A stretch of DNA of 64,000 nt, from assembly GCA_029263415.1 (NCBI GenBank), contig JAJCXN010000038.1, forward strand, positions 62,001-126,000. Reading direction: 5' to 3'. Below the pieces are notes generated by a model, which was not told where the DNA came from, did no database searches, and saw only the letters and a program-made list of their open reading frames with translations. Of this stretch, positions 1-64,000 are shown one piece after another. The DNA is from Acidobacteriota bacterium. GTDB taxonomy: Bacteria > Acidobacteriota > Thermoanaerobaculia > Multivoradales > Multivoraceae. The position numbers and the translations under genes were made by a program. Numbering within the stretch: position 1 is the stretch's first letter; every line of letters begins with the position of its first letter.

Positions 1-2379
1 GCTGAACGACTGGATCCCGTAGGTCGCCGAATCACCGGTCCCACCGACCACGCCAAACCCGATCTGAAAAGCGTTGGGGAAGGCGAACAAACCGGCCAAC
101 ACCGTGTCCGGATCAACATCCGTATTGAACAACGACCTCGAAAGGTCCATGACCGCGGGCGCGTGGCTGGGCTGCTGCTCTTGCGGTACAGGCTCTGCCG
201 GTGTCGGCAAGCACTCGCCTTTGCCATCAAGCCCTTCACTGCAGTCATCTCGCTCACGCAAGGCGCCGATTGTGCCGTACTGGATGTCACCCCGACTCGC
301 TTTCGCCTCGGTACCGCGCAGCAACCATCGATGGCCATCGGGAGGCGTCGACACGTGGATCAACGCATCGCTCGCGTGTGCTTCGGCCACCTGCTGCTCG
401 ATGTCGGGCTGGTTGTACTGGAAATTGGTTCGTGTGTACTCGAGGTCATAGGACCCGGTGAAATCGAGCAAGTCGATGGTTTGAGAGCCCGCTCGTTTGC
501 GCCAATCCCAAAAGCAGCTATCACCACCAGCTATCCACTCGAAGTCGGTGGTGAAGTGACCGTCCACGGTGCCAATGCCTAGGTTCTTGTGGTGCGTCCG
601 GATGCGCACGTGCGCGCCGGTTCCGCGATCGATCCACACTGAGCCAGTGACTAATCGCCCGTCACGTACCGGTTCAAACCCGATCTTCCAAGTGTCGTGA
701 CCGCGGATATTCTCCTGACCTTGGTAGCGATAGCGGTAGGTCTTGCGATTCTCGACCGTGAGCGGCGCCATTTCGATCCGATCGATGGGCCGACTCAACC
801 GCGCCTTGCGCAGTTTGTCTCGCGGCGCCTTGACCCCGTCGCGCCAAAAGTTCAGATGGAGGTATTCGTCATACCAGCCACGCCGCGCCAAGATCCGATG
901 CTCCCACTGCGAACGGCCACCACCGGGCCACAACGGAACACTGTCGATGTACTCCATAACATCGAGAGACAGCACCCGTTCACGCTGCCGTTTCTGAAAA
1001 ATCTGATTGAGCACCACCACTTCATAAGGATCAACGATCACGTCGTCCTCGACCAGCATGCGGGTCGCCTGCGCTGAATCGGATTCAGGTTCCATCTCAA
1101 TCAGCCAGTAGCGACTACTGCCATCAAGTTGAACACGGACCGATCGACCCTCCAATTCACTTGCCACATGTCCGGTTGCAGGAAACACCGTGGTCACCCG
1201 CTCCATCGGCTCGAGCTGAAACCAAAGCGACTCAGCAATCCCGACCGGTGCGTACAACGCGATCAAGTAGTGGTTGGTGTCGGGCTGCAAGAAGAACTGA
1301 GCCTTCACCCGTGGGTCTGCAAGAACGTGGGGCTGAAGCTCTAGCTGACCGGAGCCTGAAGCGCGCAACGCCTCTAGAAAGGCGTACTCCTCTATACCGA
1401 CCTCTCCATCTTCGACCAAGACCAACGCTGCCCCGCTCGCGGCACCCTCGAGAAGGAGACTCAGGAGTTGCCCTTGTCCCACCCGCGTCTTCAGCCATGG
1501 ACGTCCGGAGGTATCACGACTCGGAACAGACCCAGCTACTCCTGGCTCGGAAGAGCCGGCAAGATAGCCCTCGATGTAAGGAGCCAAGTCCGCACCAACA
1601 AGATTCTCAAGAAGTTCCGGCGAGCCTTCAAGTGCAACGCGCGCGCCGGCGGCGGCCGCACCGATGTCGACGATGAGACTCTTGAGCCGAAATGCGATCT
1701 GCGCTGCAGAGCCCAGCTCCGCGAGTTCGCGCTCTCGCAACTGCACCACCACAAATCGAGTATCGCTACTCATGGTCGGCAAGGTTCCCTCGAGAGGAAA
1801 GGGCACCTCAACCAGTTCGCGGGCAATGGCGGCGCGACCGAGCCATTCGGGCAGTGCGTCCAAACTCTCTTGTGCTTGCAACAAGGGCGCACTGGCCCGG
1901 CGCAACCGACGTAGGTCGCCAGCGTCCAACGCTGGACCAGGAACGATGCTGAGGGTCCCACGATCCAGCACCTCGACACCGAGCCCAAGAGGGGCAACCA
2001 AGGTCGACAGCGCGTCATGAGGCGACGCGGTACTGCTGGCCTGGTGAGCCACGCTCGGACGAACCAAGACATCAGGGCCGAGCAGACCCTCACTGTAGGC
2101 GACCATCAATCCGTCTGCACGCAGCAGTTCGACCGCATCAACGATCGGCCGACACTCAAAGCGGCTGCTAACCGAGTCGGAGAGTGGCGCGGCCAGAGCC
2201 TGTACGCTCCAACCCAAAGCCAGCGCGCCGCCAACCAGCAGCTGTCTGACTCGATCCAGGCGCCAGTGCTTCTCAAGGACCACTGCCAACCGGCGGTTCT
2301 CTCTCCATCTCCGTGTCTGAGTCAGCATCGTTGCATCACTCCACTCCCCAAGCAGTTTCCGGACTGTAGAACGCTTCAT
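1..2379 (-). CDS. Exported protein with STN-like N-terminal domain (3' end outside window)
   Basis: The frame is open from an ATG at 2379 to the window edge (793 codons, no stop), so the C-terminus is missing. The N-terminus is long and basic, followed by a hydrophobic stretch at about residues 47-62 and a likely signal peptidase site near ALA-AP at 64. Residues about 78-148 resemble the secretin/TonB short N-terminal (STN) fold: a helix with PIVDAVELLRADG, then VAYSEGLLG, then PHDALSTLV and GTLSIVPG. The rest is not recognised; a segment around YRYRYQGQENIRGHDTWKIG has the look of a LolA-like beta sheet. It diverges from an ECF sigma and FecR-like pair, which suggests a role in envelope signalling, but no TonB plug or barrel is visible. 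An internal start nearer the signal peptide is possible, because the ribosome site before 2379 is poor. Confidence 0.75.
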   Translation of the reverse strand, partial: MKRSTVRKLLGEWSDATMLTQTRRWRENRRLAVVLEKHWRLDRVRQLLVGGALALGWSVQALAAPLSDSVSSRFECRPIVDAVELLRADGLMVAYSEGLLGPDVLVRPSVAHQASSTASPHDALSTLVAPLGLGVEVLDRGTLSIVPGPALDAGDLRRLRRASAPLLQAQESLDALPEWLGRAAIARELVEVPFPLEGTLPTMSSDTRFVVVQLRERELAELGSAAQIAFRLKSLIVDIGAAAAGARVALEGSPELLENLVGADLAPYIEGYLAGSSEPGVAGSVPSRDTSGRPWLKTRVGQGQLLSLLLEGAASGAALVLVEDGEVGIEEYAFLEALRASGSGQLELQPHVLADPRVKAQFFLQPDTNHYLIALYAPVGIAESLWFQLEPMERVTTVFPATGHVASELEGRSVRVQLDGSSRYWLIEMEPESDSAQATRMLVEDDVIVDPYEVVVLNQIFQKRQRERVLSLDVMEYIDSVPLWPGGGRSQWEHRILARRGWYDEYLHLNFWRDGVKAPRDKLRKARLSRPIDRIEMAPLTVENRKTYRYRYQGQENIRGHDTWKIGFEPVRDGRLVTGSVWIDRGTGAHVRIRTHHKNLGIGTVDGHFTTDFEWIAGGDSCFWDWRKRAGSQTIDLLDFTGSYDLEYTRTNFQYNQPDIEQQVAEAHASDALIHVSTPPDGHRWLLRGTEAKASRGDIQYGTIGALRERDDCSEGLDGKGECLPTPAEPVPQEQQPSHAPAVMDLSRSLFNTDVDPDTVLAGLFAFPNAFQIGFGVVGGTGDSATYGIQSFS

Positions 2380-2458
2380 GGGAGGTTAGACCGATAGGGG
2401 ATCGCGGATCCTTCGGTGAGCGGGCAAATCGTCGCCGCCGCGGCACCGTTCCTTGCCC

Positions 2459-2512
2459 ACTACGGCATCGTCCCGGTGTCGACTACGGCATCGTCCGCTA
2501 CCCGACTACGGT
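2459..2512. repeat. 23-bp direct repeats between divergent genes
   Basis: Two near-identical 23-bp units start with ACTACGGCATCGTCC (2459-2481 and 2482-2504). A third, degenerate unit begins ACTACGGT at 2505. They lie in the 222-bp gap between the STN-domain gene and the ECF sigma gene, about 90 bp before the sigma start. They could be regulator-binding sites or slippage products. Confidence 0.75.
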
Positions 2513-2601
2513 ACTTTGTAACTCAGAGCGAAGGATCTGGGTACGCCCAAGGGTCTAACCTGTGCAACCGATGGAACCGACCGCCTTGAGTTTAGGCCGC
2601 A

Positions 2602-3219
2602 ATGCTAACGACGAAGCAACCCAACCACGACAGTTCCTTGCAGCGCAGACTCCTGCGTGGCGACGAAAGTGCCTTCGAGCGATTCTTCGAAGAGCATCAT
2701 CCGGCGGTCTATCGGTTCGCCCTGGGGCGTTGTAACGGCGATCGAGACCTCGCCGAGGAGATCGCGCAACTGACCTTGATCAAAGCGATCCGCAAAGTTC
2801 ACACCTGGCGAGGCGAGGCCTCGCTTCTCACCTGGGTCCTCACCCTTTGCCGGCACGAGCTGTTCGACCAGCTCTCCGCGCGTCAGCGCCACTTAGAGAT
2901 CGCGGCCGACGATCTCGGCCCGGAACTTGTCGCAGCATTAGAGTCCCTGAGCGACTCAACAGCAGATCCAACCCGTCGCCTCGATCGCCAGGAGCTGTCA
3001 CTCCAGGTTAGAGCAGCTCTTGACCGCCTCCATCCGCGGCAGCGCCTAGCAGTAGAGGGCAAGTACCTCGAAGAGTTGAGCGTGCGCGAGATCGCGCGCC
3101 AGCTTGAAGTCTCCGAAAAGGCCGCAGAGTCCCTACTCAGTCGCGGCCGGTCCGCCTTCCGCGAGGCGTTTCTCATCTTGATGGCCGAGGAGCGTCGCTT
3201 CGCGACGCAGCGCACATGA
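2602..3219 (+). CDS. ECF-type RNA polymerase sigma factor
   Basis: The 205-residue protein has the two-domain plan of extracytoplasmic-function sigma factors. Region 2 lies at about residues 20-95 (FERFFEEHHPAVYRFAL, then a DxxLAEEIAQLTLIKA core and TWVLTLCRHELFDQL). Region 4 is at about 135-195, with a helix-turn-helix LSVREIARQLEVSEKAAES. It would direct core polymerase to a small regulon. Its stop overlaps the start of the FecR-like gene by 4 bp (ATGA), so the two are translationally coupled and the downstream protein is probably its regulator. The ATG has only a weak AGG upstream. Confidence 0.93.
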   Translation: MLTTKQPNHDSSLQRRLLRGDESAFERFFEEHHPAVYRFALGRCNGDRDLAEEIAQLTLIKAIRKVHTWRGEASLLTWVLTLCRHELFDQLSARQRHLEIAADDLGPELVAALESLSDSTADPTRRLDRQELSLQVRAALDRLHPRQRLAVEGKYLEELSVREIARQLEVSEKAAESLLSRGRSAFREAFLILMAEERRFATQRT

Positions 3220-4247
3220 CACAGGTGAGGGAAGACGAACTGCTGGGCGCGCTCTTACGCGACGGTAACGCTGAGAGCGGTCCAGACGCGGCCACTACCC
3301 AGCGCGCACATGCTCAGGTCCATTCAGCCTGGATAGCGACCGTGGCCGTTCGGCGGCGTCAACGGAGCCTGGTCGCGGCAATGATCGGTGCGGGTTTGGT
3401 TCTCAGCGTAACTGTGCTTTGGAACGTCCGTGAGGCATTCACCGGCAACGTAGCAACGGTGCAGCTGACATCAGCAGACATCGCTACGGGAGACGACCGG
3501 GAAGCACGGCCGACCGGAGCGGAGCTTGAGCTAGGTCGCAAGAGTTCGATCGAAACAGACAGTTCTGGCGGCGCTGCCCTTCGCCTCCGGGATGGAGCGC
3601 ACCTTCGGCTCGATCAAGAAAGCAGCCTTCGCCTGCACAGCCCTCGCAAGATCGAGCTTGTAGCCGGCGGCCTCTATTTCGATTCGTCGGCACAGGCACC
3701 CACCATTGCCAAAGCGGCATCAGGCGACACCACAGCCAATAGCGAGGTCGATCCGCTCAAGAGCCCCAAAGTGTCCGTGCAGACGCGTTTCGCAACGCTC
3801 TACAACCTCGGCACCCGCTACGAAGCGCGGGTCAGCGATTCCAGCCTCGAGGTCGCGGTACGTCAAGGCAAGGTAGTCGTTGAGCTGAGGAACGGCGAGA
3901 CCATTGTTGTCCGTGCCGGGGAATTGATCGTGCTCCAGGACGACGGTTCATTGTCAAAACGGTCGGTGGCGGCCTTTGCTCAACGTTGGCAGTGGACTCA
4001 GCCACTCGCCCCACCGTTCGCAACCGAGGCACGATCGCTGGGCGAATTCCTAGACTGGATCGAGCACGAACTCGGACTCACCGTCCGCCTTCAAACGCAG
4101 AACGAAGTGCGCAACATCCTGCTGCGCGGCGATCTGGTTTGGAGCGATGCGGCCAATGCGATTGCACCAACTTTGCGACTGTGCGGGCTCGAAGCCAAAC
4201 AAGTCGGCGGAGTGCTTCTCGTCAGTGACCGAGGGGAGCTCCGATGA
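3216..4247 (+). CDS. FecR-like transmembrane regulator with C-terminal STN-like domain
   Basis: A 343-residue protein. The cytoplasmic N-terminus (about 1-48) is followed by one membrane helix (about 49-67, LVAAMIGAGLVLSVTVLW). The periplasmic FecR domain is at about 80-240, with GAELELGRKSSIETD, LRLDQESSLRL and the paired LYNLGTRYEARVSDS and LEVAVRQGKVVVEL elements. Residues about 275-340 (LGEFLDWIEHELGLTVRLQT to GGVLLVSDRG) match the STN-like fold that ends many FecR proteins. FecR-family proteins hold or activate an ECF sigma factor in response to an outer-membrane signal. Here the partner is the overlapping upstream sigma. No STN-bearing TonB receptor is adjacent; the divergent STN-domain gene is the obvious candidate partner. 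Confidence 0.88.
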   Translation: MTQVREDELLGALLRDGNAESGPDAATTQRAHAQVHSAWIATVAVRRRQRSLVAAMIGAGLVLSVTVLWNVREAFTGNVATVQLTSADIATGDDREARPTGAELELGRKSSIETDSSGGAALRLRDGAHLRLDQESSLRLHSPRKIELVAGGLYFDSSAQAPTIAKAASGDTTANSEVDPLKSPKVSVQTRFATLYNLGTRYEARVSDSSLEVAVRQGKVVVELRNGETIVVRAGELIVLQDDGSLSKRSVAAFAQRWQWTQPLAPPFATEARSLGEFLDWIEHELGLTVRLQTQNEVRNILLRGDLVWSDAANAIAPTLRLCGLEAKQVGGVLLVSDRGELR

Positions 4248-4303
4248 ACCCCCGGACGACCTCTGAGACTGACAACTGTTAAGACTGCCGACGTTTGTGA
4301 AGA

Positions 4304-6733
4304 CTAAGGCCTCAGCAAGCTCGCGGCCGCTGGCAGTGTACTGATCGAAGCCAGCAAACAAAGGGGCAATCCAATCAGCATGACCAAGGCCATGGTTTCC
4401 AGACCAGGGTGGTTGGTGAACAGCAGGATTGTAAAACTCGCGCAGGTCGTTGCTGTGGTCATCAGAATCGCTCGACCAACAGCGCCGGTGGCAACTGCGA
4501 GTGGCTCGCGTGCTTCGCGCATGCGATGGACCACATGAATCCCATCGTCCACGCCTAGGCCAACGAGCAACGGCACAACCATCACCGTCATCACGTTAAA
4601 GTTCAGCGGCAGCCAGCAAAGAACGCCAAAGGTCACGGTGCTTGCGACCATCACCGGGAGTAACGCCAGCACCATCCAACGGCCACTCCGTAGGTCAACC
4701 AGCAGGACCAAGATCACAAAAGCCATGACTCCAAGGCCCACCTTCCACACCCATGGTCTGGGCCCTAAGAGCACCGCTTCAAGCAAGACGCTGACACTCG
4801 TCGCCTCAGGAGCAACCGCCTGCACAGCGAGCCGCGCTTCCCGGACACGGTGAGCATCGAACGTTGATTCCTTAGCGTAGGCGTATACGAGCCAGGGCGC
4901 GTCGGTTGCAGCAGCACTGCTCGAGAGTGCATCGTCGGCTTTGGTGCCACGGAACTGAAGCCTGAGTCCCAGCGGCAAAGTCGCTTCGGTGGGCGGTCCT
5001 TGCTCGATCCCACGATCGAGAGCCTGGGCCACACTGAGAAGCTGCGTCAGACGGTCGTCCGCTCCTAGGAAACCAATCCCTGCACTCAGCGGAGCAAGAG
5101 CCTGGTGAAGCGCTGGGTGCAACTCCGCGAGCACCCGTTGTCGCCGCTCGGCCTCGAGCGGGTCGATCGAGAGCAAGTCGGAGGGAGACGCTACCGTCGC
5201 TATCGCTTCTTCCGAGCGCAGCAGCACTGCAACCTCTGCGGCCTCTTCAAGCGACTCGACGGCTATCACCCACGGCGCTCCGCTCACGCCAAAACGCTCC
5301 CTCACCTCGTTCACCGTACGCACTGCCGGCACATCTCGATTAAATACCTTCTCCATGCGGGACTCGAGCGCGAAACGCGGTACACCGAGCAGGGCGCCGA
5401 AGAGCAATGCTAGAGCTAAGCCTAGGTGGACCCAAGGCCTCTTAACCGCGTGCTCTGCGATCCGCTGTGGGATCACCACGAGCCCCAACTGGGGTCGAGT
5501 GCTGCTCGACGGGGGAGCGCCGTCGGATCTGCTCTCCCCCTCGACACGTCCACCCTCTACACGTCGCCACGCAACTGGTACCAGGACCAGCATCAAGACC
5601 AAGCAAAACGTGAGCCCAATACCTCCCGACAGCCCAAGGTGAACCGCGACTGGATCCGGTGCTGTGGCGACGATCAAGAATGCGCCCGCAGTGGTCACTG
5701 CACCTGCGATGACGCCGCGACCTGTTCCGCCGAGCGCTCGTTCGAGTGCCTCACTCAAGGACAATCCGCTCGCTCGCTCCTCTTTGAGTCTCAGCAGTAG
5801 ATGAATGGCGAAGTCGATGCCGAGCCCAAAGACAGTCACCCCAAAGAAGGTTTCCATCAAGGTCAAGCCCCCGGCCAACAACCCGATCACTCCCAGAGTC
5901 GCAGCCACCGCCAGCAGGAGCGCTACCAAGATGGCCAACAAGACCCTCCATCGCCGCTCAACAGCGAACACCAATAACAAGACTGCGAGCAGACTCAGCG
6001 GTGACAGGCGGCGCACGGTATCCAACGTCTTGCCCTGGTCCTGAGCGGCCACGGCTGGAAAGCCGGAGAGGTCATACTCGACATCGCTACCGGCCAATGC
6101 AGTTGCGATCAACGGCTCAAGTTCAAAGTAGCTGTTGCCGCCAAACGACTGCACCAGCGGGTCGCTGCGCAGTCGCACTTGAATCACGCGATCCCCGTGG
6201 TCCTGGATCGGGCCCGCCGCCTCCTCGAGCAAGGCCTCGAGGACTGCCATCCGTGACTCGATCTGGCTCGGCCCTTCCCCATTCGCGGCTGCGGGCCCTA
6301 GCGACAGTAGTTCACGCAGGCTCCCAACCAAAGAGTCGAACTCGTCCTCAGGAGCGAGCCAAAACAACTGCTCAACGAACCAATCACGCGCAAGAGGCAC
6401 GATGACGCCCGCAACGGCAGGGTGATCACCCAAAGCGGCGTCTAGTTTCTGGGCGGCAGCGCTGAGCGCAACGTCCCGCGCGGCGGGCTCTAGGCTCGGG
6501 TCTGCGCGCACCACAACAATCAATGTGCCGCCGAACCCGAGTGACTCGCTCTTCTCCAAATAGCGCGCCACTTCCGGTTGGGAACGATCCAAGACTCCAG
6601 CGAAAGTCAGGTCGATCGGTGCACGCAGGGCCATCACTCCTAACAGCAAGCCTGGAATCAAGACCGCTGACATTAGTAGTTTTGGGCGCGAATCGACCAA
6701 ACGGGCGAGGTGTAGAAGCTGACGAGTGAGCAT
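4304..6733 (-). CDS. RND superfamily (MMPL-type) exporter
   Basis: 809 residues with the duplicated plan of MMPL/SSD transporters: one N-terminal membrane helix, a large periplasmic loop, a five-helix bundle, then the same pattern again. Each half carries the acidic proton-relay helix, GLGIDFAIHLLLRLKE (about residue 305) and GLGVDDGIHVVHRMRE (about residue 735). Proteins of this class move lipids, hopanoids or other hydrophobic molecules out of the inner membrane; the substrate here is unknown. It converges on the FecR-like gene with 56 bp between them and diverges from the TonB receptor. The ATG at 6733 has no clear ribosome site. Confidence 0.9.
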   Translation of the reverse strand: MLTRQLLHLARLVDSRPKLLMSAVLIPGLLLGVMALRAPIDLTFAGVLDRSQPEVARYLEKSESLGFGGTLIVVVRADPSLEPAARDVALSAAAQKLDAALGDHPAVAGVIVPLARDWFVEQLFWLAPEDEFDSLVGSLRELLSLGPAAANGEGPSQIESRMAVLEALLEEAAGPIQDHGDRVIQVRLRSDPLVQSFGGNSYFELEPLIATALAGSDVEYDLSGFPAVAAQDQGKTLDTVRRLSPLSLLAVLLLVFAVERRWRVLLAILVALLLAVAATLGVIGLLAGGLTLMETFFGVTVFGLGIDFAIHLLLRLKEERASGLSLSEALERALGGTGRGVIAGAVTTAGAFLIVATAPDPVAVHLGLSGGIGLTFCLVLMLVLVPVAWRRVEGGRVEGESRSDGAPPSSSTRPQLGLVVIPQRIAEHAVKRPWVHLGLALALLFGALLGVPRFALESRMEKVFNRDVPAVRTVNEVRERFGVSGAPWVIAVESLEEAAEVAVLLRSEEAIATVASPSDLLSIDPLEAERRQRVLAELHPALHQALAPLSAGIGFLGADDRLTQLLSVAQALDRGIEQGPPTEATLPLGLRLQFRGTKADDALSSSAAATDAPWLVYAYAKESTFDAHRVREARLAVQAVAPEATSVSVLLEAVLLGPRPWVWKVGLGVMAFVILVLLVDLRSGRWMVLALLPVMVASTVTFGVLCWLPLNFNVMTVMVVPLLVGLGVDDGIHVVHRMREAREPLAVATGAVGRAILMTTATTCASFTILLFTNHPGLETMALVMLIGLPLCLLASISTLPAAASLLRP

Positions 6734-6995
6734 TTTCTAAAGCGATGTCCTTAGGTCATCTATAAGGCACAGCGGATGCTACAAGCAGTCGCGCACCAAA
6801 CCCACCTAAACAAAGGCAGTTACATGGCCGCCCCCCGCGAACCTCGCGCTCTGTTTCACTCGACGCCCGCTATCGAAGTGTTATGCTAAAAGTTGCACCC
6901 AAATCGAAACAGATTCGGGCCGAGACCCCCTGAGCAACCTCTCCAACACAACCACACGGCGCCGATGTCTCACGGTTCCGTATCGAGGACACCCA

Positions 6996-9566
6996 ATGCA
7001 ATCCACACGAGGCGTCTCAAGAGCGACGCTGACTATCCTTCTAGCGCTCACCGTAGCTTTGCTGCTCCCCGTAGCAGCCTTAGCCCAGGAAGCCGACGCA
7101 CCTGCCGAAGACGAGCAATTCGAGGAAGTGATCGTTGTCACCGGTACTCGCACCGAAGGCCGCACAATCACCGAATCGATGGTCCCAATCGATGTCATCT
7201 CGGCCGCCGAGTTCGCCAATCAGGGCGAGACCGACGTCAGCAGCCTGCTCCGCAACCTGGCACCGTCGTACAACGTCAACAGCCAGCCAATCAGTGACGC
7301 TGCGACCATCGTCCGGCCGGCCAACCTGCGCAACCTCGCGCCTGACCACACTCTAGTGCTGGTCAACGGCAAGCGACGCCATCGCGCGGCCGTCATCTAC
7401 TGGCTAGGCAACGGCGTTGCAGACGGCGCTCAAGGGCCTGATCTATCTACCATTCCAGCGATCGCGCTACGCCAGGTGGAAGTTCTTCGTGACGGTGCAT
7501 CCGCTCAGTACGGCTCAGACGCCATCGCCGGCGTTATGAACTTCATCTTGAAGGACGCGCGCTCGGGTGGCTCGGTTGAAGTCCGCGCCGGTTCCTTCGC
7601 CGAAGGCGATGGCGATGCCTCGTCCGTAGCGGCCAACCTCGGTCTCCCTTTGGGTGCCGCCGGCTTCTTCAATATCAGTGTCGAAGCATCCAACTCCGAC
7701 CCAACCAGCCGCAGTGTCCAGCGTGACGATGCCGCCGGTTTGATCGCAGCCGGCAACACCAACGTACGCGACCCTGCTCAGATCTGGGGTTCGCCCGAGA
7801 TCGAAGACGACATCAAGCTCTGGATCAACTTTGGCTCCCCTCTGGGTGAGAACAGCCTGAACCAGTTCTACGGTCACGCCAACTACGCCAACAAAACCGT
7901 CACCGGTGGCTTCTACTTCCGTAACCCCAACACTCGTGGTTCAGTGTTCAGCGGCGACGGAGGCGACACCCTCTTGATCGGCGACTTGCTTGACGCGGCA
8001 GACGGCATCAACGACGGTTCCGCGGGCTGCCCAACGGTCTCGGTCACCAACAATGTGCCTGATCCGACAGCCTTGGGTGCGGTTCTCTCCAACCCGAACT
8101 GCTTCACCTTTCAGGAACTGTTCCCCGGCGGCTTCACCCCGAACTTCGGCGGCGAATCCACCGACTCAGGACTCGTCTTGGGCTTCCGTGGAGTTACCGA
8201 CGCAGGCATGACTTGGGATGCGAGCATCAGCAACGGTGAGAACGAGGTCGACTTCTTCATCAACAACACGGTCAACGCATCGCTGGGACGGGCCACCCCG
8301 ACCTCGTTCGACCCTGGCGCGTACACTCAACGCGAGCTGAGCCTTAACTTCGATGTGGGCTACGCGCTCAATGAGATGACACACATTGCAGGTGGCATTG
8401 AGTGGCGTGACGAGGAGTTCGAGATTGGCATCGGCCAACTTGAGTCCTACCAGATCGGTCCTTTAGCAGCGCAAGGCTTCAGTGCCGCTTCGAATGGCTT
8501 TCCGGGCTTTGGCCCGATCGCCGCAGGCAAGTGGAACCGTAGCAACTTTGCACTCTATGGCGACCTTGAACTCGGCGACCCCGACGGCGCTTGGACCCTC
8601 GGCGCAGCAGTTCGCTACGAGGACTTCGAGGACTTCGGCAGCACCATCAACAGCAAGCTCGCTGGTCGTCTGCGCTTGACCGATGACTTCCAGCTCCGTG
8701 CGAGCTTGAGCAGTGGTTTCAGGGCACCGACACCGGGTCAGTCAAACGCATTCAATGTGTCGACTGAGTTCGACCTCGAGCTGATGGACCTGGTTAACAA
8801 CGGCACCATCCCTTCAAGCTCAGCAGTCGCGAAGTTGCGCGGTGGCGAAGCGTTGAAGCCTGAGCAGTCGATCAACTTCGCGTTGGGTGCGGTCTATGAG
8901 AACGGTCCCTTCACCCTGACGGCTGATTACTTCAACATCGAACTCACTGATCGTCTGGCAGTCACGCAAAACTTCTCGCTGCTGCCCAGCGAGGTTGATG
9001 CGCTGATCGCTGAAGGTGTCACTAGCGCCGGCAACCTACAGAACTTCCGGTTCTTCACCAACGACTTCGATACCGAGACCAGCGGCATCGACTTGGTCAT
9101 GACCTTCGTTCCTGAAGGCCTCGGTGGCAACACCATCTTCAGCTTGTTGGCCAACCACACCGAGACCGATGTCATCCAGTTCAACCCGGCAACGCTCGAC
9201 GCGACTCGCATCCGTGAGCTGCAAGAAGCACTGCCAGAGAACCGGGCAAACTTCTCGATCACCCATCACTTCGGAGCCCTCCGAGTGCTGGGCCGGGCGA
9301 GCTACTACGACAGCTGGTTCGATTCCGAGGACGGCGCTGTTTACAGTGGCAAGACACTGTTTGATCTTGAGGTGGCATACGACTTCAACGGTGGTTTGTC
9401 ATTCATCGTCGGTGGCCAGAACGTGCTCGACGAAACCCCAGACGAGAACCAAGGTGCTCGCGCTGGTGTCGGCAACCTCTACAGCCAGTTCTCGCCGTTC
9501 GGCTTCAACGGTGCGTACTACTACGCACGACTGAAGTACAACTTCGACCTGGCCTGGGGCAAGTAG
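6996..9566 (+). CDS. TonB-dependent outer-membrane receptor
   Basis: 856 residues: signal peptide (about 1-30, cleavage near ALAQ-EA), a TonB box-like EEVIVVTGTR (about 43-52), plug domain (about 60-180, with VLVNGKRRHR, LSTIPAIALRQVEVLRDGAS and GSDAIAGVMNFILK) and a 22-strand barrel ending in an aromatic-rich terminus (YARLKYNFDLAWGK). It imports a scarce ligand such as a siderophore, vitamin or oligosaccharide using TonB energy. It lacks an N-terminal STN domain, so it cannot signal directly to the nearby FecR-like protein by the classical route. The start is supported by GAGG seven bases upstream. A strong terminator follows the gene. Confidence 0.95.
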   Translation: MQSTRGVSRATLTILLALTVALLLPVAALAQEADAPAEDEQFEEVIVVTGTRTEGRTITESMVPIDVISAAEFANQGETDVSSLLRNLAPSYNVNSQPISDAATIVRPANLRNLAPDHTLVLVNGKRRHRAAVIYWLGNGVADGAQGPDLSTIPAIALRQVEVLRDGASAQYGSDAIAGVMNFILKDARSGGSVEVRAGSFAEGDGDASSVAANLGLPLGAAGFFNISVEASNSDPTSRSVQRDDAAGLIAAGNTNVRDPAQIWGSPEIEDDIKLWINFGSPLGENSLNQFYGHANYANKTVTGGFYFRNPNTRGSVFSGDGGDTLLIGDLLDAADGINDGSAGCPTVSVTNNVPDPTALGAVLSNPNCFTFQELFPGGFTPNFGGESTDSGLVLGFRGVTDAGMTWDASISNGENEVDFFINNTVNASLGRATPTSFDPGAYTQRELSLNFDVGYALNEMTHIAGGIEWRDEEFEIGIGQLESYQIGPLAAQGFSAASNGFPGFGPIAAGKWNRSNFALYGDLELGDPDGAWTLGAAVRYEDFEDFGSTINSKLAGRLRLTDDFQLRASLSSGFRAPTPGQSNAFNVSTEFDLELMDLVNNGTIPSSSAVAKLRGGEALKPEQSINFALGAVYENGPFTLTADYFNIELTDRLAVTQNFSLLPSEVDALIAEGVTSAGNLQNFRFFTNDFDTETSGIDLVMTFVPEGLGGNTIFSLLANHTETDVIQFNPATLDATRIRELQEALPENRANFSITHHFGALRVLGRASYYDSWFDSEDGAVYSGKTLFDLEVAYDFNGGLSFIVGGQNVLDETPDENQGARAGVGNLYSQFSPFGFNGAYYYARLKYNFDLAWGK

Positions 9567-9607
9567 GCTTTAGCGCCATCGCCGCCTCCACTATGGAGGC
9601 CTAGGGA

Positions 9608-9650
9608 AACGGCTCCTCAGCGTCTTCGGACGCAATGAGGGGCCGTTTTT
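9608..9650 (+). terminator. Rho-independent terminator after TonB receptor
   Basis: The stem is ACGGC-T-CCTCA-GCGTC paired with GACGC-AA-TGAGG-G-GCCGT around a TTCG tetraloop, followed by TTTTT. A smaller hairpin (GCCTCC-ACTAT-GGAGGC, 9584-9600) sits just before it. It closes the TonB receptor transcript. Confidence 0.85.
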
Positions 9651-10078
9651 CGTTTGGAGGGAGGGAATGGATCGGCCGCCGATCCGTTCCGAACATCTGA
9701 TCTGCGATAGGCCTCGTGCCCGGACCGGTCGTTCGTTCCATAGACCGAGGGAGGCAGTTGCGACTCCGTAGCGCGACGACTTTTGGACATAGCGGCTCCA
9801 ATCGATGCTCTGTTCGGGTCAGGCCACAACTCCGCTACCGTTCACTCGCCGTGGAGTGCGAGCAATGACAGACTGGTGATCGGGTCTCCGGAACCAACGT
9901 CGGAATTCGACTGTCGGTGCTCGGCTGTCGGTGCTCGGCTGCCCGGGCCCGCCCATCCCGATCGACGCGCGCGATTCAAGAGAGAAGAAACTCCGCTTCC
10001 TGCGTCGAAAACCGGGGTGATCATTCGACGTCTCGGTGCAGAACACATCAACTGATCGATTCACAGGAGGCCTGTCAT
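9651..10078. other. Intergenic region without supported gene
   Basis: No coding frame here has homology that I recognise. The one feature seen is a 14-bp tandem repeat at 9911-9938 (annotated separately). The final bases carry the strong AGGAGG ribosome site of the DUF6265 gene. Confidence 0.6.
9911..9938. repeat. 14-bp tandem duplication
   Basis: CTGTCGGTGCTCGG occurs twice head to tail (9911-9924 and 9925-9938), then a degenerate third start, CTGCCCGG. It lies about 140 bp upstream of the DUF6265 gene. Confidence 0.8.
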
Positions 10079-10660
10079 ATGCTCACGCGCACCCCAGCAA
10101 TCCAAGCTCAACATAGGAACGAGCGACGCACCGACCGGTACATTCGGACCGCTCTGTTCGTCGGCATCGTGCTTTTCCTCGCCCTACCTGCTGGCGCAGA
10201 AGAACCCGGGGCTTCGAACGCAGCCGACGCCACGGCCACTCTCGAGACGGCACACAAGCACCTGGAATGGCTGGTGGGTTCGTGGGTCGGCACGGGGCTC
10301 GGAGGAGACGTCGAAGAAAGTTGGCTTCCGGCCAAAGGCGGTCAGATGATGGGGCTCTTCCGGATGGTCGTCGACGGCGAGATTCGTTTCTCGGAACACA
10401 TGGCTATCGGCAGCTTCGACCACGAAGGCACGCAGAGAATCGAACTACGACTCAAGCACTTTGACAACCAGTTGCATGGCTGGGAGACCAAAGAGCAGGT
10501 GGTCTCTTTCCCATTCAAGCACTCCGAACCCGGCCACGTTACCTTCGGCGGTCTCGAGTTCATCCAAGAGAGCGCTACTGCAATGCGCATCGAACTCAAG
10601 ATGCGTGGCAAAGACGGTGTCCGCACTGAAGTTTTCAAGTTCGAGCGAACGAGTCACTAA
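10079..10660 (+). CDS. Exported DUF6265-like protein
   Basis: 193 residues from an ATG preceded by AGGAGG at good spacing. The frame extends further upstream, but only this start gives a ribosome site and a signal peptide. A signal peptide with a basic start and a hydrophobic core (FVGIVLFLALPAGA) ends near residue 40. The mature part matches the lipocalin-like DUF6265 pattern: LEWLVGSWVGTGLGG, then EESWLPAKGGQMMGLFRMV, an acidic SEHMAIG strand and LRLKHF. The function of the family is unknown; members are small periplasmic or secreted beta-barrel domains. It stands alone, between the receptor terminator and the convergent AhpD-like gene. Confidence 0.8.
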   Translation: MLTRTPAIQAQHRNERRTDRYIRTALFVGIVLFLALPAGAEEPGASNAADATATLETAHKHLEWLVGSWVGTGLGGDVEESWLPAKGGQMMGLFRMVVDGEIRFSEHMAIGSFDHEGTQRIELRLKHFDNQLHGWETKEQVVSFPFKHSEPGHVTFGGLEFIQESATAMRIELKMRGKDGVRTEVFKFERTSH

Positions 10661-10823
10661 GCGACGGCCACGTAGGGGCTCGGAGTCCTTGGCAGAAATC
10701 TTGTGGCCACCATCACCGCAGTTTCAACGATGGCATTGCGACGAGACCTAAAGGAACGCGGGTCTTAGAGCCTTCGGTAGATCAGCCTCAGTCGCTACCT
10801 CCGAGCGCTTTTGGGGGCTCCGC

Positions 10824-11399
10824 TCAATGGTCGTCGCTTTCTTCGAGTTGAACCCCTAGCCCATCAGCGATGCGATTGACGTATGCGTAGTAGGCGGTGA
10901 CTTCAGCGATCTCGAGAATGTCCCGATCACTCCAGCCAACGGCTCGCAGCTCCACAACGTCGGATTCCCTCATCGCCTGAGGAGTCAACGTGAGCTTGCT
11001 CGCGTACTGCAGCATCGCGAGTCGTTGATCGGACAACAAACCCTCCCGATGAGCCCCAACAAAGTCGGCCTCAATCTTCTCGAGCAGGGTGTCATCACGC
11101 AACAATCGACGCAGCCCGCGTCGGTGGTGAGTAATTCAGTAGTGACATGCATTGAGCTGGCTGACGGTCAGAGCGATCATTTCGCGGTTGACCTTGCGCA
11201 GCGTTTTGGTGCCGGCCATCGCCGTTCGGTAGAGCTCGAGATGAGCTGCCATTCCTTCGGGGTGGAGCGAGTGAATCTTGAGAATGTTGTCGACTTCACC
11301 ACTGACGGGATCGCGACCGAGGGCGTTGAGCCGTTCAAGCTCCGCGCGCGCAGCGGCATCATCGAGTTCTTCAGGCTCCACCTCATCTATCCAAGGCAT
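10824..11399 (-). CDS. AhpD-like peroxidase-related protein, probable selenoprotein (in-frame UGA = Sec88)
   Basis: Reading through one in-frame UGA (11138-11136) gives a 191-residue protein. The first 87 residues and the last 103 each look like half of an AhpD/carboxymuconolactone-decarboxylase-fold enzyme of the peroxidase-related type. The join is REMIALTVSQLNACHY, then UGA, then ITHHRRGLRRLLRDD. In this family the catalytic CxxC followed by xxHH sits exactly there, so UGA replaces the second, resolving-type cysteine (C85-H-Y-U88). A hairpin of SECIS type starts right after the UGA. Expected role: reduction of peroxides through a thiol/selenol pair in the cytoplasm. The start ATG at 11399 has GGAG five bases upstream. 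The alternative is a nonsense mutation in a normal CxxC gene, but the intact downstream frame and the hairpin argue against it. Confidence 0.85.
11094..11138 (-). promoter_or_regulatory. Candidate bacterial SECIS element with UGA codon
   Basis: Directly after the UGA the transcript can form a lower stem AUUAC/GUGAU (11135-11131 with 11098-11094), an internal loop, and a perfect upper stem CGACGC/GCGUCG (11123-11118 with 11112-11107) closed by the loop GGGCU. The apical loop begins 18 nt after the UGA and has G in its first positions, as expected for SelB-binding bacterial SECIS hairpins, which lie inside the coding region just 3' of the Sec codon. Confidence 0.75.
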
Positions 11400-11408
11400 T
11401 GCTTCTCC

Positions 11409-11666
11409 TTAGCGCTCATCATTCGCTTGCCTTTCTGGCTCCTCAACCTTGAGATCGAAACAGTGGCTACACCGCGGATGCTCCCAGAAACCTGAGATCC
11501 GGCTCTGCCGTACCGACGGTGTCTGCTGCGTTGCCAGTTCAAATTGAGCGCACAAGCTGTAGGCCAATGCTCGGCTCACAGCCGCCTTGAGGCCCGACAA
11601 ACAAACGTGTCCAGTGTGTCGCTCACAGCCGATACTCCTTAAGCGCCGCAGAACGCGACCGACCAT
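11409..11666 (-). CDS. Possible small Cys-rich protein upstream of the selenoprotein
   Basis: An 85-codon frame ends with TAA ten bases before the ATG of the AhpD-like gene, and the TAA is followed at once by that gene's GGAG site, an arrangement typical of coupled genes. The product has five cysteines, including a C-terminal HPRCSHC motif. I do not recognise a family and there is no clear ribosome site at its ATG. It may be a real small protein or chance; the tight spacing is the main support. Confidence 0.35.
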   Translation of the reverse strand: MVGRVLRRLRSIGCERHTGHVCLSGLKAAVSRALAYSLCAQFELATQQTPSVRQSRISGFWEHPRCSHCFDLKVEEPERQANDER

Positions 11667-11808
11667 CCCATTGTAGCCAGCCGACGGATCTCGCCTTCGT
11701 CATCACGACGTCTACGCTCGCTAGAGAGTTAAGCTCACGGACCCCAAACAACGTTACCGCTCTTTGAACTTTGAGCAGGAGACCCCATGACTGTAGGCCA
11801 ACGAGACC

Positions 11809-12579
11809 ATGACCAACCCTAGCGCTGGAGCGGTCTTCAAGGATCGGCTGCAAGCCGGCGAGACGCTGTTCGGGATGTGGTGCGCAATCGACTCCAGCGC
11901 AACCGTCGAAGCCATGACGACCCTTGACATCGACTGGATCCTGATCGACTGCGAGCACGGGCTTGCCGCACCAGAGAACTGCCTACCGCTCATTCAAGCT
12001 GCTGACCGCAACGGGCGCTGCGTCTTCGTTCGGGTGCCTAGGTTAGATCCCGGTCTAATCGCGAGACTGCTCGACAGCGGCGTGCACGGCATCATGCTGC
12101 CCAAGGTTTCTACAGCCGAACGAGCCCAGGCGCTGGTCAAGGCCTGCCGCTACCCACCCGATGGCGACCGCGGGATCGGACCACACCGAGCAACCCGCTA
12201 CTACTCAGACGTAGCTGGCTACCTCGAGCGAGCCAACGACGACACTCTGATCGTTGCTCAGATTGAGGAACGCGAGGCCGTTTCCAATCTCCACGCCATC
12301 CTCGAGGTCTCAGGCATTGACGTCGCCTTCGTCGGGCCGGCCGACCTCTCGGCGTCACTCGGGCACTTCGGCAATCCGCAGCATCCTGAAGTCGAAGCGG
12401 TCGTCGCTCAGATCGCCGAGACTTGCAAGGCCCACAACGTTGGCAGCGGGTACTACTGCGGATCAGGCAAAGCTGCGGCGGCTCGCGCGGCATCTGGCTT
12501 CCAGATGGTCAACGTCGCTCAGGACTTGGGCGGCCTGGTTCATTTCGTCGGCCGTCAGCTCGATGCGGCACGGGGCTAA
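11809..12579 (+). CDS. HpcH/HpaI family aldolase
   Basis: 256 residues with the TIM-barrel signatures of the class II pyruvate aldolase family: FGMWCAIDSS (strand 1), WILIDCEHG (about 42-50), VFVRVPRLDP, the metal and phosphate region GIMLPKVSTAE (about 94-104), IVAQIEEREAV (catalytic E) and VAFVGPADLSASLGHFG. Members cleave 2-keto-3-deoxy or 4-hydroxy-2-oxo acids to pyruvate and an aldehyde using a divalent metal; the exact substrate cannot be told from sequence. It precedes the BI-1-like gene by 34 bp, so they may share a transcript. Confidence 0.92.
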   Translation: MTNPSAGAVFKDRLQAGETLFGMWCAIDSSATVEAMTTLDIDWILIDCEHGLAAPENCLPLIQAADRNGRCVFVRVPRLDPGLIARLLDSGVHGIMLPKVSTAERAQALVKACRYPPDGDRGIGPHRATRYYSDVAGYLERANDDTLIVAQIEEREAVSNLHAILEVSGIDVAFVGPADLSASLGHFGNPQHPEVEAVVAQIAETCKAHNVGSGYYCGSGKAAAARAASGFQMVNVAQDLGGLVHFVGRQLDAARG

Positions 12580-12613
12580 GGTCGTCCCCGCTCTTTCGAG
12601 TAACCTTGAACAG

Positions 12614-13309
12614 ATGAACCAGACTCTTTCCAACCACGGTGCCCCTTCCTCCTTGGCCTCACCCGAACGCGCCGCAGCGATCACCCGAGTATTCGGCACC
12701 CTGTGTCTTGCAGTTGTGTCGCTGGTCGTGATCGAAGTCATCCTCTTTCGTACCGGCACCGCCCAGAGCCTCGCGGCACGCCTAGCGGGGGTGAACTGGC
12801 TGTTCGTCTTGGGCGCCTTCATGCTCGCCGGATGGATGGCCCGCGGGCTCGCGCACCGCGTTGGCTCCCCCGCCGCCCAATGGGCAGGCCTCGCGCTCTA
12901 CATCGGAGCGCAGGCATTGATCTTGGCGCCGATGCTGGTATGGAGTGAGAACTCCGTCCCGGGCGTCATCAACGACGCTGCGCGCCTCACCGTCGCTGCA
13001 ACCATCGGACTGATGGCGGTCGCTTGGTACAGCCGGCACGACTTTACGTTCTCGCGACCATTCCTAATGTGGAGCGGTTGGATCGCGTTGGCCGCGATCG
13101 TGTTCTCACTCTTGACCGGGTTCAGGTTGGGCATCTGGTTCAGCGCGGGAATGATCCTGCTCGCCGGCGCTGGCATCTTGAACGACACCTCAAAGCTGCG
13201 CAGGCGACGTATCAGCGGGCGCGAAACAGCAACCGCTCTCGAACTGTTCGCATCGATGGCGATGCTGTTCTGGTACGTGCTGCGCTTGAGCAGACAACTG
13301 CAGCGCTAG
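12614..13309 (+). CDS. Bax-inhibitor-1-like (UPF0005) integral membrane protein
   Basis: 231 residues with about seven membrane helices. The C-terminal half has the BI-1 family pattern: AQWAGLALYIGAQALILAP, then an AGMILLAGAGILNDTSKL segment, and the closing helix with ATALELFASMAMLFWYVLRL. Family members are pH-sensitive calcium leak channels or inner-membrane stability factors. The frame is open further upstream inside the aldolase gene, but the ATG at 12614 is the first start that gives a plausible N-terminus. Confidence 0.8.
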   Translation: MNQTLSNHGAPSSLASPERAAAITRVFGTLCLAVVSLVVIEVILFRTGTAQSLAARLAGVNWLFVLGAFMLAGWMARGLAHRVGSPAAQWAGLALYIGAQALILAPMLVWSENSVPGVINDAARLTVAATIGLMAVAWYSRHDFTFSRPFLMWSGWIALAAIVFSLLTGFRLGIWFSAGMILLAGAGILNDTSKLRRRRISGRETATALELFASMAMLFWYVLRLSRQLQR

Positions 13310-13326
13310 AAAGAGAATCGCTCCAA

Positions 13327-14373
13327 CTACTTTTGTGTAAACACCGGAAGCTGCTCGCCTGCAGAGACTGCAAAGGGCAGCCGGTTCGCTGCCGGAGGGA
13401 GCGGACAGGTTGCGTAGGGAGTGAATACGCAAGGCGGGTTGTACAGGCGATTGAAGTCCGCGCGCACCAGCCCTGACTCTTGGGCTTCGACATACAAGTA
13501 GCGACCACCACCATAGGTCGTCTCCCCGCTGGTCTCATCAGCCACCATCAAGAGTTGAGGTGCTTCAGGATCAGTCCCCACAAGCTCCATCGCGAACTGC
13601 TGGCCCGCCCGTTCGAACAGAAACCGCCCAATTGAACGCTGCGGGTAGTCGAAGTCGGTGGAGTTGTCGATCGCCAGTTCACGCACTCCATCTGCCGCTT
13701 CAAAGCGACCCTCAATCACCCACTCTGGATCCACTTCAAAGGTTGGAATCTCGACCAGGCGTTCCCGCGCGGCGGACGCTCGGTTACGCACGCGAAGCGC
13801 CAATTGATCACCCCGCTTGATCGAGAACATCTCGAAAGCGCCATAGCGTAGAACCAACGGCGACTCTCCGCCCTCCACACTGAACGCTTGCCACGATTGG
13901 CCCTCAGAAGTCGCAGCCGTTGGCGCTGCGATCACCGTGACGTGCTCCTGGCCATCGGCCATCGCGCTCGACTGCTCAATGCGGGCTGCTGGCTCAAGAA
14001 CCGCAATCTCAGCAATTGCAAAGGACACTTGTTGGGGGTCCGGCTCGGCAGCGACGCGCACCAGAGCAAGCGTTTCCGGCGCATCCGCGGGTGCCTCAAT
14101 AAGCTGGACCTCGGCCGATTCGCTCCAACCAATTCTCTGTTCACCTTCACTGAGCCAATGCAAACCAACGATGGCCAACCACCCCTCTTCGGCCCGCAGC
14201 TTTGCGAGCCGCTCGGTATGCCACTTTTCCTGGGCGACCATCATGTCGATCCGAACCTGATCATCAACACGCGCTTCTTCGGATCCACATCCGATGAGAA
14301 GGCTCACAGCTGCCGCAACCGCTACAGCTGCTACAACGACCAACCCGGCCCCGACTTCTCGTGTCTGCTTCAT
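13327..14373 (-). CDS. DUF1684 lipoprotein
   Basis: 348 residues from the ATG at 14373; the frame is open upstream to 14568, but only this start puts a lipoprotein signal at the N-terminus (hydrophobic stretch, then LLIGC at about residue 28). The C-terminus carries the DUF1684 hallmark YNPPCVFTPYATCPLPP followed by NRLPFAV and AGEQ, and an RSIGRFLF core. The reaction of this family is not established. It lies downstream of the HzsA-related gene on the same strand (173 bp). Confidence 0.87.
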   Translation of the reverse strand: MKQTREVGAGLVVVAAVAVAAAVSLLIGCGSEEARVDDQVRIDMMVAQEKWHTERLAKLRAEEGWLAIVGLHWLSEGEQRIGWSESAEVQLIEAPADAPETLALVRVAAEPDPQQVSFAIAEIAVLEPAARIEQSSAMADGQEHVTVIAAPTAATSEGQSWQAFSVEGGESPLVLRYGAFEMFSIKRGDQLALRVRNRASAARERLVEIPTFEVDPEWVIEGRFEAADGVRELAIDNSTDFDYPQRSIGRFLFERAGQQFAMELVGTDPEAPQLLMVADETSGETTYGGGRYLYVEAQESGLVRADFNRLYNPPCVFTPYATCPLPPAANRLPFAVSAGEQLPVFTQK

Positions 14374-14546
14374 GTCATCCAGTCTGACACGATCGCGCTC
14401 CCGCCGCCGAAGCGCAAGACGGCGGCCCACTCGACCCCCGATGGATGCTGGCGCCTGAGGTCCGGGGCTAGGAACTTTGCTGAGTGTGTCCGTGCTGCTC
14501 GTTTCAAGGTACCCGAGCGGCCAGAGCGCAGAGATTCGAGTAACCC

Positions 14547-17500
14547 CTAAGGGCTCGACGACGACCAATTTGCAAGCCCGCCCGAGTCAAAGTCATCAGC
14601 GAACAAGGAACCCGGGAGCCCGAAAGACCGCACCACCCGCGTGATGTTGCCCTGCAGATCTGCCACCTCGAAGAACAGTTCACCAGCCGCCACATCGAGA
14701 GGCTGGGTCAACGAAAGTTCGTACACCCCGCCGCCACTGTGCACAAACAAGTCGCCGAGCTCACTTCCCGCCGACCGACCGACAAGGTCCAGATCCGCCG
14801 TCACCGAGAAGGTAGGCAGGTCCAATCCACTGTTGGCGTCCGCCATGCCGACTCGAATCACGTTGACTTCGCCTTGGTTGATGAACCGTTCCGGTGAACT
14901 CACCGTCAACGTTGGTCTGAGATCATCGAGAAACCAGCCGTGCCAAGGCTCGGTGCCGAAATCGACCGGACTACCTAGGTCGATCCAGCGCGCAATGGTC
15001 ATCTTCTCGTCACCAGTCAGGAGGGTGTGGTGTGCAGGATCGAGCGTGTCCGAGTAGTCGAGATCCGCTTCGTTTGCATTCGCCCCAGGCGGCAACGTGC
15101 TGGCAACGCCAGGGGTCGACTCGGTTGGGTGATCGCCGTTGAGCCAGCCATCCATACGGCCGCCGAACAGCTTCCACACCAACAGACTTCGCCGCGACTG
15201 GTATCGCCTGACATACCGGCTGGCATTCGTTTGTCTCCACGTTCCATTGGCTATCACCGGTGCGTATCCCCAGTCGGCGTCTGGGTCGGCGGCGAGCCGC
15301 TTGTAGTCGCCCGGAAGGCCATCGACAACGGTCGTGTCATCGAGCACCAGGTTGCCCGGAGTCGGTTGAATGGCTGCGCTGTGGCATGACACACACCTCG
15401 CTTCGAGAATCGGCCGAACGTCTCGCTTGAACTCCACGTCGACCTGGGTTGCGGCGACCACTTCGAGATCCGGGTCTTGACCAAGTAGACCGCTGGTGGC
15501 TCCTTGCGCCCAGCGCAACATGGGCGTGACCGCACCCAGGTCATAGATCGGATAGTCGGGGTCCGCCGCAGCAGTGTCTTCAAAGGCGAGTGGCGTCAAC
15601 GAGTGTGCGTGGCATCCGCCGCAATCAGTTCGCACTTCGCCTGGCCGCACCTGATGCCAGGTTTGAGCCATGTTGAGCACGGCACCTTGACGGTCGATCG
15701 TCTGAAACGTGAACGGAGTGTCCGCGGGAATCTTGGCGAGGAAACTGGTGTCGGGGTTGCCGTCTGGGTTCATGACGGTGGCACCAGTCTCGTCGACCTT
15801 GCGCAAAGGGATCTCACCTAAGATGCGATGACGCTCGTTGCCATGCTGAAAGAACCGTTGGCCATAGTTCGGCCCATAGGACCGATGCGTTGACGGCTCG
15901 AGGCCGACAATACGCACTGCCCAAATCTCAGAGTCTAGGTACTTGCCAGCATCCGACCCTTGCGTTGACCAATTGCTCGACTGTCCGTTCTGTCCAGTGT
16001 TAAAAGCGTCCAATCCGTCGAAGGTGTTGCTCCCCGAGGTCACCGATCCCGGAAAGCTCTCCCGACGATAGAAGCTAGATGTTCCGATCAATCCATAGGC
16101 CGTACCGGCGGGCAAGCGTGGATCGGCTGTGCCGTCGTTCGGCAAGAACGGCATGGAAGCCGGTTCAAGGACGCCTTGGATCGCAGCATAAGTCACCAAA
16201 GCGCGCGGCCAAGCTTCGTTGTAGGCAGGGTCGTTCTTGATCAGGATCAACTGATCGGGATCAGTCACCATGCCCGCCCCTTGCAGGGGGTTCTCGGGAT
16301 CAAGCGCTGCCAGGTTGATCAGGTATAGCCCAGCGTCATAACGCGGGTCCGGTGTCGGCCGATTCAGGTCGTTTGCGGGCCCGGGGGTCCACACCGTTAG
16401 TAGGTTGTTGTCCGGAGCCGCTGATGGGTGAGTGAACTTTCCTACCCGCGTCGAGCCATCAGTCCCAACCGGGGCTGCATTGTCCAGCCCATGAGTGAAG
16501 GGCGTGATCGAGTGCATGCCAGTCGGGGAGAAGGCGAACGAGAAGGGGTAAGAGAAGCCCCCCTCCACGGTCTGATCGATGGTCGGGTTCTGCGCAGGAT
16601 ACGGACTGTTGAAGGGACCCTGGCCCGTCGGCGGCTTGATCGGCATCCGATAAAGAGCACCGAAGCCGTTGTTGTTGAGATTGTAGTAGTCCACCACCAC
16701 CAGGCTCTCATCCGAGAGTTGGGTCATGAAGTGAAACGCCTGGGGTCCCCTGAACGCCGAGACCACCGGCTCCCAATGACGGCCATCCGGATAGATCGAC
16801 CACAGTCCCCACAACCTGCGGTCGCGAAGTCCCTGGCTCTCATAACTCGAAAAGAGCATGCGACCGTCTCGCAAAGGCGTCGGGTGCAGGTTGCTATTGA
16901 TGGTCATCGGAGTGACCAGCTCCACGTTGGATCCGTCGTGGTCCATGACGAAGATCTGCAGTACCGGACTGGTGAACGCCTGCACTGGCCAGAAGCCGTT
17001 GCGGTTGCTGGTGAACGCAATGCGACCATCGGCCAACGGACAAGCGCCTAGATTGAGGATGCCATAGCCCAACCGATGGAAGTTGCTGGGCGGATCCAGT
17101 GGATTGCTCTCGTCCCAGATCCCTGCACCAGTGTTGGGAGTGAACTCGCCGAAGGTCAACTGCTCGATCTCGCGACTCTCCACGTGCATGCGAAAGATAT
17201 TGGCGCCCTCGTAGGGCAGGTCTTGCCGCTGCGTGTTGAGCGAACCCGGCTGCAAGTTGGGAAACTGGCTGTAGTAGACCGACTCGCCGTCGAAGGAAAC
17301 GCACGGATCGGTAATCGATCCGTTGGTCTCGTCAACCAGCACTTCCTCACTGCCATCCGGATGCAACAACATGAGGTCCGCACCCGGATCTAAGCGCGCC
17401 GGATGAAACACCTCCGGCCAGGTGGTGTTGGTCAGGTCACCAAACCGCGGCTGCCTGACGTAAACGATGTCGAAGTCGACCGGGTCCTGCGCCTGCACCG

Positions 17501-17597
17501 GCACCTGGGGGAACAGCGCTATCAGTAGCATCACGGCAAGTGCTATTGCACTGAACGGTACGCGAAGAAGTGGGGGGTGCAGAAACGAACTCATCAC
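14547..17597 (-). CDS. Exported HzsA-related dihaem protein
   Basis: 1016 residues with a signal peptide (about 10-36). The N-terminal two thirds have TolB/PD40-like propeller repeats (LHPDGSEEVLVDE, CVSFDGESVYYSQFPNL, IFRMHVESREIEQLTFGE, FTSNRNG). Two class c haem sites follow: CGGCH near residue 660 and CVSCH near 740. The combination is that of proteins annotated as HzsA-related (hydrazine synthase alpha-like), but with no partner subunits here a role in hydrazine synthesis should not be assumed. The last 20 residues end in an F-x-D-D-F-D-S-G and W-S-S tail seen on another exported protein in this window. A CGGAG ribosome site precedes the ATG. A five-unit 15-bp repeat lies 14 bp upstream of the start. 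Confidence 0.82.
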   Translation of the reverse strand: MMSSFLHPPLLRVPFSAIALAVMLLIALFPQVPVQAQDPVDFDIVYVRQPRFGDLTNTTWPEVFHPARLDPGADLMLLHPDGSEEVLVDETNGSITDPCVSFDGESVYYSQFPNLQPGSLNTQRQDLPYEGANIFRMHVESREIEQLTFGEFTPNTGAGIWDESNPLDPPSNFHRLGYGILNLGACPLADGRIAFTSNRNGFWPVQAFTSPVLQIFVMDHDGSNVELVTPMTINSNLHPTPLRDGRMLFSSYESQGLRDRRLWGLWSIYPDGRHWEPVVSAFRGPQAFHFMTQLSDESLVVVDYYNLNNNGFGALYRMPIKPPTGQGPFNSPYPAQNPTIDQTVEGGFSYPFSFAFSPTGMHSITPFTHGLDNAAPVGTDGSTRVGKFTHPSAAPDNNLLTVWTPGPANDLNRPTPDPRYDAGLYLINLAALDPENPLQGAGMVTDPDQLILIKNDPAYNEAWPRALVTYAAIQGVLEPASMPFLPNDGTADPRLPAGTAYGLIGTSSFYRRESFPGSVTSGSNTFDGLDAFNTGQNGQSSNWSTQGSDAGKYLDSEIWAVRIVGLEPSTHRSYGPNYGQRFFQHGNERHRILGEIPLRKVDETGATVMNPDGNPDTSFLAKIPADTPFTFQTIDRQGAVLNMAQTWHQVRPGEVRTDCGGCHAHSLTPLAFEDTAAADPDYPIYDLGAVTPMLRWAQGATSGLLGQDPDLEVVAATQVDVEFKRDVRPILEARCVSCHSAAIQPTPGNLVLDDTTVVDGLPGDYKRLAADPDADWGYAPVIANGTWRQTNASRYVRRYQSRRSLLVWKLFGGRMDGWLNGDHPTESTPGVASTLPPGANANEADLDYSDTLDPAHHTLLTGDEKMTIARWIDLGSPVDFGTEPWHGWFLDDLRPTLTVSSPERFINQGEVNVIRVGMADANSGLDLPTFSVTADLDLVGRSAGSELGDLFVHSGGGVYELSLTQPLDVAAGELFFEVADLQGNITRVVRSFGLPGSLFADDFDSGGLANWSSSSP

Positions 17598-17610
17598 GGC
17601 TCCGTGTATG

Positions 17611-17685
17611 TCGACTCAGTGGGTGTCGACTCAGTAGCTGTCGATTTAGTAGGTGTCGAATTACTAGGTGTCGAACTAGGGGTTG
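17611..17685. repeat. Five 15-bp tandem repeats upstream of HzsA-related gene
   Basis: Five exact-length 15-bp units, each starting TCGA and mostly ending GGTG (17611, 17626, 17641, 17656, 17671), with drift between units (TCGACTCAGTGGGTG, TCGACTCAGTAGCTG, TCGATTTAGTAGGTG and so on). The array occupies the leader of the minus-strand HzsA-related gene, between its ATG at 17597 and the end of the AtuA gene. Confidence 0.9.
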
Positions 17686-17776
17686 GTTCAATCGAGAGAG
17701 CAACAATCCTACATGCAAATACCTGTATATTCACTCGCGTGCTCTTCCGCACTACTCCACCCCTCTTTCACAGGAG

Positions 17777-19660
17777 TTAGAGGACCGTCGCTATCAGCTC
17801 TTCGGCAACCATCTTGGCCTGCGGATCCGGTCGCAAGCTCGCCGACACGCCCTCGCCGAGGAGTCCTCTAACCACGAAGTTCACCGCCAGAAGCCCTGGC
17901 AGTTCATAGCGATCAATCACCAAGTCGCGAGCCTCGGGGTAGGCCTCACGAAACCAATCCGGGGTGAGGTGCTCCAGCACCCAGTGGTACGCGGGCACCG
18001 ACCGGGCCCACACGCCGACATTGCAGTTGCCACCCTTGTCGCCGGATCTCCCGCCAAGAAAGGCCGACAAACCTACACCCTGAACGCCATCGCAGCCCCC
18101 TATGGCAGCTGCAAACGCAGCGTCGGCAGTGAGTGCGTCGGTGCGATAGAACTCATCCTCTGTTCCCGCTGCACCAACCGACACCGGCTCGATCTCAACG
18201 ACGGGCCGAGGAAGGCGCGGCTCCTCGATATCGAGCACGGCGCCTGCTCCTTCACCACCAGCATCCTCGAGTATCACGCGCTCACTGATGAACTGGCGAC
18301 CAACCAGAGCCGGCCAGTAGATAGTCACCTCTGCCGCACGCTTTGACGAGGACACCATCTGGAAGCCCGGGTAGCTCGCCAACGCCATCTCAATCGCGGC
18401 GTTCCAGAAGCCACGCGACAGTTTCTTCTCTTCTGGGTCTCGTGCCGCCAATGTCAGCAGTGAGAACGGTTCACCTTTCCGAAAGTGCACAGCCGTCTCG
18501 GCAAACTGAGCTCGACCGATCTCAGCAGGACTCCGCCCGCTCTCATCGCTTTCTTCCCAAGCCTTAGCACCGGCGAGGAAGCCCCAAAATTGCTCTTGGG
18601 CGAGCGCAGCCTTCTCATCATGATCGGCTCCGGTGAGGTTCATGGTGAGACTGTTCTTGAACCCACCTTGGTAGTTCATGCACACCTTGAGCTTCTCAGG
18701 AGCTGGCTCGCCGCGCACACCCCACACTCGCACTTGGTCCTCGCCGACCTGTTCGATGCGCAAGGTGTCGAGCCGTACAACAACATCTGGATTCGCGTAC
18801 CGTTCGCTCTGGATCTCATACAGGAGTTGCGCAGTGACCGTTCCCACCGAGACCTCACCGCCGGTGCCCGGATGTTTGGTGATCACAAACGAGCCGTCCG
18901 CGTGCATGTCAGCGATGGGAAACCCTGCTCTCCTGAGATCCTTGATCTCCTTGAAGAAACGGTAATTGCCGCCCGTGCATTGAGTTCCGCACTCGATGAT
19001 GTGACCTGCGACCACCGCACCAGCAAGTTGGTCGTAGTCCTCGCGCCCCCAACCGAAATTCCACGCCGCTGGGCCCACCACCACCGAGGCATCCGTCACG
19101 CGAGGCGTCACCACCACCCCTGCCCCGTTGCGCATCGCTTCAACGATGCCGAACGCGCCAAGATAGACGTTGGCACTCAGGATGTCTTCGCCCAAATCTC
19201 TCAAAGGCACATCACGGTCTAGGTGTCGCAACTCCTCACCTGCGGCTTGAATCTCGCCCAACCGGTCCAAGATGTCGTCGCCTTCGACGTGTGCGACCCG
19301 CATCTGATCACGTTCGGCCGCACTGAGATCAGCGCTGGCGAGTGCACGCCGACAGGCATCCGCGCAGCCGGCTGGATTGAGCCCACCGGCGTTGGTGACG
19401 ATCTTGATGTTCTTCCGTGCGCAGTCTTTCGCGACCTCTTGCAACTGACGTAAGAAGGTGCGGGCATAGCCACCGTTCTCGTCACGCGCCCTATCCTTCA
19501 ACAGGATCATCATGGTCAGCTCGGCTAGATAGTCCCCGGTCAACACGTGCACCGGTGTAGCGAGCGGCGACGACGGCGAGACCATCTCGTGAGCAGCTGA
19601 GATGCGGTCCCCATAGAAGCCCGAGATGTTAGCGATGCGATACGGCTCGGTCGCGGTCAT
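17777..19660 (-). CDS. Acyclic terpene utilisation AtuA family protein (DUF1446)
   Basis: 627 residues with the AtuA plan: N-terminal ANISGFYGDR, LTGDYLAELTMMIL, KIVTNAGGLNPAGCADACR (about 92-110), GRVTD-like VTPRVTDASVVVGPAAW and IECGTQCTGGNYRFF, then a ferredoxin-like C-terminal domain (about 520-627) with LGGRSGDKGGNCNVGVWARS. Family members act in breakdown of acyclic terpenes and branched acids, though the exact step is not settled. It follows an enoyl-CoA hydratase by 39 bp, so the pair probably forms a catabolic operon. The start has AGGAAA seven bases upstream. Confidence 0.93.
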   Translation of the reverse strand: MTATEPYRIANISGFYGDRISAAHEMVSPSSPLATPVHVLTGDYLAELTMMILLKDRARDENGGYARTFLRQLQEVAKDCARKNIKIVTNAGGLNPAGCADACRRALASADLSAAERDQMRVAHVEGDDILDRLGEIQAAGEELRHLDRDVPLRDLGEDILSANVYLGAFGIVEAMRNGAGVVVTPRVTDASVVVGPAAWNFGWGREDYDQLAGAVVAGHIIECGTQCTGGNYRFFKEIKDLRRAGFPIADMHADGSFVITKHPGTGGEVSVGTVTAQLLYEIQSERYANPDVVVRLDTLRIEQVGEDQVRVWGVRGEPAPEKLKVCMNYQGGFKNSLTMNLTGADHDEKAALAQEQFWGFLAGAKAWEESDESGRSPAEIGRAQFAETAVHFRKGEPFSLLTLAARDPEEKKLSRGFWNAAIEMALASYPGFQMVSSSKRAAEVTIYWPALVGRQFISERVILEDAGGEGAGAVLDIEEPRLPRPVVEIEPVSVGAAGTEDEFYRTDALTADAAFAAAIGGCDGVQGVGLSAFLGGRSGDKGGNCNVGVWARSVPAYHWVLEHLTPDWFREAYPEARDLVIDRYELPGLLAVNFVVRGLLGEGVSASLRPDPQAKMVAEELIATVL

Positions 19661-19699
19661 GATGTTTCCTATGAGTTGAGGGTAACTCCCGTTACCGGA

Positions 19700-20518
19700 T
19701 CAGTCGTCAACAACCGCCCAAGAAGGTTTGCGTTTCTCTCTGAATGCAGCCATGCCTTCTTGGGCTTCTTGCATACGGAACATGCGAGCACTCCACTCAC
19801 CGGTGAGGGCAAAGCCCTCCTCGACACTGAGCTTCGGGATCTCGCGCACCAGCTTCTTGCACTCGGCCATGGCATTCGGCGCAGCCAGGCGCAGGGCAGC
19901 AACCTGGCGATCAACAGCATCGCAAAGCTCGCTCTTGGGCACTGCACTGTGGGCGAGTCCCAGGTCAACCGCCTCAGGCCCATCAAATCGATCGCCGGTG
20001 AGAAACAGGCGCATGCCGTGATGAGGCCCCAGCTTGCGCAGGCACAGAACGGAGATGATCGCCGGAATCACTCCGATGCGCACTTCGGAGAAGCTGAACT
20101 TGGCCTCTTCGGCGGTGATCACGATGTCGCCTGCGGCGACCAAACCCAGACCGCCGCCATAGGCTGCACCATTCACCGCAACGATCACCGGCTTCGGAGC
20201 ATCCCACATCGCGGTCAGGACATCTGCGAACGGTACATTGGGGGCGCTGTCGTCATCGTCGACACGCTTCTTGCCCGGCGGATTCTTGAGATCAGCCCCA
20301 GCACAGAAACCCTCGCCCGCACCCGTGAGCACGAGGCATCGCACTGCATCATCGTGGTTGGCTCGATCAAGCGCTTGGCTTAGACCATTCACAATGTCAG
20401 CCGACAACGCGTTGCGACGATCGGGTCGGTTCAACGTAATACGCGCGGCGCCGTCTCTGAGCTCGTAGAGAACTGCGGCGTCTAGGTCAGAAGAACCGGA
20501 ACTGAGTTGGTCGGGCAT
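19700..20518 (-). CDS. Enoyl-CoA hydratase/isomerase family protein
   Basis: 272 residues of the crotonase fold: ARITLNRPDRRNALSADIV, LVLTGAGEGFCAGADLK (oxyanion hole and CoA site, about 65-80), PVIVAVNGAAYGGGLGLVAAGDIV (second oxyanion strand, about 110-135) and FSEVRIGVIPAII with the catalytic glutamate position. It hydrates or isomerises acyl-CoA intermediates in the cytoplasm. First gene of a unit with the AtuA-family gene. The ATG has AGGGG at good spacing. Confidence 0.95.
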   Translation of the reverse strand: MPDQLSSGSSDLDAAVLYELRDGAARITLNRPDRRNALSADIVNGLSQALDRANHDDAVRCLVLTGAGEGFCAGADLKNPPGKKRVDDDDSAPNVPFADVLTAMWDAPKPVIVAVNGAAYGGGLGLVAAGDIVITAEEAKFSFSEVRIGVIPAIISVLCLRKLGPHHGMRLFLTGDRFDGPEAVDLGLAHSAVPKSELCDAVDRQVAALRLAAPNAMAECKKLVREIPKLSVEEGFALTGEWSARMFRMQEAQEGMAAFREKRKPSWAVVDD

Positions 20519-20625
20519 AGCACGCCCCTTTTCTTAGGCATCTGATGGGCTCACTGATCAGTCGACCAATGAAATAGAAGCGGTTTGGGTGGCGCTACCC
20601 TAGCGGATCGCCTACGCTCACCGCC

Positions 20626-21621
20626 ATGTCTGACCGTACTGACGACCTGCAAGACCTTGTTGAACACGCCGTTGCCGTTGGTGATGCCCTGCCGGGCGAT
20701 CTGCCGGCTCAGCTCGAAGAGGGCCCAGAAGCCGCTGAGCTGCAAAGCGCGACCAGCTTCGAGCCCAAGCTCGGTCTCGGATTTCTAGCAGCCCTGGCCG
20801 CTGTCGTGGTCTGGTCGTGTCCAGCGCTGATTGGCAAATCGCTGCCGCTCTCGTCACTCACAGTGGTGCTCTTTCGCGGCTGGATCGGGGTGGCCTTCGC
20901 CCTCACCGTGCTGAAACTCCGCGGTGGTCGACTGAGTATCAAAGGCCTACGTTTGTGCTTGATCGGCGGCGCTGCACTGGGCTTCGACCTCGCTTTGTTC
21001 TTCGCCGCGATCAAGTCGACCACGGTCGCAAACGCCACCTTGATCAGTTCGATGACACCACTGCTCCTGCTGTTCCTTGCGCCCTTGCTCTTTGGCGAAA
21101 AGCTGAGATGGCCTGACGTTGTGGCCGCGCTCGCCGCGATGGTCGGCGCCGGCCTAGTCACCACCGCATCAGCCAGCCTTGACGGCTGGAGCCTTCGAGG
21201 CGATCTTTATGCCGTGCTCTGCCTGGTGGCCTGGACCGCCTACTTGTCCGCCTCAAAGGCGGTGCGCGGCAAGATCAGCGCGATCGAGTTCAGCGCAGGA
21301 GTAGCACTCATCGCCTCGACTCTCATCACTCCAGTAGCGCTACTGCATGCAGACCTATCCTGGCCAGAACCTCGTCAGTTCCTACTGCTGACCATTATGG
21401 GAATCACCGGCTGGCTGGGACATGTGCTCATGAACTGGGCTCTCAAGAACATCCCGATCTGGGCAGGCGGTACCTCAGCGATGGCAGTGCCGGTGGTCGC
21501 AACGATCTTGGCGGCGATCTTTCTTGGCGAACAGCTGGTTCTGCTTCAAGGCGTTGGAATGGCGATCGTAATGATCGCCTTGACTGTCGTTGGCGTGCGT
21601 AGCCCAAAACTCGCTGGTTGA
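20626..21621 (+). CDS. EamA-family (DMT) transporter
   Basis: 331 residues with a 45-residue acidic N-terminal extension and then ten predicted membrane helices in two EamA repeats. First repeat: [20 protein letters not shown] to [18 protein letters not shown]. Second repeat: [20 protein letters not shown] to [19 protein letters not shown]. Proteins of this family export metabolites such as amino acids. It diverges from the hydratase gene with 107 bp between them. The N-terminal extension is longer than usual, so a later start is possible. Confidence 0.9.
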
Positions 21622-21758
21622 CGAGTACCGTTTGCAAGCTTCGCTTTAGATACTGCACGCCTCGGTCTAGATACACTGTGAGCGCACATCCCCTCCAGTC
21701 CACCACCAGCAGAACCATCCGCCTACAACTTTGGCGCCTCTGCTTCGGGAGCTTCTTC

Positions 21759-23942
21759 ATGAAATGCAAACTGTCGATACGGTCGAACCTCTCTCGCCTG
21801 CTCTGGTCAACGGTTCTGTTGGCCACGGTGTTCGCGCAGGCCAGCACTGCACAACAGACCTCCACTCGACGCACCGAGGCAGCCTACGGCATCGACCAAA
21901 ACGCGCTGGTCGCAGCCGAAGCACGCAAGGGTGACTGGCTCAGCTACGGCCGTACCTACAAGGAGCAGCGCTACTCTCCGCTCGACGAAATCAACGATGA
22001 GACGGTCAAGAATTTGGGCATCGCCTGGGTCTACAAGACCGACACCAAGCGAGGCCTCGAAGCAACGCCGTTGGTGATCGACGGCATCATCTACACCACC
22101 GGTTCTTGGAGCAAGGTGTACGCGCTCGACGCGGTGTCTGGAGAACCAGTGTGGACTTACGACCCGGAAGTCCCGAAGGAAACCGCCATGGTGGCGTGCT
22201 GCGACGTGGTCAACCGTGGAGCTGCCCTTTATGACGGCAAGATCTTCGTCGGCACTCTCGATGGCCGCTTGATCGCCTTGGATGCCGATACCGGCAAACT
22301 GGTCTGGTCAACCATGACGGTCGAACCGGACCAACCGTTCACCGTGACCGGCGCTCCACGCGTGGTCAAGGGCAACGTCATCATTGGTAACGGCGGCGCT
22401 GAGTACGGCGTGCGCGGCTACATCAGCGCCTATAACGCGGACACCGGCAAGCAAGCTTGGCGCTTTTACACCGTGCCCGGCGATCCATCCAAGGGCTTCG
22501 AGAACGAAGCCATGAAGATGGCGGCAGAAACCTGGAAGGGCGAGTGGTGGGAGGCTGGTGGTGGCGGCACCGTTTGGGACTCCTTCGTCTACGACCCCGA
22601 ACTCGATCTTCTCTATATCGGTGTGGGCAACGGCTCACCGTGGAATCAAGAGATCCGGAGCCCCGGTGGCGGCGACAACCTGTTTCTCTCGTCGATCGTG
22701 GCTCTGAGGCCAGATACGGGCGAGTACGTCTGGCACTACCAAACCACTCCCGGCGACACCTGGGACTACACCGCAACCCAACACATCATGCTCGCCGAGC
22801 TACCCATCGACGGCAAGGTACGCAAGGTCTTGATGCAAGCACCCAAGAACGGGTTCTTCTATGTTCTTGATCGTGCCACCGGCGAGTTTCTCTCTGCCGA
22901 GAAGTTCGTCACCGTGACCTGGGCCAGCCACGTCGACCATGACACCGGGCGGCCAGTCGAACTACCTGGCGCACGCTTCGTTGACGAGAGCACTGCGGTC
23001 TTCCCTGGTCCTCTGGGTGGCCACAACTGGCACCCGATGTCGTTCTCGCCCAAGACCCAGTTGGTCTACATCCCAGCAATGGAGATGTCGAACATCTACG
23101 TGCCAGACAAGGACTACAAGTACACACCTGGCCAATGGAACCTCGGGCACAAGGCAGCGCGTGGCGAAGACATTCCAGAAGCGGTTGTGCAACTCACCGG
23201 CGTGCCTGCAGACGTCTTGGCCGAAGACGCGCCACCGGAGATGCTGTCCGGTCACCTACTAGCCTGGGACCCGGTGCAACAGAAGGAGGTGTGGCGCGCG
23301 CAGTACCAGGCACCCTGGAGTGGGGGCACCTTAGCGACCGCTGGCAACTTAGTCTTTCAAGGAACGCCCGGTGGCATGTTCAAAGCCTACCGCGCCACCG
23401 ACGGAGAACTCTTGTGGGAGACCTACACTGGATCTGGAGTCATCGCTGCCCCTATCACCTTCGAGGTCGCTGGCAAGCAGTACGTCGCAGTGATGTCGGG
23501 CTGGGGTGGCGCTTTCGGTTTGGTCGGCGGCAAGGCTGCGCGAAAATCTGTCGACAATGAAGGCCGCCTCTTGGTGTTCGCCCTCGGCGCGACCGGCAAG
23601 AACGTCGAACGCAAAGAGGTCACCCAACGCATTCCATCTGCAATCACCAGCAATGCGACGACCGAAGAGATCAACGAAGGTCACGCCCTGTTCAACACCT
23701 ATTGTCTGGTCTGTCATGGTTATGGCGCGGTGAGTGGCGGAGTCATCGCCGACATCCGCGAGTCATTCCCCAATGTGTTCGACAACTACAACGCCATCCT
23801 GCTCGAAGGCCGAAGAGTCGAGCAGGGCATGCCCTCGTTCGCAGCGGTTCTGGACGAGAAGAAGGTCGACCTGCTGCGCAAGTACGTGCTCAATCGCAGA
23901 GCCAAGCTGATCAAGGAGTTGGCCGCACCCGACGGCCCGTAG
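21759..23942 (+). CDS. PQQ-dependent quinohaemoprotein alcohol dehydrogenase
   Basis: 727 residues from an ATG with GGGAG eight bases upstream; the frame opens earlier, but this start gives the signal peptide (cleavage near AQQT). An eight-bladed PQQ propeller follows, with adjacent cysteines [11 protein letters not shown] (the redox disulfide ring of PQQ alcohol dehydrogenases), [30 protein letters not shown] and tryptophan-docking repeats such as [13 protein letters not shown]-terminal cytochrome c domain has CLVCHG (about 645) and a methionine region. It would oxidise alcohols or aldehydes in the periplasm and pass electrons to cytochrome c. No PQQ synthesis genes lie in the window. Confidence 0.94.
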
Positions 23943-23948
23943 CTTGGG

Positions 23949-23972
23949 GCTGAGCCTCATCGCTCAGCTTTT
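23949..23972 (+). terminator. Rho-independent terminator after the PQQ dehydrogenase
   Basis: A perfect 7-bp stem GCTGAGC/GCTCAGC with a CTCATC loop, followed by TTTT. It starts seven bases after the dehydrogenase stop and overlaps the last codons of the convergent acetyltransferase gene. Confidence 0.7.
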
Positions 23973-24518
23973 GATTGGCTCGGCAACCTCAAGGCCGGGG
24001 CTGGTGTCTCCCGGCCCCAGCGCGCGCTGCATGGTCACGACGTCGTGCCATGCGCCGTGCTTGAAACCGATCGACCGACAACGACCCACTTCCTCAAAGC
24101 CGCACGAACCGTGCAACCGGATGCTGGGCTCGGTATTGGAACCGCCAATCACCGCAAGCATCTGACGGAACCCCATCGCCTCACAGTTGTTGATTAGGGT
24201 CAAGATCAAGACCTTGCCAACGCCGCTACCGCGCGCTGAGCGCGAGACGTAGACGGTGTTCTCCACAGTGAAGCGATACCCCGGACGATGGCGGTAGGGG
24301 CTCGCATACGCAAAGCCTACGACGGTGCCCTCGCGTTGTGCCACCAGATAGGGCAAGCCTGCCTCGATCACAGTCGCCATTCGCTGCGTCATCTCGGGCA
24401 ACGATGGCGCCTCGAACTCAAAGCTGGCGCTTTCGTTCTCGACCGACCACCGATAGATCTCCAAAACGGCAACCGCATCGGTCTCGGTTGCTTGCCGAAT
24501 CGTAGTGTGTGCGTCCAT
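23964..24518 (-). CDS. GNAT N-acetyltransferase, Bar/MnaT-like
   Basis: 184 residues from the ATG at 24518 (the frame opens earlier, but homology starts at TTIRQATETDAVAVLEIY). Features of the phosphinothricin/methionine sulfone acetyltransferase group: YASPYRHRPGYRFTVENTVYV, the acetyl-CoA loop RSARGSGVGKVLI and SNTEPSIRLHGSCGFEEVG, then HGAWHDVVTMQR. It would N-acetylate a small amino compound in the cytoplasm. It is convergent with the PQQ dehydrogenase and diverges from the hexosaminidase gene. Confidence 0.9.
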   Translation of the reverse strand: MDAHTTIRQATETDAVAVLEIYRWSVENESASFEFEAPSLPEMTQRMATVIEAGLPYLVAQREGTVVGFAYASPYRHRPGYRFTVENTVYVSRSARGSGVGKVLILTLINNCEAMGFRQMLAVIGGSNTEPSIRLHGSCGFEEVGRCRSIGFKHGAWHDVVTMQRALGPGDTSPGLEVAEPIKS

Positions 24519-24650
24519 GTTCGTAAGATCGTATCTCTCTGCGACACTTGACCTACGAGGGCAAAGCAGACCATCCCGAACCCACCTGACGGAATAGGCT
24601 CTTTGACTAGCCTCATTAGCTTCAACCAACTACCTGAACCGAGGATCACA

Positions 24651-26318
24651 ATGTCCGTGACACACAGGGCCATCTGCCTGCTGGCGCTGACCGCAACTAT
24701 CGCAACCGCGTGCGCTCAACCCAAGGGGCTGGAACGTCCACCAGTCTCTTTAGTTCCTGCTCCAACTGGATTCGAGCAGACCGACGGGACCGTGACGCTC
24801 ACATCAGAGACACGCGTTGACATAGAGCCGCAGTTTCTAGAGGGAACCCAGTCCCAACTGGAGTGGCTGCGCGAGACAACTGGCCTCCCATGGGAACTGG
24901 TTGACGACAGCAAAGCTGCAGCAGATCGATCGCGTCAACCCGCTCTCACCATCACCGCTAGTCCAGAAGTGCCAATCGAAGGCTATCGGCTCGAGACCTC
25001 AGCGGCGGGCGTCCGAATCGAAGCGTCAAGTGACGCCGGTGTGTTCTACGCTTTTCAAACGCTTCGCCAACTGCTGCCTGCAGGTATCGACCCAGCCACG
25101 CCCGCCCGCACCGACGCCGACTGGCAGCTACCCCTGGTGACGATCGAGGACGCACCCCGCTTCGCCTATCGAGGCCTGCACTTAGACGTAGGGCGTCATT
25201 TCTTCGACGTCGCGTTTGTCAAAACGATGCTCGACACCATGTCTAGCTTGAAGTTCAATCGCTTCCACTGGCACCTCACAGAAGACCAGGGATGGCGAGT
25301 CCAGATCGATGCCTTCCCGCTGCTCACCGAGATCGGTGCCTGGCGCAACGAAACTGTCCTGCCCGGTCAGTTAGATCCCTACCGCGGTGACGGCAAGCGA
25401 TACGGCGGCTTCTACACTAAGGATGAGATTCGCGAGGTCGTTGCCTACGCGCGCGAGCGCCACATCGAAGTGATTCCGGAGATCGAAATGCCCGGCCACG
25501 CAACCGCCGCCCTGGCCGCATACCCAGAGTTCGGGTGCACCGATCAAGCACCCAGTGTGAGTACCACCTGGGGCGTGCACGACACCATCTTCTGTCCCAA
25601 AGAGGCGACCTTCTCATTCCTCACCACGGTGCTCGATGAAGTCATTGAGTTGTTTCCCTCAACCCTGATTCACATCGGTGCAGACGAGGTCCCGAAGCGA
25701 CAATGGAAAGAGAGCGCCGAAGCCCAAGCCGTCATGCGTCGCGAGGGCCTCGCCGACGAAGACGAGCTACAGAGCTACTTCATTCGCCGCATCGAACAGC
25801 ATCTCAACAAGCGCGGGCGGCGACTCATTGGCTGGGACGAAATCCTCGAAGGAGGCCTTGCGCCGGATGCGACGGTTATGAGCTGGCGCACACCACAGAG
25901 CGCGATCGCAGCGACCAAGTTAGGCCACGACGTCATCCGAACACCGAACGAGTACGCCTATTTCGACTTCTATCAAGGCGACCACGAGCAAGAACCGCTG
26001 GCGATGGACTGGGCTCAGCGTGACATCACCCTAGAGACGGTCTACAGTTTCGAACCGATTCCATCAGATTTGAACTCCGCCGAAGCAGCTCACATCCTTG
26101 GTGCGCAGGCCAACCTGTGGACCGAGTACATTGCAACGCCCGAACACGCGGAGTACATGCTCTACCCAAGAGCGCTAGCTCTTGCCGAAGTGGTCTGGTC
26201 GGCTGCTGAACGGCGCGACTGGGACAACTTCGTTTCTCGACTACCGGAGGCTCTCTCTCGTCTCGAGGCCAGCGATGTCGACTTCCGCTGGCCCAGCGAA
26301 GTGCTCGGAATGAAGTAG
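24651..26318 (+). CDS. GH20 beta-N-acetylhexosaminidase lipoprotein
   Basis: 555 residues from an ATG with GAGG upstream; a short hydrophobic leader ends in IATAC, a probable lipidation site. The GH20b domain (about 35-160) has EGYRLETSAAGVRIEASSDAG. The catalytic TIM barrel (about 165-530) begins FAYRGLHLDVGRHFF and includes FHWHLTEDQGWR, EIEMPGHA and the catalytic Asp-Glu pair in HIGADEVPKRQW, then IGWDEILEGG. It removes terminal GlcNAc or GalNAc residues from chitin oligomers, peptidoglycan or glycans at the cell envelope. Confidence 0.95.
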   Translation: MSVTHRAICLLALTATIATACAQPKGLERPPVSLVPAPTGFEQTDGTVTLTSETRVDIEPQFLEGTQSQLEWLRETTGLPWELVDDSKAAADRSRQPALTITASPEVPIEGYRLETSAAGVRIEASSDAGVFYAFQTLRQLLPAGIDPATPARTDADWQLPLVTIEDAPRFAYRGLHLDVGRHFFDVAFVKTMLDTMSSLKFNRFHWHLTEDQGWRVQIDAFPLLTEIGAWRNETVLPGQLDPYRGDGKRYGGFYTKDEIREVVAYARERHIEVIPEIEMPGHATAALAAYPEFGCTDQAPSVSTTWGVHDTIFCPKEATFSFLTTVLDEVIELFPSTLIHIGADEVPKRQWKESAEAQAVMRREGLADEDELQSYFIRRIEQHLNKRGRRLIGWDEILEGGLAPDATVMSWRTPQSAIAATKLGHDVIRTPNEYAYFDFYQGDHEQEPLAMDWAQRDITLETVYSFEPIPSDLNSAEAAHILGAQANLWTEYIATPEHAEYMLYPRALALAEVVWSAAERRDWDNFVSRLPEALSRLEASDVDFRWPSEVLGMK

Positions 26319-26329
26319 TACGAGCGTCT

Positions 26330-29300
26330 CTAGCGAATTTCTTCGTTTGCCAACAGTTGTTGAACAACTGGGAAAGGCGATTCTCCTTCGGTTAGCAATT
26401 CAGTCGCCACACCCGTACTAGCGACCGCGAATAGCTGAAAACTAACCGGCTCGACGTCAACGGAGACGTCGAGTGGCACTGCGACGTCAACGGAGACGTC
26501 GAGTGGCACTGCGATCTGAAAGCCGTAGCCCACTGGGCCGGCCTCAGGCACACCGTGCTTTTGAGCAATCTCCGGCAGCATAAGTCTCTTGAGGGAGCCT
26601 CGGTACCCCGCGCCATTGAGCATAGCCACCAAGCTGACAGCCGGCCACTTGCGATCGCTCTCGGCCGCCCACCCCTCTAACTGGAGCTGTCCAGCAACAA
26701 CCTCGATGCGTCGAATGTTGCCCACCATCGCCTCTGGAACGACCTCCAGCACACCGCCGCCCTCAAGGTTGAGTTTGAGCCTTCGACCGTCCTCCCGAAT
26801 GACACTGACGGGAGCGAGCAGTCTCGGCCGACGAGGTTTCGTTGTGATCTCGCTACCAAGGCTCCCAATGCGCGCGAACAGTCGAAGCTGTCTAGGGTCC
26901 CTCAACGCCTCCTGCGAGAGTTCCAAACGAAAGCCTGCTATCTCAACCGGGAAAATCTTGTTGGGCTCGCGGTCGCCCTGGCCGCGATAGAGCAACTGAT
27001 CTCCGAGAAACAAGAAGAGCTCGTCGTAAGCGCGCGGTGTGCCGAGATCGTGGCCGATCCAACCATTGATTCGGTCATGCCACCAGTTGACCCTGCCCGG
27101 CACCGCACGAGGGATGATGGGCAGAATCTCGTTGTCTGGAAGCTCGAGTCCGGCAACGAAGTCGCCGTCACCGAGCATCGTGACTTGGTGCGGCACCTCG
27201 GAGGAGAGTTTTCTCAACCTGGTCTGTCTGGCGGTCGTGGCTGAACCTGCAGCTTCGCGCTCGACGTGGTACACCTCAACACGGTTGGTGCCGTCCAGCA
27301 GGTCGCTCTCGTGGAGCATCGCCGCGAACCGAGCGCGGCCCGCTGGATCCACGAACGCGCGAGTCACAGCTCGAACGGTGCCGTTGTTAGCGATGGCCAA
27401 CCAAGGCAACACCGCTGATGTGTCGCCTGACATCGAACGCTCAGGATCTGCGAGCGACGCGAGGCCGGACAAAGAACCCGAGACCCGAACCGGTAAGAAG
27501 CTGGCCGACCGGTCGACCGTCTCAAGAGCCCATCTATCGACAAGCGTATAGGTGACCGGGGATTCTCCGCCCACGAGTGGCGCAGACTGCAATCCAACCA
27601 AGTCGCGGAAGTCTCCAATGGCCACCAACGAGTCGGCGCCTGAGCCAAAGACCCGGTGCTTGCGTTCGAGCGTTCGCGCCCGGCGCTCGTCTGAGACCTC
27701 GATCACTCGACTACTGCGGTTGGCGCGACCTCCCCTCGCATAGTGGCGCTCTCGGTCCGCTGAGATCTCCTGGAGCAGACTCTTGCCGTCGGTTGACCAG
27801 GGCAACCTTGCACCCAAGAGTTCGGCAATCGTGGGCATCAGGTCCAACGTTTGGGTGGGTCGATCATCGACTGAGCCCGTTCGCTGCCCAGGCTTCTTAA
27901 TGAACATCGGAACTTCGAGGATGTCCTCGAGCTGATGGTCAGAAGCGAATCGCCGTGACTCGCCGGGCCAAAACGAGGAGCCATGGTCAGACGCAACGAC
28001 CACTGTTGCTTGATCCCAGATCCCAACCTCTCGCAACCGGTCAATCAACTGTCCGAGAACGCGGTCGGCATACTGGCTTTGCAGGATGTGCTGTTGGTAG
28101 GCCTGAGTGATCTGCCATTCATCTCGCCCCCAGACTCCGTTGACCAATCCGTTCGGGGTGATCGACGCTCCGATCGGCCCGTACTCTTTGCCTGAAGCAA
28201 CAAACTTCCACGGCAGATGGGGAAGATTCGGATGGAGGTAGTAAAGCCGGTTCTTCGGAACGCGCGAGATGACCTCCAAGAAGCGGTCGACTGTCATCGA
28301 AACGGACAGGCCGACCTGCTGCTTTCGTTCCTTGCTCGAGCGCCAGAACCCCTTCCAGTTTTGGTCGACCGCCGGCAGTCGACTCGCCCACTGTTTGGGT
28401 ACTACCAAGTGCAGAAACACAACCCCGAGATCGAGGCCGAGTTCTTCGAGGCGTTCGCGCATCGGCTGCGGCGGCACGATCTCGCTGCACATTTCTGGTG
28501 GACACAGCCGGGTGTGATTCTGAACCGCAAACAACTCATAACCACCTGCGCCCAACCACGAGAAGAGCGAGCTCGGGTAGCTTGCAAAGACTGGCTCAAG
28601 TGGTTCCACTGGAAGATTGCCGGTAACCACCGAGGGCGCTGATGCAGCGGTGGTCTCGGCAGCCGAGACCGCTCGTCGATACCAAGTCGAGGTCTGCGCC
28701 AGGGCATGGAAGTTTGGGAAACGCACGTGGTCCAACTGTTGATCGGGCGTCATCAGCGTAGACACCGGCAGTTCGTCAAACAAGACCATCACGATCGGTT
28801 GCTTCTTCAGTTCATCCTCAAGTTGAGGATCCAGTGCTCGGTCCGCTGACAGCAACGCTCCAACCTGGGGATTCGCCAGCAAGAACAGCGCTGGAAAAAC
28901 AATGACACCCAACGAAAACAGAGCGACCAACTGTCGTGACATCGACTTTGTTAGAACCAGCCACGCTGCCAGGGCGCCGGCAAGAACGGAAACCGAGACG
29001 GTGAACCATGCTGCGGCTTCGCTCTGGCCGCCAAAGATGCGGATCAACGCCTGAACGGCCAGCGCAGCTGCACCCACTAACAGCACGCCCGCAGCGTAGC
29101 TGCGGCTAACCAGAGAGCTGCGACCTGTTCGGCGCGCGAACAGCGCATCCAAAAGCACAAACACGGTCGACAGCAGGACCGGCACCACCAAACCAAGCAC
29201 CAGAACAAAGGCCAGCAACGAGCGGCCTTCCAACCCGTGTGCAGTTAGGAAGCCGGCATTCTTGCTTAGAAGATCGAGCACCGGTTGCACTAAGCCCATC

Positions 29301-29419
29301 ACCGTCATCCCGGTGATTGCTAGTGCGGTCTCAATACGCCACGACGCCGGGGCAGCGGGCTTGATACCGCGGTCCTCTGTGGCATCGGCAGGTGTCGTGC
29401 TCGCGTTGTAAGTCGTCAT
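26330..29419 (-). CDS. Membrane-anchored AlkP-superfamily (sulfatase-like) hydrolase
   Basis: 1029 residues: five or so N-terminal membrane helices (about 30-200), then an alkaline-phosphatase-superfamily domain (about 210-590). The domain shows IVMVLFDELPVSTLM (metal Asp), TTAASAPSVVTG (nucleophile region with Thr in place of the sulfatase Cys), NLPHLPW, TVVVASDHGSSFW and QTLDLMPTIAELLGA. A beta-rich C-terminal region of unknown role follows. Absence of the C/S-x-P-S/A-R signature argues against a formylglycine sulfatase; a phosphate-transferring activity on envelope glycans or lipids is more likely. A duplicated 10-residue segment lies near the C-terminus. Confidence 0.82.
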   Translation of the reverse strand: MTTYNASTTPADATEDRGIKPAAPASWRIETALAITGMTVMGLVQPVLDLLSKNAGFLTAHGLEGRSLLAFVLVLGLVVPVLLSTVFVLLDALFARRTGRSSLVSRSYAAGVLLVGAAALAVQALIRIFGGQSEAAAWFTVSVSVLAGALAAWLVLTKSMSRQLVALFSLGVIVFPALFLLANPQVGALLSADRALDPQLEDELKKQPIVMVLFDELPVSTLMTPDQQLDHVRFPNFHALAQTSTWYRRAVSAAETTAASAPSVVTGNLPVEPLEPVFASYPSSLFSWLGAGGYELFAVQNHTRLCPPEMCSEIVPPQPMRERLEELGLDLGVVFLHLVVPKQWASRLPAVDQNWKGFWRSSKERKQQVGLSVSMTVDRFLEVISRVPKNRLYYLHPNLPHLPWKFVASGKEYGPIGASITPNGLVNGVWGRDEWQITQAYQQHILQSQYADRVLGQLIDRLREVGIWDQATVVVASDHGSSFWPGESRRFASDHQLEDILEVPMFIKKPGQRTGSVDDRPTQTLDLMPTIAELLGARLPWSTDGKSLLQEISADRERHYARGGRANRSSRVIEVSDERRARTLERKHRVFGSGADSLVAIGDFRDLVGLQSAPLVGGESPVTYTLVDRWALETVDRSASFLPVRVSGSLSGLASLADPERSMSGDTSAVLPWLAIANNGTVRAVTRAFVDPAGRARFAAMLHESDLLDGTNRVEVYHVEREAAGSATTARQTRLRKLSSEVPHQVTMLGDGDFVAGLELPDNEILPIIPRAVPGRVNWWHDRINGWIGHDLGTPRAYDELFLFLGDQLLYRGQGDREPNKIFPVEIAGFRLELSQEALRDPRQLRLFARIGSLGSEITTKPRRPRLLAPVSVIREDGRRLKLNLEGGGVLEVVPEAMVGNIRRIEVVAGQLQLEGWAAESDRKWPAVSLVAMLNGAGYRGSLKRLMLPEIAQKHGVPEAGPVGYGFQIAVPLDVSVDVAVPLDVSVDVEPVSFQLFAVASTGVATELLTEGESPFPVVQQLLANEEIR
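26453..26512. repeat. Perfect 30-bp tandem duplication in coding sequence
   Basis: Two identical 30-bp units (26453-26482 and 26483-26512) encode AVPLDVSVDV twice in the C-terminal part of the AlkP-superfamily protein. The identity at DNA level shows the duplication is recent. Confidence 0.95.
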
Positions 29420-29689
29420 GTCGGGGCCCAGAGATCTACCCGAGATCTCAATCGTCTTTTCAAGTCGTTCGCAAGGCCGTTGCGGACCCTCGCGGATTCC
29501 TCACAGGCCTTCATGAAGAGGAGGCCCATGAGATGCAAGTCTGACCGTACCGAGCCACCGCGAAGATCCCTTGGGTACCGACGGCAACCACGATCGTCTA
29601 AGCGCAGCAGCTCCGCACCGCTGCACGGTGAACGTTGACTGACAACAAGCGGCAGCCCAGCAGGTGCACCAAGCTCGCGACCTAATCCC

Positions 29690-31021
29690 TTAGCGCGATG
29701 CGGGATCCACAATCGCTTGGTAGGTCAATCGTCGACTGAGACTGCGCACATCCGGGCGGCCGTTGCCGAACTGCTGGATCATGCCAACGAAAATCAGGTC
29801 TTCCTTGGGATCAATCCAGAACCATGTGCCCGCAGCGCCGCCCCAGTAGTACTCTCCTTCGGAGATGCTGTCGGCCTCGACCGGATCAAAGATCACCGCA
29901 AAGTCCAAGCCGAACCCAGTACCCGGCGACATCTGGCCGAGTGAGGCCGGGAGTTGGTTGCGATGCATCAGTTCAACCGTCAGCGGCGAAAGCAGTCGAA
30001 CTCCGTCCAACTCGCCACCGTTGAGCAGCATCTGCGAGAAACGCGCATAGTCCATGGTGGTAGACACTAGGCCACCACCACCGGAGAAGAATGCGGGCTT
30101 GCTCAGATACGGCGACGGAGCGTCTGCTGCGTTGACGTTGCTGAAACCCTCGCGAGCCACCAAAGTGCCGTCGTCTTCGTAGCTATAAACCTGAGCGAAA
30201 CGATCCGCCTTGTCGGCCGGAACATAAAACGCCGAATCGTTCATCCCGAGAGGTTTAAAGACCCGATCGGCTAAGAACACATCAAACGTCTGACCCGACA
30301 AAACCTCCACCAAATAGCCCTGAACATCGACTGCAACACTGTAGTGCCACATGGAACCCGGTTGCTGGCGCAGAGGGATCTTCGACAGCTTGTCGATCAT
30401 CTGCTGAAGCGTGGAGTCCCGGTCAAGCACGTTGACCTCTTGGTACATCGTGTCGACCTGCGAGCGCGAGAAGATGCCGTAGCTGAGACCAGCGGTGTGA
30501 CTCATCAGTTCCCGAATGGTCATCGGGTGATCAGCTTCCTCGAGCTTGGGGCCATCAGGGCCCACTCCGGCCGCTACTTTGAGATCCTTGAACTCGGGGA
30601 TGTACTTCGCCACCGGATCAGACAGCCGAAACTTGCCCTCTTCGTAGAGCATCATTAACGCAACGCCGGTAATCGGCTTGGTCATCGAGTAGATGCGAAA
30701 GATCGCTTCTTCACTCATTGGCTTCGCAGCCTCAATGTCTTGATCGCCGAAGGTGCCGAAGTGAACGACCTTGCCGTGCCGAGCAATCAGAGTCGTGATC
30801 CCGGCGAGTTTGCCATCGTCGACCAGTCCTTGCATCGCAGCAGACAGCCGCTCCAAACGTTCGCTCGACATGCCAGCATCTTCGGGCGCTGTGCGCTCTA
30901 GATTGCGTGCACTCTGTCCAGGCACATCGGCCCGAGTTTGCACATCACAACCGGCGCTGAGAAGCGCGATCGACAAGGCGAGAACGACGCAACACGCCGG
31001 CCGTATCTTGAGATACTTCAT
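29690..31021 (-). CDS. Beta-lactamase/class C family serine hydrolase, lipoprotein
   Basis: 443 residues with a lipoprotein signal (LLSAGC at about residue 25). The serine beta-lactamase/transpeptidase-like fold shows the nucleophile motif SMTK (in FRIYSMTKPITGVALM, about residue 112), a tyrosine motif in WHYSVAVDVQG (about 225) and the C-terminal strand with GGAAGTWFWIDP. Members are esterases, D-aminopeptidases or penicillin-binding-like enzymes; resistance function should not be inferred. It is anchored in the envelope. The 270 bp between it and the AlkP gene hold no supported gene. Confidence 0.92.
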   Translation of the reverse strand: MKYLKIRPACCVVLALSIALLSAGCDVQTRADVPGQSARNLERTAPEDAGMSSERLERLSAAMQGLVDDGKLAGITTLIARHGKVVHFGTFGDQDIEAAKPMSEEAIFRIYSMTKPITGVALMMLYEEGKFRLSDPVAKYIPEFKDLKVAAGVGPDGPKLEEADHPMTIRELMSHTAGLSYGIFSRSQVDTMYQEVNVLDRDSTLQQMIDKLSKIPLRQQPGSMWHYSVAVDVQGYLVEVLSGQTFDVFLADRVFKPLGMNDSAFYVPADKADRFAQVYSYEDDGTLVAREGFSNVNAADAPSPYLSKPAFFSGGGGLVSTTMDYARFSQMLLNGGELDGVRLLSPLTVELMHRNQLPASLGQMSPGTGFGLDFAVIFDPVEADSISEGEYYWGGAAGTWFWIDPKEDLIFVGMIQQFGNGRPDVRSLSRRLTYQAIVDPASR

Positions 31022-31227
31022 GAGCTTTGACCTCTTCTTCTTTAGTGCGCTGGGTAGGGAGACAACGAGGGTATCAGGGGATACAAACCCCGAAACGCCT
31101 CAGATTGGAGAACAAACGAACACTACTTGCTCGAATCTAGGTAAGCCCAACGATTCGAGTTGGCGCCGCATATCCTCGTCGCCCGGACCTAGGCAGCTCC
31201 GGTCTGACGACGCTGTCGAAGAGTCCC
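31022..31227. other. Spacer without a supported gene
   Basis: Between the beta-lactamase-fold gene start and the AlkP remnant I see no gene. It should hold the promoter of the serine hydrolase gene, whose ATG is at 31021, but no clear -35/-10 pair is visible. Confidence 0.5.
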
Positions 31228-31434
31228 TCAAAAGAGTCGACTTCGAAGAGAATGCGCCAACAGAAAGTCGGAGGTGATGAGCCCTTCGACGAGTTCTCCT
31301 TCGAGGTCTCGAGGCAAGGGTGCTTCGAGCAGACGGAGCACTGTAGGCGCAATATCAAGGATAGACGCGTCGAGGGTTGTCCCAGTTTGGACTCCAGCTC
31401 CGCTCGCGATCAGCACACCTTCCACGTCACGCTT
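31228..31434 (-). pseudogene. Remnant of an AlkP-superfamily phosphodiesterase C-terminus
   Basis: The frame opens right after an in-frame stop and reads VEGVLIASGAGVQTGTTL, DASILDIAPTVLRLLEAPLPR, DLEGELVEGL. This is the C-terminal end of type I phosphodiesterase/AlkP-family proteins (metal-binding end and conserved lxDiaPTvLxLLgxpxPxDldG pattern). The rest of the domain is absent; the upstream sequence is the intact 3' end of the nitronate monooxygenase gene, overlapping by a few bases. I read it as a truncated relic left by a deletion or rearrangement. A small functional protein is unlikely. Confidence 0.65.
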
Positions 31435-32404
31435 TCAGAATCCCACAAAGACGCTGGGTGATCAGCGCCTCGGCTTCGCTCATGATGCGATCAATGAGTT
31501 CCTTGACCGTCGGCACGTCGTGGATCAAGCCTGCGACCATGCCACACGACCAAGCGCCTGCATCGACATCGCCGTCTTTCATGACCTTGGGGTAGATGCC
31601 CGCAACTTCCGGGATGATGTCCTCGAACTTGAGATCGGCACCCAGGTTCTTCTCTTTCTCGATCAAGCGTTCGACACCTTCGTTGTTCAACACCCGCTCG
31701 GTGTTTCGCAAGCCGCGCATAATCAACCGAGTGTCGAGTTCGGAAGCGTCGATGATCGCCTGCTTGACGTTGTCGTGGACCGGGGCTTCCTTGGTGGCGA
31801 TGAAACGTGTGCCCATGTTCATGCCCTCAGCACCCATAGCGAGAGATGCAACTAGGCTTCGGGCATCCGCCATGCCGCCAGACGAAATGAATGGGATCTC
31901 GAGCTCTTCGGCAGCACGCGGCAACAGGATGAAGTTAGGAATGTCGTCCTCACCCGGGTGGCCACCACACTCGAAACCGTCCACCGATACTGCGTCGCAG
32001 CCGATCTGCTGAGCCTTCAGAGCATGCCGCACTGACGTGCACTTGTGGACCACCTTGATACCCGCATCCTTGAGCATCGGCAGCCACTTGGCGGGGTTGT
32101 TGCCCGCTGTTTCCACCACGCCCACGCCCTTATCAATAATCACTTCGAACAATCCGGGATAGTCAGGCGGCGTGAGCGACGGCAGAAACGTCATGTTGAT
32201 GCCGAACGGCTTGTCGGTCATGGTGCGACAGCGATCAATCTCAGCAGCGAGCTTCTCAGGGGTACCTTGGGTAAGCGCCGTGACAATGCCCAACCCACCA
32301 GCGTTTGATACCGCAGCCGCAAGTTCAGCGAGTCCAACGTAGTGCATTCCACCTTGGACGATCGGGTGTTCGATACCGAGTAGTTCTGTAATGCGGGTCT
32401 TCAT
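31427..32404 (-). CDS. Nitronate monooxygenase family flavoprotein
   Basis: 325 residues from an ATG with GGAGG nine bases upstream; the longer frame upstream of it lacks homology. The TIM barrel of the 2-nitropropane dioxygenase family is clear: IEHPIVQGGMHYVGLAELAA (FMN site), GGLGIVTALTQ, FGINMTFLP, DAVSVDGFECGGHPGEDD (about 145-165, flavin phosphate site) and FISSGGMADARSL with MGAEGMNMGTRFIAT. It oxidises nitronates or acts as an FMN-dependent enoyl reductase-like enzyme. Its 3' end abuts the AlkP remnant. Confidence 0.94.
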   Translation of the reverse strand: MKTRITELLGIEHPIVQGGMHYVGLAELAAAVSNAGGLGIVTALTQGTPEKLAAEIDRCRTMTDKPFGINMTFLPSLTPPDYPGLFEVIIDKGVGVVETAGNNPAKWLPMLKDAGIKVVHKCTSVRHALKAQQIGCDAVSVDGFECGGHPGEDDIPNFILLPRAAEELEIPFISSGGMADARSLVASLAMGAEGMNMGTRFIATKEAPVHDNVKQAIIDASELDTRLIMRGLRNTERVLNNEGVERLIEKEKNLGADLKFEDIIPEVAGIYPKVMKDGDVDAGAWSCGMVAGLIHDVPTVKELIDRIMSEAEALITQRLCGILKA

Positions 32405-32652
32405 TTCTATAAGGCCTCCAGTTGAAATGCGTCGAAGACGGCTGTTGTGGCGCAACCATACCGACCTTTGAGTGCCCCCAGCGCCCGACAAACCCATCTA
32501 CAATGAATACTGCGCCAAACCCACCGTCATTTCGCATCCTGTTCCATTCATCAGTAGGGCCACGGCCAGCCCCGGGGTTCAAGAACTCCTCTCAAGGAGG
32601 GGCTTAGCTCACGAGGCCTGAACGCGGTCCATTTCAACCAGACCTTCCCCCC

Positions 32653-34635
32653 ATGCCCGACCTGCACCGCCTCCGCCTACTCGAGAGAATCAACAACCGG
32701 GTCGATAGCTTCATCGCTTACCTCGACACCGACCTACGGTACGTGTACAACAATGCGCAGTACCTGCGCTGGTTTGGCCAGCCAACCGAGAATCTGCGCG
32801 GCAAGCACGTGCGTGAGGTGGTCGGCGAGGCACGCTGGAACGTGGTTAAGGAGCGCTATCAGCGAGCGCTCGCCGGCGAAGCCAGTAGTTCGATCACTGG
32901 TTTCACCAGCCCTGAGACCGGCAAGGACGGCTGGGGCAAGATTGATTTTCTCCCAGACCTTGACGAGCACGGCACAGTGCTTGGTCTGTTCGTTTTGGTT
33001 AGCAACGTCACTGAACTGAAGCAGAGCGAAAGAGAACTGGAGCAGGCGCGTCAACAGCTCGAGAACAAGGTGCTCGAACGAACCCGAGCACTTCAAGACC
33101 GAGAGGCCCATTTGCGTGCCATCACCGACGCCGTTCCTGCTGGGATTGCCTTCTTCGGCCGCGATCGAAAGTGCGGGTTTGCTAATCGCACTTTCATCGA
33201 GTGGCTCGACGTACCTCCTGAAACAGTGGTCGGTCGAGCTGCAAGCGAGCTCTTGCCACCGGAAGTTTCCGCCTCGCTAGAGATTTCACACGGCGGCGCG
33301 CCTTGGAACGTCGAGGCCGCCTTTCGCCGAAACGGCAGAGCCCGCCAACTCGAACTGCATTCAGTGCCACAAGAGCTCGGCGACCCGTCCTCGGGCTTTT
33401 ACTTGCTCGCCTATGACCTCACCCATCGGCAGGCGGAAGAACACCATCACCGACGCATGCATCTGCGAATGGTGGAGTCACAGCGGATGGAGAGCTTCGG
33501 CCTACTGGCTCGAGGGCTAGCGCACGATTTTAATAACTCGCTGCAGGCAATCGGCGGCAACCTGGAGCTGGTCGCTCGAACCTTAGTGCCCGGTTCGCCC
33601 GAGAGCCAGTTCCTGGCGAACGCCGAAAAGTCGGCCCGCCAAGCACAAGAGTTCTGTACTGAACTCATGGCGTATTCAGGCCGCTCTTCCAACCAACAAG
33701 CGATGTTGGATCTGGAGGACATTTGCAAAGAGATGGCGGACTTCGTGCAGTCGCAACCCGACAAGAACTGCGAGATCACCCTCACATCGAATGCCCCCTT
33801 GCCAAGGGTGCGTGGAAATCGAACGCAACTCAAGCAAGTCGTACTGAACCTGCTGATCAACGCGGTGCAGGCGAGCTCAGAGGAACCCGCTCCGATCCAA
33901 ATCGCACTCCGTACACGCAAGGTCGCCGAACCGCTGGATCTCCGGCCAAACTCACTGCCTGCAGGCACCTACGTGGTCTGCGAAGTGGTCGATCATGGCC
34001 TCGGTATGGACGTCGTTGCCAAGGAGCGACTGTTTGAGCCTTTCTTCACCACCAAGTCCTCGGGGCGCGGACTCGGGCTCGCTGCCGTCCTTGGCATCCT
34101 TCGAGGTCACGAAGGCGGCATTGAAGTGGACAGCACGCCGGGCGATGGCACTCGGGTTCGCATCTATCTTCGAGCGCTCGACATGAGAGCAGAAATCGAA
34201 GCCAAGCCCGCCGAAGCTTCGTGGTCAGGCAGTGGCTTAGCCCTGGTGATCGACGACGATCACGCTGTGCTCGAGGCATCCGCCGAGATTCTGCGCCAGT
34301 GCGGGTTCGACGTATTCTGCTCATCCAGCGGTGAGCAAGCATTGCCCGTTATCGAGAAGAACCACGAGCTGCAGCTCGTGCTGCTCGATCTGCTGATGCC
34401 AGGCCTCAGCGGCCACGAAACCTTCTCTCAGATCCGCAAGCTCCGTCCTCAGCTGCCGATCATCATTAATAGCGGCTTTCCTACTCAGGCAGAGGAACTG
34501 CTGCGACATGAACGAACGGCACTCCTGCCCAAACCCTGGTTCCCAGACGACCTAAGACGCACTGCAGCTGATCTCATCGGCCAACGAGATTCGACCGCAA
34601 CCAAGTTCGCCGACGATACGAGTACCTTGAAGTAG
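32653..34635 (+). CDS. Hybrid sensor histidine kinase (PAS-PAS-HK-REC)
   Basis: 660 residues, no membrane segments, so cytoplasmic. First PAS domain at about 10-125 (VDSFIAYLDTDLRYVYNN), coiled coil at about 120-150, second PAS at about 155-275 (ITDAVPAGIAFFGRDRK). The HisKA-type helix has the phosphoacceptor in LAHDFNNSLQAIGGN (about 295), followed by the ATPase domain: NLLINAVQA (N box), DHGLGM (G1), FEPFFTTK and GRGLGLAAVLGI (G2). A C-terminal receiver (about 530-640) has DDDHAVLE and the phosphoryl aspartate in LVLLDLLMPGLSG, and KPW. There is no separate response regulator nearby, so output must pass through another protein. Confidence 0.95.
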   Translation: MPDLHRLRLLERINNRVDSFIAYLDTDLRYVYNNAQYLRWFGQPTENLRGKHVREVVGEARWNVVKERYQRALAGEASSSITGFTSPETGKDGWGKIDFLPDLDEHGTVLGLFVLVSNVTELKQSERELEQARQQLENKVLERTRALQDREAHLRAITDAVPAGIAFFGRDRKCGFANRTFIEWLDVPPETVVGRAASELLPPEVSASLEISHGGAPWNVEAAFRRNGRARQLELHSVPQELGDPSSGFYLLAYDLTHRQAEEHHHRRMHLRMVESQRMESFGLLARGLAHDFNNSLQAIGGNLELVARTLVPGSPESQFLANAEKSARQAQEFCTELMAYSGRSSNQQAMLDLEDICKEMADFVQSQPDKNCEITLTSNAPLPRVRGNRTQLKQVVLNLLINAVQASSEEPAPIQIALRTRKVAEPLDLRPNSLPAGTYVVCEVVDHGLGMDVVAKERLFEPFFTTKSSGRGLGLAAVLGILRGHEGGIEVDSTPGDGTRVRIYLRALDMRAEIEAKPAEASWSGSGLALVIDDDHAVLEASAEILRQCGFDVFCSSSGEQALPVIEKNHELQLVLLDLLMPGLSGHETFSQIRKLRPQLPIIINSGFPTQAEELLRHERTALLPKPWFPDDLRRTAADLIGQRDSTATKFADDTSTLK

Positions 34636-34734
34636 GCTCCGCCGGCTAGTGACGCACTCGGAACCGGGTCAACCGGTGTTAGCCGTCGCTACGACAGACG
34701 TGAAGCCTCTTAATTTCAGAACAGGAGCGTGACC

Positions 34735-34911
34735 ATGATGTTTGGTCTGCAAGCCAACCCGATCAAGAAACTGGAAAAGGCCTATGCGAAGAAGACTGCA
34801 GAGGCCCTGGCGGCTCAGCGTGCAGGCAGAATGCCTGAATTCGCCAAGCTCTCTTCAGAAGCAGAAGAACTCGGCCAAAAGCTCGACCAAGCGCGCAACC
34901 GCGAGGTCTAG
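34735..34911 (+). CDS. Small DUF6435-like protein
   Basis: 58 residues from an ATG with AGGAG seven bases upstream (an in-frame GTG six bases earlier is less likely). The sequence starts MMFGLQANPIKKLEKAYAKK and continues as one charged amphipathic helix with AGRMPEFAKLSSEAEELGQ. This matches the short DUF6435/Lacal_2735-type family: M-F-G, a basic patch, then a helix. Its function is unknown; the pattern suggests a cytoplasmic helical protein. Confidence 0.8.
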   Translation: MMFGLQANPIKKLEKAYAKKTAEALAAQRAGRMPEFAKLSSEAEELGQKLDQARNREV

Positions 34912-34985
34912 AGCATCAGTTTTCGCTCAGCGAGCCTGCGTTTCGAATAGGCCCGGAACTTGAACAAGCGGAGGGATCTTTCTGC

Positions 34986-35483
34986 ATGGACCCATCAACG
35001 TTGCTCGTCTATGCAACCGTTTGGAGCGCGTTGATCTGCTACTTGGCAGGTCCCATCGGGGCAACCAGCGGCTTTGCTTCACACCGCCGGTTGGCGCGAG
35101 GAGTTTGGACTATCGGCGCCTTGCTCTTTTCGGTTCATGCGATCGGCGCGTTTGCTCTGATCTACAACTGGAGCGCAAGCTTCGCCTGGTCCGAGACAGC
35201 GCGACGATCCGAGCAAGTCGCAGGTTTCGACTCAGGGGTTGGCCTTGTCTTCAACCTACTGTTTACCCTGGTGTGGGTAGGAGATGCGGTGCTGTGGTGG
35301 ACGAATCCGAAAGCCTACGGAGCAAGAAGGCGTCGTGCGGTGCTCCTACTCCACGGCTTCTTCTTGTTCATGATCGTCAACGGTGCAGTGATCTTTGTAC
35401 CGGGGCCGCAACGCATTCTCGGTCTCACCATCGTTGTCTTGAGTTTCGCGGTCCTGTGGCATGGCCGTACCAAGTTCAGATGA
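34986..35483 (+). CDS. Unknown integral membrane protein
   Basis: 165 residues with about five predicted membrane helices (about 8-30, 40-62, 85-105, 118-138, 142-160). I do not recognise the family. Its stop overlaps the start of the following glycosyltransferase (ATGA), so the two are coupled and may act together in envelope glycan or lipid handling. Confidence 0.75.
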   Translation: MDPSTLLVYATVWSALICYLAGPIGATSGFASHRRLARGVWTIGALLFSVHAIGAFALIYNWSASFAWSETARRSEQVAGFDSGVGLVFNLLFTLVWVGDAVLWWTNPKAYGARRRRAVLLLHGFFLFMIVNGAVIFVPGPQRILGLTIVVLSFAVLWHGRTKFR

Positions 35484-36829
35484 GCACACCTCTGAGCACA
35501 CCTCGGTTGGACGAAGAATCGGAATCAACGCCAAGGATCGTCTCGATCACCGCCGGTGGAGCTGGCATGTTCTGCGGCAGCTGTATGCACGACAACACGC
35601 TAGCCGCCGCGCTGTTGCGCCTTGGCGTCGACGTAACCCTGGTACCTACCTTCACTCCAACTCGGACCGATGAACCGAACGTCAGTGAAAACTCGGTCTT
35701 CTTCGGCGGTATCAACCTCTACCTTGACCAGCGGTGGTCGCGCTATCGCAGCGCGCCCCGATGGCTGCGACGAAGGCTCGATCATCCTAAACTCTTGAGA
35801 GTGTTGTCAAAGCTTGCACTGCAAACGCGAGGCGCAGACGATGGTGCTTTGGCGGTGTCTCTCCTTCGCGGCGAAGGGGATGCTCATCATGCAAGGATGC
35901 TCGATCTGGTCAACTTCATCACTGGCACGCTCAGAGCTCATGTTGTCAGTGTGACCAACCTCCTGATCTCGGGGTTCGTGCCCATTCTCAAGCAGCGCGG
36001 TAATGTCGCAGTCACCGTCACTCTGCAAGGCGACGACATCTTCCTCGACTCACTCTCCGAATGCGATCGGCAACAAGCGCTCGCCGAGATGCGCCGCATC
36101 GCGAGATCGGTCGACGCCTTCATCACCTTCTCCAACGACTATCGATCTCGAATGGCAACGTTGTTCGAGATCCCGCGCGAGCGCATCACGGTCGTGCCGC
36201 TCGGCTTAGCGGCACCTGAAACATTCCGACGGCCAGACGCCGGCCCAGCTGCATCCCCATCGACCCTCGGCTACCTCGCGCGCATCTGTCCAGAGAAGGG
36301 TTTTGACCGAGTGGTTGACGCGTTCTTGCGCTTGAGGCGAATGCCGGGCACCGAAGAGGTACGACTGCGTTTTGGCGGTTGGCTAGGTGCTTCTGACCGC
36401 CCGTTCTACGACGCACAACTACAAAGGCTCTGCAAAGAGGCAGGCGCCAGCTCATTCGACCACGTCGAGCTTCCGAGCCGGGCCAGCAAGATTCAGTTCC
36501 TCCATACGGTCGACGTTCTCTCAGTCCCCAGCCAGTATCAAGAACCGAAGGGCCTCTACGTACTGGAAGCGCTTGCGGCCGGAGTACCCGTGGTTCAACC
36601 CAACCACGGCAGCTTTCCCGAACTGCTCACCCGCACCGGCGGAGGCGTCCTGGTGCCAGCCAACGATGACGCGGCGCTTACATCAGCGATTCATGACCTG
36701 TTGCTCGACGCGAAGCGACGCCATCAACTCGGCCAAGAGGGCCAACGCGGAGTCAACGATCTCCATACGGATGAGCACATGGCGGAATCCACGCTCAGCA
36801 TCTGGCGCGACCTGTTGAACTCAAACTAG
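35480..36829 (+). CDS. GT4-type glycosyltransferase
   Basis: 449 residues from the ATG that overlaps the upstream stop. A GT-B fold: N-terminal domain with RIVSITAGGAGMFCGSCMHD and DVTLVPTFTP, then VTLQGDDIFLDSL. The C-terminal nucleotide-sugar domain (about 240-430) has LGYLARICPEKGFDRVVDAF, the VPSQYQEPKGLYVLEALAAG loop with the E-x7-E acidic pair, and VQPNHGSFPELL. It would transfer a sugar from an NDP-sugar in the cytoplasm; acceptor unknown. A longer frame upstream lies inside the membrane protein gene and is a shadow. Confidence 0.92.
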   Translation: MSTPLSTPRLDEESESTPRIVSITAGGAGMFCGSCMHDNTLAAALLRLGVDVTLVPTFTPTRTDEPNVSENSVFFGGINLYLDQRWSRYRSAPRWLRRRLDHPKLLRVLSKLALQTRGADDGALAVSLLRGEGDAHHARMLDLVNFITGTLRAHVVSVTNLLISGFVPILKQRGNVAVTVTLQGDDIFLDSLSECDRQQALAEMRRIARSVDAFITFSNDYRSRMATLFEIPRERITVVPLGLAAPETFRRPDAGPAASPSTLGYLARICPEKGFDRVVDAFLRLRRMPGTEEVRLRFGGWLGASDRPFYDAQLQRLCKEAGASSFDHVELPSRASKIQFLHTVDVLSVPSQYQEPKGLYVLEALAAGVPVVQPNHGSFPELLTRTGGGVLVPANDDAALTSAIHDLLLDAKRRHQLGQEGQRGVNDLHTDEHMAESTLSIWRDLLNSN

Positions 36830-36886
36830 AAGGCTTCGGCCGGGATCACCCAAGCCGTGACACCCAACCCCCCCCTGAGAGGCGGT

Positions 36887-37753
36887 TCAGGCGCGCGGCC
36901 TTTTAGGCAACAATGCGGGAGTCCGCGATCGGTAAGCGCGGTACTCGGGATCATCACCCCATTTCCTTTTGCCGTAAGCCTCAAGCATTCGAACTCCACT
37001 GATTCTGGTCAATAGAACCCAGACAAACAGCGGCGAGACCAGCGTCACCAGCTGCCAACTGGCGAGCACCGGTAGAGCAATGATCGCGACGCCGACCCAC
37101 AACAGAATCTCCCCAAAGTAGTTCGGATGACGACTCCACGCCCACAGTCCGCTGGTAATGAAGCGCCCTGCGTTTTCGGGTTGAGATTTGAACTGACTCT
37201 TCTGTCGATCCGCGATCACTTCGAGAGCGAAACCGAGAAACCACAACAGTGCTCCGACAGCAGCAATGGGTCCAAGCGGCACCACCTGCTTAGACGTCAT
37301 CGCCGCTAACGCGCAAGACAGCGTCAGTGACACCCAGAGGCCCTGCAAGGTCCAAGTCATCAGGAACGTCGCAAGGTGCGGCTTGATCGAGTTGAACCGC
37401 CGATCTGAGCCAGCTCGTCTAATTCGAAGAAACAGGAACGAACCCAGACGCACCGCCCAGATCGTAACCAGCACTAGCAGCAGGAAGGACCTCGGATCCT
37501 GGTTGCCGAGTGTGACAGCGGTCGCAACCACGCCTAGGTAGGTCAAGCTACCTGTGAGGTCGTAGAAGTGCTCCGTCTGCAACACAAACGCTGGCACAAA
37601 AGCGACCCATTGGATGATGAACGCAAGCGCTGTGCAGATGGCGAACAAGGGCAGGCCTTGGTACTCCAGACCGCCCTGGCTGGCAGCCAACGCGACTACG
37701 CCTGCAGTCGTGAGTGCTACCACGATAGAAAGGAGAGCTGAGCGCGTCTTCAT
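36887..37753 (-). CDS. DUF1295 membrane protein (steroid 5-alpha-reductase-like fold)
   Basis: 288 residues, about seven membrane helices. The C-terminal third has the signature of DUF1295/isoprenylcysteine methyltransferase-type enzymes: LEVIADRQKSQFKSQPENAG, then FITSGLWAWSRHPNYFGEILLW and RISGVRMLEAYGKRKWGDDPEYRAYRS split around the last helices. Members are NAD(P)H-dependent lipid or steroid reductases, or unknown. It is convergent with the GT4 gene. Confidence 0.9.
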   Translation of the reverse strand: MKTRSALLSIVVALTTAGVVALAASQGGLEYQGLPLFAICTALAFIIQWVAFVPAFVLQTEHFYDLTGSLTYLGVVATAVTLGNQDPRSFLLLVLVTIWAVRLGSFLFLRIRRAGSDRRFNSIKPHLATFLMTWTLQGLWVSLTLSCALAAMTSKQVVPLGPIAAVGALLWFLGFALEVIADRQKSQFKSQPENAGRFITSGLWAWSRHPNYFGEILLWVGVAIIALPVLASWQLVTLVSPLFVWVLLTRISGVRMLEAYGKRKWGDDPEYRAYRSRTPALLPKRPRA

Positions 37754-38016
37754 GAGATGTCTTCCGCCGTTGAACTTGCTTGTCTGTCAGACGAGCAGTC
37801 TCGAGATGATGAGTGGTTGGCGCTTGCGAGACCTGTGCGAAACGCATGATCCACGCCGGCATGTTCGCTGTGCTGGAGGAAACGGATGCGGAGTCGATGG
37901 TACCGCTGGTACGGACTTACTGTCCGTCGACAACACCTCTGATGGCGAGCGTATGACGCGATGGTCCGAAACTTCCCATCACGTGTTGCGACTCAACAGT
38001 TGGCAACTTGGCCGGT

Positions 38017-38484
38017 TCAGTGTCTCTCACAAGGCCTCACGTCAGCAACCTTTCGATAGCGATGAGCCTGCTCGTCGCCTTCGCTCAGAAGGAGATCCGA
38101 GCCAACAAACTCGTAAGGCCACGCAGTTTCATAGTCGCTGTTGGGTTCTCGCCCACGAACCCGACCAAAGACAATGGCTTGCTCCGCCGTTCTGATCGGA
38201 CCAGACTCCTTGGCTCGAAACAGTCCCCAAAACAGAGTGATGCGCGTTTCGTACGAACAGTCACAGCCGAACCGGAACCTCATCTTCGCCGACCCAAGTT
38301 GCGAAGACCGGACGTTCCTCCACACCCCAAGCAATCGCTCATCCAACTCGCAAGAGCCAGCGGCCTCCTCAGCAGCAGCCGCGCCTTTGATCGGTCTCTG
38401 GCCGATGTTGTGAACACACCCGGCCGACGCCAAAGAAACGACCACAGCTGCCGTCACCAATTGAAGCACCCAGTTTCGACTCAT
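38017..38484 (-). CDS. Hypothetical lipoprotein
   Basis: 155 residues with a convincing lipoprotein signal (VVVSLASAGC, lipid Cys at about 23). The mature part contains five further cysteines (CELDERLLGVWRN, FGCDCSYETR, VRPCERH) and a lipocalin-like LLGVWRN start reminiscent of small beta-barrel lipoproteins. No family is recognised. It is the next gene after the P450 on the same strand, 265 bp downstream of it. Confidence 0.7.
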   Translation of the reverse strand: MSRNWVLQLVTAAVVVSLASAGCVHNIGQRPIKGAAAAEEAAGSCELDERLLGVWRNVRSSQLGSAKMRFRFGCDCSYETRITLFWGLFRAKESGPIRTAEQAIVFGRVRGREPNSDYETAWPYEFVGSDLLLSEGDEQAHRYRKVADVRPCERH

Positions 38485-38702
38485 GATCCAAACCTCATTC
38501 TACGAGTGAGCGAGCGCGTACCAATGAAATGCATTGCAATCGAGCCACAGCACACGTTATAGCCCTGCGTCTTGGCAATCAAGGCAACGGGGGTTGGACG
38601 AGAGCACGAACCTCTTCACCCGCGCGCGGACACCACTTCAATACCGACCACCGACACCGATCAAGGACACTGGTTGCGCGCCTGGGCAATCAGGCGGCAC
38701 AC

Positions 38703-38741
38703 TCAGGCGTCAGGGGCGTCAGGGGCGTCAGGGGCGTCAGG
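38703..38741. repeat. 9-bp tandem repeats downstream of the P450 gene
   Basis: CAGGGGCGT occurs three times in exact tandem (38711, 38720, 38729), with a degenerate copy before and a partial copy after. The array ends 8 bp from the P450 stop codon. Confidence 0.9.
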
Positions 38742-38749
38742 GCACGCGT

Positions 38750-40003
38750 TCAAAGAGCGTGTACTCTGACCGGGAGCTCGCTGTAGCCGCGCACGAAGTT
38801 CGACAGAGTGCGCACCGGCTCCCCTACCACCTCGATCCAATGGAACCGCTTCGTGATCTCCTCCCACAGGACGCGCAACTGCATCTCCGCGAGCCGATTC
38901 CCCATGCAGCGGTGAATTCCGAAGCCAAACGAAACGTGCGCCCGAGCATTGCCTCGATCGATAATCAGCCGGTCCGCGTCTTCAAACACAGCTTCATCAC
39001 GATTCCCCGATAGGTACCACATGACCACCTTGTGGCCCTTGCGAATAGTCTTGCCGTGGAAATCCACGTCTTCGAGGGCAGTACGGCGCATGTGGGCCAG
39101 CGGAGTCTGCCAACGGATGATCTCCGACACCATGTTGGGAATCAATGAGCGGTCCTGCCTGAGCTTCGCGTACTCGTCAGGATACTGATTGAGTGCAAGC
39201 ACACCCCCGGTGATCGAGTTTCGGGTGGTGTCATTGCCACCCACGATCAGCAACATGACGTTGCCCAAGAGTTCCATCGGCGGCATTGTGCGAGTCTTCT
39301 GGTTCTGGGCCAGCATGGTCACCATGTCAAAGCCCTTGTGGTTGGGATCCGCGCGTTCCGCGAACAAGCGTTGAAAGCACGCGAGGCAATCGAGTAGTTC
39401 CTCCCGCGCCTCTTCCCAGGTGGCAACCAATCCTGACTTTGGTCCGAGAGTGTTGATGTCCGACCAATAAGTGAGCTTGTGTCGTTGTTCGTAGGGAAAA
39501 TCGAACAGTGTCGCGAGCATTCGAGTGGTGAGCTCGATCGACACTCGTTCCACCCAGTTGAACTCTTGTTCGAGCGGCAGATTGTCGAGGATGTCGATGA
39601 CTCTCTCGCGAATCAACGACTCCATCTCCGCCAGATTGCGAGGCCCAACAACAGGCGATACGGCCTTGCGCTGAGCATCATGCTTGGGTGGATCCATGGC
39701 GATGAACGATGCGATCTCAAACTCGTCGAAGACATCGTTGATGGTGATCGTGTCTTGTGAGGAGAACCGGCGATGGTCGCGGTCGATCTCCATCAGGTGC
39801 TCGTGCCGTGTGATCGACCAAAACGGTCCATACCGACTCTCTGGGTGAAAGTGCACGGGATCGTCCCGACGGAGCCGAGCAAAGAACGGCAACTCAGCAC
39901 CCGCTTGAAAGAGGTGCCAGTTGCTAACGTCCAGCTCGTCAAGCGGCGCATTCGCCGCCATTTGATGAGCGTTGGTTGGGTCGATGGCCTGATAGTCGAT
40001 CAC
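38750..40003 (-). CDS. Cytochrome P450
   Basis: 417 residues of a soluble bacterial P450. Visible landmarks: I-helix GGNDTTRNSITGG (about 245-257), K-helix ExxR region MVSEIIRWQTPLAHMRRTA and the haem-thiolate loop HVSFGFGIHRCMGNRLAEMQ with the axial Cys (about 363). It hydroxylates a hydrophobic substrate using electrons from a ferredoxin system that is not in this window. The GTG start at 40003 has GGGA upstream. Its 5' region faces the PadR gene. Confidence 0.95.
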   Translation of the reverse strand: MIDYQAIDPTNAHQMAANAPLDELDVSNWHLFQAGAELPFFARLRRDDPVHFHPESRYGPFWSITRHEHLMEIDRDHRRFSSQDTITINDVFDEFEIASFIAMDPPKHDAQRKAVSPVVGPRNLAEMESLIRERVIDILDNLPLEQEFNWVERVSIELTTRMLATLFDFPYEQRHKLTYWSDINTLGPKSGLVATWEEAREELLDCLACFQRLFAERADPNHKGFDMVTMLAQNQKTRTMPPMELLGNVMLLIVGGNDTTRNSITGGVLALNQYPDEYAKLRQDRSLIPNMVSEIIRWQTPLAHMRRTALEDVDFHGKTIRKGHKVVMWYLSGNRDEAVFEDADRLIIDRGNARAHVSFGFGIHRCMGNRLAEMQLRVLWEEITKRFHWIEVVGEPVRTLSNFVRGYSELPVRVHAL

Positions 40004-40141
40004 GATGAATCCCTTGTGAAAACCGTTGCAGAACCTTGGAGGGAGCTAGCGACCGCAATTGCGACTCCTCGGTGGCGTTTAGACTAACCGACCGCCCCCA
40101 GAGGCTGTTGCCCAGCGCAACCTTCGATCGACTCGAACGTT

Positions 40142-40162
40142 ATATGGTCTGACACGACATAT
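40142..40162. promoter_or_regulatory. Inverted repeat, candidate PadR operator
   Basis: ATATG-N11-CATAT lies 36 bp before the first PadR start codon and in the divergent region with the P450. PadR repressors bind such AT-rich dyads over their own promoter. A second imperfect dyad (ATATCGTC with GGACGTAT) overlaps it. Confidence 0.6.
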
Positions 40163-40197
40163 CGTCACAGGACGTATCAACTACCGAGGTGATTCTC

Positions 40198-40530
40198 ATG
40201 TTCAGTCCAGAACTCAAAAAGGGTGGCAAGGAACTCCTGGTGTTGTCATTGCTCGACGAGTGCGATCGCCACGGCTATGACATCGGCAAGCTCATCGAGG
40301 AGCGATCAGCTGGTCGTTTGGTCTTTCAGATCTCCTCGCTTTACCCCACCCTTTCGCGACTTGAAAATCGCGGATGGATCAGCGGTCGGTGGGTCGAGAA
40401 GGCTGGAGAGCGACGTCGCCGTTTCTATCGATTGACCAAGAAGGGACGCGCGGGTCTGCGTGAAACCACGGCGAACTGGCACGAGTACATCTCCGCAATG
40501 CAACAGGTTCTCGAGCCCTCACATGCCTGA
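40198..40530 (+). CDS. PadR-family transcriptional regulator
   Basis: 110 residues from the ATG with GAGG eight bases upstream. Winged-helix PadR pattern: GGKELLVLSLLDECDRHGYDIGKLIEERS, FQISSLYPTLSRLENRGWI and RRRFYRLTKKGRAGL, with the short C-terminal helix of the small PadR class. Its 3' end overlaps the permease gene by 8 bp. It most likely represses this two-gene unit through the dyad upstream. Confidence 0.93.
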   Translation: MFSPELKKGGKELLVLSLLDECDRHGYDIGKLIEERSAGRLVFQISSLYPTLSRLENRGWISGRWVEKAGERRRRFYRLTKKGRAGLRETTANWHEYISAMQQVLEPSHA

Positions 40531-43330
40531 TCCGCAAAGCACAGCAGACGGCCATGTCCAATCACTTGACTGGCGCAGGTACGTTCGGCAACACCTAAGG
40601 CTGCCAAAGGTGACCTCCGAACGGGAGATCGCGATCGTTGACGAGGTGTCGCAGTTACTGGAGGAGGCATACCTCGAGGCGCGCAAAGAGGGCTTACCTC
40701 AAGCCGCAGCAGAACGACGAGCCCAGCAGCACATTCAGGCTTGGGAGGAGCTGCAGCGCGATCTGGAACAAAGCGAGAGCAGACACCAACGAGCGGTAGG
40801 CACCAGACTACAGGATCGCCTGAACGATCTCGGGTCAAGCCGCGGCGGCGGCTGGCAAGCACTTGCCAGCGTCGTGCTCGACCTGCGCTTCGCTCAGCGA
40901 AGCCTGCGCAAAGCACCCACGTTTACACTGATGGTTGTCCTGTTGCTCGCATTGGGAGTGGGCGCCAACATCGCCATCCTGTCCGTCTCCAGAGCCGTGC
41001 TAATGGCAGACCTTCCGTATGACGACCCAGGTCGATTGGTCGCAATCTGGCAAGACCTCGAGAATAGGGATGTGCGCAACTACCCTTCGGCCCCCGGTGA
41101 TCTCGTCGACTATCGTCAGCTCGGCGCGTTTGAGCAAGTGGCGGGCATGTTCAGCTTCGATCATTCCATCATCGGTGATGATCAAACTGCGAGCAAACTC
41201 CGCGTCGTCCAAGTGACCACCAACTTCGCCGAGACGCTAGGGTTCACCGCGCACCGAGGGCGAATGTTTGGGGACGAGGACGGCGCTCCGAGAGCGAACC
41301 AAGCAGTCACCACCGAGCAACCCCTTCGAGCAGTGCTTTCCTACCAACTCTGGCGCGATCGGTTCGGAGCGCGGGAAGACCTCATCGGCGACATCGTGCG
41401 CTTCGGCGCTGGACCTGCAGAGATCATCGGCATCCTTCCTCGTGATTTCAAGCTGTTGCTCAACCCGAGCACGGGCTACGGCGAGTCGGTGGATGCGTTG
41501 CTGCCGTACCGGGTGAACTGGGATGAGGCACCTCGCACGTCGTGGTTCCTGGCTACGGTTGCGAGGCTTGCGCCGGGAGTTAGCGAAGCCGAGGCAAAGA
41601 CCCAACTCAAAGGTGTCGAAGCGCAATGGTGGGTCGACTTCCCAGTGAATAGGAACGCCGGTACCCGAATCCGCATGGTTTCTCTGCACGACGACTTGGT
41701 GGAAAGCATCCGTCCGGCGCTTCTCACTCTCTCCGCGGCTGCCCTCTTAGTGCTGCTGGTCGCCAGCATCAACGTCAGTGGAATCGTGCTGGTCCGAGTT
41801 GCACGCAGGTTGCAAGAACTGTCGATTCGATCAGCCCTCGGAGGTGAGCGAAGTCGCCTACTGCGACTGCTGCTCACCGAATCCATCGTGCTGGCTCTAC
41901 TTGCCAGTATTGTCGCAACGCTAGCCGCAGGGTTCGGCTTGCGCTTCCTCCTGGAGCGTGTACCCGACGAACTGCCGCAACTAGCTCCCATCGCAATCGA
42001 CGGCAGCCTGGCGCTAGTAACGATCATGATCTGCCTTGTTTGCTCGGCATTAGCCACCCTAGTTCCGGCGCTAAGGGTCACCGGTACCGCCCGACTCGGG
42101 CTGCTGTTCTCGCGCGGAGCGCTCTCGGCAAACGGCGGGGGCAAAGTGCTTTCGGGCTTAGTGATCACACAGGTCGCCTTGTCGCTCTTGCTGCTCGTCG
42201 GAGCGGGACTCATGTCTCGGAGCATGGCGAGTCTGCTCGCCGCGGATCTTGGATTCGACCCACAAAAGACCCTAACGCTAGAAACCGCCATACCCGGGAG
42301 CCGCTACGACACCCCCGAAAAGCGCCGCGCATTGCACGCTGAGTTGCGTCGCGAGTTTGAGTCACTACCCGGCGTCTCTGCAGTCTCAAGCATCGAAGAA
42401 CTGCCCTTGTCGGGTTCGGCGCATCAAGGCCCCTACGGAACCGAGCGCGAGCTAGCCGACGGCGACGAAGGGGACCTAAGACAGGCGACCTGGCGACGGA
42501 TCGCCACCGGCTACTTCGAAACCGCACGCACTCAGTTCCTCGAAGGGCGCGACTTCGCGCGCGCCGACAGCGAAAGACCTCCTAGAGAAGACCCCGTGGT
42601 GATTGTCGATTCCGTCCTCGCAAGAAAATCTTGGCCCGACAGTTCGGCCGTTGGACAGAAGTTATTCATCAAGAACCAGACTCCTCCGATCTGGGCTGAG
42701 GTTGTCGGCGTCGTCCAACAGCAGCGGCACGAGCGTCCTTTCGGCGACGAGCAGGAAGCCATCTACTTCCCCGGGCTCACCAACGGCACTCGCATGGACT
42801 GGCTCCTACGCACCGACGCCGAGCCCCAACAGCTCGCCAACGCAGTGCGTAAAAAGGCACTGGCGATCGATCCTGAAATCACTATCGATGCTGTGGAACC
42901 CTTCTCGGCAATTGTCAGTCGCTCTCGTGCTGCATCTAGCTTTCTCACTACACTCATCGGCCTATTCAGCTTGCTGGCAACGATTCTCGCACTGTGCGGC
43001 TTGTGGGGTGTCATCGCTCAGACGGTCCGAAAGCGACATCGAGAACTCGGTCTACGCCTAGCTCTGGGTGCCAGTCGCCTAAGGGTACTGGTCGACGTTC
43101 TCGTACGCGGCTTAACTCTCGTTGCCGCTGGTCTTGTCGTCGGCTTGATACTCGCCGTCCCCACCAGCCGGCTGATCGAATCACAACTGATCGGTGTAGG
43201 TCGCGGCGACCTCACAACCTATTTCGGCGCAGCCGTCCTATTCCTCGCGATTGCAACTCTGGCCTGCCTTGGCCCAGCAAGCCTCGCCGCTCGCCTGGAC
43301 CCAGCGATCACCCTTCGGCAGGACGAGTGA
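40523..43330 (+). CDS. FtsX/MacB-type ABC permease (ADOP family)
   Basis: 935 residues from the ATG inside the PadR 3' end. The N-terminal helical cytoplasmic part (about 1-120, VDEVSQLLEEAYLEARKEG with AAAERRAQQHI) is typical of acidobacterial duplicated orphan permeases. Then come one membrane helix, a MacB periplasmic domain (FEQVAGMFSFD to FPVNRN), an FtsX helix bundle (about 405-560), a second periplasmic domain and a second bundle (about 825-930, ILALCGLWGVIAQTVRKRHRELGLRLALG). No ATPase is adjacent, which fits the orphan name. It may work in lipid or peptide extrusion. Confidence 0.92.
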   Translation: MPDPQSTADGHVQSLDWRRYVRQHLRLPKVTSEREIAIVDEVSQLLEEAYLEARKEGLPQAAAERRAQQHIQAWEELQRDLEQSESRHQRAVGTRLQDRLNDLGSSRGGGWQALASVVLDLRFAQRSLRKAPTFTLMVVLLLALGVGANIAILSVSRAVLMADLPYDDPGRLVAIWQDLENRDVRNYPSAPGDLVDYRQLGAFEQVAGMFSFDHSIIGDDQTASKLRVVQVTTNFAETLGFTAHRGRMFGDEDGAPRANQAVTTEQPLRAVLSYQLWRDRFGAREDLIGDIVRFGAGPAEIIGILPRDFKLLLNPSTGYGESVDALLPYRVNWDEAPRTSWFLATVARLAPGVSEAEAKTQLKGVEAQWWVDFPVNRNAGTRIRMVSLHDDLVESIRPALLTLSAAALLVLLVASINVSGIVLVRVARRLQELSIRSALGGERSRLLRLLLTESIVLALLASIVATLAAGFGLRFLLERVPDELPQLAPIAIDGSLALVTIMICLVCSALATLVPALRVTGTARLGLLFSRGALSANGGGKVLSGLVITQVALSLLLLVGAGLMSRSMASLLAADLGFDPQKTLTLETAIPGSRYDTPEKRRALHAELRREFESLPGVSAVSSIEELPLSGSAHQGPYGTERELADGDEGDLRQATWRRIATGYFETARTQFLEGRDFARADSERPPREDPVVIVDSVLARKSWPDSSAVGQKLFIKNQTPPIWAEVVGVVQQQRHERPFGDEQEAIYFPGLTNGTRMDWLLRTDAEPQQLANAVRKKALAIDPEITIDAVEPFSAIVSRSRAASSFLTTLIGLFSLLATILALCGLWGVIAQTVRKRHRELGLRLALGASRLRVLVDVLVRGLTLVAAGLVVGLILAVPTSRLIESQLIGVGRGDLTTYFGAAVLFLAIATLACLGPASLAARLDPAITLRQDE

Positions 43331-43677
43331 TGGCCGAGTGCTTGACGAAGATGTCCTTCTCGCTCCAATCTTGCGGGTGGGCCCAGCGCAGACCGACAAG
43401 CGACGGGCTCATCGAAACTCGCTCTTCTTGAACTGAACATCGCGCCTACGAGCATCCGTCGTAAACACTGAGCAGATCCGGGTTGAGCACACCTACCCGG
43501 CGGCTTCGCCCGCCGCCAGAGCCACGGAGTGTCAACGTCGTCGTCACCGACCTGGTCCTAACCCACGGAAGCGCAAGCGAAGGCGTCCACGCGCCGATTG
43601 GCGGGCCGAGCGATCGCAACTACAACCAAGCCGTGACCGCGCGGAAGGCTACTTGCGCCTCTCATCTTTGTGTAGAC
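43331..43677. other. Intergenic region between the two PadR cassettes
   Basis: No supported gene. A perfect GGCGGC-N7-GCCGCC hairpin lies at 43499-43517 but has no T run after it. The second PadR operator follows at the 3' side. Confidence 0.6.
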
Positions 43678-43704
43678 TGTTCACCTTAGAACTTACGGTG
43701 AACA
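43678..43704. promoter_or_regulatory. Perfect inverted repeat, candidate operator of the second PadR
   Basis: TGTTCACC-N11-GGTGAACA, a perfect 8-bp dyad, ends 43 bp before the GTG start of the PadR gene. Its arms are unlike those of the first cassette (ATATG/CATAT), though both have an 11-nt spacer. Confidence 0.75.
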
Positions 43705-43747
43705 ATCTTAGAGGAAGGGCCACTGCGCCATTCCCAAGGAGAGCCCA

Positions 43748-44107
43748 GTGACCGAACAGATCCCGCTCCTCAAGGGCACACTCGACCTACTGATAATGAA
43801 AGCGCTGAGCGTTGAACCAACGCACGGCTACGGACTTGCCGTCTGGATAGAAGATCGGTCACAGCAGCAGATCACCACCGACGACAGCGCCATCTATCAA
43901 GCACTCAGACGCCTTGAGGGCAAGCGCCTAGTGTCCGCGGATTGGGGCTTGACTGAGAACAACCGCAGGGCGAGGTACTACAGCCTCACCCCGCGTGGTG
44001 TTGAACATCTGAGCAACGCAGCCGGAACTTGGATGCGATACACCCGCTGGGTCACAGCACTGCTGGAAGCCGACGGCGGTATCCCTGGGCTTGAGAGCCC
44101 GCGATGA
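43748..44107 (+). CDS. PadR-family transcriptional regulator
   Basis: 119 residues from a GTG start in TGACCGAACAGAT context (AAGGAG upstream). Typical PadR N-terminus LLKGTLDLLIMKALSVEPTH, then GYGLAVWIEDRS, SAIYQALRRLEGKRLVSADW, NNRRARYYSLTPRG. It overlaps the following permease by 4 bp (ATGA), so the pair repeats the layout of the preceding cassette. It likely binds the perfect dyad upstream. Confidence 0.94.
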   Translation: MTEQIPLLKGTLDLLIMKALSVEPTHGYGLAVWIEDRSQQQITTDDSAIYQALRRLEGKRLVSADWGLTENNRRARYYSLTPRGVEHLSNAAGTWMRYTRWVTALLEADGGIPGLESPR

Positions 44108-46749
44108 AGCGCCGAATCCTGAGGCTCCTTTCTCGCACGCGACAGGATCAAGAACGAGAGTTGGATGAGGAGATCGAGACGCATCTCCAGCTGCGTGCCG
44201 CCGACCTCGAAGCAACAGGACTAGCACCCGAAGAGGCCTACTCCCAAGCGGTGGCGCGTTTCGGGGACCTCGACGCGGCCAAGCGCACGCTCTATGTCGC
44301 CAGCGCAAGGAGAGATCGACGTCTATCGTGGACCGAGAGATTCGACGATCTTCGTCGCGACCTGACCATCTCGCTACGGCGAATGCGCACCAAAAAGACA
44401 CGCACCGCCATGATGCTGTTGATCTTCGCTCTCGGGATTGGCACCACCACGGCCATGTTCACCGTGGTGGACAACGTGCTTCTCCGCGCACTTCCCTTCA
44501 GTGCTCCACATGAGCTGGTCGAACTCCAATCCGTCGGGGGGCAAGGCACCTCCTTTCCACAAGTCTCCATGGGCAACTGGTTCGACTGGCAGGCGAGCGA
44601 ATCTCTGACCAGCACCGGGCTCTATCGATCGTTTCGCGCAGCGGTCGCAACTGACAACGACGTCATCCGCGTCGACGCAACTGAGACCGGCGGCGCGTTT
44701 TTCGAGGCACTGCGTCCCCAGCTGCTCATGGGCCGGCCGAGCAGCAAGGAGGACGGAGCGAGTGACGAGCGTGTGGTTGTTGTAAGTGAAGGCTACTGGC
44801 GACGCATGTTGAGCGGCGACGGTCGCGTCCTAGGCCAAACCATCATCATCGACGGCAAGGACTACGAGGTGATCGGAGTCCTCGCGCGCGGCTCAGAGTT
44901 CCCCAAGGGAACCGAGCTGTGGACCACCCGGCGGATCATCCAACGGACTGGTGGAGCGCGCAACAATGTCAACTTCTACAGCCTCGCGAGGCTGAATGAG
45001 GGCGTCTCCATTGAGCGCGCAAAACTCGAGCTCGACGCGATCGCCGCAGGAATCATGGAACGGGACCCAGAAGGGCTCTACTCGCATGGGGTCGGAGTGG
45101 TCCCTCTCAAGCAAGCGATGGTCGCAGGCTCGTCGACCAGTTTGAAATTGCTGATGGCCTCCGTAGTGCTGGTCCTGCTCATTGCATGCGTAAACCTGAT
45201 GGGATTGACCCTCGCCGAGGGTCGCGAACGCAGCGACGAGGTCGCCGTTCGACTCGCACTCGGGTCGGGGCGCAGACGCTTGATGCAGCAGTTGTTGACG
45301 GAGCAAATGTTGTTCGGACTCATCGGCGGAGCACTCGGCCTACTGCTCGCGTGGTGGGGCACCAAGATCGCGGTAGCCAGGGTTTGGACCGTCCTTCCGC
45401 GAGCAGACGAGATCGTGCTCGACGCACGGGTCGCACTCACCGCTATCGCGCTTTCAATCGGCGCGGGTTTAGTGTCTGGGCTACTACCAGCGTGGCGCAT
45501 TTCGGGCGGCCAACCAGCGGCGTTTCTATCGCGAGCCCGGGTGGTCCAGGGCGGTCGCGGCATGCCCGGCGCGTCACTGGTCATCGTGGAGATCGCGCTG
45601 ACCGTGGTTCTACTCACCAGTGGAGGACTCCTCATCCGCAGTCTCTCTGCTTTGATCGAGCGAGACCTCGGCTTCGACCCCACAAGCGTCGTCACCATGG
45701 ACGTGAATTTGACGCAACCCAAGTATCTGACCGACCCTTCAGCGGTCGCGTCGTATTGGGACCGCCTGATCGCCGACTTGGACCGAGTACCCGGGGTGGA
45801 AGCCGTGGCGGTCGGCACCGGCATTCCCACCGGCAGCGGGGGAACCGGCTTCATTTCACTGCCTGGCGACCCCCGTTCAGAAGTAGGGGCCCGATACCGT
45901 CTCGTCAGCGATGACTACTTCAGCACCCTTAAGGTGCAGCTGATGGAAGGGCGCTTCTTCGGTCCCGAAGACACCGCCGGTTCACAGCGAGTGGTCATCA
46001 TCAATCAGGCTATGGCCGACCGTTACTGGCCGAACGAAGAAGCTCTGGGCAAATCGGTCATGGCGCGCAGTATGGAGAGCTATTGGTACGGCGGCACCGC
46101 GCCCTGGCTCACCGTCGTAGGGGTGGTCGCCGACATCCGCCAGTTCGGATTCGAAGACGACCTAGAGCCAGCCATGTTCACGCTCTACCGCCAGATTCCT
46201 CAAATGGGACTCGATCCAGCCGCAGTCGTCCGCGTGCGTCCTGGGGACCAGGCCTCAATGGCTGGCTTGCTAAAGGATGTGGCCCGCTCGATCGACCCGG
46301 AACTAGCAGTCGAGACTGGACTGCTTGAAGCTCGCCTGCACGGACTGCTTTCCGAGCGAAAGTTGGTCGCCTCGATCATTCTTGGCTTCGCCGCAATGGC
46401 CTTGGCGCTTGCCTCACTCGGCATCTATGGGCTGCTGGCGTTTGCTGTGACTGCAAGAACTCCCGAACTCGCGATTCGAGCAGCCCTAGGAGCTGGTCGA
46501 CGGGAACTGGTGGCGCTAGTCCTGCGAGGTGGCCTGGTCGTGGTCGCGATCGGAGCAGCGCTCGGCGCTCTCGGGGTGGTTGGCACCAAGGGTCTCCTGC
46601 AGTCGATGCTGGTCGATGTCCGGCTCACCGATCCCGCAACCTACTTCGGTGTTGGCACAGTGTTGGCACTGGTGGCGTTGGCCGCCATCTTGATCCCGGC
46701 TTCGCGGGCTGCACGCTTGAACCCGACTGATGCCCTGCGCCGCAACTGA
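44104..46749 (+). CDS. FtsX/MacB-type ABC permease (ADOP family), second copy
   Basis: 881 residues with the same plan as the preceding permease: a cytoplasmic helical start (RQDQERELDEEIETHLQLRA, GLAPEEAYSQAVARFGD), one membrane helix, a MacB periplasmic domain, an FtsX bundle (about 355-460, LKLLMASVVLVLLIACVNLM), a second periplasmic domain and a terminal bundle ending ASRAARLNPTDALRRN. The two copies are divergent in sequence, so the duplication is old. No ATP-binding partner is in the window. Confidence 0.94.
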   Translation: MKRRILRLLSRTRQDQERELDEEIETHLQLRAADLEATGLAPEEAYSQAVARFGDLDAAKRTLYVASARRDRRLSWTERFDDLRRDLTISLRRMRTKKTRTAMMLLIFALGIGTTTAMFTVVDNVLLRALPFSAPHELVELQSVGGQGTSFPQVSMGNWFDWQASESLTSTGLYRSFRAAVATDNDVIRVDATETGGAFFEALRPQLLMGRPSSKEDGASDERVVVVSEGYWRRMLSGDGRVLGQTIIIDGKDYEVIGVLARGSEFPKGTELWTTRRIIQRTGGARNNVNFYSLARLNEGVSIERAKLELDAIAAGIMERDPEGLYSHGVGVVPLKQAMVAGSSTSLKLLMASVVLVLLIACVNLMGLTLAEGRERSDEVAVRLALGSGRRRLMQQLLTEQMLFGLIGGALGLLLAWWGTKIAVARVWTVLPRADEIVLDARVALTAIALSIGAGLVSGLLPAWRISGGQPAAFLSRARVVQGGRGMPGASLVIVEIALTVVLLTSGGLLIRSLSALIERDLGFDPTSVVTMDVNLTQPKYLTDPSAVASYWDRLIADLDRVPGVEAVAVGTGIPTGSGGTGFISLPGDPRSEVGARYRLVSDDYFSTLKVQLMEGRFFGPEDTAGSQRVVIINQAMADRYWPNEEALGKSVMARSMESYWYGGTAPWLTVVGVVADIRQFGFEDDLEPAMFTLYRQIPQMGLDPAAVVRVRPGDQASMAGLLKDVARSIDPELAVETGLLEARLHGLLSERKLVASIILGFAAMALALASLGIYGLLAFAVTARTPELAIRAALGAGRRELVALVLRGGLVVVAIGAALGALGVVGTKGLLQSMLVDVRLTDPATYFGVGTVLALVALAAILIPASRAARLNPTDALRRN

Positions 46750-47044
46750 GGCACGGCTTCAAGGCAAGGGGTTCTCGGTTGCTCAGTCCGTTGGTCACAC
46801 CATCTGCAGTGTTGAACCTGGGGCGGCACTTCGCCACCAAGGGCGGGCGTGATCCCTCTGGCGCGCCTTCCTTAACAAGGGTCATGACAATCCTCAGATT
46901 GGCCCTCCTGCTGACCCAAGGCTCGGCCCGTATCCGCCAACTGGGCACCGGCTCCGCCTCTGGGAAGCGCGCCGCCCCACCACTATCGTCTGATACCACC
47001 CACCGCGATCCGTCCACCGCGAATGCGATCAACTAGATCAGCCG
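46750..47044. other. Convergent spacer with no supported gene
   Basis: The 295 bp between the second permease and the DUF885 gene contain an open frame on the minus strand, but its composition and lack of a recognised motif make it unconvincing. No strong terminator is visible. Confidence 0.5.
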
Positions 47045-48826
47045 TCAGTGCTTCGCCTTCTGCTCGACCCACCAATCGACATGTTCGTTCAGCACTGCCA
47101 TCGGCAGTGAGCCGTACTCGAGCACGGCCTCGTGGAACTCACGAATGTCAAAGTCTTCTCCCAGTTCAGCCGCTGCTCGCTCGCGCAGGCTACGCAGCTC
47201 CAACTTTCCCATCTGGTAGGCCAGTGCTTGCGCTGGCATGTCTGCGGAGTAGCGGATCGACTCCGTCCCGATTTGGGTTTCAGACTCGAAAGTGTGGTCA
47301 CGCATGAACGCGCGCCCATCTTCAAGCGACCACTCAAGTCCGTTCATTCCGGTATCGACCACTAGCCGGGTGGCAAGGAAGATCTCGAGCAGGTAGAGCC
47401 CATAGGCGCTCAGCGGATCATCATCGTAGACGCCTGCTTCGAGGCCGAGCCAACTGCTGTACGAGCCCCAGCCTTCGGTGTAGGCAGTGTGCCACTGATT
47501 GCGACGATACTTGGGCAGGCTCTGGTTCTCGCTCTGCCGAGCCAGGTGAAAGTGATGACCCGGCACCAGTTCGTGCAGCGACACTGCGCGGAGATTGAGC
47601 CAGCTGCGTTCGTCGAGCTTGGAGCCGTTGTACATGTAGCGGCCCTTCGGCTGTTCGGGAGTCGCAGGCCGGTAGACGCCGTAGGTCATGGTGGCTTCAA
47701 GATGCCGCTCGAGACGCTCGACTCCATAAGGAGCAGCGGGCCTCGTTGAGAAGTACCGATCGACAACTAGCTCCATGTCGCGAGCCGCGGCCATCAGCCG
47801 ATCCGCGACTTCGTCGGCGTTCTTTGGGTAGTACTCCGCCTCAGAACGCAACGACTGATGGAACTCGTTGCGGGTTCCATCGAAGCCGACCTTTGCTTGC
47901 AGCGCTGCCATCTCTTGCTCCATTTCCTCAACCAGAGCGAGACCTCGCTGGTGCACATCCTCGGGAGCAATGTCCATGGTGGTCGAGCGCCGCACCGCGA
48001 ATCGGTAGTACTCCTCTCCGTCCGGTAGCTCGGCAGCTCCGACATCGGGATAGGTGCGATCCGCGTAGTCGCCACCCAAAAGCGTGACCAATGAACCCAA
48101 TGCCGGGTCGATGTCGTTGCTGACGATCGCGAGCACCTGGGAGACAAATGCCTCGGTGTCTCCCTCCGCATCGACCAGGCGCTGCTCGGTCACCCCGTAG
48201 GGTCCAAAGCTGTCGCCAGCAATTTGGGATTCGATGATCCCGAGACTGGGTTCGAGATTGTCGCGCCACACATACACACCACGCTCCGCTTGACCGCGAA
48301 CCCTCGTCTCAAGGCCGGCAATGTAGTCGGGAACCTGGGCCAGCAGATCGAGAAACTCAACCCGTTGCTCTTCACTCACTACTGGCCGGCTCTGCAGGAG
48401 CTGGCTGAGACCGGTGAGTGGATTGAGATACGGCGTCAACACACTGTCGTGCCAGAACCAGCGTTCCCCTTCAACCAACATCTCTAGGTCCCACTGCAAC
48501 GCCTTGATGTCGATCCATCGGGCGTGCTCCAGGGCACTTGTGTCGATGGCTTGGATGCGGGTAAGCCAGCTGCGTGCTTTTGCGACCTGGTCCTGGTAGC
48601 CAGCAAAGGAAACATCGTCCAGGTGTTCGACCGGCAGCCCTTCCCTCATTCGCAGGAATGCGCTTTGCTCGATCATCGTTTGCCACACTTCGGCGAAGAT
48701 CGTCTCTACGGTCTCAGCCGGCGTCGGTGTGTCCGCCGAACAACTCACCAGAAACAGAATCCCGAACCCGAGCGCAATCGCCCGCTGGAAGAGGCTCTTG
48801 GTGCGGCTGTGTCTTGCTTTGATCAT
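47045..48826 (-). CDS. DUF885 lipoprotein, probable metallo-hydrolase
   Basis: 593 residues if translation starts at the ATG with AGGA eight bases upstream (an ATG nine bases earlier is the alternative). A lipoprotein signal ends LFLVSC (about residue 27). The DUF885 domain covers the rest, with the zinc-type motif [16 protein letters not shown] (about 435), then [15 protein letters not shown] carrying a further glutamate, as in gluzincin-like peptidases. Family members are believed to be carboxypeptidase-like peptidases but the substrate is unclear. It diverges from the beta-propeller gene. Confidence 0.9.
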
Positions 48827-49205
48827 CGCGTCCATCCTGTTTCTCGAGCTGAGCGTGGCCGGAACTTCGGGTGAAGCCTCAAACGCTGCGTTTCCATTCC
48901 TCCACAACTCTACTGACTGTTGTACTCAGGGTGCCGAAAGGAGCGACCCCCATAGGGGCAGTAACGGTAGAGCCTGTTCGAGTGCTGAAGAGAAGGCCTG
49001 AACCAATCGGTTTCGAGAGCGTATGAACGCTGAAGCGATCACCCCCACAACGGCTCCTCACTTGCTCTCCCAGAGACCGGTCTCAAGATTCCAAAATTTT
49101 CGTGCTGCGGTCGGGAACCAAACGGCGATTGCTTGAGTCCAGAGCTGAGGGTCGCTGCGCCTCATCGGCAGTCCCTCAAACGGCCTATATCCACTCGGAG
49201 CACTC
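48827..49205. other. Divergent promoter region with a 12-bp perfect palindrome
   Basis: The gap separates two divergent lipoprotein genes. GAGACCGGTCTC at 49073-49084 is a perfect 12-bp palindrome and could be an operator; AAAATTTT follows at 49093. No gene is supported. A GGAG site precedes the ATG at 49206. Confidence 0.5.
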
Positions 49206-50603
49206 ATGCACTTCACAGAAGCAAAACTTGCCGCCCGATTGGTGGTGGGAGCGATATCACTTGTCCTACTGGCCACAGTTGGCTGTAGCGAGCCGCCGCA
49301 GGAAGCAGAACCACAAACGGCGCCAGAACCAGCAGTCGATGAATCCGCCTCTTGGCCAGGCTGGCGCGGCCCTGATCGCACGGCAAAATCTACCGACACC
49401 GATCTCCTGGAGAGTTGGCCAGACGGCGGCCCGCCACTTTTATGGGAGGCAGCGGGACTAGGAAGCGGATTCTCCAGTGTCGCGGTCAACAATGGGCGAG
49501 TGTTCACGCTAGGCGACGTCTTCGACGACGCCCCAGAAGCAGAGGGTGGCAGTGAGTATGTCGTCGCCCTGGACGCTCAAACCGGCAAGGAGCTCTGGCG
49601 AACTCGGGTCGGTGAGGCGTGGGCAGAAATGGATCTCTACCCGGGTTCCCGTTCGACACCCTCGGTGGCGGGCAATGCACTGGTGGTGCTGGCAAGCGAC
49701 GGAACTCTTGCGCGACTGGATGCAGATTCTGGCCAACTGCGATGGTCCAAAAGCCTGACCGCTGATTTCTCTGGCGCCGTAGCCCTGGCGCGGGCTGGCG
49801 TTCATTGGACATATTCAGAGTCGCCTCTGATCGACGGTGACCGCGTGGTGGTAACTCCAGGAATGCCAGACGTTGCCCTGCTTGCCCTTCGCTTGGAGGA
49901 CGGCGAAGAGATCTGGCGAACGCAGATCCCGGAGCTCGGCGAAAAGGGCGGCGACGGTGCTGGATACAGCTCGATCGTAGTCAGTGAGGGCGCTGGGGTG
50001 CGGCAGTACGTCCAGCTTATCGGGCGCGGACTCGTAGGTGTACGTGCCGACGACGGCGCCTTCTTGTGGGGCTACAACCGAGTTGCCAACCATGTCGCCA
50101 ACATCCCGACCCCGTTGATCAGCGGCAACCTCGTTTTTGCAAGTACCGGCTACGGAACCGGTGCGGTTCTACTCGAACTGACGCCAACAGGAAACGGCAA
50201 CGTCGATGCGAACGAGGTCTACTTCCTCGAATCAGATGTGTTCCAGAACCATCACGGCGGGATGGTTCTGCATGATGGTGTGGTCTACGCTGGCTCCGGA
50301 CACAACCGTGGCTTCCCGATCGCTCTTGACCTAGCCTCCGGAGAAATTCTTTGGGGACCGGAACGCAACGAGGGGCGCGGCTCGGCCGCAGTGGCATTCG
50401 CTGACGGACGGCTCTATATGCGCTACCAAAGCGGCCTCATGCTGCTTGCGGAGGCCACTCCGAGTGGCTATGTAGAACACGGCTCGTTCGAAATTCCAGG
50501 GGTCAAAGAGCCGAGCTGGGCTCACCCCGTCGTCATCGGCGGACGCCTCTACCTGCGCGAGCAGGACCAGATCCACGTCTACGACGTGAACCGACAGGAA
50601 TAG
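49206..50603 (+). CDS. PQQ-type beta-propeller lipoprotein (BamB-like fold)
   Basis: 465 residues with a lipoprotein signal (LLATVGC at about 27). The mature protein is a repeat of PQQ/tryptophan-docking blades (WPGWRGPDRTAKS, VVALDAQTGKELWRTRVG, LARLDADSGQLRWSKS, LALRLEDGEEIWRTQIP, PIALDLASGEILWGP). No catalytic PQQ ligands or haem motif are present, so it is more likely a structural or binding propeller of the outer-membrane-assembly type than a dehydrogenase. Confidence 0.88.
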   Translation: MHFTEAKLAARLVVGAISLVLLATVGCSEPPQEAEPQTAPEPAVDESASWPGWRGPDRTAKSTDTDLLESWPDGGPPLLWEAAGLGSGFSSVAVNNGRVFTLGDVFDDAPEAEGGSEYVVALDAQTGKELWRTRVGEAWAEMDLYPGSRSTPSVAGNALVVLASDGTLARLDADSGQLRWSKSLTADFSGAVALARAGVHWTYSESPLIDGDRVVVTPGMPDVALLALRLEDGEEIWRTQIPELGEKGGDGAGYSSIVVSEGAGVRQYVQLIGRGLVGVRADDGAFLWGYNRVANHVANIPTPLISGNLVFASTGYGTGAVLLELTPTGNGNVDANEVYFLESDVFQNHHGGMVLHDGVVYAGSGHNRGFPIALDLASGEILWGPERNEGRGSAAVAFADGRLYMRYQSGLMLLAEATPSGYVEHGSFEIPGVKEPSWAHPVVIGGRLYLREQDQIHVYDVNRQE

Positions 50604-51034
50604 CTCGAGGCAAATCGCAAGCAGCGCTCAACCGTAGGCGGACGAGTGCATCTGGTCTCCGTGACTCGCAAAGTGCGTTTCGATCTCCACTGGGTAGGGG
50701 ATGTCTCGATGACGATGCTCGTCGCGAATTCCCGCGAGTGGTGGTGGCTTGCCTTTGCTTCGACCTTTGAGATTCAACGAAGAAGGGCCGACGCTGGGGC
50801 CGATTGAGTCGCCTAAGAACGACCTGTCGCAGGCGCTCTCGAGAAGGAATAGAGGTCAACAAAGACCGCGTTGCGACCGGCTTAGGCCAGGAAGCAGGAG
50901 TGCCTCTGTCATTCTCCGCTCGCAGTAGGGTCGAGCTACGGTCGAGCTACGGTCGAGCTACGGTTGAGCTACGGTTCAGCGCCCCGATAAGCTCACTCAC
51001 TCTTCAAAATGAAACCACTTTTCGGAGCTTCACT
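50604..51034. other. Intergenic region with 11-bp repeats
   Basis: No gene is supported. The frame of the metallopeptidase is open here, but its codons look unlike protein and no ribosome site is present before 51020. An 11-bp array occupies 50929-50972. Confidence 0.6.
50929..50972. repeat. Four 11-bp tandem repeats upstream of the metallopeptidase
   Basis: GGTCGAGCTAC three times exactly (50929, 50940, 50951), then GGTTGAGCTAC (50962) and a degenerate partial copy. The period is close to one helical turn and the array ends 62 bp before the TTG start. Confidence 0.92.
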
Positions 51035-52834
51035 TTGCAGCATCCAAGCAACCAGCAAGCGCTACGTGCAACCCCCCTTTCTCTATGGGCTCTCCTCCTC
51101 GCGGTGCTGATCTCCAGCATCGCAGTGGCACAGAAACAACCGGTGCCCAACCAAGCACTGACCAAGATCGAAGTTCTTCCCGAAGTCACTTCGCGGCAAG
51201 GCAATCGCACCGTGAACGCGACCACCGGAGCGGTTCGCACGCTACTCGCCGAGAACTACCAAACGGCGCCCGGCACTCCCGAAGGCAGGGCTCGCCAGTT
51301 CCTGGAGGCCAACGTCGGTCGCGTCGGCCTCGACCAGCCGGATCTACGGGACCTGAGGCTGCACTCCGTGCGGGAAGGCAAAGCCACGACCGTTGTTCGC
51401 TTTGAACAGCACGTCGATGAAGTCCCTGTGCTTCGAGCGCGGGTGATCGTCTCGATCGACCCTGAAGGCGTTGTGCGATACGTGAGCAGCAGCTATGAGC
51501 CAGGTGTGGTGGTTGCATCCATGCGCGCCACGCTCGCACCCGCCCTATCGAAAACTGTTGCTACCAACTATCTGGGCGTTGTCGATGGTGTTTCTAGCGA
51601 GATTCAAGACACCGTGATCCTTCCCCGCGGAGCTCAAAGCCGCCTGGTGCATCGATCCTTGATCTCCCCTCTCAGGTCACCGCAGGGTGATTGGGAAGTC
51701 CTGGTCGACGCGATCACCGGCGCAGTGCTGCGCTCAGAAGACCGAGCGGCCTACGCCGGCGCACACGAAGACCGCCGCGCAGCGCGACGCGGCGTCACCG
51801 ACGGCGACGGTGAAACGTTCGATCCAGATCCACTGAGTTCCGCGAACGCAACCTACGGCGACACAGGCTTCGTTGATGGTGGCGACGCGACCACAACCCA
51901 GCTTGAGGGGGAACTCATGATGGTCTCCCTGCTCGACATCACAGACGATGGAGGAACCTTTTCCCTCACCGGCCCATGGGCCGAGATCACCGATCATGAT
52001 CCGCCCTTCAAGGGATTGTTCACCCAGGCAAGCAGCACGTTCAACTTCACCCGAGACAACGACGCGTTCGAAGCAGTCACGGTCTACTTCCACATCGATT
52101 CCCTGATGAGATACCTCAACGTGACCCTGGCGCTCGACATTAGGCCCTACCAGTACGCGACCGGAGTCCGAGCTGATCCCAGTGGCTTCAGTGGCGCCGA
52201 TAACTCTTCGTACAGCACCGGAACGGGTCGACTTCGGTTTGGCGAAGGCGGTGTCGATGATGCTGAAGACTCGGACGTGATCCACCACGAGCTCGGTCAT
52301 GGGCTCCATGACTGGGTAACCGCAGGCGGCCTTTCTCAAGTCAACGGATTGAGCGAAGGAACCGGCGACTACACGGCTCAGTCGTACAACCGCTCACTTG
52401 GCTCCTGGAGCCCCGCAGACCCCGCCTATCACTGGGTCTTCAGGTGGGACGGCCACAACGAATTCTGGAGTGGCAGGGTGACCAACTACGAAGCCAGCTA
52501 CGACGGCGGCCTAACGGGGTCTATCCACACAGACGGCCAAATCTGGGCCACTTGCAACATGCTGATCTGGGACTCCATCGGCAACGAAGCGTCAGACGTT
52601 GCCTTCTGGGAGGGCCTCGCGATGACTGGCAGCTCGACTAATCAAGAAGACGCTGCCCAAGCGGTGCTGCAAGCAGCGGCAGACCTGGGCTATTCAGGCG
52701 GCACTCTGACCGACATGTTCAACATCTACGCCAACTGCGGCTACGACGTCATGGCGGTAGCACCCTCGGTTGATATTTTCTCTGACGGCTTTGAGAGTGG
52801 CGACACAACGGCTTGGTCTAGCGTAACCCCCTAG
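51035..52834 (+). CDS. Secreted gluzincin metallopeptidase with FTP-like propeptide
   Basis: 599 residues from a TTG start chosen because GGAG lies seven bases upstream and the signal peptide (LWALLLAVLISSIAVAQ) then sits at the N-terminus; no in-frame ATG fits. A propeptide of FTP/PepSY type (about 60-230, RFEQHVDEVPVLRARVIVSI, GDWEVLVDAITGAVL) precedes the catalytic domain with the zinc motif HHELGHGLHD (about 415) and the third ligand in LSEGTGDYTAQ. The layout fits thermolysin/fungalysin-like enzymes. The C-terminus ends DIFSDGFESGDTTAWSSVTP, a tail also found in altered form on the HzsA-related protein. Confidence 0.88.
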   Translation: MQHPSNQQALRATPLSLWALLLAVLISSIAVAQKQPVPNQALTKIEVLPEVTSRQGNRTVNATTGAVRTLLAENYQTAPGTPEGRARQFLEANVGRVGLDQPDLRDLRLHSVREGKATTVVRFEQHVDEVPVLRARVIVSIDPEGVVRYVSSSYEPGVVVASMRATLAPALSKTVATNYLGVVDGVSSEIQDTVILPRGAQSRLVHRSLISPLRSPQGDWEVLVDAITGAVLRSEDRAAYAGAHEDRRAARRGVTDGDGETFDPDPLSSANATYGDTGFVDGGDATTTQLEGELMMVSLLDITDDGGTFSLTGPWAEITDHDPPFKGLFTQASSTFNFTRDNDAFEAVTVYFHIDSLMRYLNVTLALDIRPYQYATGVRADPSGFSGADNSSYSTGTGRLRFGEGGVDDAEDSDVIHHELGHGLHDWVTAGGLSQVNGLSEGTGDYTAQSYNRSLGSWSPADPAYHWVFRWDGHNEFWSGRVTNYEASYDGGLTGSIHTDGQIWATCNMLIWDSIGNEASDVAFWEGLAMTGSSTNQEDAAQAVLQAAADLGYSGGTLTDMFNIYANCGYDVMAVAPSVDIFSDGFESGDTTAWSSVTP

Positions 52835-52921
52835 TGGCATGAGCGCTCGGCCCCAGCTGCTTTCTCGTTTCTGAGTGCCGTGTTGCTGGGGTCGAGACAC
52901 AGTGCTCAGCCACCGAAGCCC

Positions 52922-54604
52922 CTAGCGAATGTAGCCGAGCGCTCGCAAGGATTTGACCAAGTCCTCATCCAACGCTCTCGCCTCGATGGTCCCGGCGACA
53001 CCGAAAAAGTCCTCGAGGACGGCGTTCAAGCGCGCGGCCAACGAGGCTCGTTCTATGGTCACATCACGTGGCGCATCGTCCGCTTGCAGATCCCACAGCG
53101 TGGAGTCATAGCCGCCTTCAAACAGGGGGGTCTGCACCAACTTTAGCCCTGGGAGCCTGACGGTTCTTTGGCGAGCGGTTTCGGCAGGCCAACGGTCAAA
53201 CGCTGTCGCGAGGTGCTCCTCAACCTTTGGCATTGTTCCGAGAACGTTCTTCTTCATCGCAAGGTCCTCAATGTGATCGAAGAGCTCTGCTGACCCACTG
53301 GGCCCGCGACAATAGCTGTAGGGCTCCTCGTGCACACACGAACGTCCCTCCATCCGACCGCTGCGAAACAACCGGGTCGAGTTGCGGCAAAAGCCGGTGC
53401 CGCTCTCCGCGAACATCGGTCGGCGGTGGCTGTTGTCGGTCGACGATGGTGGCCGCAGCAGCCTCTGCTTCAGGCTGATCCCATCGAGGGCTTGCTCTTG
53501 TTGGAGACCGAGCAGATCGAGCAGTGTTGGCAGCACATCGATCAATCCTGCGCTGCCAGCGTCGACCTTGCCCGCCAGGGCACCTGCTCCTGCGATCACC
53601 AGCGGCACGCGGATCGCCACGTCATGGACATTCTCCCCATGCTCGTAGTAGAGGCCGTCCTCTCCCAGGTTCTCGCCGTGATCAGCGGTAAAGACAATAA
53701 CGGTGTTGTCGAGTCGCCCCGCCTCTCGCAGACCATCGAGCAGCCGACCGATCTCAGAATCGGTGTAGTTGACCTCGGCCTGATAGAGACGCTTGCACCC
53801 GTCGAGTGCGGCGCTGGCTTCGCCAAACATGTCGTCCACCAGCTCGCCGCAAGTCACTTCGCCGCCGAGCAGCCGTTCGGTCATCTGCCAGCAGGTTCCT
53901 GCATCCACATCATCTCGCCAGGCAGATGGTGGCCGGTAGACAAAATGCGGATCGAAATAGAGCGTCCAAAGCAACAACGGCTGATCTGCGGGAACCGCCT
54001 CGATCAGGCGCAATGCCTCATTCGTGGTTGCCTCCGCCCAGCCGACGCCGGTACCAGAGCCGTCTTCGTCATAACGATCTAAGCGTTCCGCGTACAGTTC
54101 CTTGAGACGCAACCCATCAACAAATTCATCGAATCCCTGGTCTAGGTTCTGCTTCGGCCCTGCGGACTGGTTAGCGCTCACCGCTAGTGTCGAATAGCCA
54201 GCATCTCGCAGCCGCTCACTGAGCAAGCGACCGTTGGTCACCGGATCACCGACCTCGCGACTACCGTGGCGATGCGGATAGAGGCCGGTCAGCATCGACG
54301 CCAAGGCCGGGGTGGTTCGCGGCATCGGCGCGATCGCTTGGGAAAAGGATGTGCCGCTCTCTGCTATGGCATCAATGTTCGGGGTCAAAGCCTGCACGCC
54401 GTCGGCCACGCCACCACCCAGGAAGCCCAGAGAATCGAGTCGCAATGTATCGATTGACACAATGATGACATCGTATTGCCGAGTAGTCGGCCCCGTGCAC
54501 GAACCGACAACCAAGCCAAGCGACGCAAGCGACGCAAGCGACGCAAGCGACAAGAAGAGCACACCGCGAGTGATGGTGCTGCTGGACCAATCCTGAAAAC
54601 TCAT
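52922..54604 (-). CDS. AlkP-superfamily (sulfatase-like) lipoprotein
   Basis: 560 residues from the ATG at 54604; a signal with tandem Ser-Leu-Ala repeats ends in a lipobox-like VVGSC. The sulfatase-type fold is clear: DVIIVSIDTLRLDSLG (metal Asp), RTTPALASMLTGLYPHRHG, LYFDPHFVYRPP, TVIVFTADHGENLGEDGLYY and LIDVLPTLLDLLGL. The nucleophile site aligns as T-T-P-A, with Thr where formylglycine sulfatases have Cys or Ser, and the following Arg is absent. It probably handles phosphate esters or works as a phospho-transferase in the envelope. It faces the metallopeptidase and is followed upstream by glycosyltransferases. Confidence 0.85.
   Translation of the reverse strand: MSFQDWSSSTITRGVLFLSLASLASLASLGLVVGSCTGPTTRQYDVIIVSIDTLRLDSLGFLGGGVADGVQALTPNIDAIAESGTSFSQAIAPMPRTTPALASMLTGLYPHRHGSREVGDPVTNGRLLSERLRDAGYSTLAVSANQSAGPKQNLDQGFDEFVDGLRLKELYAERLDRYDEDGSGTGVGWAEATTNEALRLIEAVPADQPLLLWTLYFDPHFVYRPPSAWRDDVDAGTCWQMTERLLGGEVTCGELVDDMFGEASAALDGCKRLYQAEVNYTDSEIGRLLDGLREAGRLDNTVIVFTADHGENLGEDGLYYEHGENVHDVAIRVPLVIAGAGALAGKVDAGSAGLIDVLPTLLDLLGLQQEQALDGISLKQRLLRPPSSTDNSHRRPMFAESGTGFCRNSTRLFRSGRMEGRSCVHEEPYSYCRGPSGSAELFDHIEDLAMKKNVLGTMPKVEEHLATAFDRWPAETARQRTVRLPGLKLVQTPLFEGGYDSTLWDLQADDAPRDVTIERASLAARLNAVLEDFFGVAGTIEARALDEDLVKSLRALGYIR
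54522..54548. repeat. 9-bp tandem repeats encoding Ser-Leu-Ala in a signal peptide
   Basis: GACGCAAGC occurs three times in exact tandem, with partial copies on both sides. On the coding strand it lengthens the hydrophobic core of the lipoprotein signal as SLA-SLA-SLA. Unit loss or gain stays in frame. Confidence 0.93.
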
Positions 54605-54680
54605 GAGGGGCACACTATCCGAGAGCGGTGCGTAGCTAACGAGCACTGGCTGTCGACGCCACCCTCAAACGGCCACCGGC

Positions 54681-55373
54681 CTACCGCGACCGTAACCTCA
54701 GCTTCAAGACGTCCCAAAGCATCTGCGCCGAGTGAGTCACCGGATCTACCCGCGAATACTCCACATGGTTCCAAACCACGGCTACTTCCTGGACCGAGAT
54801 TCCTCTCTTGCGCGCCAGCACCAACAGCTCAACATCAAATGCAAACCCGTCGATCGTCATCTCAGCGAAGAGGTCGCGCGCAACCTTGCCCTCAATCAAC
54901 TTGAAACCACACTGAGTGTCACGGACACCGCCAAAACCCAGCAGCCGCAGCAACAGATTGAAGGTCGATCCCATGGTCTCTCGATAGAAGGGTTGCCGCT
55001 GCCCGATCAGGTCTCTGGCCAGCGCGCGACTGCCAAACGCAATGGGCGAAGTCGCGAGCGCAGCCTCCAAGGTTGCGAGTTCTTCAATCGGCGTTGAGAG
55101 ATCCGCGTCGGTGATCAGCACCCGATCCCCGGTGGTATCCAAGACTCCAGCCTTAACTGCAGCTCCCTTGCCCCGATTCTTGGGCAAAACTAGGGTCCGG
55201 AACTGGGACTCAAAACCATCGGTGGCGAACCGCGTGCCATCCGTGCTGCCGTCGTCAACCACAACTATCTCGTATGAACGTTCTGAATGAAGCAAGAAGC
55301 GCTCTATCTGAGCCAACGATCCGGGCAAGCGATCTTGCTCCTGGTACGCCGGCACTACAATTGATAGCTGCAT
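54681..55373 (-). CDS. GT2 glycosyltransferase (polyprenyl-phosphate sugar transferase type)
   Basis: 230 residues from the ATG with AAGGA seven bases upstream. A GT-A domain: LSIVVPAYQEQDRLPGSLAQ, IVVVDDGSTDGT, NRGKGAAVKAGVL, VLITDADLSTPIEELATLE (DxD metal site) and DTQCGFKLI. This is the pattern of ALG5/DPM1-like enzymes that make polyprenyl-phosphate glucose or mannose at the membrane. Twenty-two bases separate it from the end of the GT39-like gene upstream, so they share a transcript and could supply lipid-linked sugar to that enzyme. Confidence 0.93.
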   Translation of the reverse strand: MQLSIVVPAYQEQDRLPGSLAQIERFLLHSERSYEIVVVDDGSTDGTRFATDGFESQFRTLVLPKNRGKGAAVKAGVLDTTGDRVLITDADLSTPIEELATLEAALATSPIAFGSRALARDLIGQRQPFYRETMGSTFNLLLRLLGFGGVRDTQCGFKLIEGKVARDLFAEMTIDGFAFDVELLVLARKRGISVQEVAVVWNHVEYSRVDPVTHSAQMLWDVLKLRLRSR

Positions 55374-55395
55374 GAGAGGGTCCTTCGATCTGGAC

Positions 55396-57234
55396 TCAGT
55401 TGCCGGAGCCTGGTGTCTGCGCAACTGCAGGCAGGCGATATAAGTGGAACGTGCCCGCTACGTATCCAAGATCTTCACCTTGCTTAATCAGCTGCCAAGG
55501 CACGGCCAGGCCCTCAACAAGATGCAGCAGAGCCTCATAGCCGTGCACCTCCTCCGGCGTTGACCTCGGCACAGCCGGCAGGTACTGCTCGACGAGCACC
55601 GAAACAACATACAAGCCCGGTTCAAGCTCGGTGGTGCCGGGCGGGATGGACCAGGCACCCGGTGCATAAGCGGCAAGAGTGGTGGTGTCCTTACCGGGAA
55701 ACAGAAACCCGACCGGCTGATCCTTCGGCAGGTCTTGAGCCAAGGTCAAGAAGTTCTGCGAGAACTCCAAGTTGCCTCCCGAGAACCAGAAACGGCTGGG
55801 GTTGTTTGAATCCAGCCACCAGCTGTTGGTGCTAGAAATCCACAGTGGAGCGATCAGTAGGCTCTCAAGCGCTAAGACGGCGAGCAGGCCCACCGCCAGT
55901 CGTAGTCGATCCGCAAGCACCATCGCGAGAGGCAACAAGAGCAATGGCGTCACCGGCAGCAGGTGACGAAAACCGATGTTGTAGTTGGACGTGAAGGCAA
56001 CCAACAAATACACCAGGACCGCACTAGCCACAACAGCACGGTCCACTTTGGGTATTCGGCGCCAATAGCGCCATTGAGCCGCACCCAGTAAGAGCAGCAG
56101 GACCAGAACAGCGACAGGCACCTTGACCAACGCCAGTAGCGGGAAGTACCACCATCTCCCTTGTGAGCTCACCTTGCCCAATGCGTACGAAGGGTAGACC
56201 CCGATCTGATTCTGAGCACGGATGCCCAAGAAACCGACCGCAAACTGCGATAGCGAGGGCGAAATCTTGGCGAGGTTAGTCACCAACTCCTCGTGCTTTC
56301 GCAGCTCATCCTTCACCACAAGCGTGGCCTGATTGGACATGTATTGCTCAATCACCCTGCTATTGGCCTCGATCGACAAGTTGCGGTTGGCCACTCCATA
56401 GACACTACCCAGGACCAGCAAGGTCCCAAGGCCCGCAACCAACGCATCGTTGATTCTTCGATAGCCCCGGTTCTGCGCGAGTACAAACGTCAGTAGAAGT
56501 GTCGGGGCCAACAGTAGAGCTGAATACTTCGAGGCCATGCCAACGCCGAACGCGAAGCCCACCCCGAGAGCTCGCAAGAGCGTTGGCCGATCGAGATACC
56601 GCAAGCACAAACAGGTGGTCGCCGCGTAGCCAAGCAACGCGCCTCCGTCGGTTTGCAGGATAGCCAGCGTCGGCAGACTCGAGAAGCTCAACGTCAAGAG
56701 CAGCGTCAGCACCAGCCCGCACTCCGGGCTGTGAAACCGCTTGCCTAGCCAAAAGCAGGCGAACAGAGCGGGCAGTACGATCAGAATCTGCACCAGAGCT
56801 CGTCCAGCAAAGGTGGCTGCCAGCATGGTTTCGGCTTGCTCATGCAACTGGGTCATGCCACGGAATGTGTCTTTTGCGTCCAAAGGAGGCAAAAGCTGTT
56901 CCGCTCGCAAGGCCGCGGGTATCGCCGCAATCAACTTGACCAGCGGCGGGTGTTCCCAGTTCACCAGGTTCTCGCCATACCGAAGCGCCTGATGCCCAGC
57001 GATCAAATGGACTCCCCCATCGCCGGTCAGCGACTGTTGGCGCTGTGCTTGCACTTGGAGGATCAATGCCACCAACAGGAGTACCGCCCAAACCCAGCGC
57101 CCCGATCGGCCGAGCGCGTTCTCAGCTCCCGACGCTGGCATTCGCTCTGACGCTCTCACCGCGGCTCCCGGGGGGGCCTCGTGGGGTGAGATCGCCAGCG
57201 AAGACGGGGGCTGGTCAGCTGATGGGAGGGTCAT
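55396..57234 (-). CDS. GT39/ArnT-like membrane glycosyltransferase
   Basis: 612 residues, 10-12 membrane helices. A cytoplasmic N-terminus (about 1-45), then VWAVLLLVALILQVQ and the first periplasmic loop with TGDGGVHLIAGHQALRYG (acidic catalytic position) and NWEHPPLVKLIAAIP, typical of protein mannosyltransferase/ArnT-like GT-C enzymes; ILQTDGGALLGYAATTC lies in a later loop. A soluble C-terminal domain ends it. It transfers a sugar from a polyprenyl-phosphate carrier in the periplasm, plausibly made by the downstream GT2. Acceptor unknown. Confidence 0.88.
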   Translation of the reverse strand: MTLPSADQPPSSLAISPHEAPPGAAVRASERMPASGAENALGRSGRWVWAVLLLVALILQVQAQRQQSLTGDGGVHLIAGHQALRYGENLVNWEHPPLVKLIAAIPAALRAEQLLPPLDAKDTFRGMTQLHEQAETMLAATFAGRALVQILIVLPALFACFWLGKRFHSPECGLVLTLLLTLSFSSLPTLAILQTDGGALLGYAATTCLCLRYLDRPTLLRALGVGFAFGVGMASKYSALLLAPTLLLTFVLAQNRGYRRINDALVAGLGTLLVLGSVYGVANRNLSIEANSRVIEQYMSNQATLVVKDELRKHEELVTNLAKISPSLSQFAVGFLGIRAQNQIGVYPSYALGKVSSQGRWWYFPLLALVKVPVAVLVLLLLLGAAQWRYWRRIPKVDRAVVASAVLVYLLVAFTSNYNIGFRHLLPVTPLLLLPLAMVLADRLRLAVGLLAVLALESLLIAPLWISSTNSWWLDSNNPSRFWFSGGNLEFSQNFLTLAQDLPKDQPVGFLFPGKDTTTLAAYAPGAWSIPPGTTELEPGLYVVSVLVEQYLPAVPRSTPEEVHGYEALLHLVEGLAVPWQLIKQGEDLGYVAGTFHLYRLPAVAQTPGSGN

Positions 57235-57427
57235 GGTCGGCAAACTAGCATGAGTCTCAGCGCACTCAGCGACCGCCCACACCGCAACCGGGACGTCGAC
57301 ATTCTAGGGCTCCGATTCCTGGCCGAGATCGCAACGCTCGCTTGGTAGAGTCGAGCGCCGCTGAGAGAACTCGGCACCGTTGTTTTCTTTGCTTCGTTGC
57401 AACACTCACCCCCAAAAGAGAACCGCC

Positions 57428-58915
57428 ATGAGAGCGCATCGCCACGTGGACAACCGCTCTTCGCCTGCTCCATCTACGAGCCCGTCGTGGTTGACCCTGA
57501 CCTTCTTGGCGTTGTGCGGAACGGCATGGTTGACCAGCGGCTGCCAACAGCCTGCAGCCGAAAAGCGACCCCTGTCCGAGAAGACCAACCACGGGCTGGT
57601 GATCGTGAGCTACGACACCGTGCGCCGAGACCATCTCTCTGCTTACGGCTACTCGCGATCCACCTCTCCAGAGCTCGAGAGCCTGGCCTCAAAGGGCGTG
57701 CTCTTTACCAAAGCATTCACTGCCGAGACCAATACCAACCCCTCACACGCCACCATGTTCACCGGCTACTACCCTCACCAACACGGTAGTCAAGCCAATG
57801 GCCACTTGCTCCGCGACGAATACCAGACTTTGGCCGAGACCCTACAGTCGAACGGGTACCGCACTGGAGCGTTCGTCAGTGGCGTGCCAATGGCCGCTAT
57901 TGCCAGCAAACTCGACCAAGGCTTCGAGCACTACGATGATGAGTTCGAGGGCAACCGGAGGCCGGGTCAAGAGACCACCGATCGAGCGCTCAGCTGGCTC
58001 GACTCCGACGACTCTCGCTCACCCTTTCTCTTCCTCCATCTATACGACGCACACGGCCCTTACCAACCAACTCCCGCCGAACGTGGAGCTTTCCCGCCTT
58101 CCCCGGCCGGCTCCGTTCTGCGGTCTGTCCCTAGCTATCAACAGCTCGAGGATGAACACGGCCAGAAGCAAAACAACGTCGGCCACTATCTTGATGGCTA
58201 CGACGCACTGCTGCTTCGGCTAGATCAACTGCTTGGCGAAGTGCTGCAAGCAGTCGATCTTGAGACAACCTTCGTCTTGGTGGTGGCCGATCACGGCGAG
58301 ACCATCGACGAACGTTTCTATCAACTCGATCATGGTGCCCAACTCTTCGACGAGCAGATCCGGATTCCGATGATCCTTGCCGGACCCGGCTTGAAGCAGC
58401 AGCGATTCGACGGATTGGTGGAGACCGTCGACATCCTGCCGACCCTGCTAGCACTCACCGGGGCAGACGACCCAACTGGTGCAACTCAAGAGCAGGATCG
58501 CAACGACCCAGACTCCATGCCAGCGTCGCCCGGCAGAAACCTCAGCGGCGCCATCCTCGGAACGAATGACCGACAGTCCGCCACCGAGTTTGTATTCAGC
58601 GCAGCACGCGCCGATCCGAATCGGTTCGTAGACCGGAAGTACGAAATGGCTTTGGTCAATCGAATCTCTAGCGTGCGAACCGCAGAGTACAAGCTGATTG
58701 CCTACCCGGGCCCCAACAGCACCAACTTCGAGTTCTACGACCTGGTCAACGACCCAGGTGAAACCACCGATGTGTCACAGACCAATCGAACCGAAGTACG
58801 CCGCTTGCTTGCCGCTCTCGAAGAATGGAATCCAGTGTTTGCTCAGCCAATCGGCATGGTCGACGTCTCCGACAAGCTGCGCGAGCAGCTCCGCTCTCTC
58901 GGCTACGTGCAGTGA
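57428..58915 (+). CDS. AlkP-superfamily (sulfatase-like) lipoprotein
   Basis: 495 residues from the ATG at 57428; a lipoprotein signal ends WLTSGC (about 38). Sulfatase-type fold: GLVIVSYDTVRRDHLSAYGY, TNTNPSHATMFTGYYPHQHG, FLFLHLYDAHGPYQPT, FVLVVADHGETIDE, GLVETVDILPTLLALTG. The nucleophile motif aligns as T-N-P-S with Thr at the formylglycine position, as in the other lipoprotein of this cluster. The C-terminus LREQLRSLGYVQ matches that of the paralogue (LVKSLRALGYIR). Confidence 0.88.
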   Translation: MRAHRHVDNRSSPAPSTSPSWLTLTFLALCGTAWLTSGCQQPAAEKRPLSEKTNHGLVIVSYDTVRRDHLSAYGYSRSTSPELESLASKGVLFTKAFTAETNTNPSHATMFTGYYPHQHGSQANGHLLRDEYQTLAETLQSNGYRTGAFVSGVPMAAIASKLDQGFEHYDDEFEGNRRPGQETTDRALSWLDSDDSRSPFLFLHLYDAHGPYQPTPAERGAFPPSPAGSVLRSVPSYQQLEDEHGQKQNNVGHYLDGYDALLLRLDQLLGEVLQAVDLETTFVLVVADHGETIDERFYQLDHGAQLFDEQIRIPMILAGPGLKQQRFDGLVETVDILPTLLALTGADDPTGATQEQDRNDPDSMPASPGRNLSGAILGTNDRQSATEFVFSAARADPNRFVDRKYEMALVNRISSVRTAEYKLIAYPGPNSTNFEFYDLVNDPGETTDVSQTNRTEVRRLLAALEEWNPVFAQPIGMVDVSDKLREQLRSLGYVQ

Positions 58916-58979
58916 GTCGAATAGCGCTCGGCTACTGAAGTTCCGACGGCGCCGCAGATCATCTCGAAGCTCGGCCCAA

Positions 58980-59009
58980 AGACCAAAGCACTGCTACGAG
59001 CTTTGGTCT
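58980..59009. repeat. 10-bp perfect hairpin after the AlkP lipoprotein gene
   Basis: AGACCAAAGC and GCTTTGGTCT form a perfect 10-bp stem around ACTGCTACGA, 64 bp after the stop codon. It is followed by a C/T-rich stretch but no clean T run, so it may be a weak terminator or a processing site. Confidence 0.6.
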
Positions 59010-59117
59010 CTTGCACTGAGCAGATCACCGAGACGGGCTCGCTCGCCTCGCCGGAGGCGCTCGAACCAGGCAATGCCGTGTGAGAGAGCACATCCCCCTC
59101 CAGGCTATGCTGAGCAG

Positions 59118-60752
59118 ATGATCTTGGACTCGTTTGTCACCACAAGTAGACGGCACCCCTTGGGAGCGGTTTTCTTGGTCATTGTCTGTTGGGTCTGCGG
59201 GAGCCCCATTCACGGCAGACAAACCAACGAGCCGAGACCCGACCTGATCCTCCGCGGTGAATTGGTCGGCGAGCGCGATCATCAGACCTACCGCGCCATA
59301 CCGTTCGAGATTCCTTCTGAGTTGGAATCGATCCGTGTTGTGTTCTCCTACTCTGGAAGGGAACAACGGGCGACCGTCGATCTCGGTCTGTTCGACCCAA
59401 ACGGGTTCAGGGGGTGGAGCGGAGGCAACAAGCAGGAGTTCAGCGTCGGCGTACATGCAGCGACACCGTCGTATCTTCCAGGCCCACTCAACCCTGGCAC
59501 CTGGTCGCTGATCCTCGGAGTGCCCAATCTGCGCATCGGCACCACCAGTAGCTACCAAGCCGCAATCTACTTCGAACGCGGCGGAGACCCGGATGCCGCT
59601 CGACCAGATCACGACGATGCCGGCGATGCCGAAGAAGCCGCCAGCAGTCCGAGTGATCCGACTCTAGCCGCAGCTCAGTCGTCAGTACCGAACCTGTCGT
59701 CAGCGAAGTGGTATCGAGGCGACCTTCACCTGCACACCGGCCACAGCGACGGCACCTGCGTTGAGAACGACCAGGAACGGCAACCTTGCCCGCCGCGGCT
59801 CACCCTCGAAGCCGCGCGGCAAGCCGGACTCGACTTCGTCGCGATCACCGAGCACAACACCACCTCACACCATCAGCCACTAGCGGAACTCCAATCAGAG
59901 TTCGATCGACCATTGGTCATTCGCGGGCGGGAGATCACGACGTTCCAAGGTCACTTGAACATTTTCGGCACCAGCGACTATGTCGAGTTTCGGTTGGGCT
60001 CACGCGCACTACCAACGCTCACAGATCTGTTCAACGCGATCGACGCCACCGCGGCCATCGCATCGATCAACCACCCACGGTTGCCCAGCGGTGAGGCATG
60101 CATGGGCTGTGGCTGGAGCAGCGGCACTGAACTGCTCGGGAGGGCCCAAGCCGTCGAGGTGATCAACGGTGGCACCATGCGCACAAGAGGCGGAGCGGCC
60201 GAAGGCCTCTTCTCCGGAATCCCTTTCTGGGAACGTATGCTCGACCAGGGGCTCGCCACGGTCGCGGTGGGCGGCAGCGACAATCACGATCCAACCCTAA
60301 ATCAAGGCGTGCCTTCCGCCGTCGGGCAACCGACGACCGTCGTATTCGCTCAGCAACTGACCGAGCAAGCACTGCTTGCAGGCGTCAGAGCCGGACGTGT
60401 GTTCATCGACCTTAGTTCGAAGAAGCATCGAACCCTCGACTATCGAGCCCAGCAAGGCAACCGCACTAGCCTCATGGGAGAGGCGCTCGTGGTAACCGTT
60501 GGCGAACCCATACCGGTCACAATCAGCAGCCTGGGAGGGCGCGGTCTCACCCTCCACAGCGTTGGGCACGGCGTCCACTTCTCTACTGCAACAATCAAGC
60601 TCGAGCACGACTCCGAACAGGTACAACTTGTTGCAACGGTAGAAGGTCTAGAGAATGCAGAGAATCCCTGGTTGCGGTTTGAACTTCGCGACGCCGAAGG
60701 CAACCTCAAGGTGCTGGGCAACGCCATCAGGATCGAGATGCGTGTCAGGTGA
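59118..60752 (+). CDS. Exported PHP/CehA-McbA-type metallohydrolase
   Basis: 544 residues from the ATG at 59118, the first start that leaves a signal peptide (HPLGAVFLVIVCWVC) at the N-terminus. A beta-sandwich domain (about 30-170) is followed by an acidic linker and a PHP domain (about 205-450) with WYRGDLHLHTGHSDGT, FVAITEHNTTSHH, VIRGREITTFQGHLNIFG, ASINHPRLP and AVGGSDNHDPT, the four metal-binding motifs of the family. CehA-type members cleave phosphoesters or carbamates. It lies between the AlkP lipoprotein and the sigma operon. Confidence 0.9.
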   Translation: MILDSFVTTSRRHPLGAVFLVIVCWVCGSPIHGRQTNEPRPDLILRGELVGERDHQTYRAIPFEIPSELESIRVVFSYSGREQRATVDLGLFDPNGFRGWSGGNKQEFSVGVHAATPSYLPGPLNPGTWSLILGVPNLRIGTTSSYQAAIYFERGGDPDAARPDHDDAGDAEEAASSPSDPTLAAAQSSVPNLSSAKWYRGDLHLHTGHSDGTCVENDQERQPCPPRLTLEAARQAGLDFVAITEHNTTSHHQPLAELQSEFDRPLVIRGREITTFQGHLNIFGTSDYVEFRLGSRALPTLTDLFNAIDATAAIASINHPRLPSGEACMGCGWSSGTELLGRAQAVEVINGGTMRTRGGAAEGLFSGIPFWERMLDQGLATVAVGGSDNHDPTLNQGVPSAVGQPTTVVFAQQLTEQALLAGVRAGRVFIDLSSKKHRTLDYRAQQGNRTSLMGEALVVTVGEPIPVTISSLGGRGLTLHSVGHGVHFSTATIKLEHDSEQVQLVATVEGLENAENPWLRFELRDAEGNLKVLGNAIRIEMRVR

Positions 60753-60945
60753 GAGGCAGACCTAGATGCGCGAGCGCGAGCGCGGCCGAGGGCCAAGTTC
60801 GGTCCGCGCATCCCTCCTCTCCACAAGAGACGTGGCCTTATCAAACCGTCCATAGCGAGGGCCTACGACGCCAAATGACCGAGGCCCGAGGAAGGCTGCG
60901 ATAGCAACGTCGCAGAACTCCGAGGCTTCCTGATAGCTTTCTGAG

Positions 60946-61848
60946 ATGCCCGACACCAGAATGGCGGTGGACCACGCTGACCACATCAGTGCGTCTGATC
61001 TTGGGATTCGGCACCCAGTCGATCGAGACGCGCAACCAGGGCAGGACCCTCACCTATCCGACCAGGAGACAATCGCCCTACTCGGCCGAGAGCCGAGAGT
61101 GGCATGGCGTGCGTTCCTAGAGCGCTACGCCAACTACATCCTGGCGGTGCTGCACAGCCTAGGTTTGGATCGAGACCAGGCGATGGATCGTTTCGTCTAC
61201 GTCTGCGAGAAGCTCAGCGAAAATGACTTTCGGCGACTGCGCTCAGTGCGGTACGTCGGACCCGAGGGCGGCCTGAAACCGTGGTTGAACCAAGTAACTC
61301 GACGGCTCGCTACCAATTGGGTTTGGCAACGATCGGGTCGGCGCCGACTAAGCCGCCCGATTGAGCGCAGATCTATGCGAGACCAGACGATCTTCAAGTC
61401 CTATTTTTGGGACGGGCTTTCCGCGGTCGAAATCCATGAAACGTTGAAAGCCACCACCTACCCAAGCCTCCAACTAGCCGACGTCCTGGATTCGCTGGAA
61501 GCGATCTTTCAGACACTTGGTCCGAAAAGGATTTGGAGACTGGTCGCCCAAAAAGCACGTCGCGCTCGGCCGGTCTCACTTGACGCCGCCTACCAGGCGA
61601 TTGGATACGAGCCCGAGGATGGCAACCGGGACCCTGAACGGCGTCTGCTCGCCGCCGAAGAAGCGACCTCGCTCAATGCTGCCTTCGAGGGATTGAGTGT
61701 GCGCGAACGTCTAGTCGCCCGTCTACGACTAGAAGAGGCGCTCGCGGTCTCGGAGATCAGCACACTGGTGGGAATCGAGCGACGCGATGTCGAGAACACT
61801 TTGAAGCGGGCCTTGCGGAAGCTGAGAAGGGCTCTTCGAAGTGGCTAG
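60946..61848 (+). CDS. Divergent sigma-70-like factor
   Basis: 300 residues. A sigma region 2-like part at about 40-135 (WRAFLERYANYILAVLHSLG, AMDRFVYVCEKLSENDFRRL, LKPWLNQVTRRLATNWVWQ) and a region 4-like part at about 240-297 (LNAAFEGLSVRERLVARLRL, VSEISTLVGIERRDVENTL) are separated by an unusual 100-residue middle section. It is probably an ECF-like factor of a lineage-specific group. Its 3' end overlaps the next gene by 8 bp. Confidence 0.82.
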   Translation: MPDTRMAVDHADHISASDLGIRHPVDRDAQPGQDPHLSDQETIALLGREPRVAWRAFLERYANYILAVLHSLGLDRDQAMDRFVYVCEKLSENDFRRLRSVRYVGPEGGLKPWLNQVTRRLATNWVWQRSGRRRLSRPIERRSMRDQTIFKSYFWDGLSAVEIHETLKATTYPSLQLADVLDSLEAIFQTLGPKRIWRLVAQKARRARPVSLDAAYQAIGYEPEDGNRDPERRLLAAEEATSLNAAFEGLSVRERLVARLRLEEALAVSEISTLVGIERRDVENTLKRALRKLRRALRSG

Positions 61849-62524
61849 GGCCCTAGACCTTGCAGCGGGGGTTACCTGCATATCGAGCCACGCTCTCGAA
61901 CGCTTCGTTTGCGGGGATTGTGCTCCCGAGCAACGACCCTCGATCGAACTGCATCTGAGTGATTGCCGTCAATGCAGGAGCAAGCTAATCGAATTGGCAG
62001 ATGCGCGCCTTGCACCGGAAACAAGGATCGCTGTTCCTGAGGCTCTCCACAACAAGGTACTGGCCTTGGTCGAGCCAACCGTGAACCCCGAACCACGCAG
62101 CAACGGTCGCTGGACTGCTGTTGCAAGCGCGGCAAGCATCTTGGCTGTAGTGGGACTATCAGCTTTGTCGTGGTTTCAGAACCGGCCGGATGCTCCATCA
62201 GGATCCACTGGAGTCGTGCGATCCGCACCCGCAGCAGAACAAGCGCCTAGGCTACTCCCTCACGCGGGTTCTACGTCGGTGACCCCGATCATCGAATTGC
62301 AGTGGCAAGGTTCACCGAACGCGGCGAGCTACCTGGTAACCGTAGTCGACGATGTCGGCGAGGCATCTCGGCAGTTCGAACTCCCACCAGGTGCGCAAAG
62401 ACTTGAACTTGATCTGACCTCCTTAGGTCCGGTTGGCGTCTATTACTGGTTCGTCGAGGCACGCTTCTCCGACGGTGTTTCGACAGCGTCCGCAACGAAG
62501 CGCCTGCCTGCCCTGCGGGAGTGA
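61841..62524 (+). CDS. Zinc-finger anti-sigma-like membrane protein
   Basis: 227 residues from a GTG inside the sigma gene's 3' end. The N-terminal domain has the zf-HC2 pattern (SSHALERFVCGDCAPEQ, then HLSDCRQCRSKLIE), followed by one membrane helix (about 88-107, VASAASILAVVGLSALSW) and a periplasmic FN3-like beta domain (about 145-222, IELQWQGSPNAASYLVTVVD). It should bind and restrain the sigma factor upstream and sense an envelope signal. Its TGA overlaps the next GTG. Confidence 0.85.
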   Translation: MARALDLAAGVTCISSHALERFVCGDCAPEQRPSIELHLSDCRQCRSKLIELADARLAPETRIAVPEALHNKVLALVEPTVNPEPRSNGRWTAVASAASILAVVGLSALSWFQNRPDAPSGSTGVVRSAPAAEQAPRLLPHAGSTSVTPIIELQWQGSPNAASYLVTVVDDVGEASRQFELPPGAQRLELDLTSLGPVGVYYWFVEARFSDGVSTASATKRLPALRE

Positions 62525-64000
62525 GCCTAAGAATCGGCTCTCCCCAGTCGATCGGTGCCTGGCTTGTAGGCCTGTTCGGAGTCGGACTGCTTGCAACCGG
62601 ACCAGTCGCCGAGCATTGTAGGACACAGGCGGATCGAGCCGCGTCAGAGTGGCGGCTCACCGAAGCGGCTAGCTCTACGCAGTGGGCCTTGCGTCTTCGG
62701 CCGTATTCTGACGAAGCACGTGTGGGGGCAGCGAGCGCTCTTCAAAGAGTGGGCAACTTTCGCCTCTCAGATCGAACGCTCGGCGACCCGGCTCTCATCG
62801 ATGAGCCCGACGCCCGAGCTCTCGCCTACCACCTCGCAGCCGTCAATCGCTTTCACTTTGCACAACCCGCCGAAGCTCTGCGGCTCCACACAACGAGCCA
62901 AGACAGCTATCGCGAACTCCGCGATCTTAAAGGAGAGCTGAGCGCGACGATCGCTCATGCGAGAACGCTCTACCATGGTCTGGGTCGACATGCTCAGGCT
63001 CTTGAACTTCTCGAAAACGTACTCAAGCGTGCTCGCGACGCCGACCTTCGAGCGCTCGAAGCGACAACCCTTCGCCACCTCGGCGCTCTTCGCTGGTGGT
63101 TCCTCGACGACCACACAGCACTCGGAAACTTCTACCAGCCCGCGCTCAGCCTGTATGAGGAACTGGACCATCGTGCCGGCGTGGCCGCGATGTTGTCCAA
63201 CATCAGTTTGGTGCACAGATCGAATGGCGACATGAACTCGTTCCTAGATCTCCAGACGCGCAGCCTTGCTCTTTACCAAGAGACCGGCGACCTGTTCGGC
63301 GAGAGTGAAAGCCAGCGGCACCTGGGACAGTTCTATTCCAGCGTCGGCAACTTCCGAGAAGGCAGGGAGTGGCTCAGACGAAGCCTTGCATTGACTAAGC
63401 GAACTGGAGATCGACTCGGCGAAGAAGAAATCCTGTTCTCTCTGGCGTACGTGCTAGGCCAACTGGGAGATCCGGCCGCTGCAATTCGCACGGTGTTGCC
63501 GACCTTGGAACGCGAAGGGGCAGCGAACTCAGTGGCTCACAAGTACCGCCAATCCGGCCTAGCGCCTTGGCATATGGAACTTGGGGACTACGATGCGGCG
63601 CAGCGAGCAGTCGTCAAGGCGCGCAGTACGCAGCCAGAGAACGGCGATGTCGACGTTTCGTTCGAAACTGCATCGCTCGTCACCTTGGCAGAGATCGCTC
63701 TTGCTCGTGGACGGATCCAAGAAGCAGCCTCCTTGGTGGAGCAAGCAGAAGCTTTTGCCAGCGACGTCGATAGCTACAGATCGTTGATCGGACTACGGCG
63801 AGTGCAGGCGGAACTTGCTGAGCAACATGGCGATCGCGATCGCGCGATCGTTCTATTGCAGGAAGGCTCACGAATCGAGCGGGCCACGGTCGACCGCTCT
63901 CCTTCGGCCATCGGCAATCTGTCCGACTCTCGGGTCGATGACCGACTCCTGGAACTGTTGCTGTTGGAGGATGGCGCAAACAGACTCGACGAGTCTACGT
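62521..64000 (+). CDS. TPR-repeat protein (3' end outside window)
   Basis: Open to the window edge from a GTG that overlaps the upstream stop (493 codons seen). A short hydrophobic N-terminus (GAWLVGLFGVGLLATG) is followed by tetratricopeptide-like helical repeats, for example HAQALELLENVLKRARDADL, TALGNFYQPALSLYEELD and EGREWLRRSLALTKRTGD. In comparable sigma/zinc-finger operons such proteins often end in a CHAT peptidase-like domain; that part would lie beyond the window, so it is not claimed. Confidence 0.8.
   Translation, partial: MSLRIGSPQSIGAWLVGLFGVGLLATGPVAEHCRTQADRAASEWRLTEAASSTQWALRLRPYSDEARVGAASALQRVGNFRLSDRTLGDPALIDEPDARALAYHLAAVNRFHFAQPAEALRLHTTSQDSYRELRDLKGELSATIAHARTLYHGLGRHAQALELLENVLKRARDADLRALEATTLRHLGALRWWFLDDHTALGNFYQPALSLYEELDHRAGVAAMLSNISLVHRSNGDMNSFLDLQTRSLALYQETGDLFGESESQRHLGQFYSSVGNFREGREWLRRSLALTKRTGDRLGEEEILFSLAYVLGQLGDPAAAIRTVLPTLEREGAANSVAHKYRQSGLAPWHMELGDYDAAQRAVVKARSTQPENGDVDVSFETASLVTLAEIALARGRIQEAASLVEQAEAFASDVDSYRSLIGLRRVQAELAEQHGDRDRAIVLLQEGSRIERATVDRSPSAIGNLSDSRVDDRLLELLLLEDGANRLDEST

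Follow-up and report, generated by a model that had tools for sequence, protein, structure and literature searches.

Selenocysteine (Sec)-containing AhpD-like proteins with a CxxU motif were one of the selenoprotein families described from the Sargasso Sea in 2005 (COG2128, 27 sequences; PMC1088965), and 299 Sec members of AhpD-like 1 (COG2128) were reported from GOS in 2008 (PMC2398784). These two reports bear out the preliminary description of the locus presented here, which had mentioned such proteins from marine metagenome surveys. Among sequenced bacteria, two AhpD-like selenoproteins were listed in 2006, one of them in Alkaliphilus (PMC1794560), and the CxxU form has since been included in reviews under COG2128 (2022; PMC9312934) and under TIGR01926 (2026; PMC13188914). 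Because Sec forms of TIGR01926/COG2128 have been in print since 2005, a further member is not new in kind, and as the family is already known, the interest lies in its distribution and in the evolution of its selenocysteine insertion sequence (SECIS) rather than in a new mechanism. In the portions of the literature covered by our search, we found no AhpD-like protein with a GxxU motif and no report tied to the order considered below; none of the terms sought was found in PMC12013277. Among AhpD proteins, that of Mycobacterium tuberculosis has a proton relay comprising Glu118, Cys130, His132, Cys133 and His137, and PA0269, which carries Tyr in place of His132, has weak H2O2-reducing activity (PMC3141380).

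Here we describe an AhpD-like gene in a 64,000-nucleotide stretch of DNA from an Acidobacteriota bacterium (contig JAJCXN010000038.1), referred to throughout, at its full length, as the window. Judged on very strong comparative support, the gene appears to be a well-supported further member of this known Sec family.

A reading frame divided by an internal UGA

The gene lies on the minus strand (11399 to 10824), a detail added to the preliminary description, which gave no strand. It starts with an ATG at 11399-11397, extends over 191 codons and ends in a TGA stop at 10826-10824. A single internal TGA, codon 88 (11136..11138, minus strand), falls at the second position of the CHYU-xxHH site, where both the translation and homologue alignments place the proposed Sec. 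The read-through product (MPWIDEVE...NACHYUITHHRRG...ESDDH) is 191 residues long with U as residue 88, leaving 103 codons (191-88) between the internal TGA and the final stop. Hence, three points of the preliminary description stand: one in-frame UGA at the second Cys of an AhpD-like CxxC site (CHYU-ITHH), a continuation of 103 codons to a normal stop, and a gene split in two by standard annotation. Under translation table 11, the sequence is cut into open reading frames (ORFs) of 87 amino acids (11136-11399) and 93 amino acids (10824-11105, TTG start). The window was also scanned for TGA codons in a Cys- or Sec-like motif, which gave 86 candidates, the one at 11138 among them. The gene very probably encodes a small redox enzyme whose active site contains Sec, decoded from the internal UGA; Sec insertion itself is predicted from sequence. 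Gene prediction with UGA taken as a stop splits the enzyme in two, and would do so for the other 69 UGA-containing matches of the order (see below). Annotation as a selenoprotein sets this right and contributes a well-documented lineage whose peroxidase-related family occurs mainly in its selenium form.

Family membership was assessed on the read-through protein, which matched TIGR01926 over residues 33-184 (121.4 bits, cut-off 81.8). PF02627 (the Pfam CMD family) scored 44.8 bits when the gene was read through versus 20.8 for the first half alone, and a Pfam scan of the second half alone returned no match. A search of solved structures matched nine distinct sequences, and in the three alignments printed and read (3c1l, E value 8.6e-26; 2pfx; 6k40) a Cys is aligned to the UGA column. 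The same column holds Cys in three of four named plasmid homologues and Ser in the fourth, from Paracoccus; Cys in homologues at this position is what the preliminary description had called for. In Paracoccus seriniphilus, the plasmid gene with Ser at the site (CPYSLANH) adjoins a gene for a ring-hydroxylating dioxygenase. The residues of the AhpD relay map to E73, C85, Y87, U88 and H92 of the window's protein, with the Glu 12 residues before the first Cys and the His four residues on from the second position. A further His, H91, characterizes the subfamily to which the gene belongs (subfamily A, below) and is also present in the three named Cys homologues (CNYCVAHH, CEYCVEHH and CEYCIEHH). 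The confidence of a single-sequence structure model (pLDDT 43.9) was too low for the model to be used; a homologue of solved structure is available at the E value given above.

The gene's surroundings were also inspected. Seven ORFs around it (window 4304-14568) were scanned, none of which matched ahpC; they encode an MMPL exporter, a TonB receptor, a DUF6265 protein, an HpcH/HpaI aldolase, a Bax1-I protein and a DUF1684 protein, with one ORF lacking a match. None of these neighbors looks functionally tied to the selenoprotein gene. Neighborhoods were listed for 11 relatives; eight ORFs from these were scanned, and the others were judged by eye. In two genomes of one genus (G021 and G023), a gene for an M28 peptidase adjoins the selenoprotein gene on the same strand (L098 6629-8890 and L099 6686-8998), and protein kinase genes lie near the selenoprotein gene in two other relatives. 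Neither an M28 peptidase gene nor a protein kinase gene stands beside the window's gene.

Conservation of the UGA across the order and class

Searching all 72 genomes of the order returned 93 matches (counted by hand), spread over 48 genomes, 70 with a TGA and 23 without. All 70 TGA matches and eight of the 23 others were read individually, and the remaining 15 are all listed without a stop. The window's gene and its 26 best relatives (E values of 3e-34 or better) all carry the TGA, and all have the motif CxYU-xxHH. Across the 70 TGA matches, the codon sits in a CxxU context in 68 and in a GAPU context in two (L088 and L114); two matches (L026 and L049) also have a TAG in the matched stretch. 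Motif divided the 59 CxxU matches of the first batch into two subfamilies: A, with CxYU-xxHH (29 members, including the window's gene), and B, with CxYU but lacking a His ahead of the relay His (30 members). Subfamily A is defined by its UGA, and conservation of the codon is therefore judged on the 26 best relatives. A quick tree placed 28 of the 29 subfamily A sequences in one weakly supported branch (support 80) together with three Cys sequences (CAYC-xxHH), and the window's gene grouped in a clade of five (support 97). The three Cys sequences closest to subfamily A (support 83) sit on a long branch, and the tree fits both a change from Sec to Cys and one from Cys to Sec.

Matches extended to the class, where 66 of 148 genomes searched had at least one. 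All 19 that were read among 24 further class matches are CxxU; of the five unread, four have no stop and one has two TGA and one TAG. Elsewhere, a scan of viral contigs confirmed no relative, and a scan of genome contigs gave one weak locus, in Peribacillus.

Sequence constraint was compared on the two sides of the codon. Between the window's gene and seven relatives, identity was 47-66% downstream of the UGA and 44-66% upstream, and pN/pS in the seven pairs ranged from 0.43 to 0.61 downstream and from 0.35 to 0.62 upstream, with synonymous sites near saturation. Constraint is thus roughly equal in the two parts. A base-calling error is made less likely by the recurrence of this UGA in many other genomes.

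Other members of the family were encountered in these searches. The window's genome contains a second Sec member (L054 3001-3549, i.e., G000:C5:107641-108189) with the motif CHYU-TRAH, which belongs to subfamily B (TIGR01926, 149.9 bits) and has its SECIS hairpin at a different distance from the UGA than the window's gene. Further loci of the order and class (L108-L136) represent subfamilies with CEYUNRSHT, CVFURDCHG and CxYUxxSHAEFL, in which the UGA occupies the same column and the hairpins lie in registers of their own. The two GAPU matches, L088 (G025:C166, GAPU-LGLH) and L114 (G029:C470, GAPU-LALH), encode read-through proteins that are 65% identical. Both keep the Sec, have Gly for the first Cys of CxxU and carry a hairpin that satisfies the SECIS rule described below; the L114 protein scored 90.6 bits against TIGR01926 (cut-off 81.8). 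A search of the 148 class genomes returned L088 and L114 as its sole close matches.

The proposed SECIS hairpin in the window and in relatives

The preliminary description had proposed a bacterial SECIS (bSECIS) built of an outer AUUAC/GUGAU stem and an apical CGACGC/GCGUCG stem with a GGGCU loop. The apical part was supported: a hairpin CGACGC-GGGCU-GCGUCG (11107..11123, minus strand) is predicted by folding and by the published bSECIS rule, with 17 nt, six base pairs, a 5-nt loop beginning with G, and a UGA-to-loop distance of 18 nt. The rule, as stated in the part of the review consulted (PMC13188914), specifies an apical loop of 3-9 nt, a stem of 4-16 bp, a G in the first two loop positions, a distance of 16-37 nt from the UGA and an energy of -7.5 kcal/mol or lower. 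The window's hairpin satisfies each term (5 nt, 6 bp, first loop base G, 18 nt and -8.6 kcal/mol for the 17-nt hairpin alone). The outer stem is part of the predicted minimum free energy (MFE) fold (11094..11135, minus strand) but is not conserved, as it forms in none of the four closest relatives.

Stability gave a mixed picture. The MFE of the 45 nt was -14.0 kcal/mol (z -1.64), a stability matched by 13 of 200 dinucleotide shuffles; the 23-nt apical stretch reached -10.1 kcal/mol (z -2.35), matched by 5 of 200. When the 45 nt after the UGA were compared with synonymous-codon shuffles, the folding energy of the window's gene was not significant (p 0.183), and p 0.05 was reached by three of 29 subfamily A genes, none of 30 subfamily B genes and one of eight Cys homologues, perhaps because the amino acids themselves (e.g., GAGLR, DLRAEV) already encode the stem. 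Rfam searches of the window, and of 10 loci including that of the gene itself, gave no match at gathering score.

Across relatives, we applied the rule strictly (i.e., no stem mismatch allowed). A conforming hairpin followed the UGA in four of the five closest-clade genes, in 11 of the 24 other subfamily A genes and in 26 of 30 from subfamily B, versus rates at other codons of the same genes of 7.9% (of 709), 7.4% (of 3460) and 11.9% (of 4269), respectively. The exception in the closest clade is L025, the closest relative of the window's gene (66% identical), which fails because of one stem mismatch. None of eight Cys homologues of the order and none of the four named plasmid homologues (three Cys, one Ser) had such a hairpin at the site, while 28 of 30 further UGA loci did (a set that includes L088).

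Pairing is also conserved. In subfamily B, 95.6% of alignment cells paired versus 85.5% in shuffles, and the covariation score was 0.304 versus 0.144 (none of 500 shuffles as high in either case). Three pairs of the subfamily B hairpin were altered on both sides versus 2.0 in shuffles (31 of 500 as high); these changes were GC/CG (14 to 12), CG/UA (20 to 7) and one AU/UA. Among the 24 subfamily A sequences beyond the closest clade, pairing extends to 91.7% of cells versus 23-51% in slid versions, and no covariation was detected. In the closest clade of five, 96.7% pair, with one compensated pair, and the covariation was matched by 186 of 500 shuffles, which is not significant.

Synonymous codons just after the UGA are more uniform than elsewhere, with mean z scores of 3.71 versus 1.10 in subfamily A and 3.05 versus 0.67 in subfamily B (eight codons each in the hairpin; 69 and 86 elsewhere, respectively). 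For example, in subfamily A, Ala at +6 is GCG in 23 of 23 sequences, Arg at +9 is CGT in 20 of 25 and Leu at +8 is CTC in 23 of 29, while in subfamily B, Leu at +8 is CTC in 28 of 30 and Arg at +9 is CGG in 24 of 30. Single columns outside the hairpin reach z scores as high as 6.1 (subfamily A) and 9.0 (subfamily B), indicating that kinship has a share in this uniformity.

Under a broader scenario, the TIGR01926 proteins of the order are mainly Sec proteins. The paralogous subfamilies CHYU-xxHH, CHYU-TxAH, CxYU-xxSHAEFL and CxFU-xxxHGAVA would retain Sec at one column while their hairpins lie at differing distances from the codon, implying repeated gain or relocation of the SECIS under one catalytic residue, and the rare GAPU-LxLH branch (two of the 148 class genomes) would be a single-selenolate AhpD that has lost its resolving Cys. 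We put it forward tentatively, and would on balance lean against it as a whole.

Selenocysteine machinery, alternative readings and comparison with known proteins

The preliminary description had named selA, selB, selC and selD as genes whose absence would speak against a selenoprotein; all four were found in the genome to which the window belongs, a 6.89-Mb assembly of 60 contigs that is 99.2% complete. SelA scored 375.6 bits and SelB 329 bits (cut-off 242.25), and the tRNA-Sec, with a UCA anticodon, scored 71.1 bits (gathering score 47). SelD scored 249.2 bits over two stretches of a single 833-amino-acid open frame (L093 in G000:C23, 7223-9721), within which SelD is preceded by a Pyr_redox_2 (pyridine nucleotide-disulphide oxidoreductase) domain. 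By eye, this oxidoreductase-SelD fusion carries a CGGC motif; Ndh-SelD fusions with CxxC have been described (PMC2398784). In the order as a whole, SelA exceeded the cut-off in 66 of 72 genomes, and three genomes had a UGA gene and no SelA match (G024, G029 and G033, listed as 82, 70 and 69% complete). In one genus of the window's family (g3, 21 genomes), matches to the protein were weak and confined to four genomes and SelA exceeded the cut-off in 20 of 21, so that the Sec trait there presumably serves other selenoproteins.

Three other explanations of the split frame were weighed. A Cys codon (TGC or TGT) may have turned into TGA in this genome only, leaving two dead halves or a sequencing artifact, as the division of the frame under table 11 might suggest; with the UGA column common to the 26 best relatives, a CxxU context in 68 of 70 TGA matches of the order and constraint alike on both sides of the codon, we consider this scarcely credible. 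Equally hard to credit is a tandem arrangement, in which an 87-amino-acid protein ending at CHY would be followed by a separate 93-amino-acid protein, the UGA being a true stop that perhaps serves selenium-dependent regulation only. Both ORFs can indeed be listed, but the second half has no Pfam match alone, the PF02627 score rises from 20.8 bits for the first half to 44.8 when the gene is read through, and neither ORF includes the conserved His that follows the UGA (UxxxH, codon 11126-11124), as the second starts at 11105.

The UGA might also be read through in another way, by a near-cognate tRNA giving Trp or Cys or under a reassigned code, yielding a protein without selenium. The non-significant folding energy against synonymous shuffles and the weak covariation in the window's clade are compatible with this, but the genome holds a full sel set, the UGA sits at the catalytic Cys column, and hairpins occur at the right distance behind it, versus none conforming to the rule in 12 Cys/Ser homologues. 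In addition, 16 of the 29 subfamily A genes (the window's included), as well as the selB and selD frames of the genome, end in TGA, which speaks against reassignment of the codon. Decoding without selenium is thus very improbable, if slightly less so than the two preceding explanations.

We therefore favor, with high confidence, a 191-residue TIGR01926 selenoprotein with Sec at UGA 88, inserted via SelB and the hairpin, that would act as an AhpD-like thiol-redox enzyme. SelB with Sec-tRNA-Sec would recognize the hairpin, which begins 13 nt after codon 88, and the UGA would be decoded as Sec. The putative product would be all-helical, with an AhpD-like fold as in the solved homologues and a predicted redox activity. 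Cys85 and Sec88 would form the CxxU pair, as resolving thiol and selenolate, respectively, and may cycle via a selenenylsulfide, assisted by Glu73, Tyr87 and His92, which occupy the AhpD proton-relay positions. Peroxides or a related oxidized substrate would most likely be reduced by the enzyme.

Compared with described proteins, the window's protein shares with AhpD proper (TIGR00777; M. tuberculosis AhpD), as far as the published account consulted goes, the positions of the proton-relay Glu, the CxxC-type pair and the His, but has Sec at the second Cys; membership was rejected on score (19.9 bits, cut-off 191.95). The NF041238 AhpD_rel_CFYUT (seleno)protein family, also AhpD-related and given with CxxU in the part of the 2026 review consulted, was likewise rejected (42.9 bits, cut-off 175). 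The Cys forms of TIGR01926 (3c1l, 2pfx and 6k40, and those on Aminobacter, Deinococcus and Aureibacter plasmids) have the domain in common with the window's protein but carry CxxC in place of CxxU. Three of the four plasmid homologues also share its framework in the form CxYC-xxHH, with Cys for the UGA (Ser in Paracoccus), and the four lack a hairpin conforming to the rule. Closest are the known AhpD-like selenoproteins (COG2128/TIGR01926), which, in the portions of the published accounts consulted, have in common with the window's gene the family model, the CxxU motif and a predicted SECIS just after the UGA. Published members were compared by CxxU only, whereas the window's gene has CxxU-xxHH, in which another His precedes the relay His, and a SECIS sequence peculiar to its own clade.
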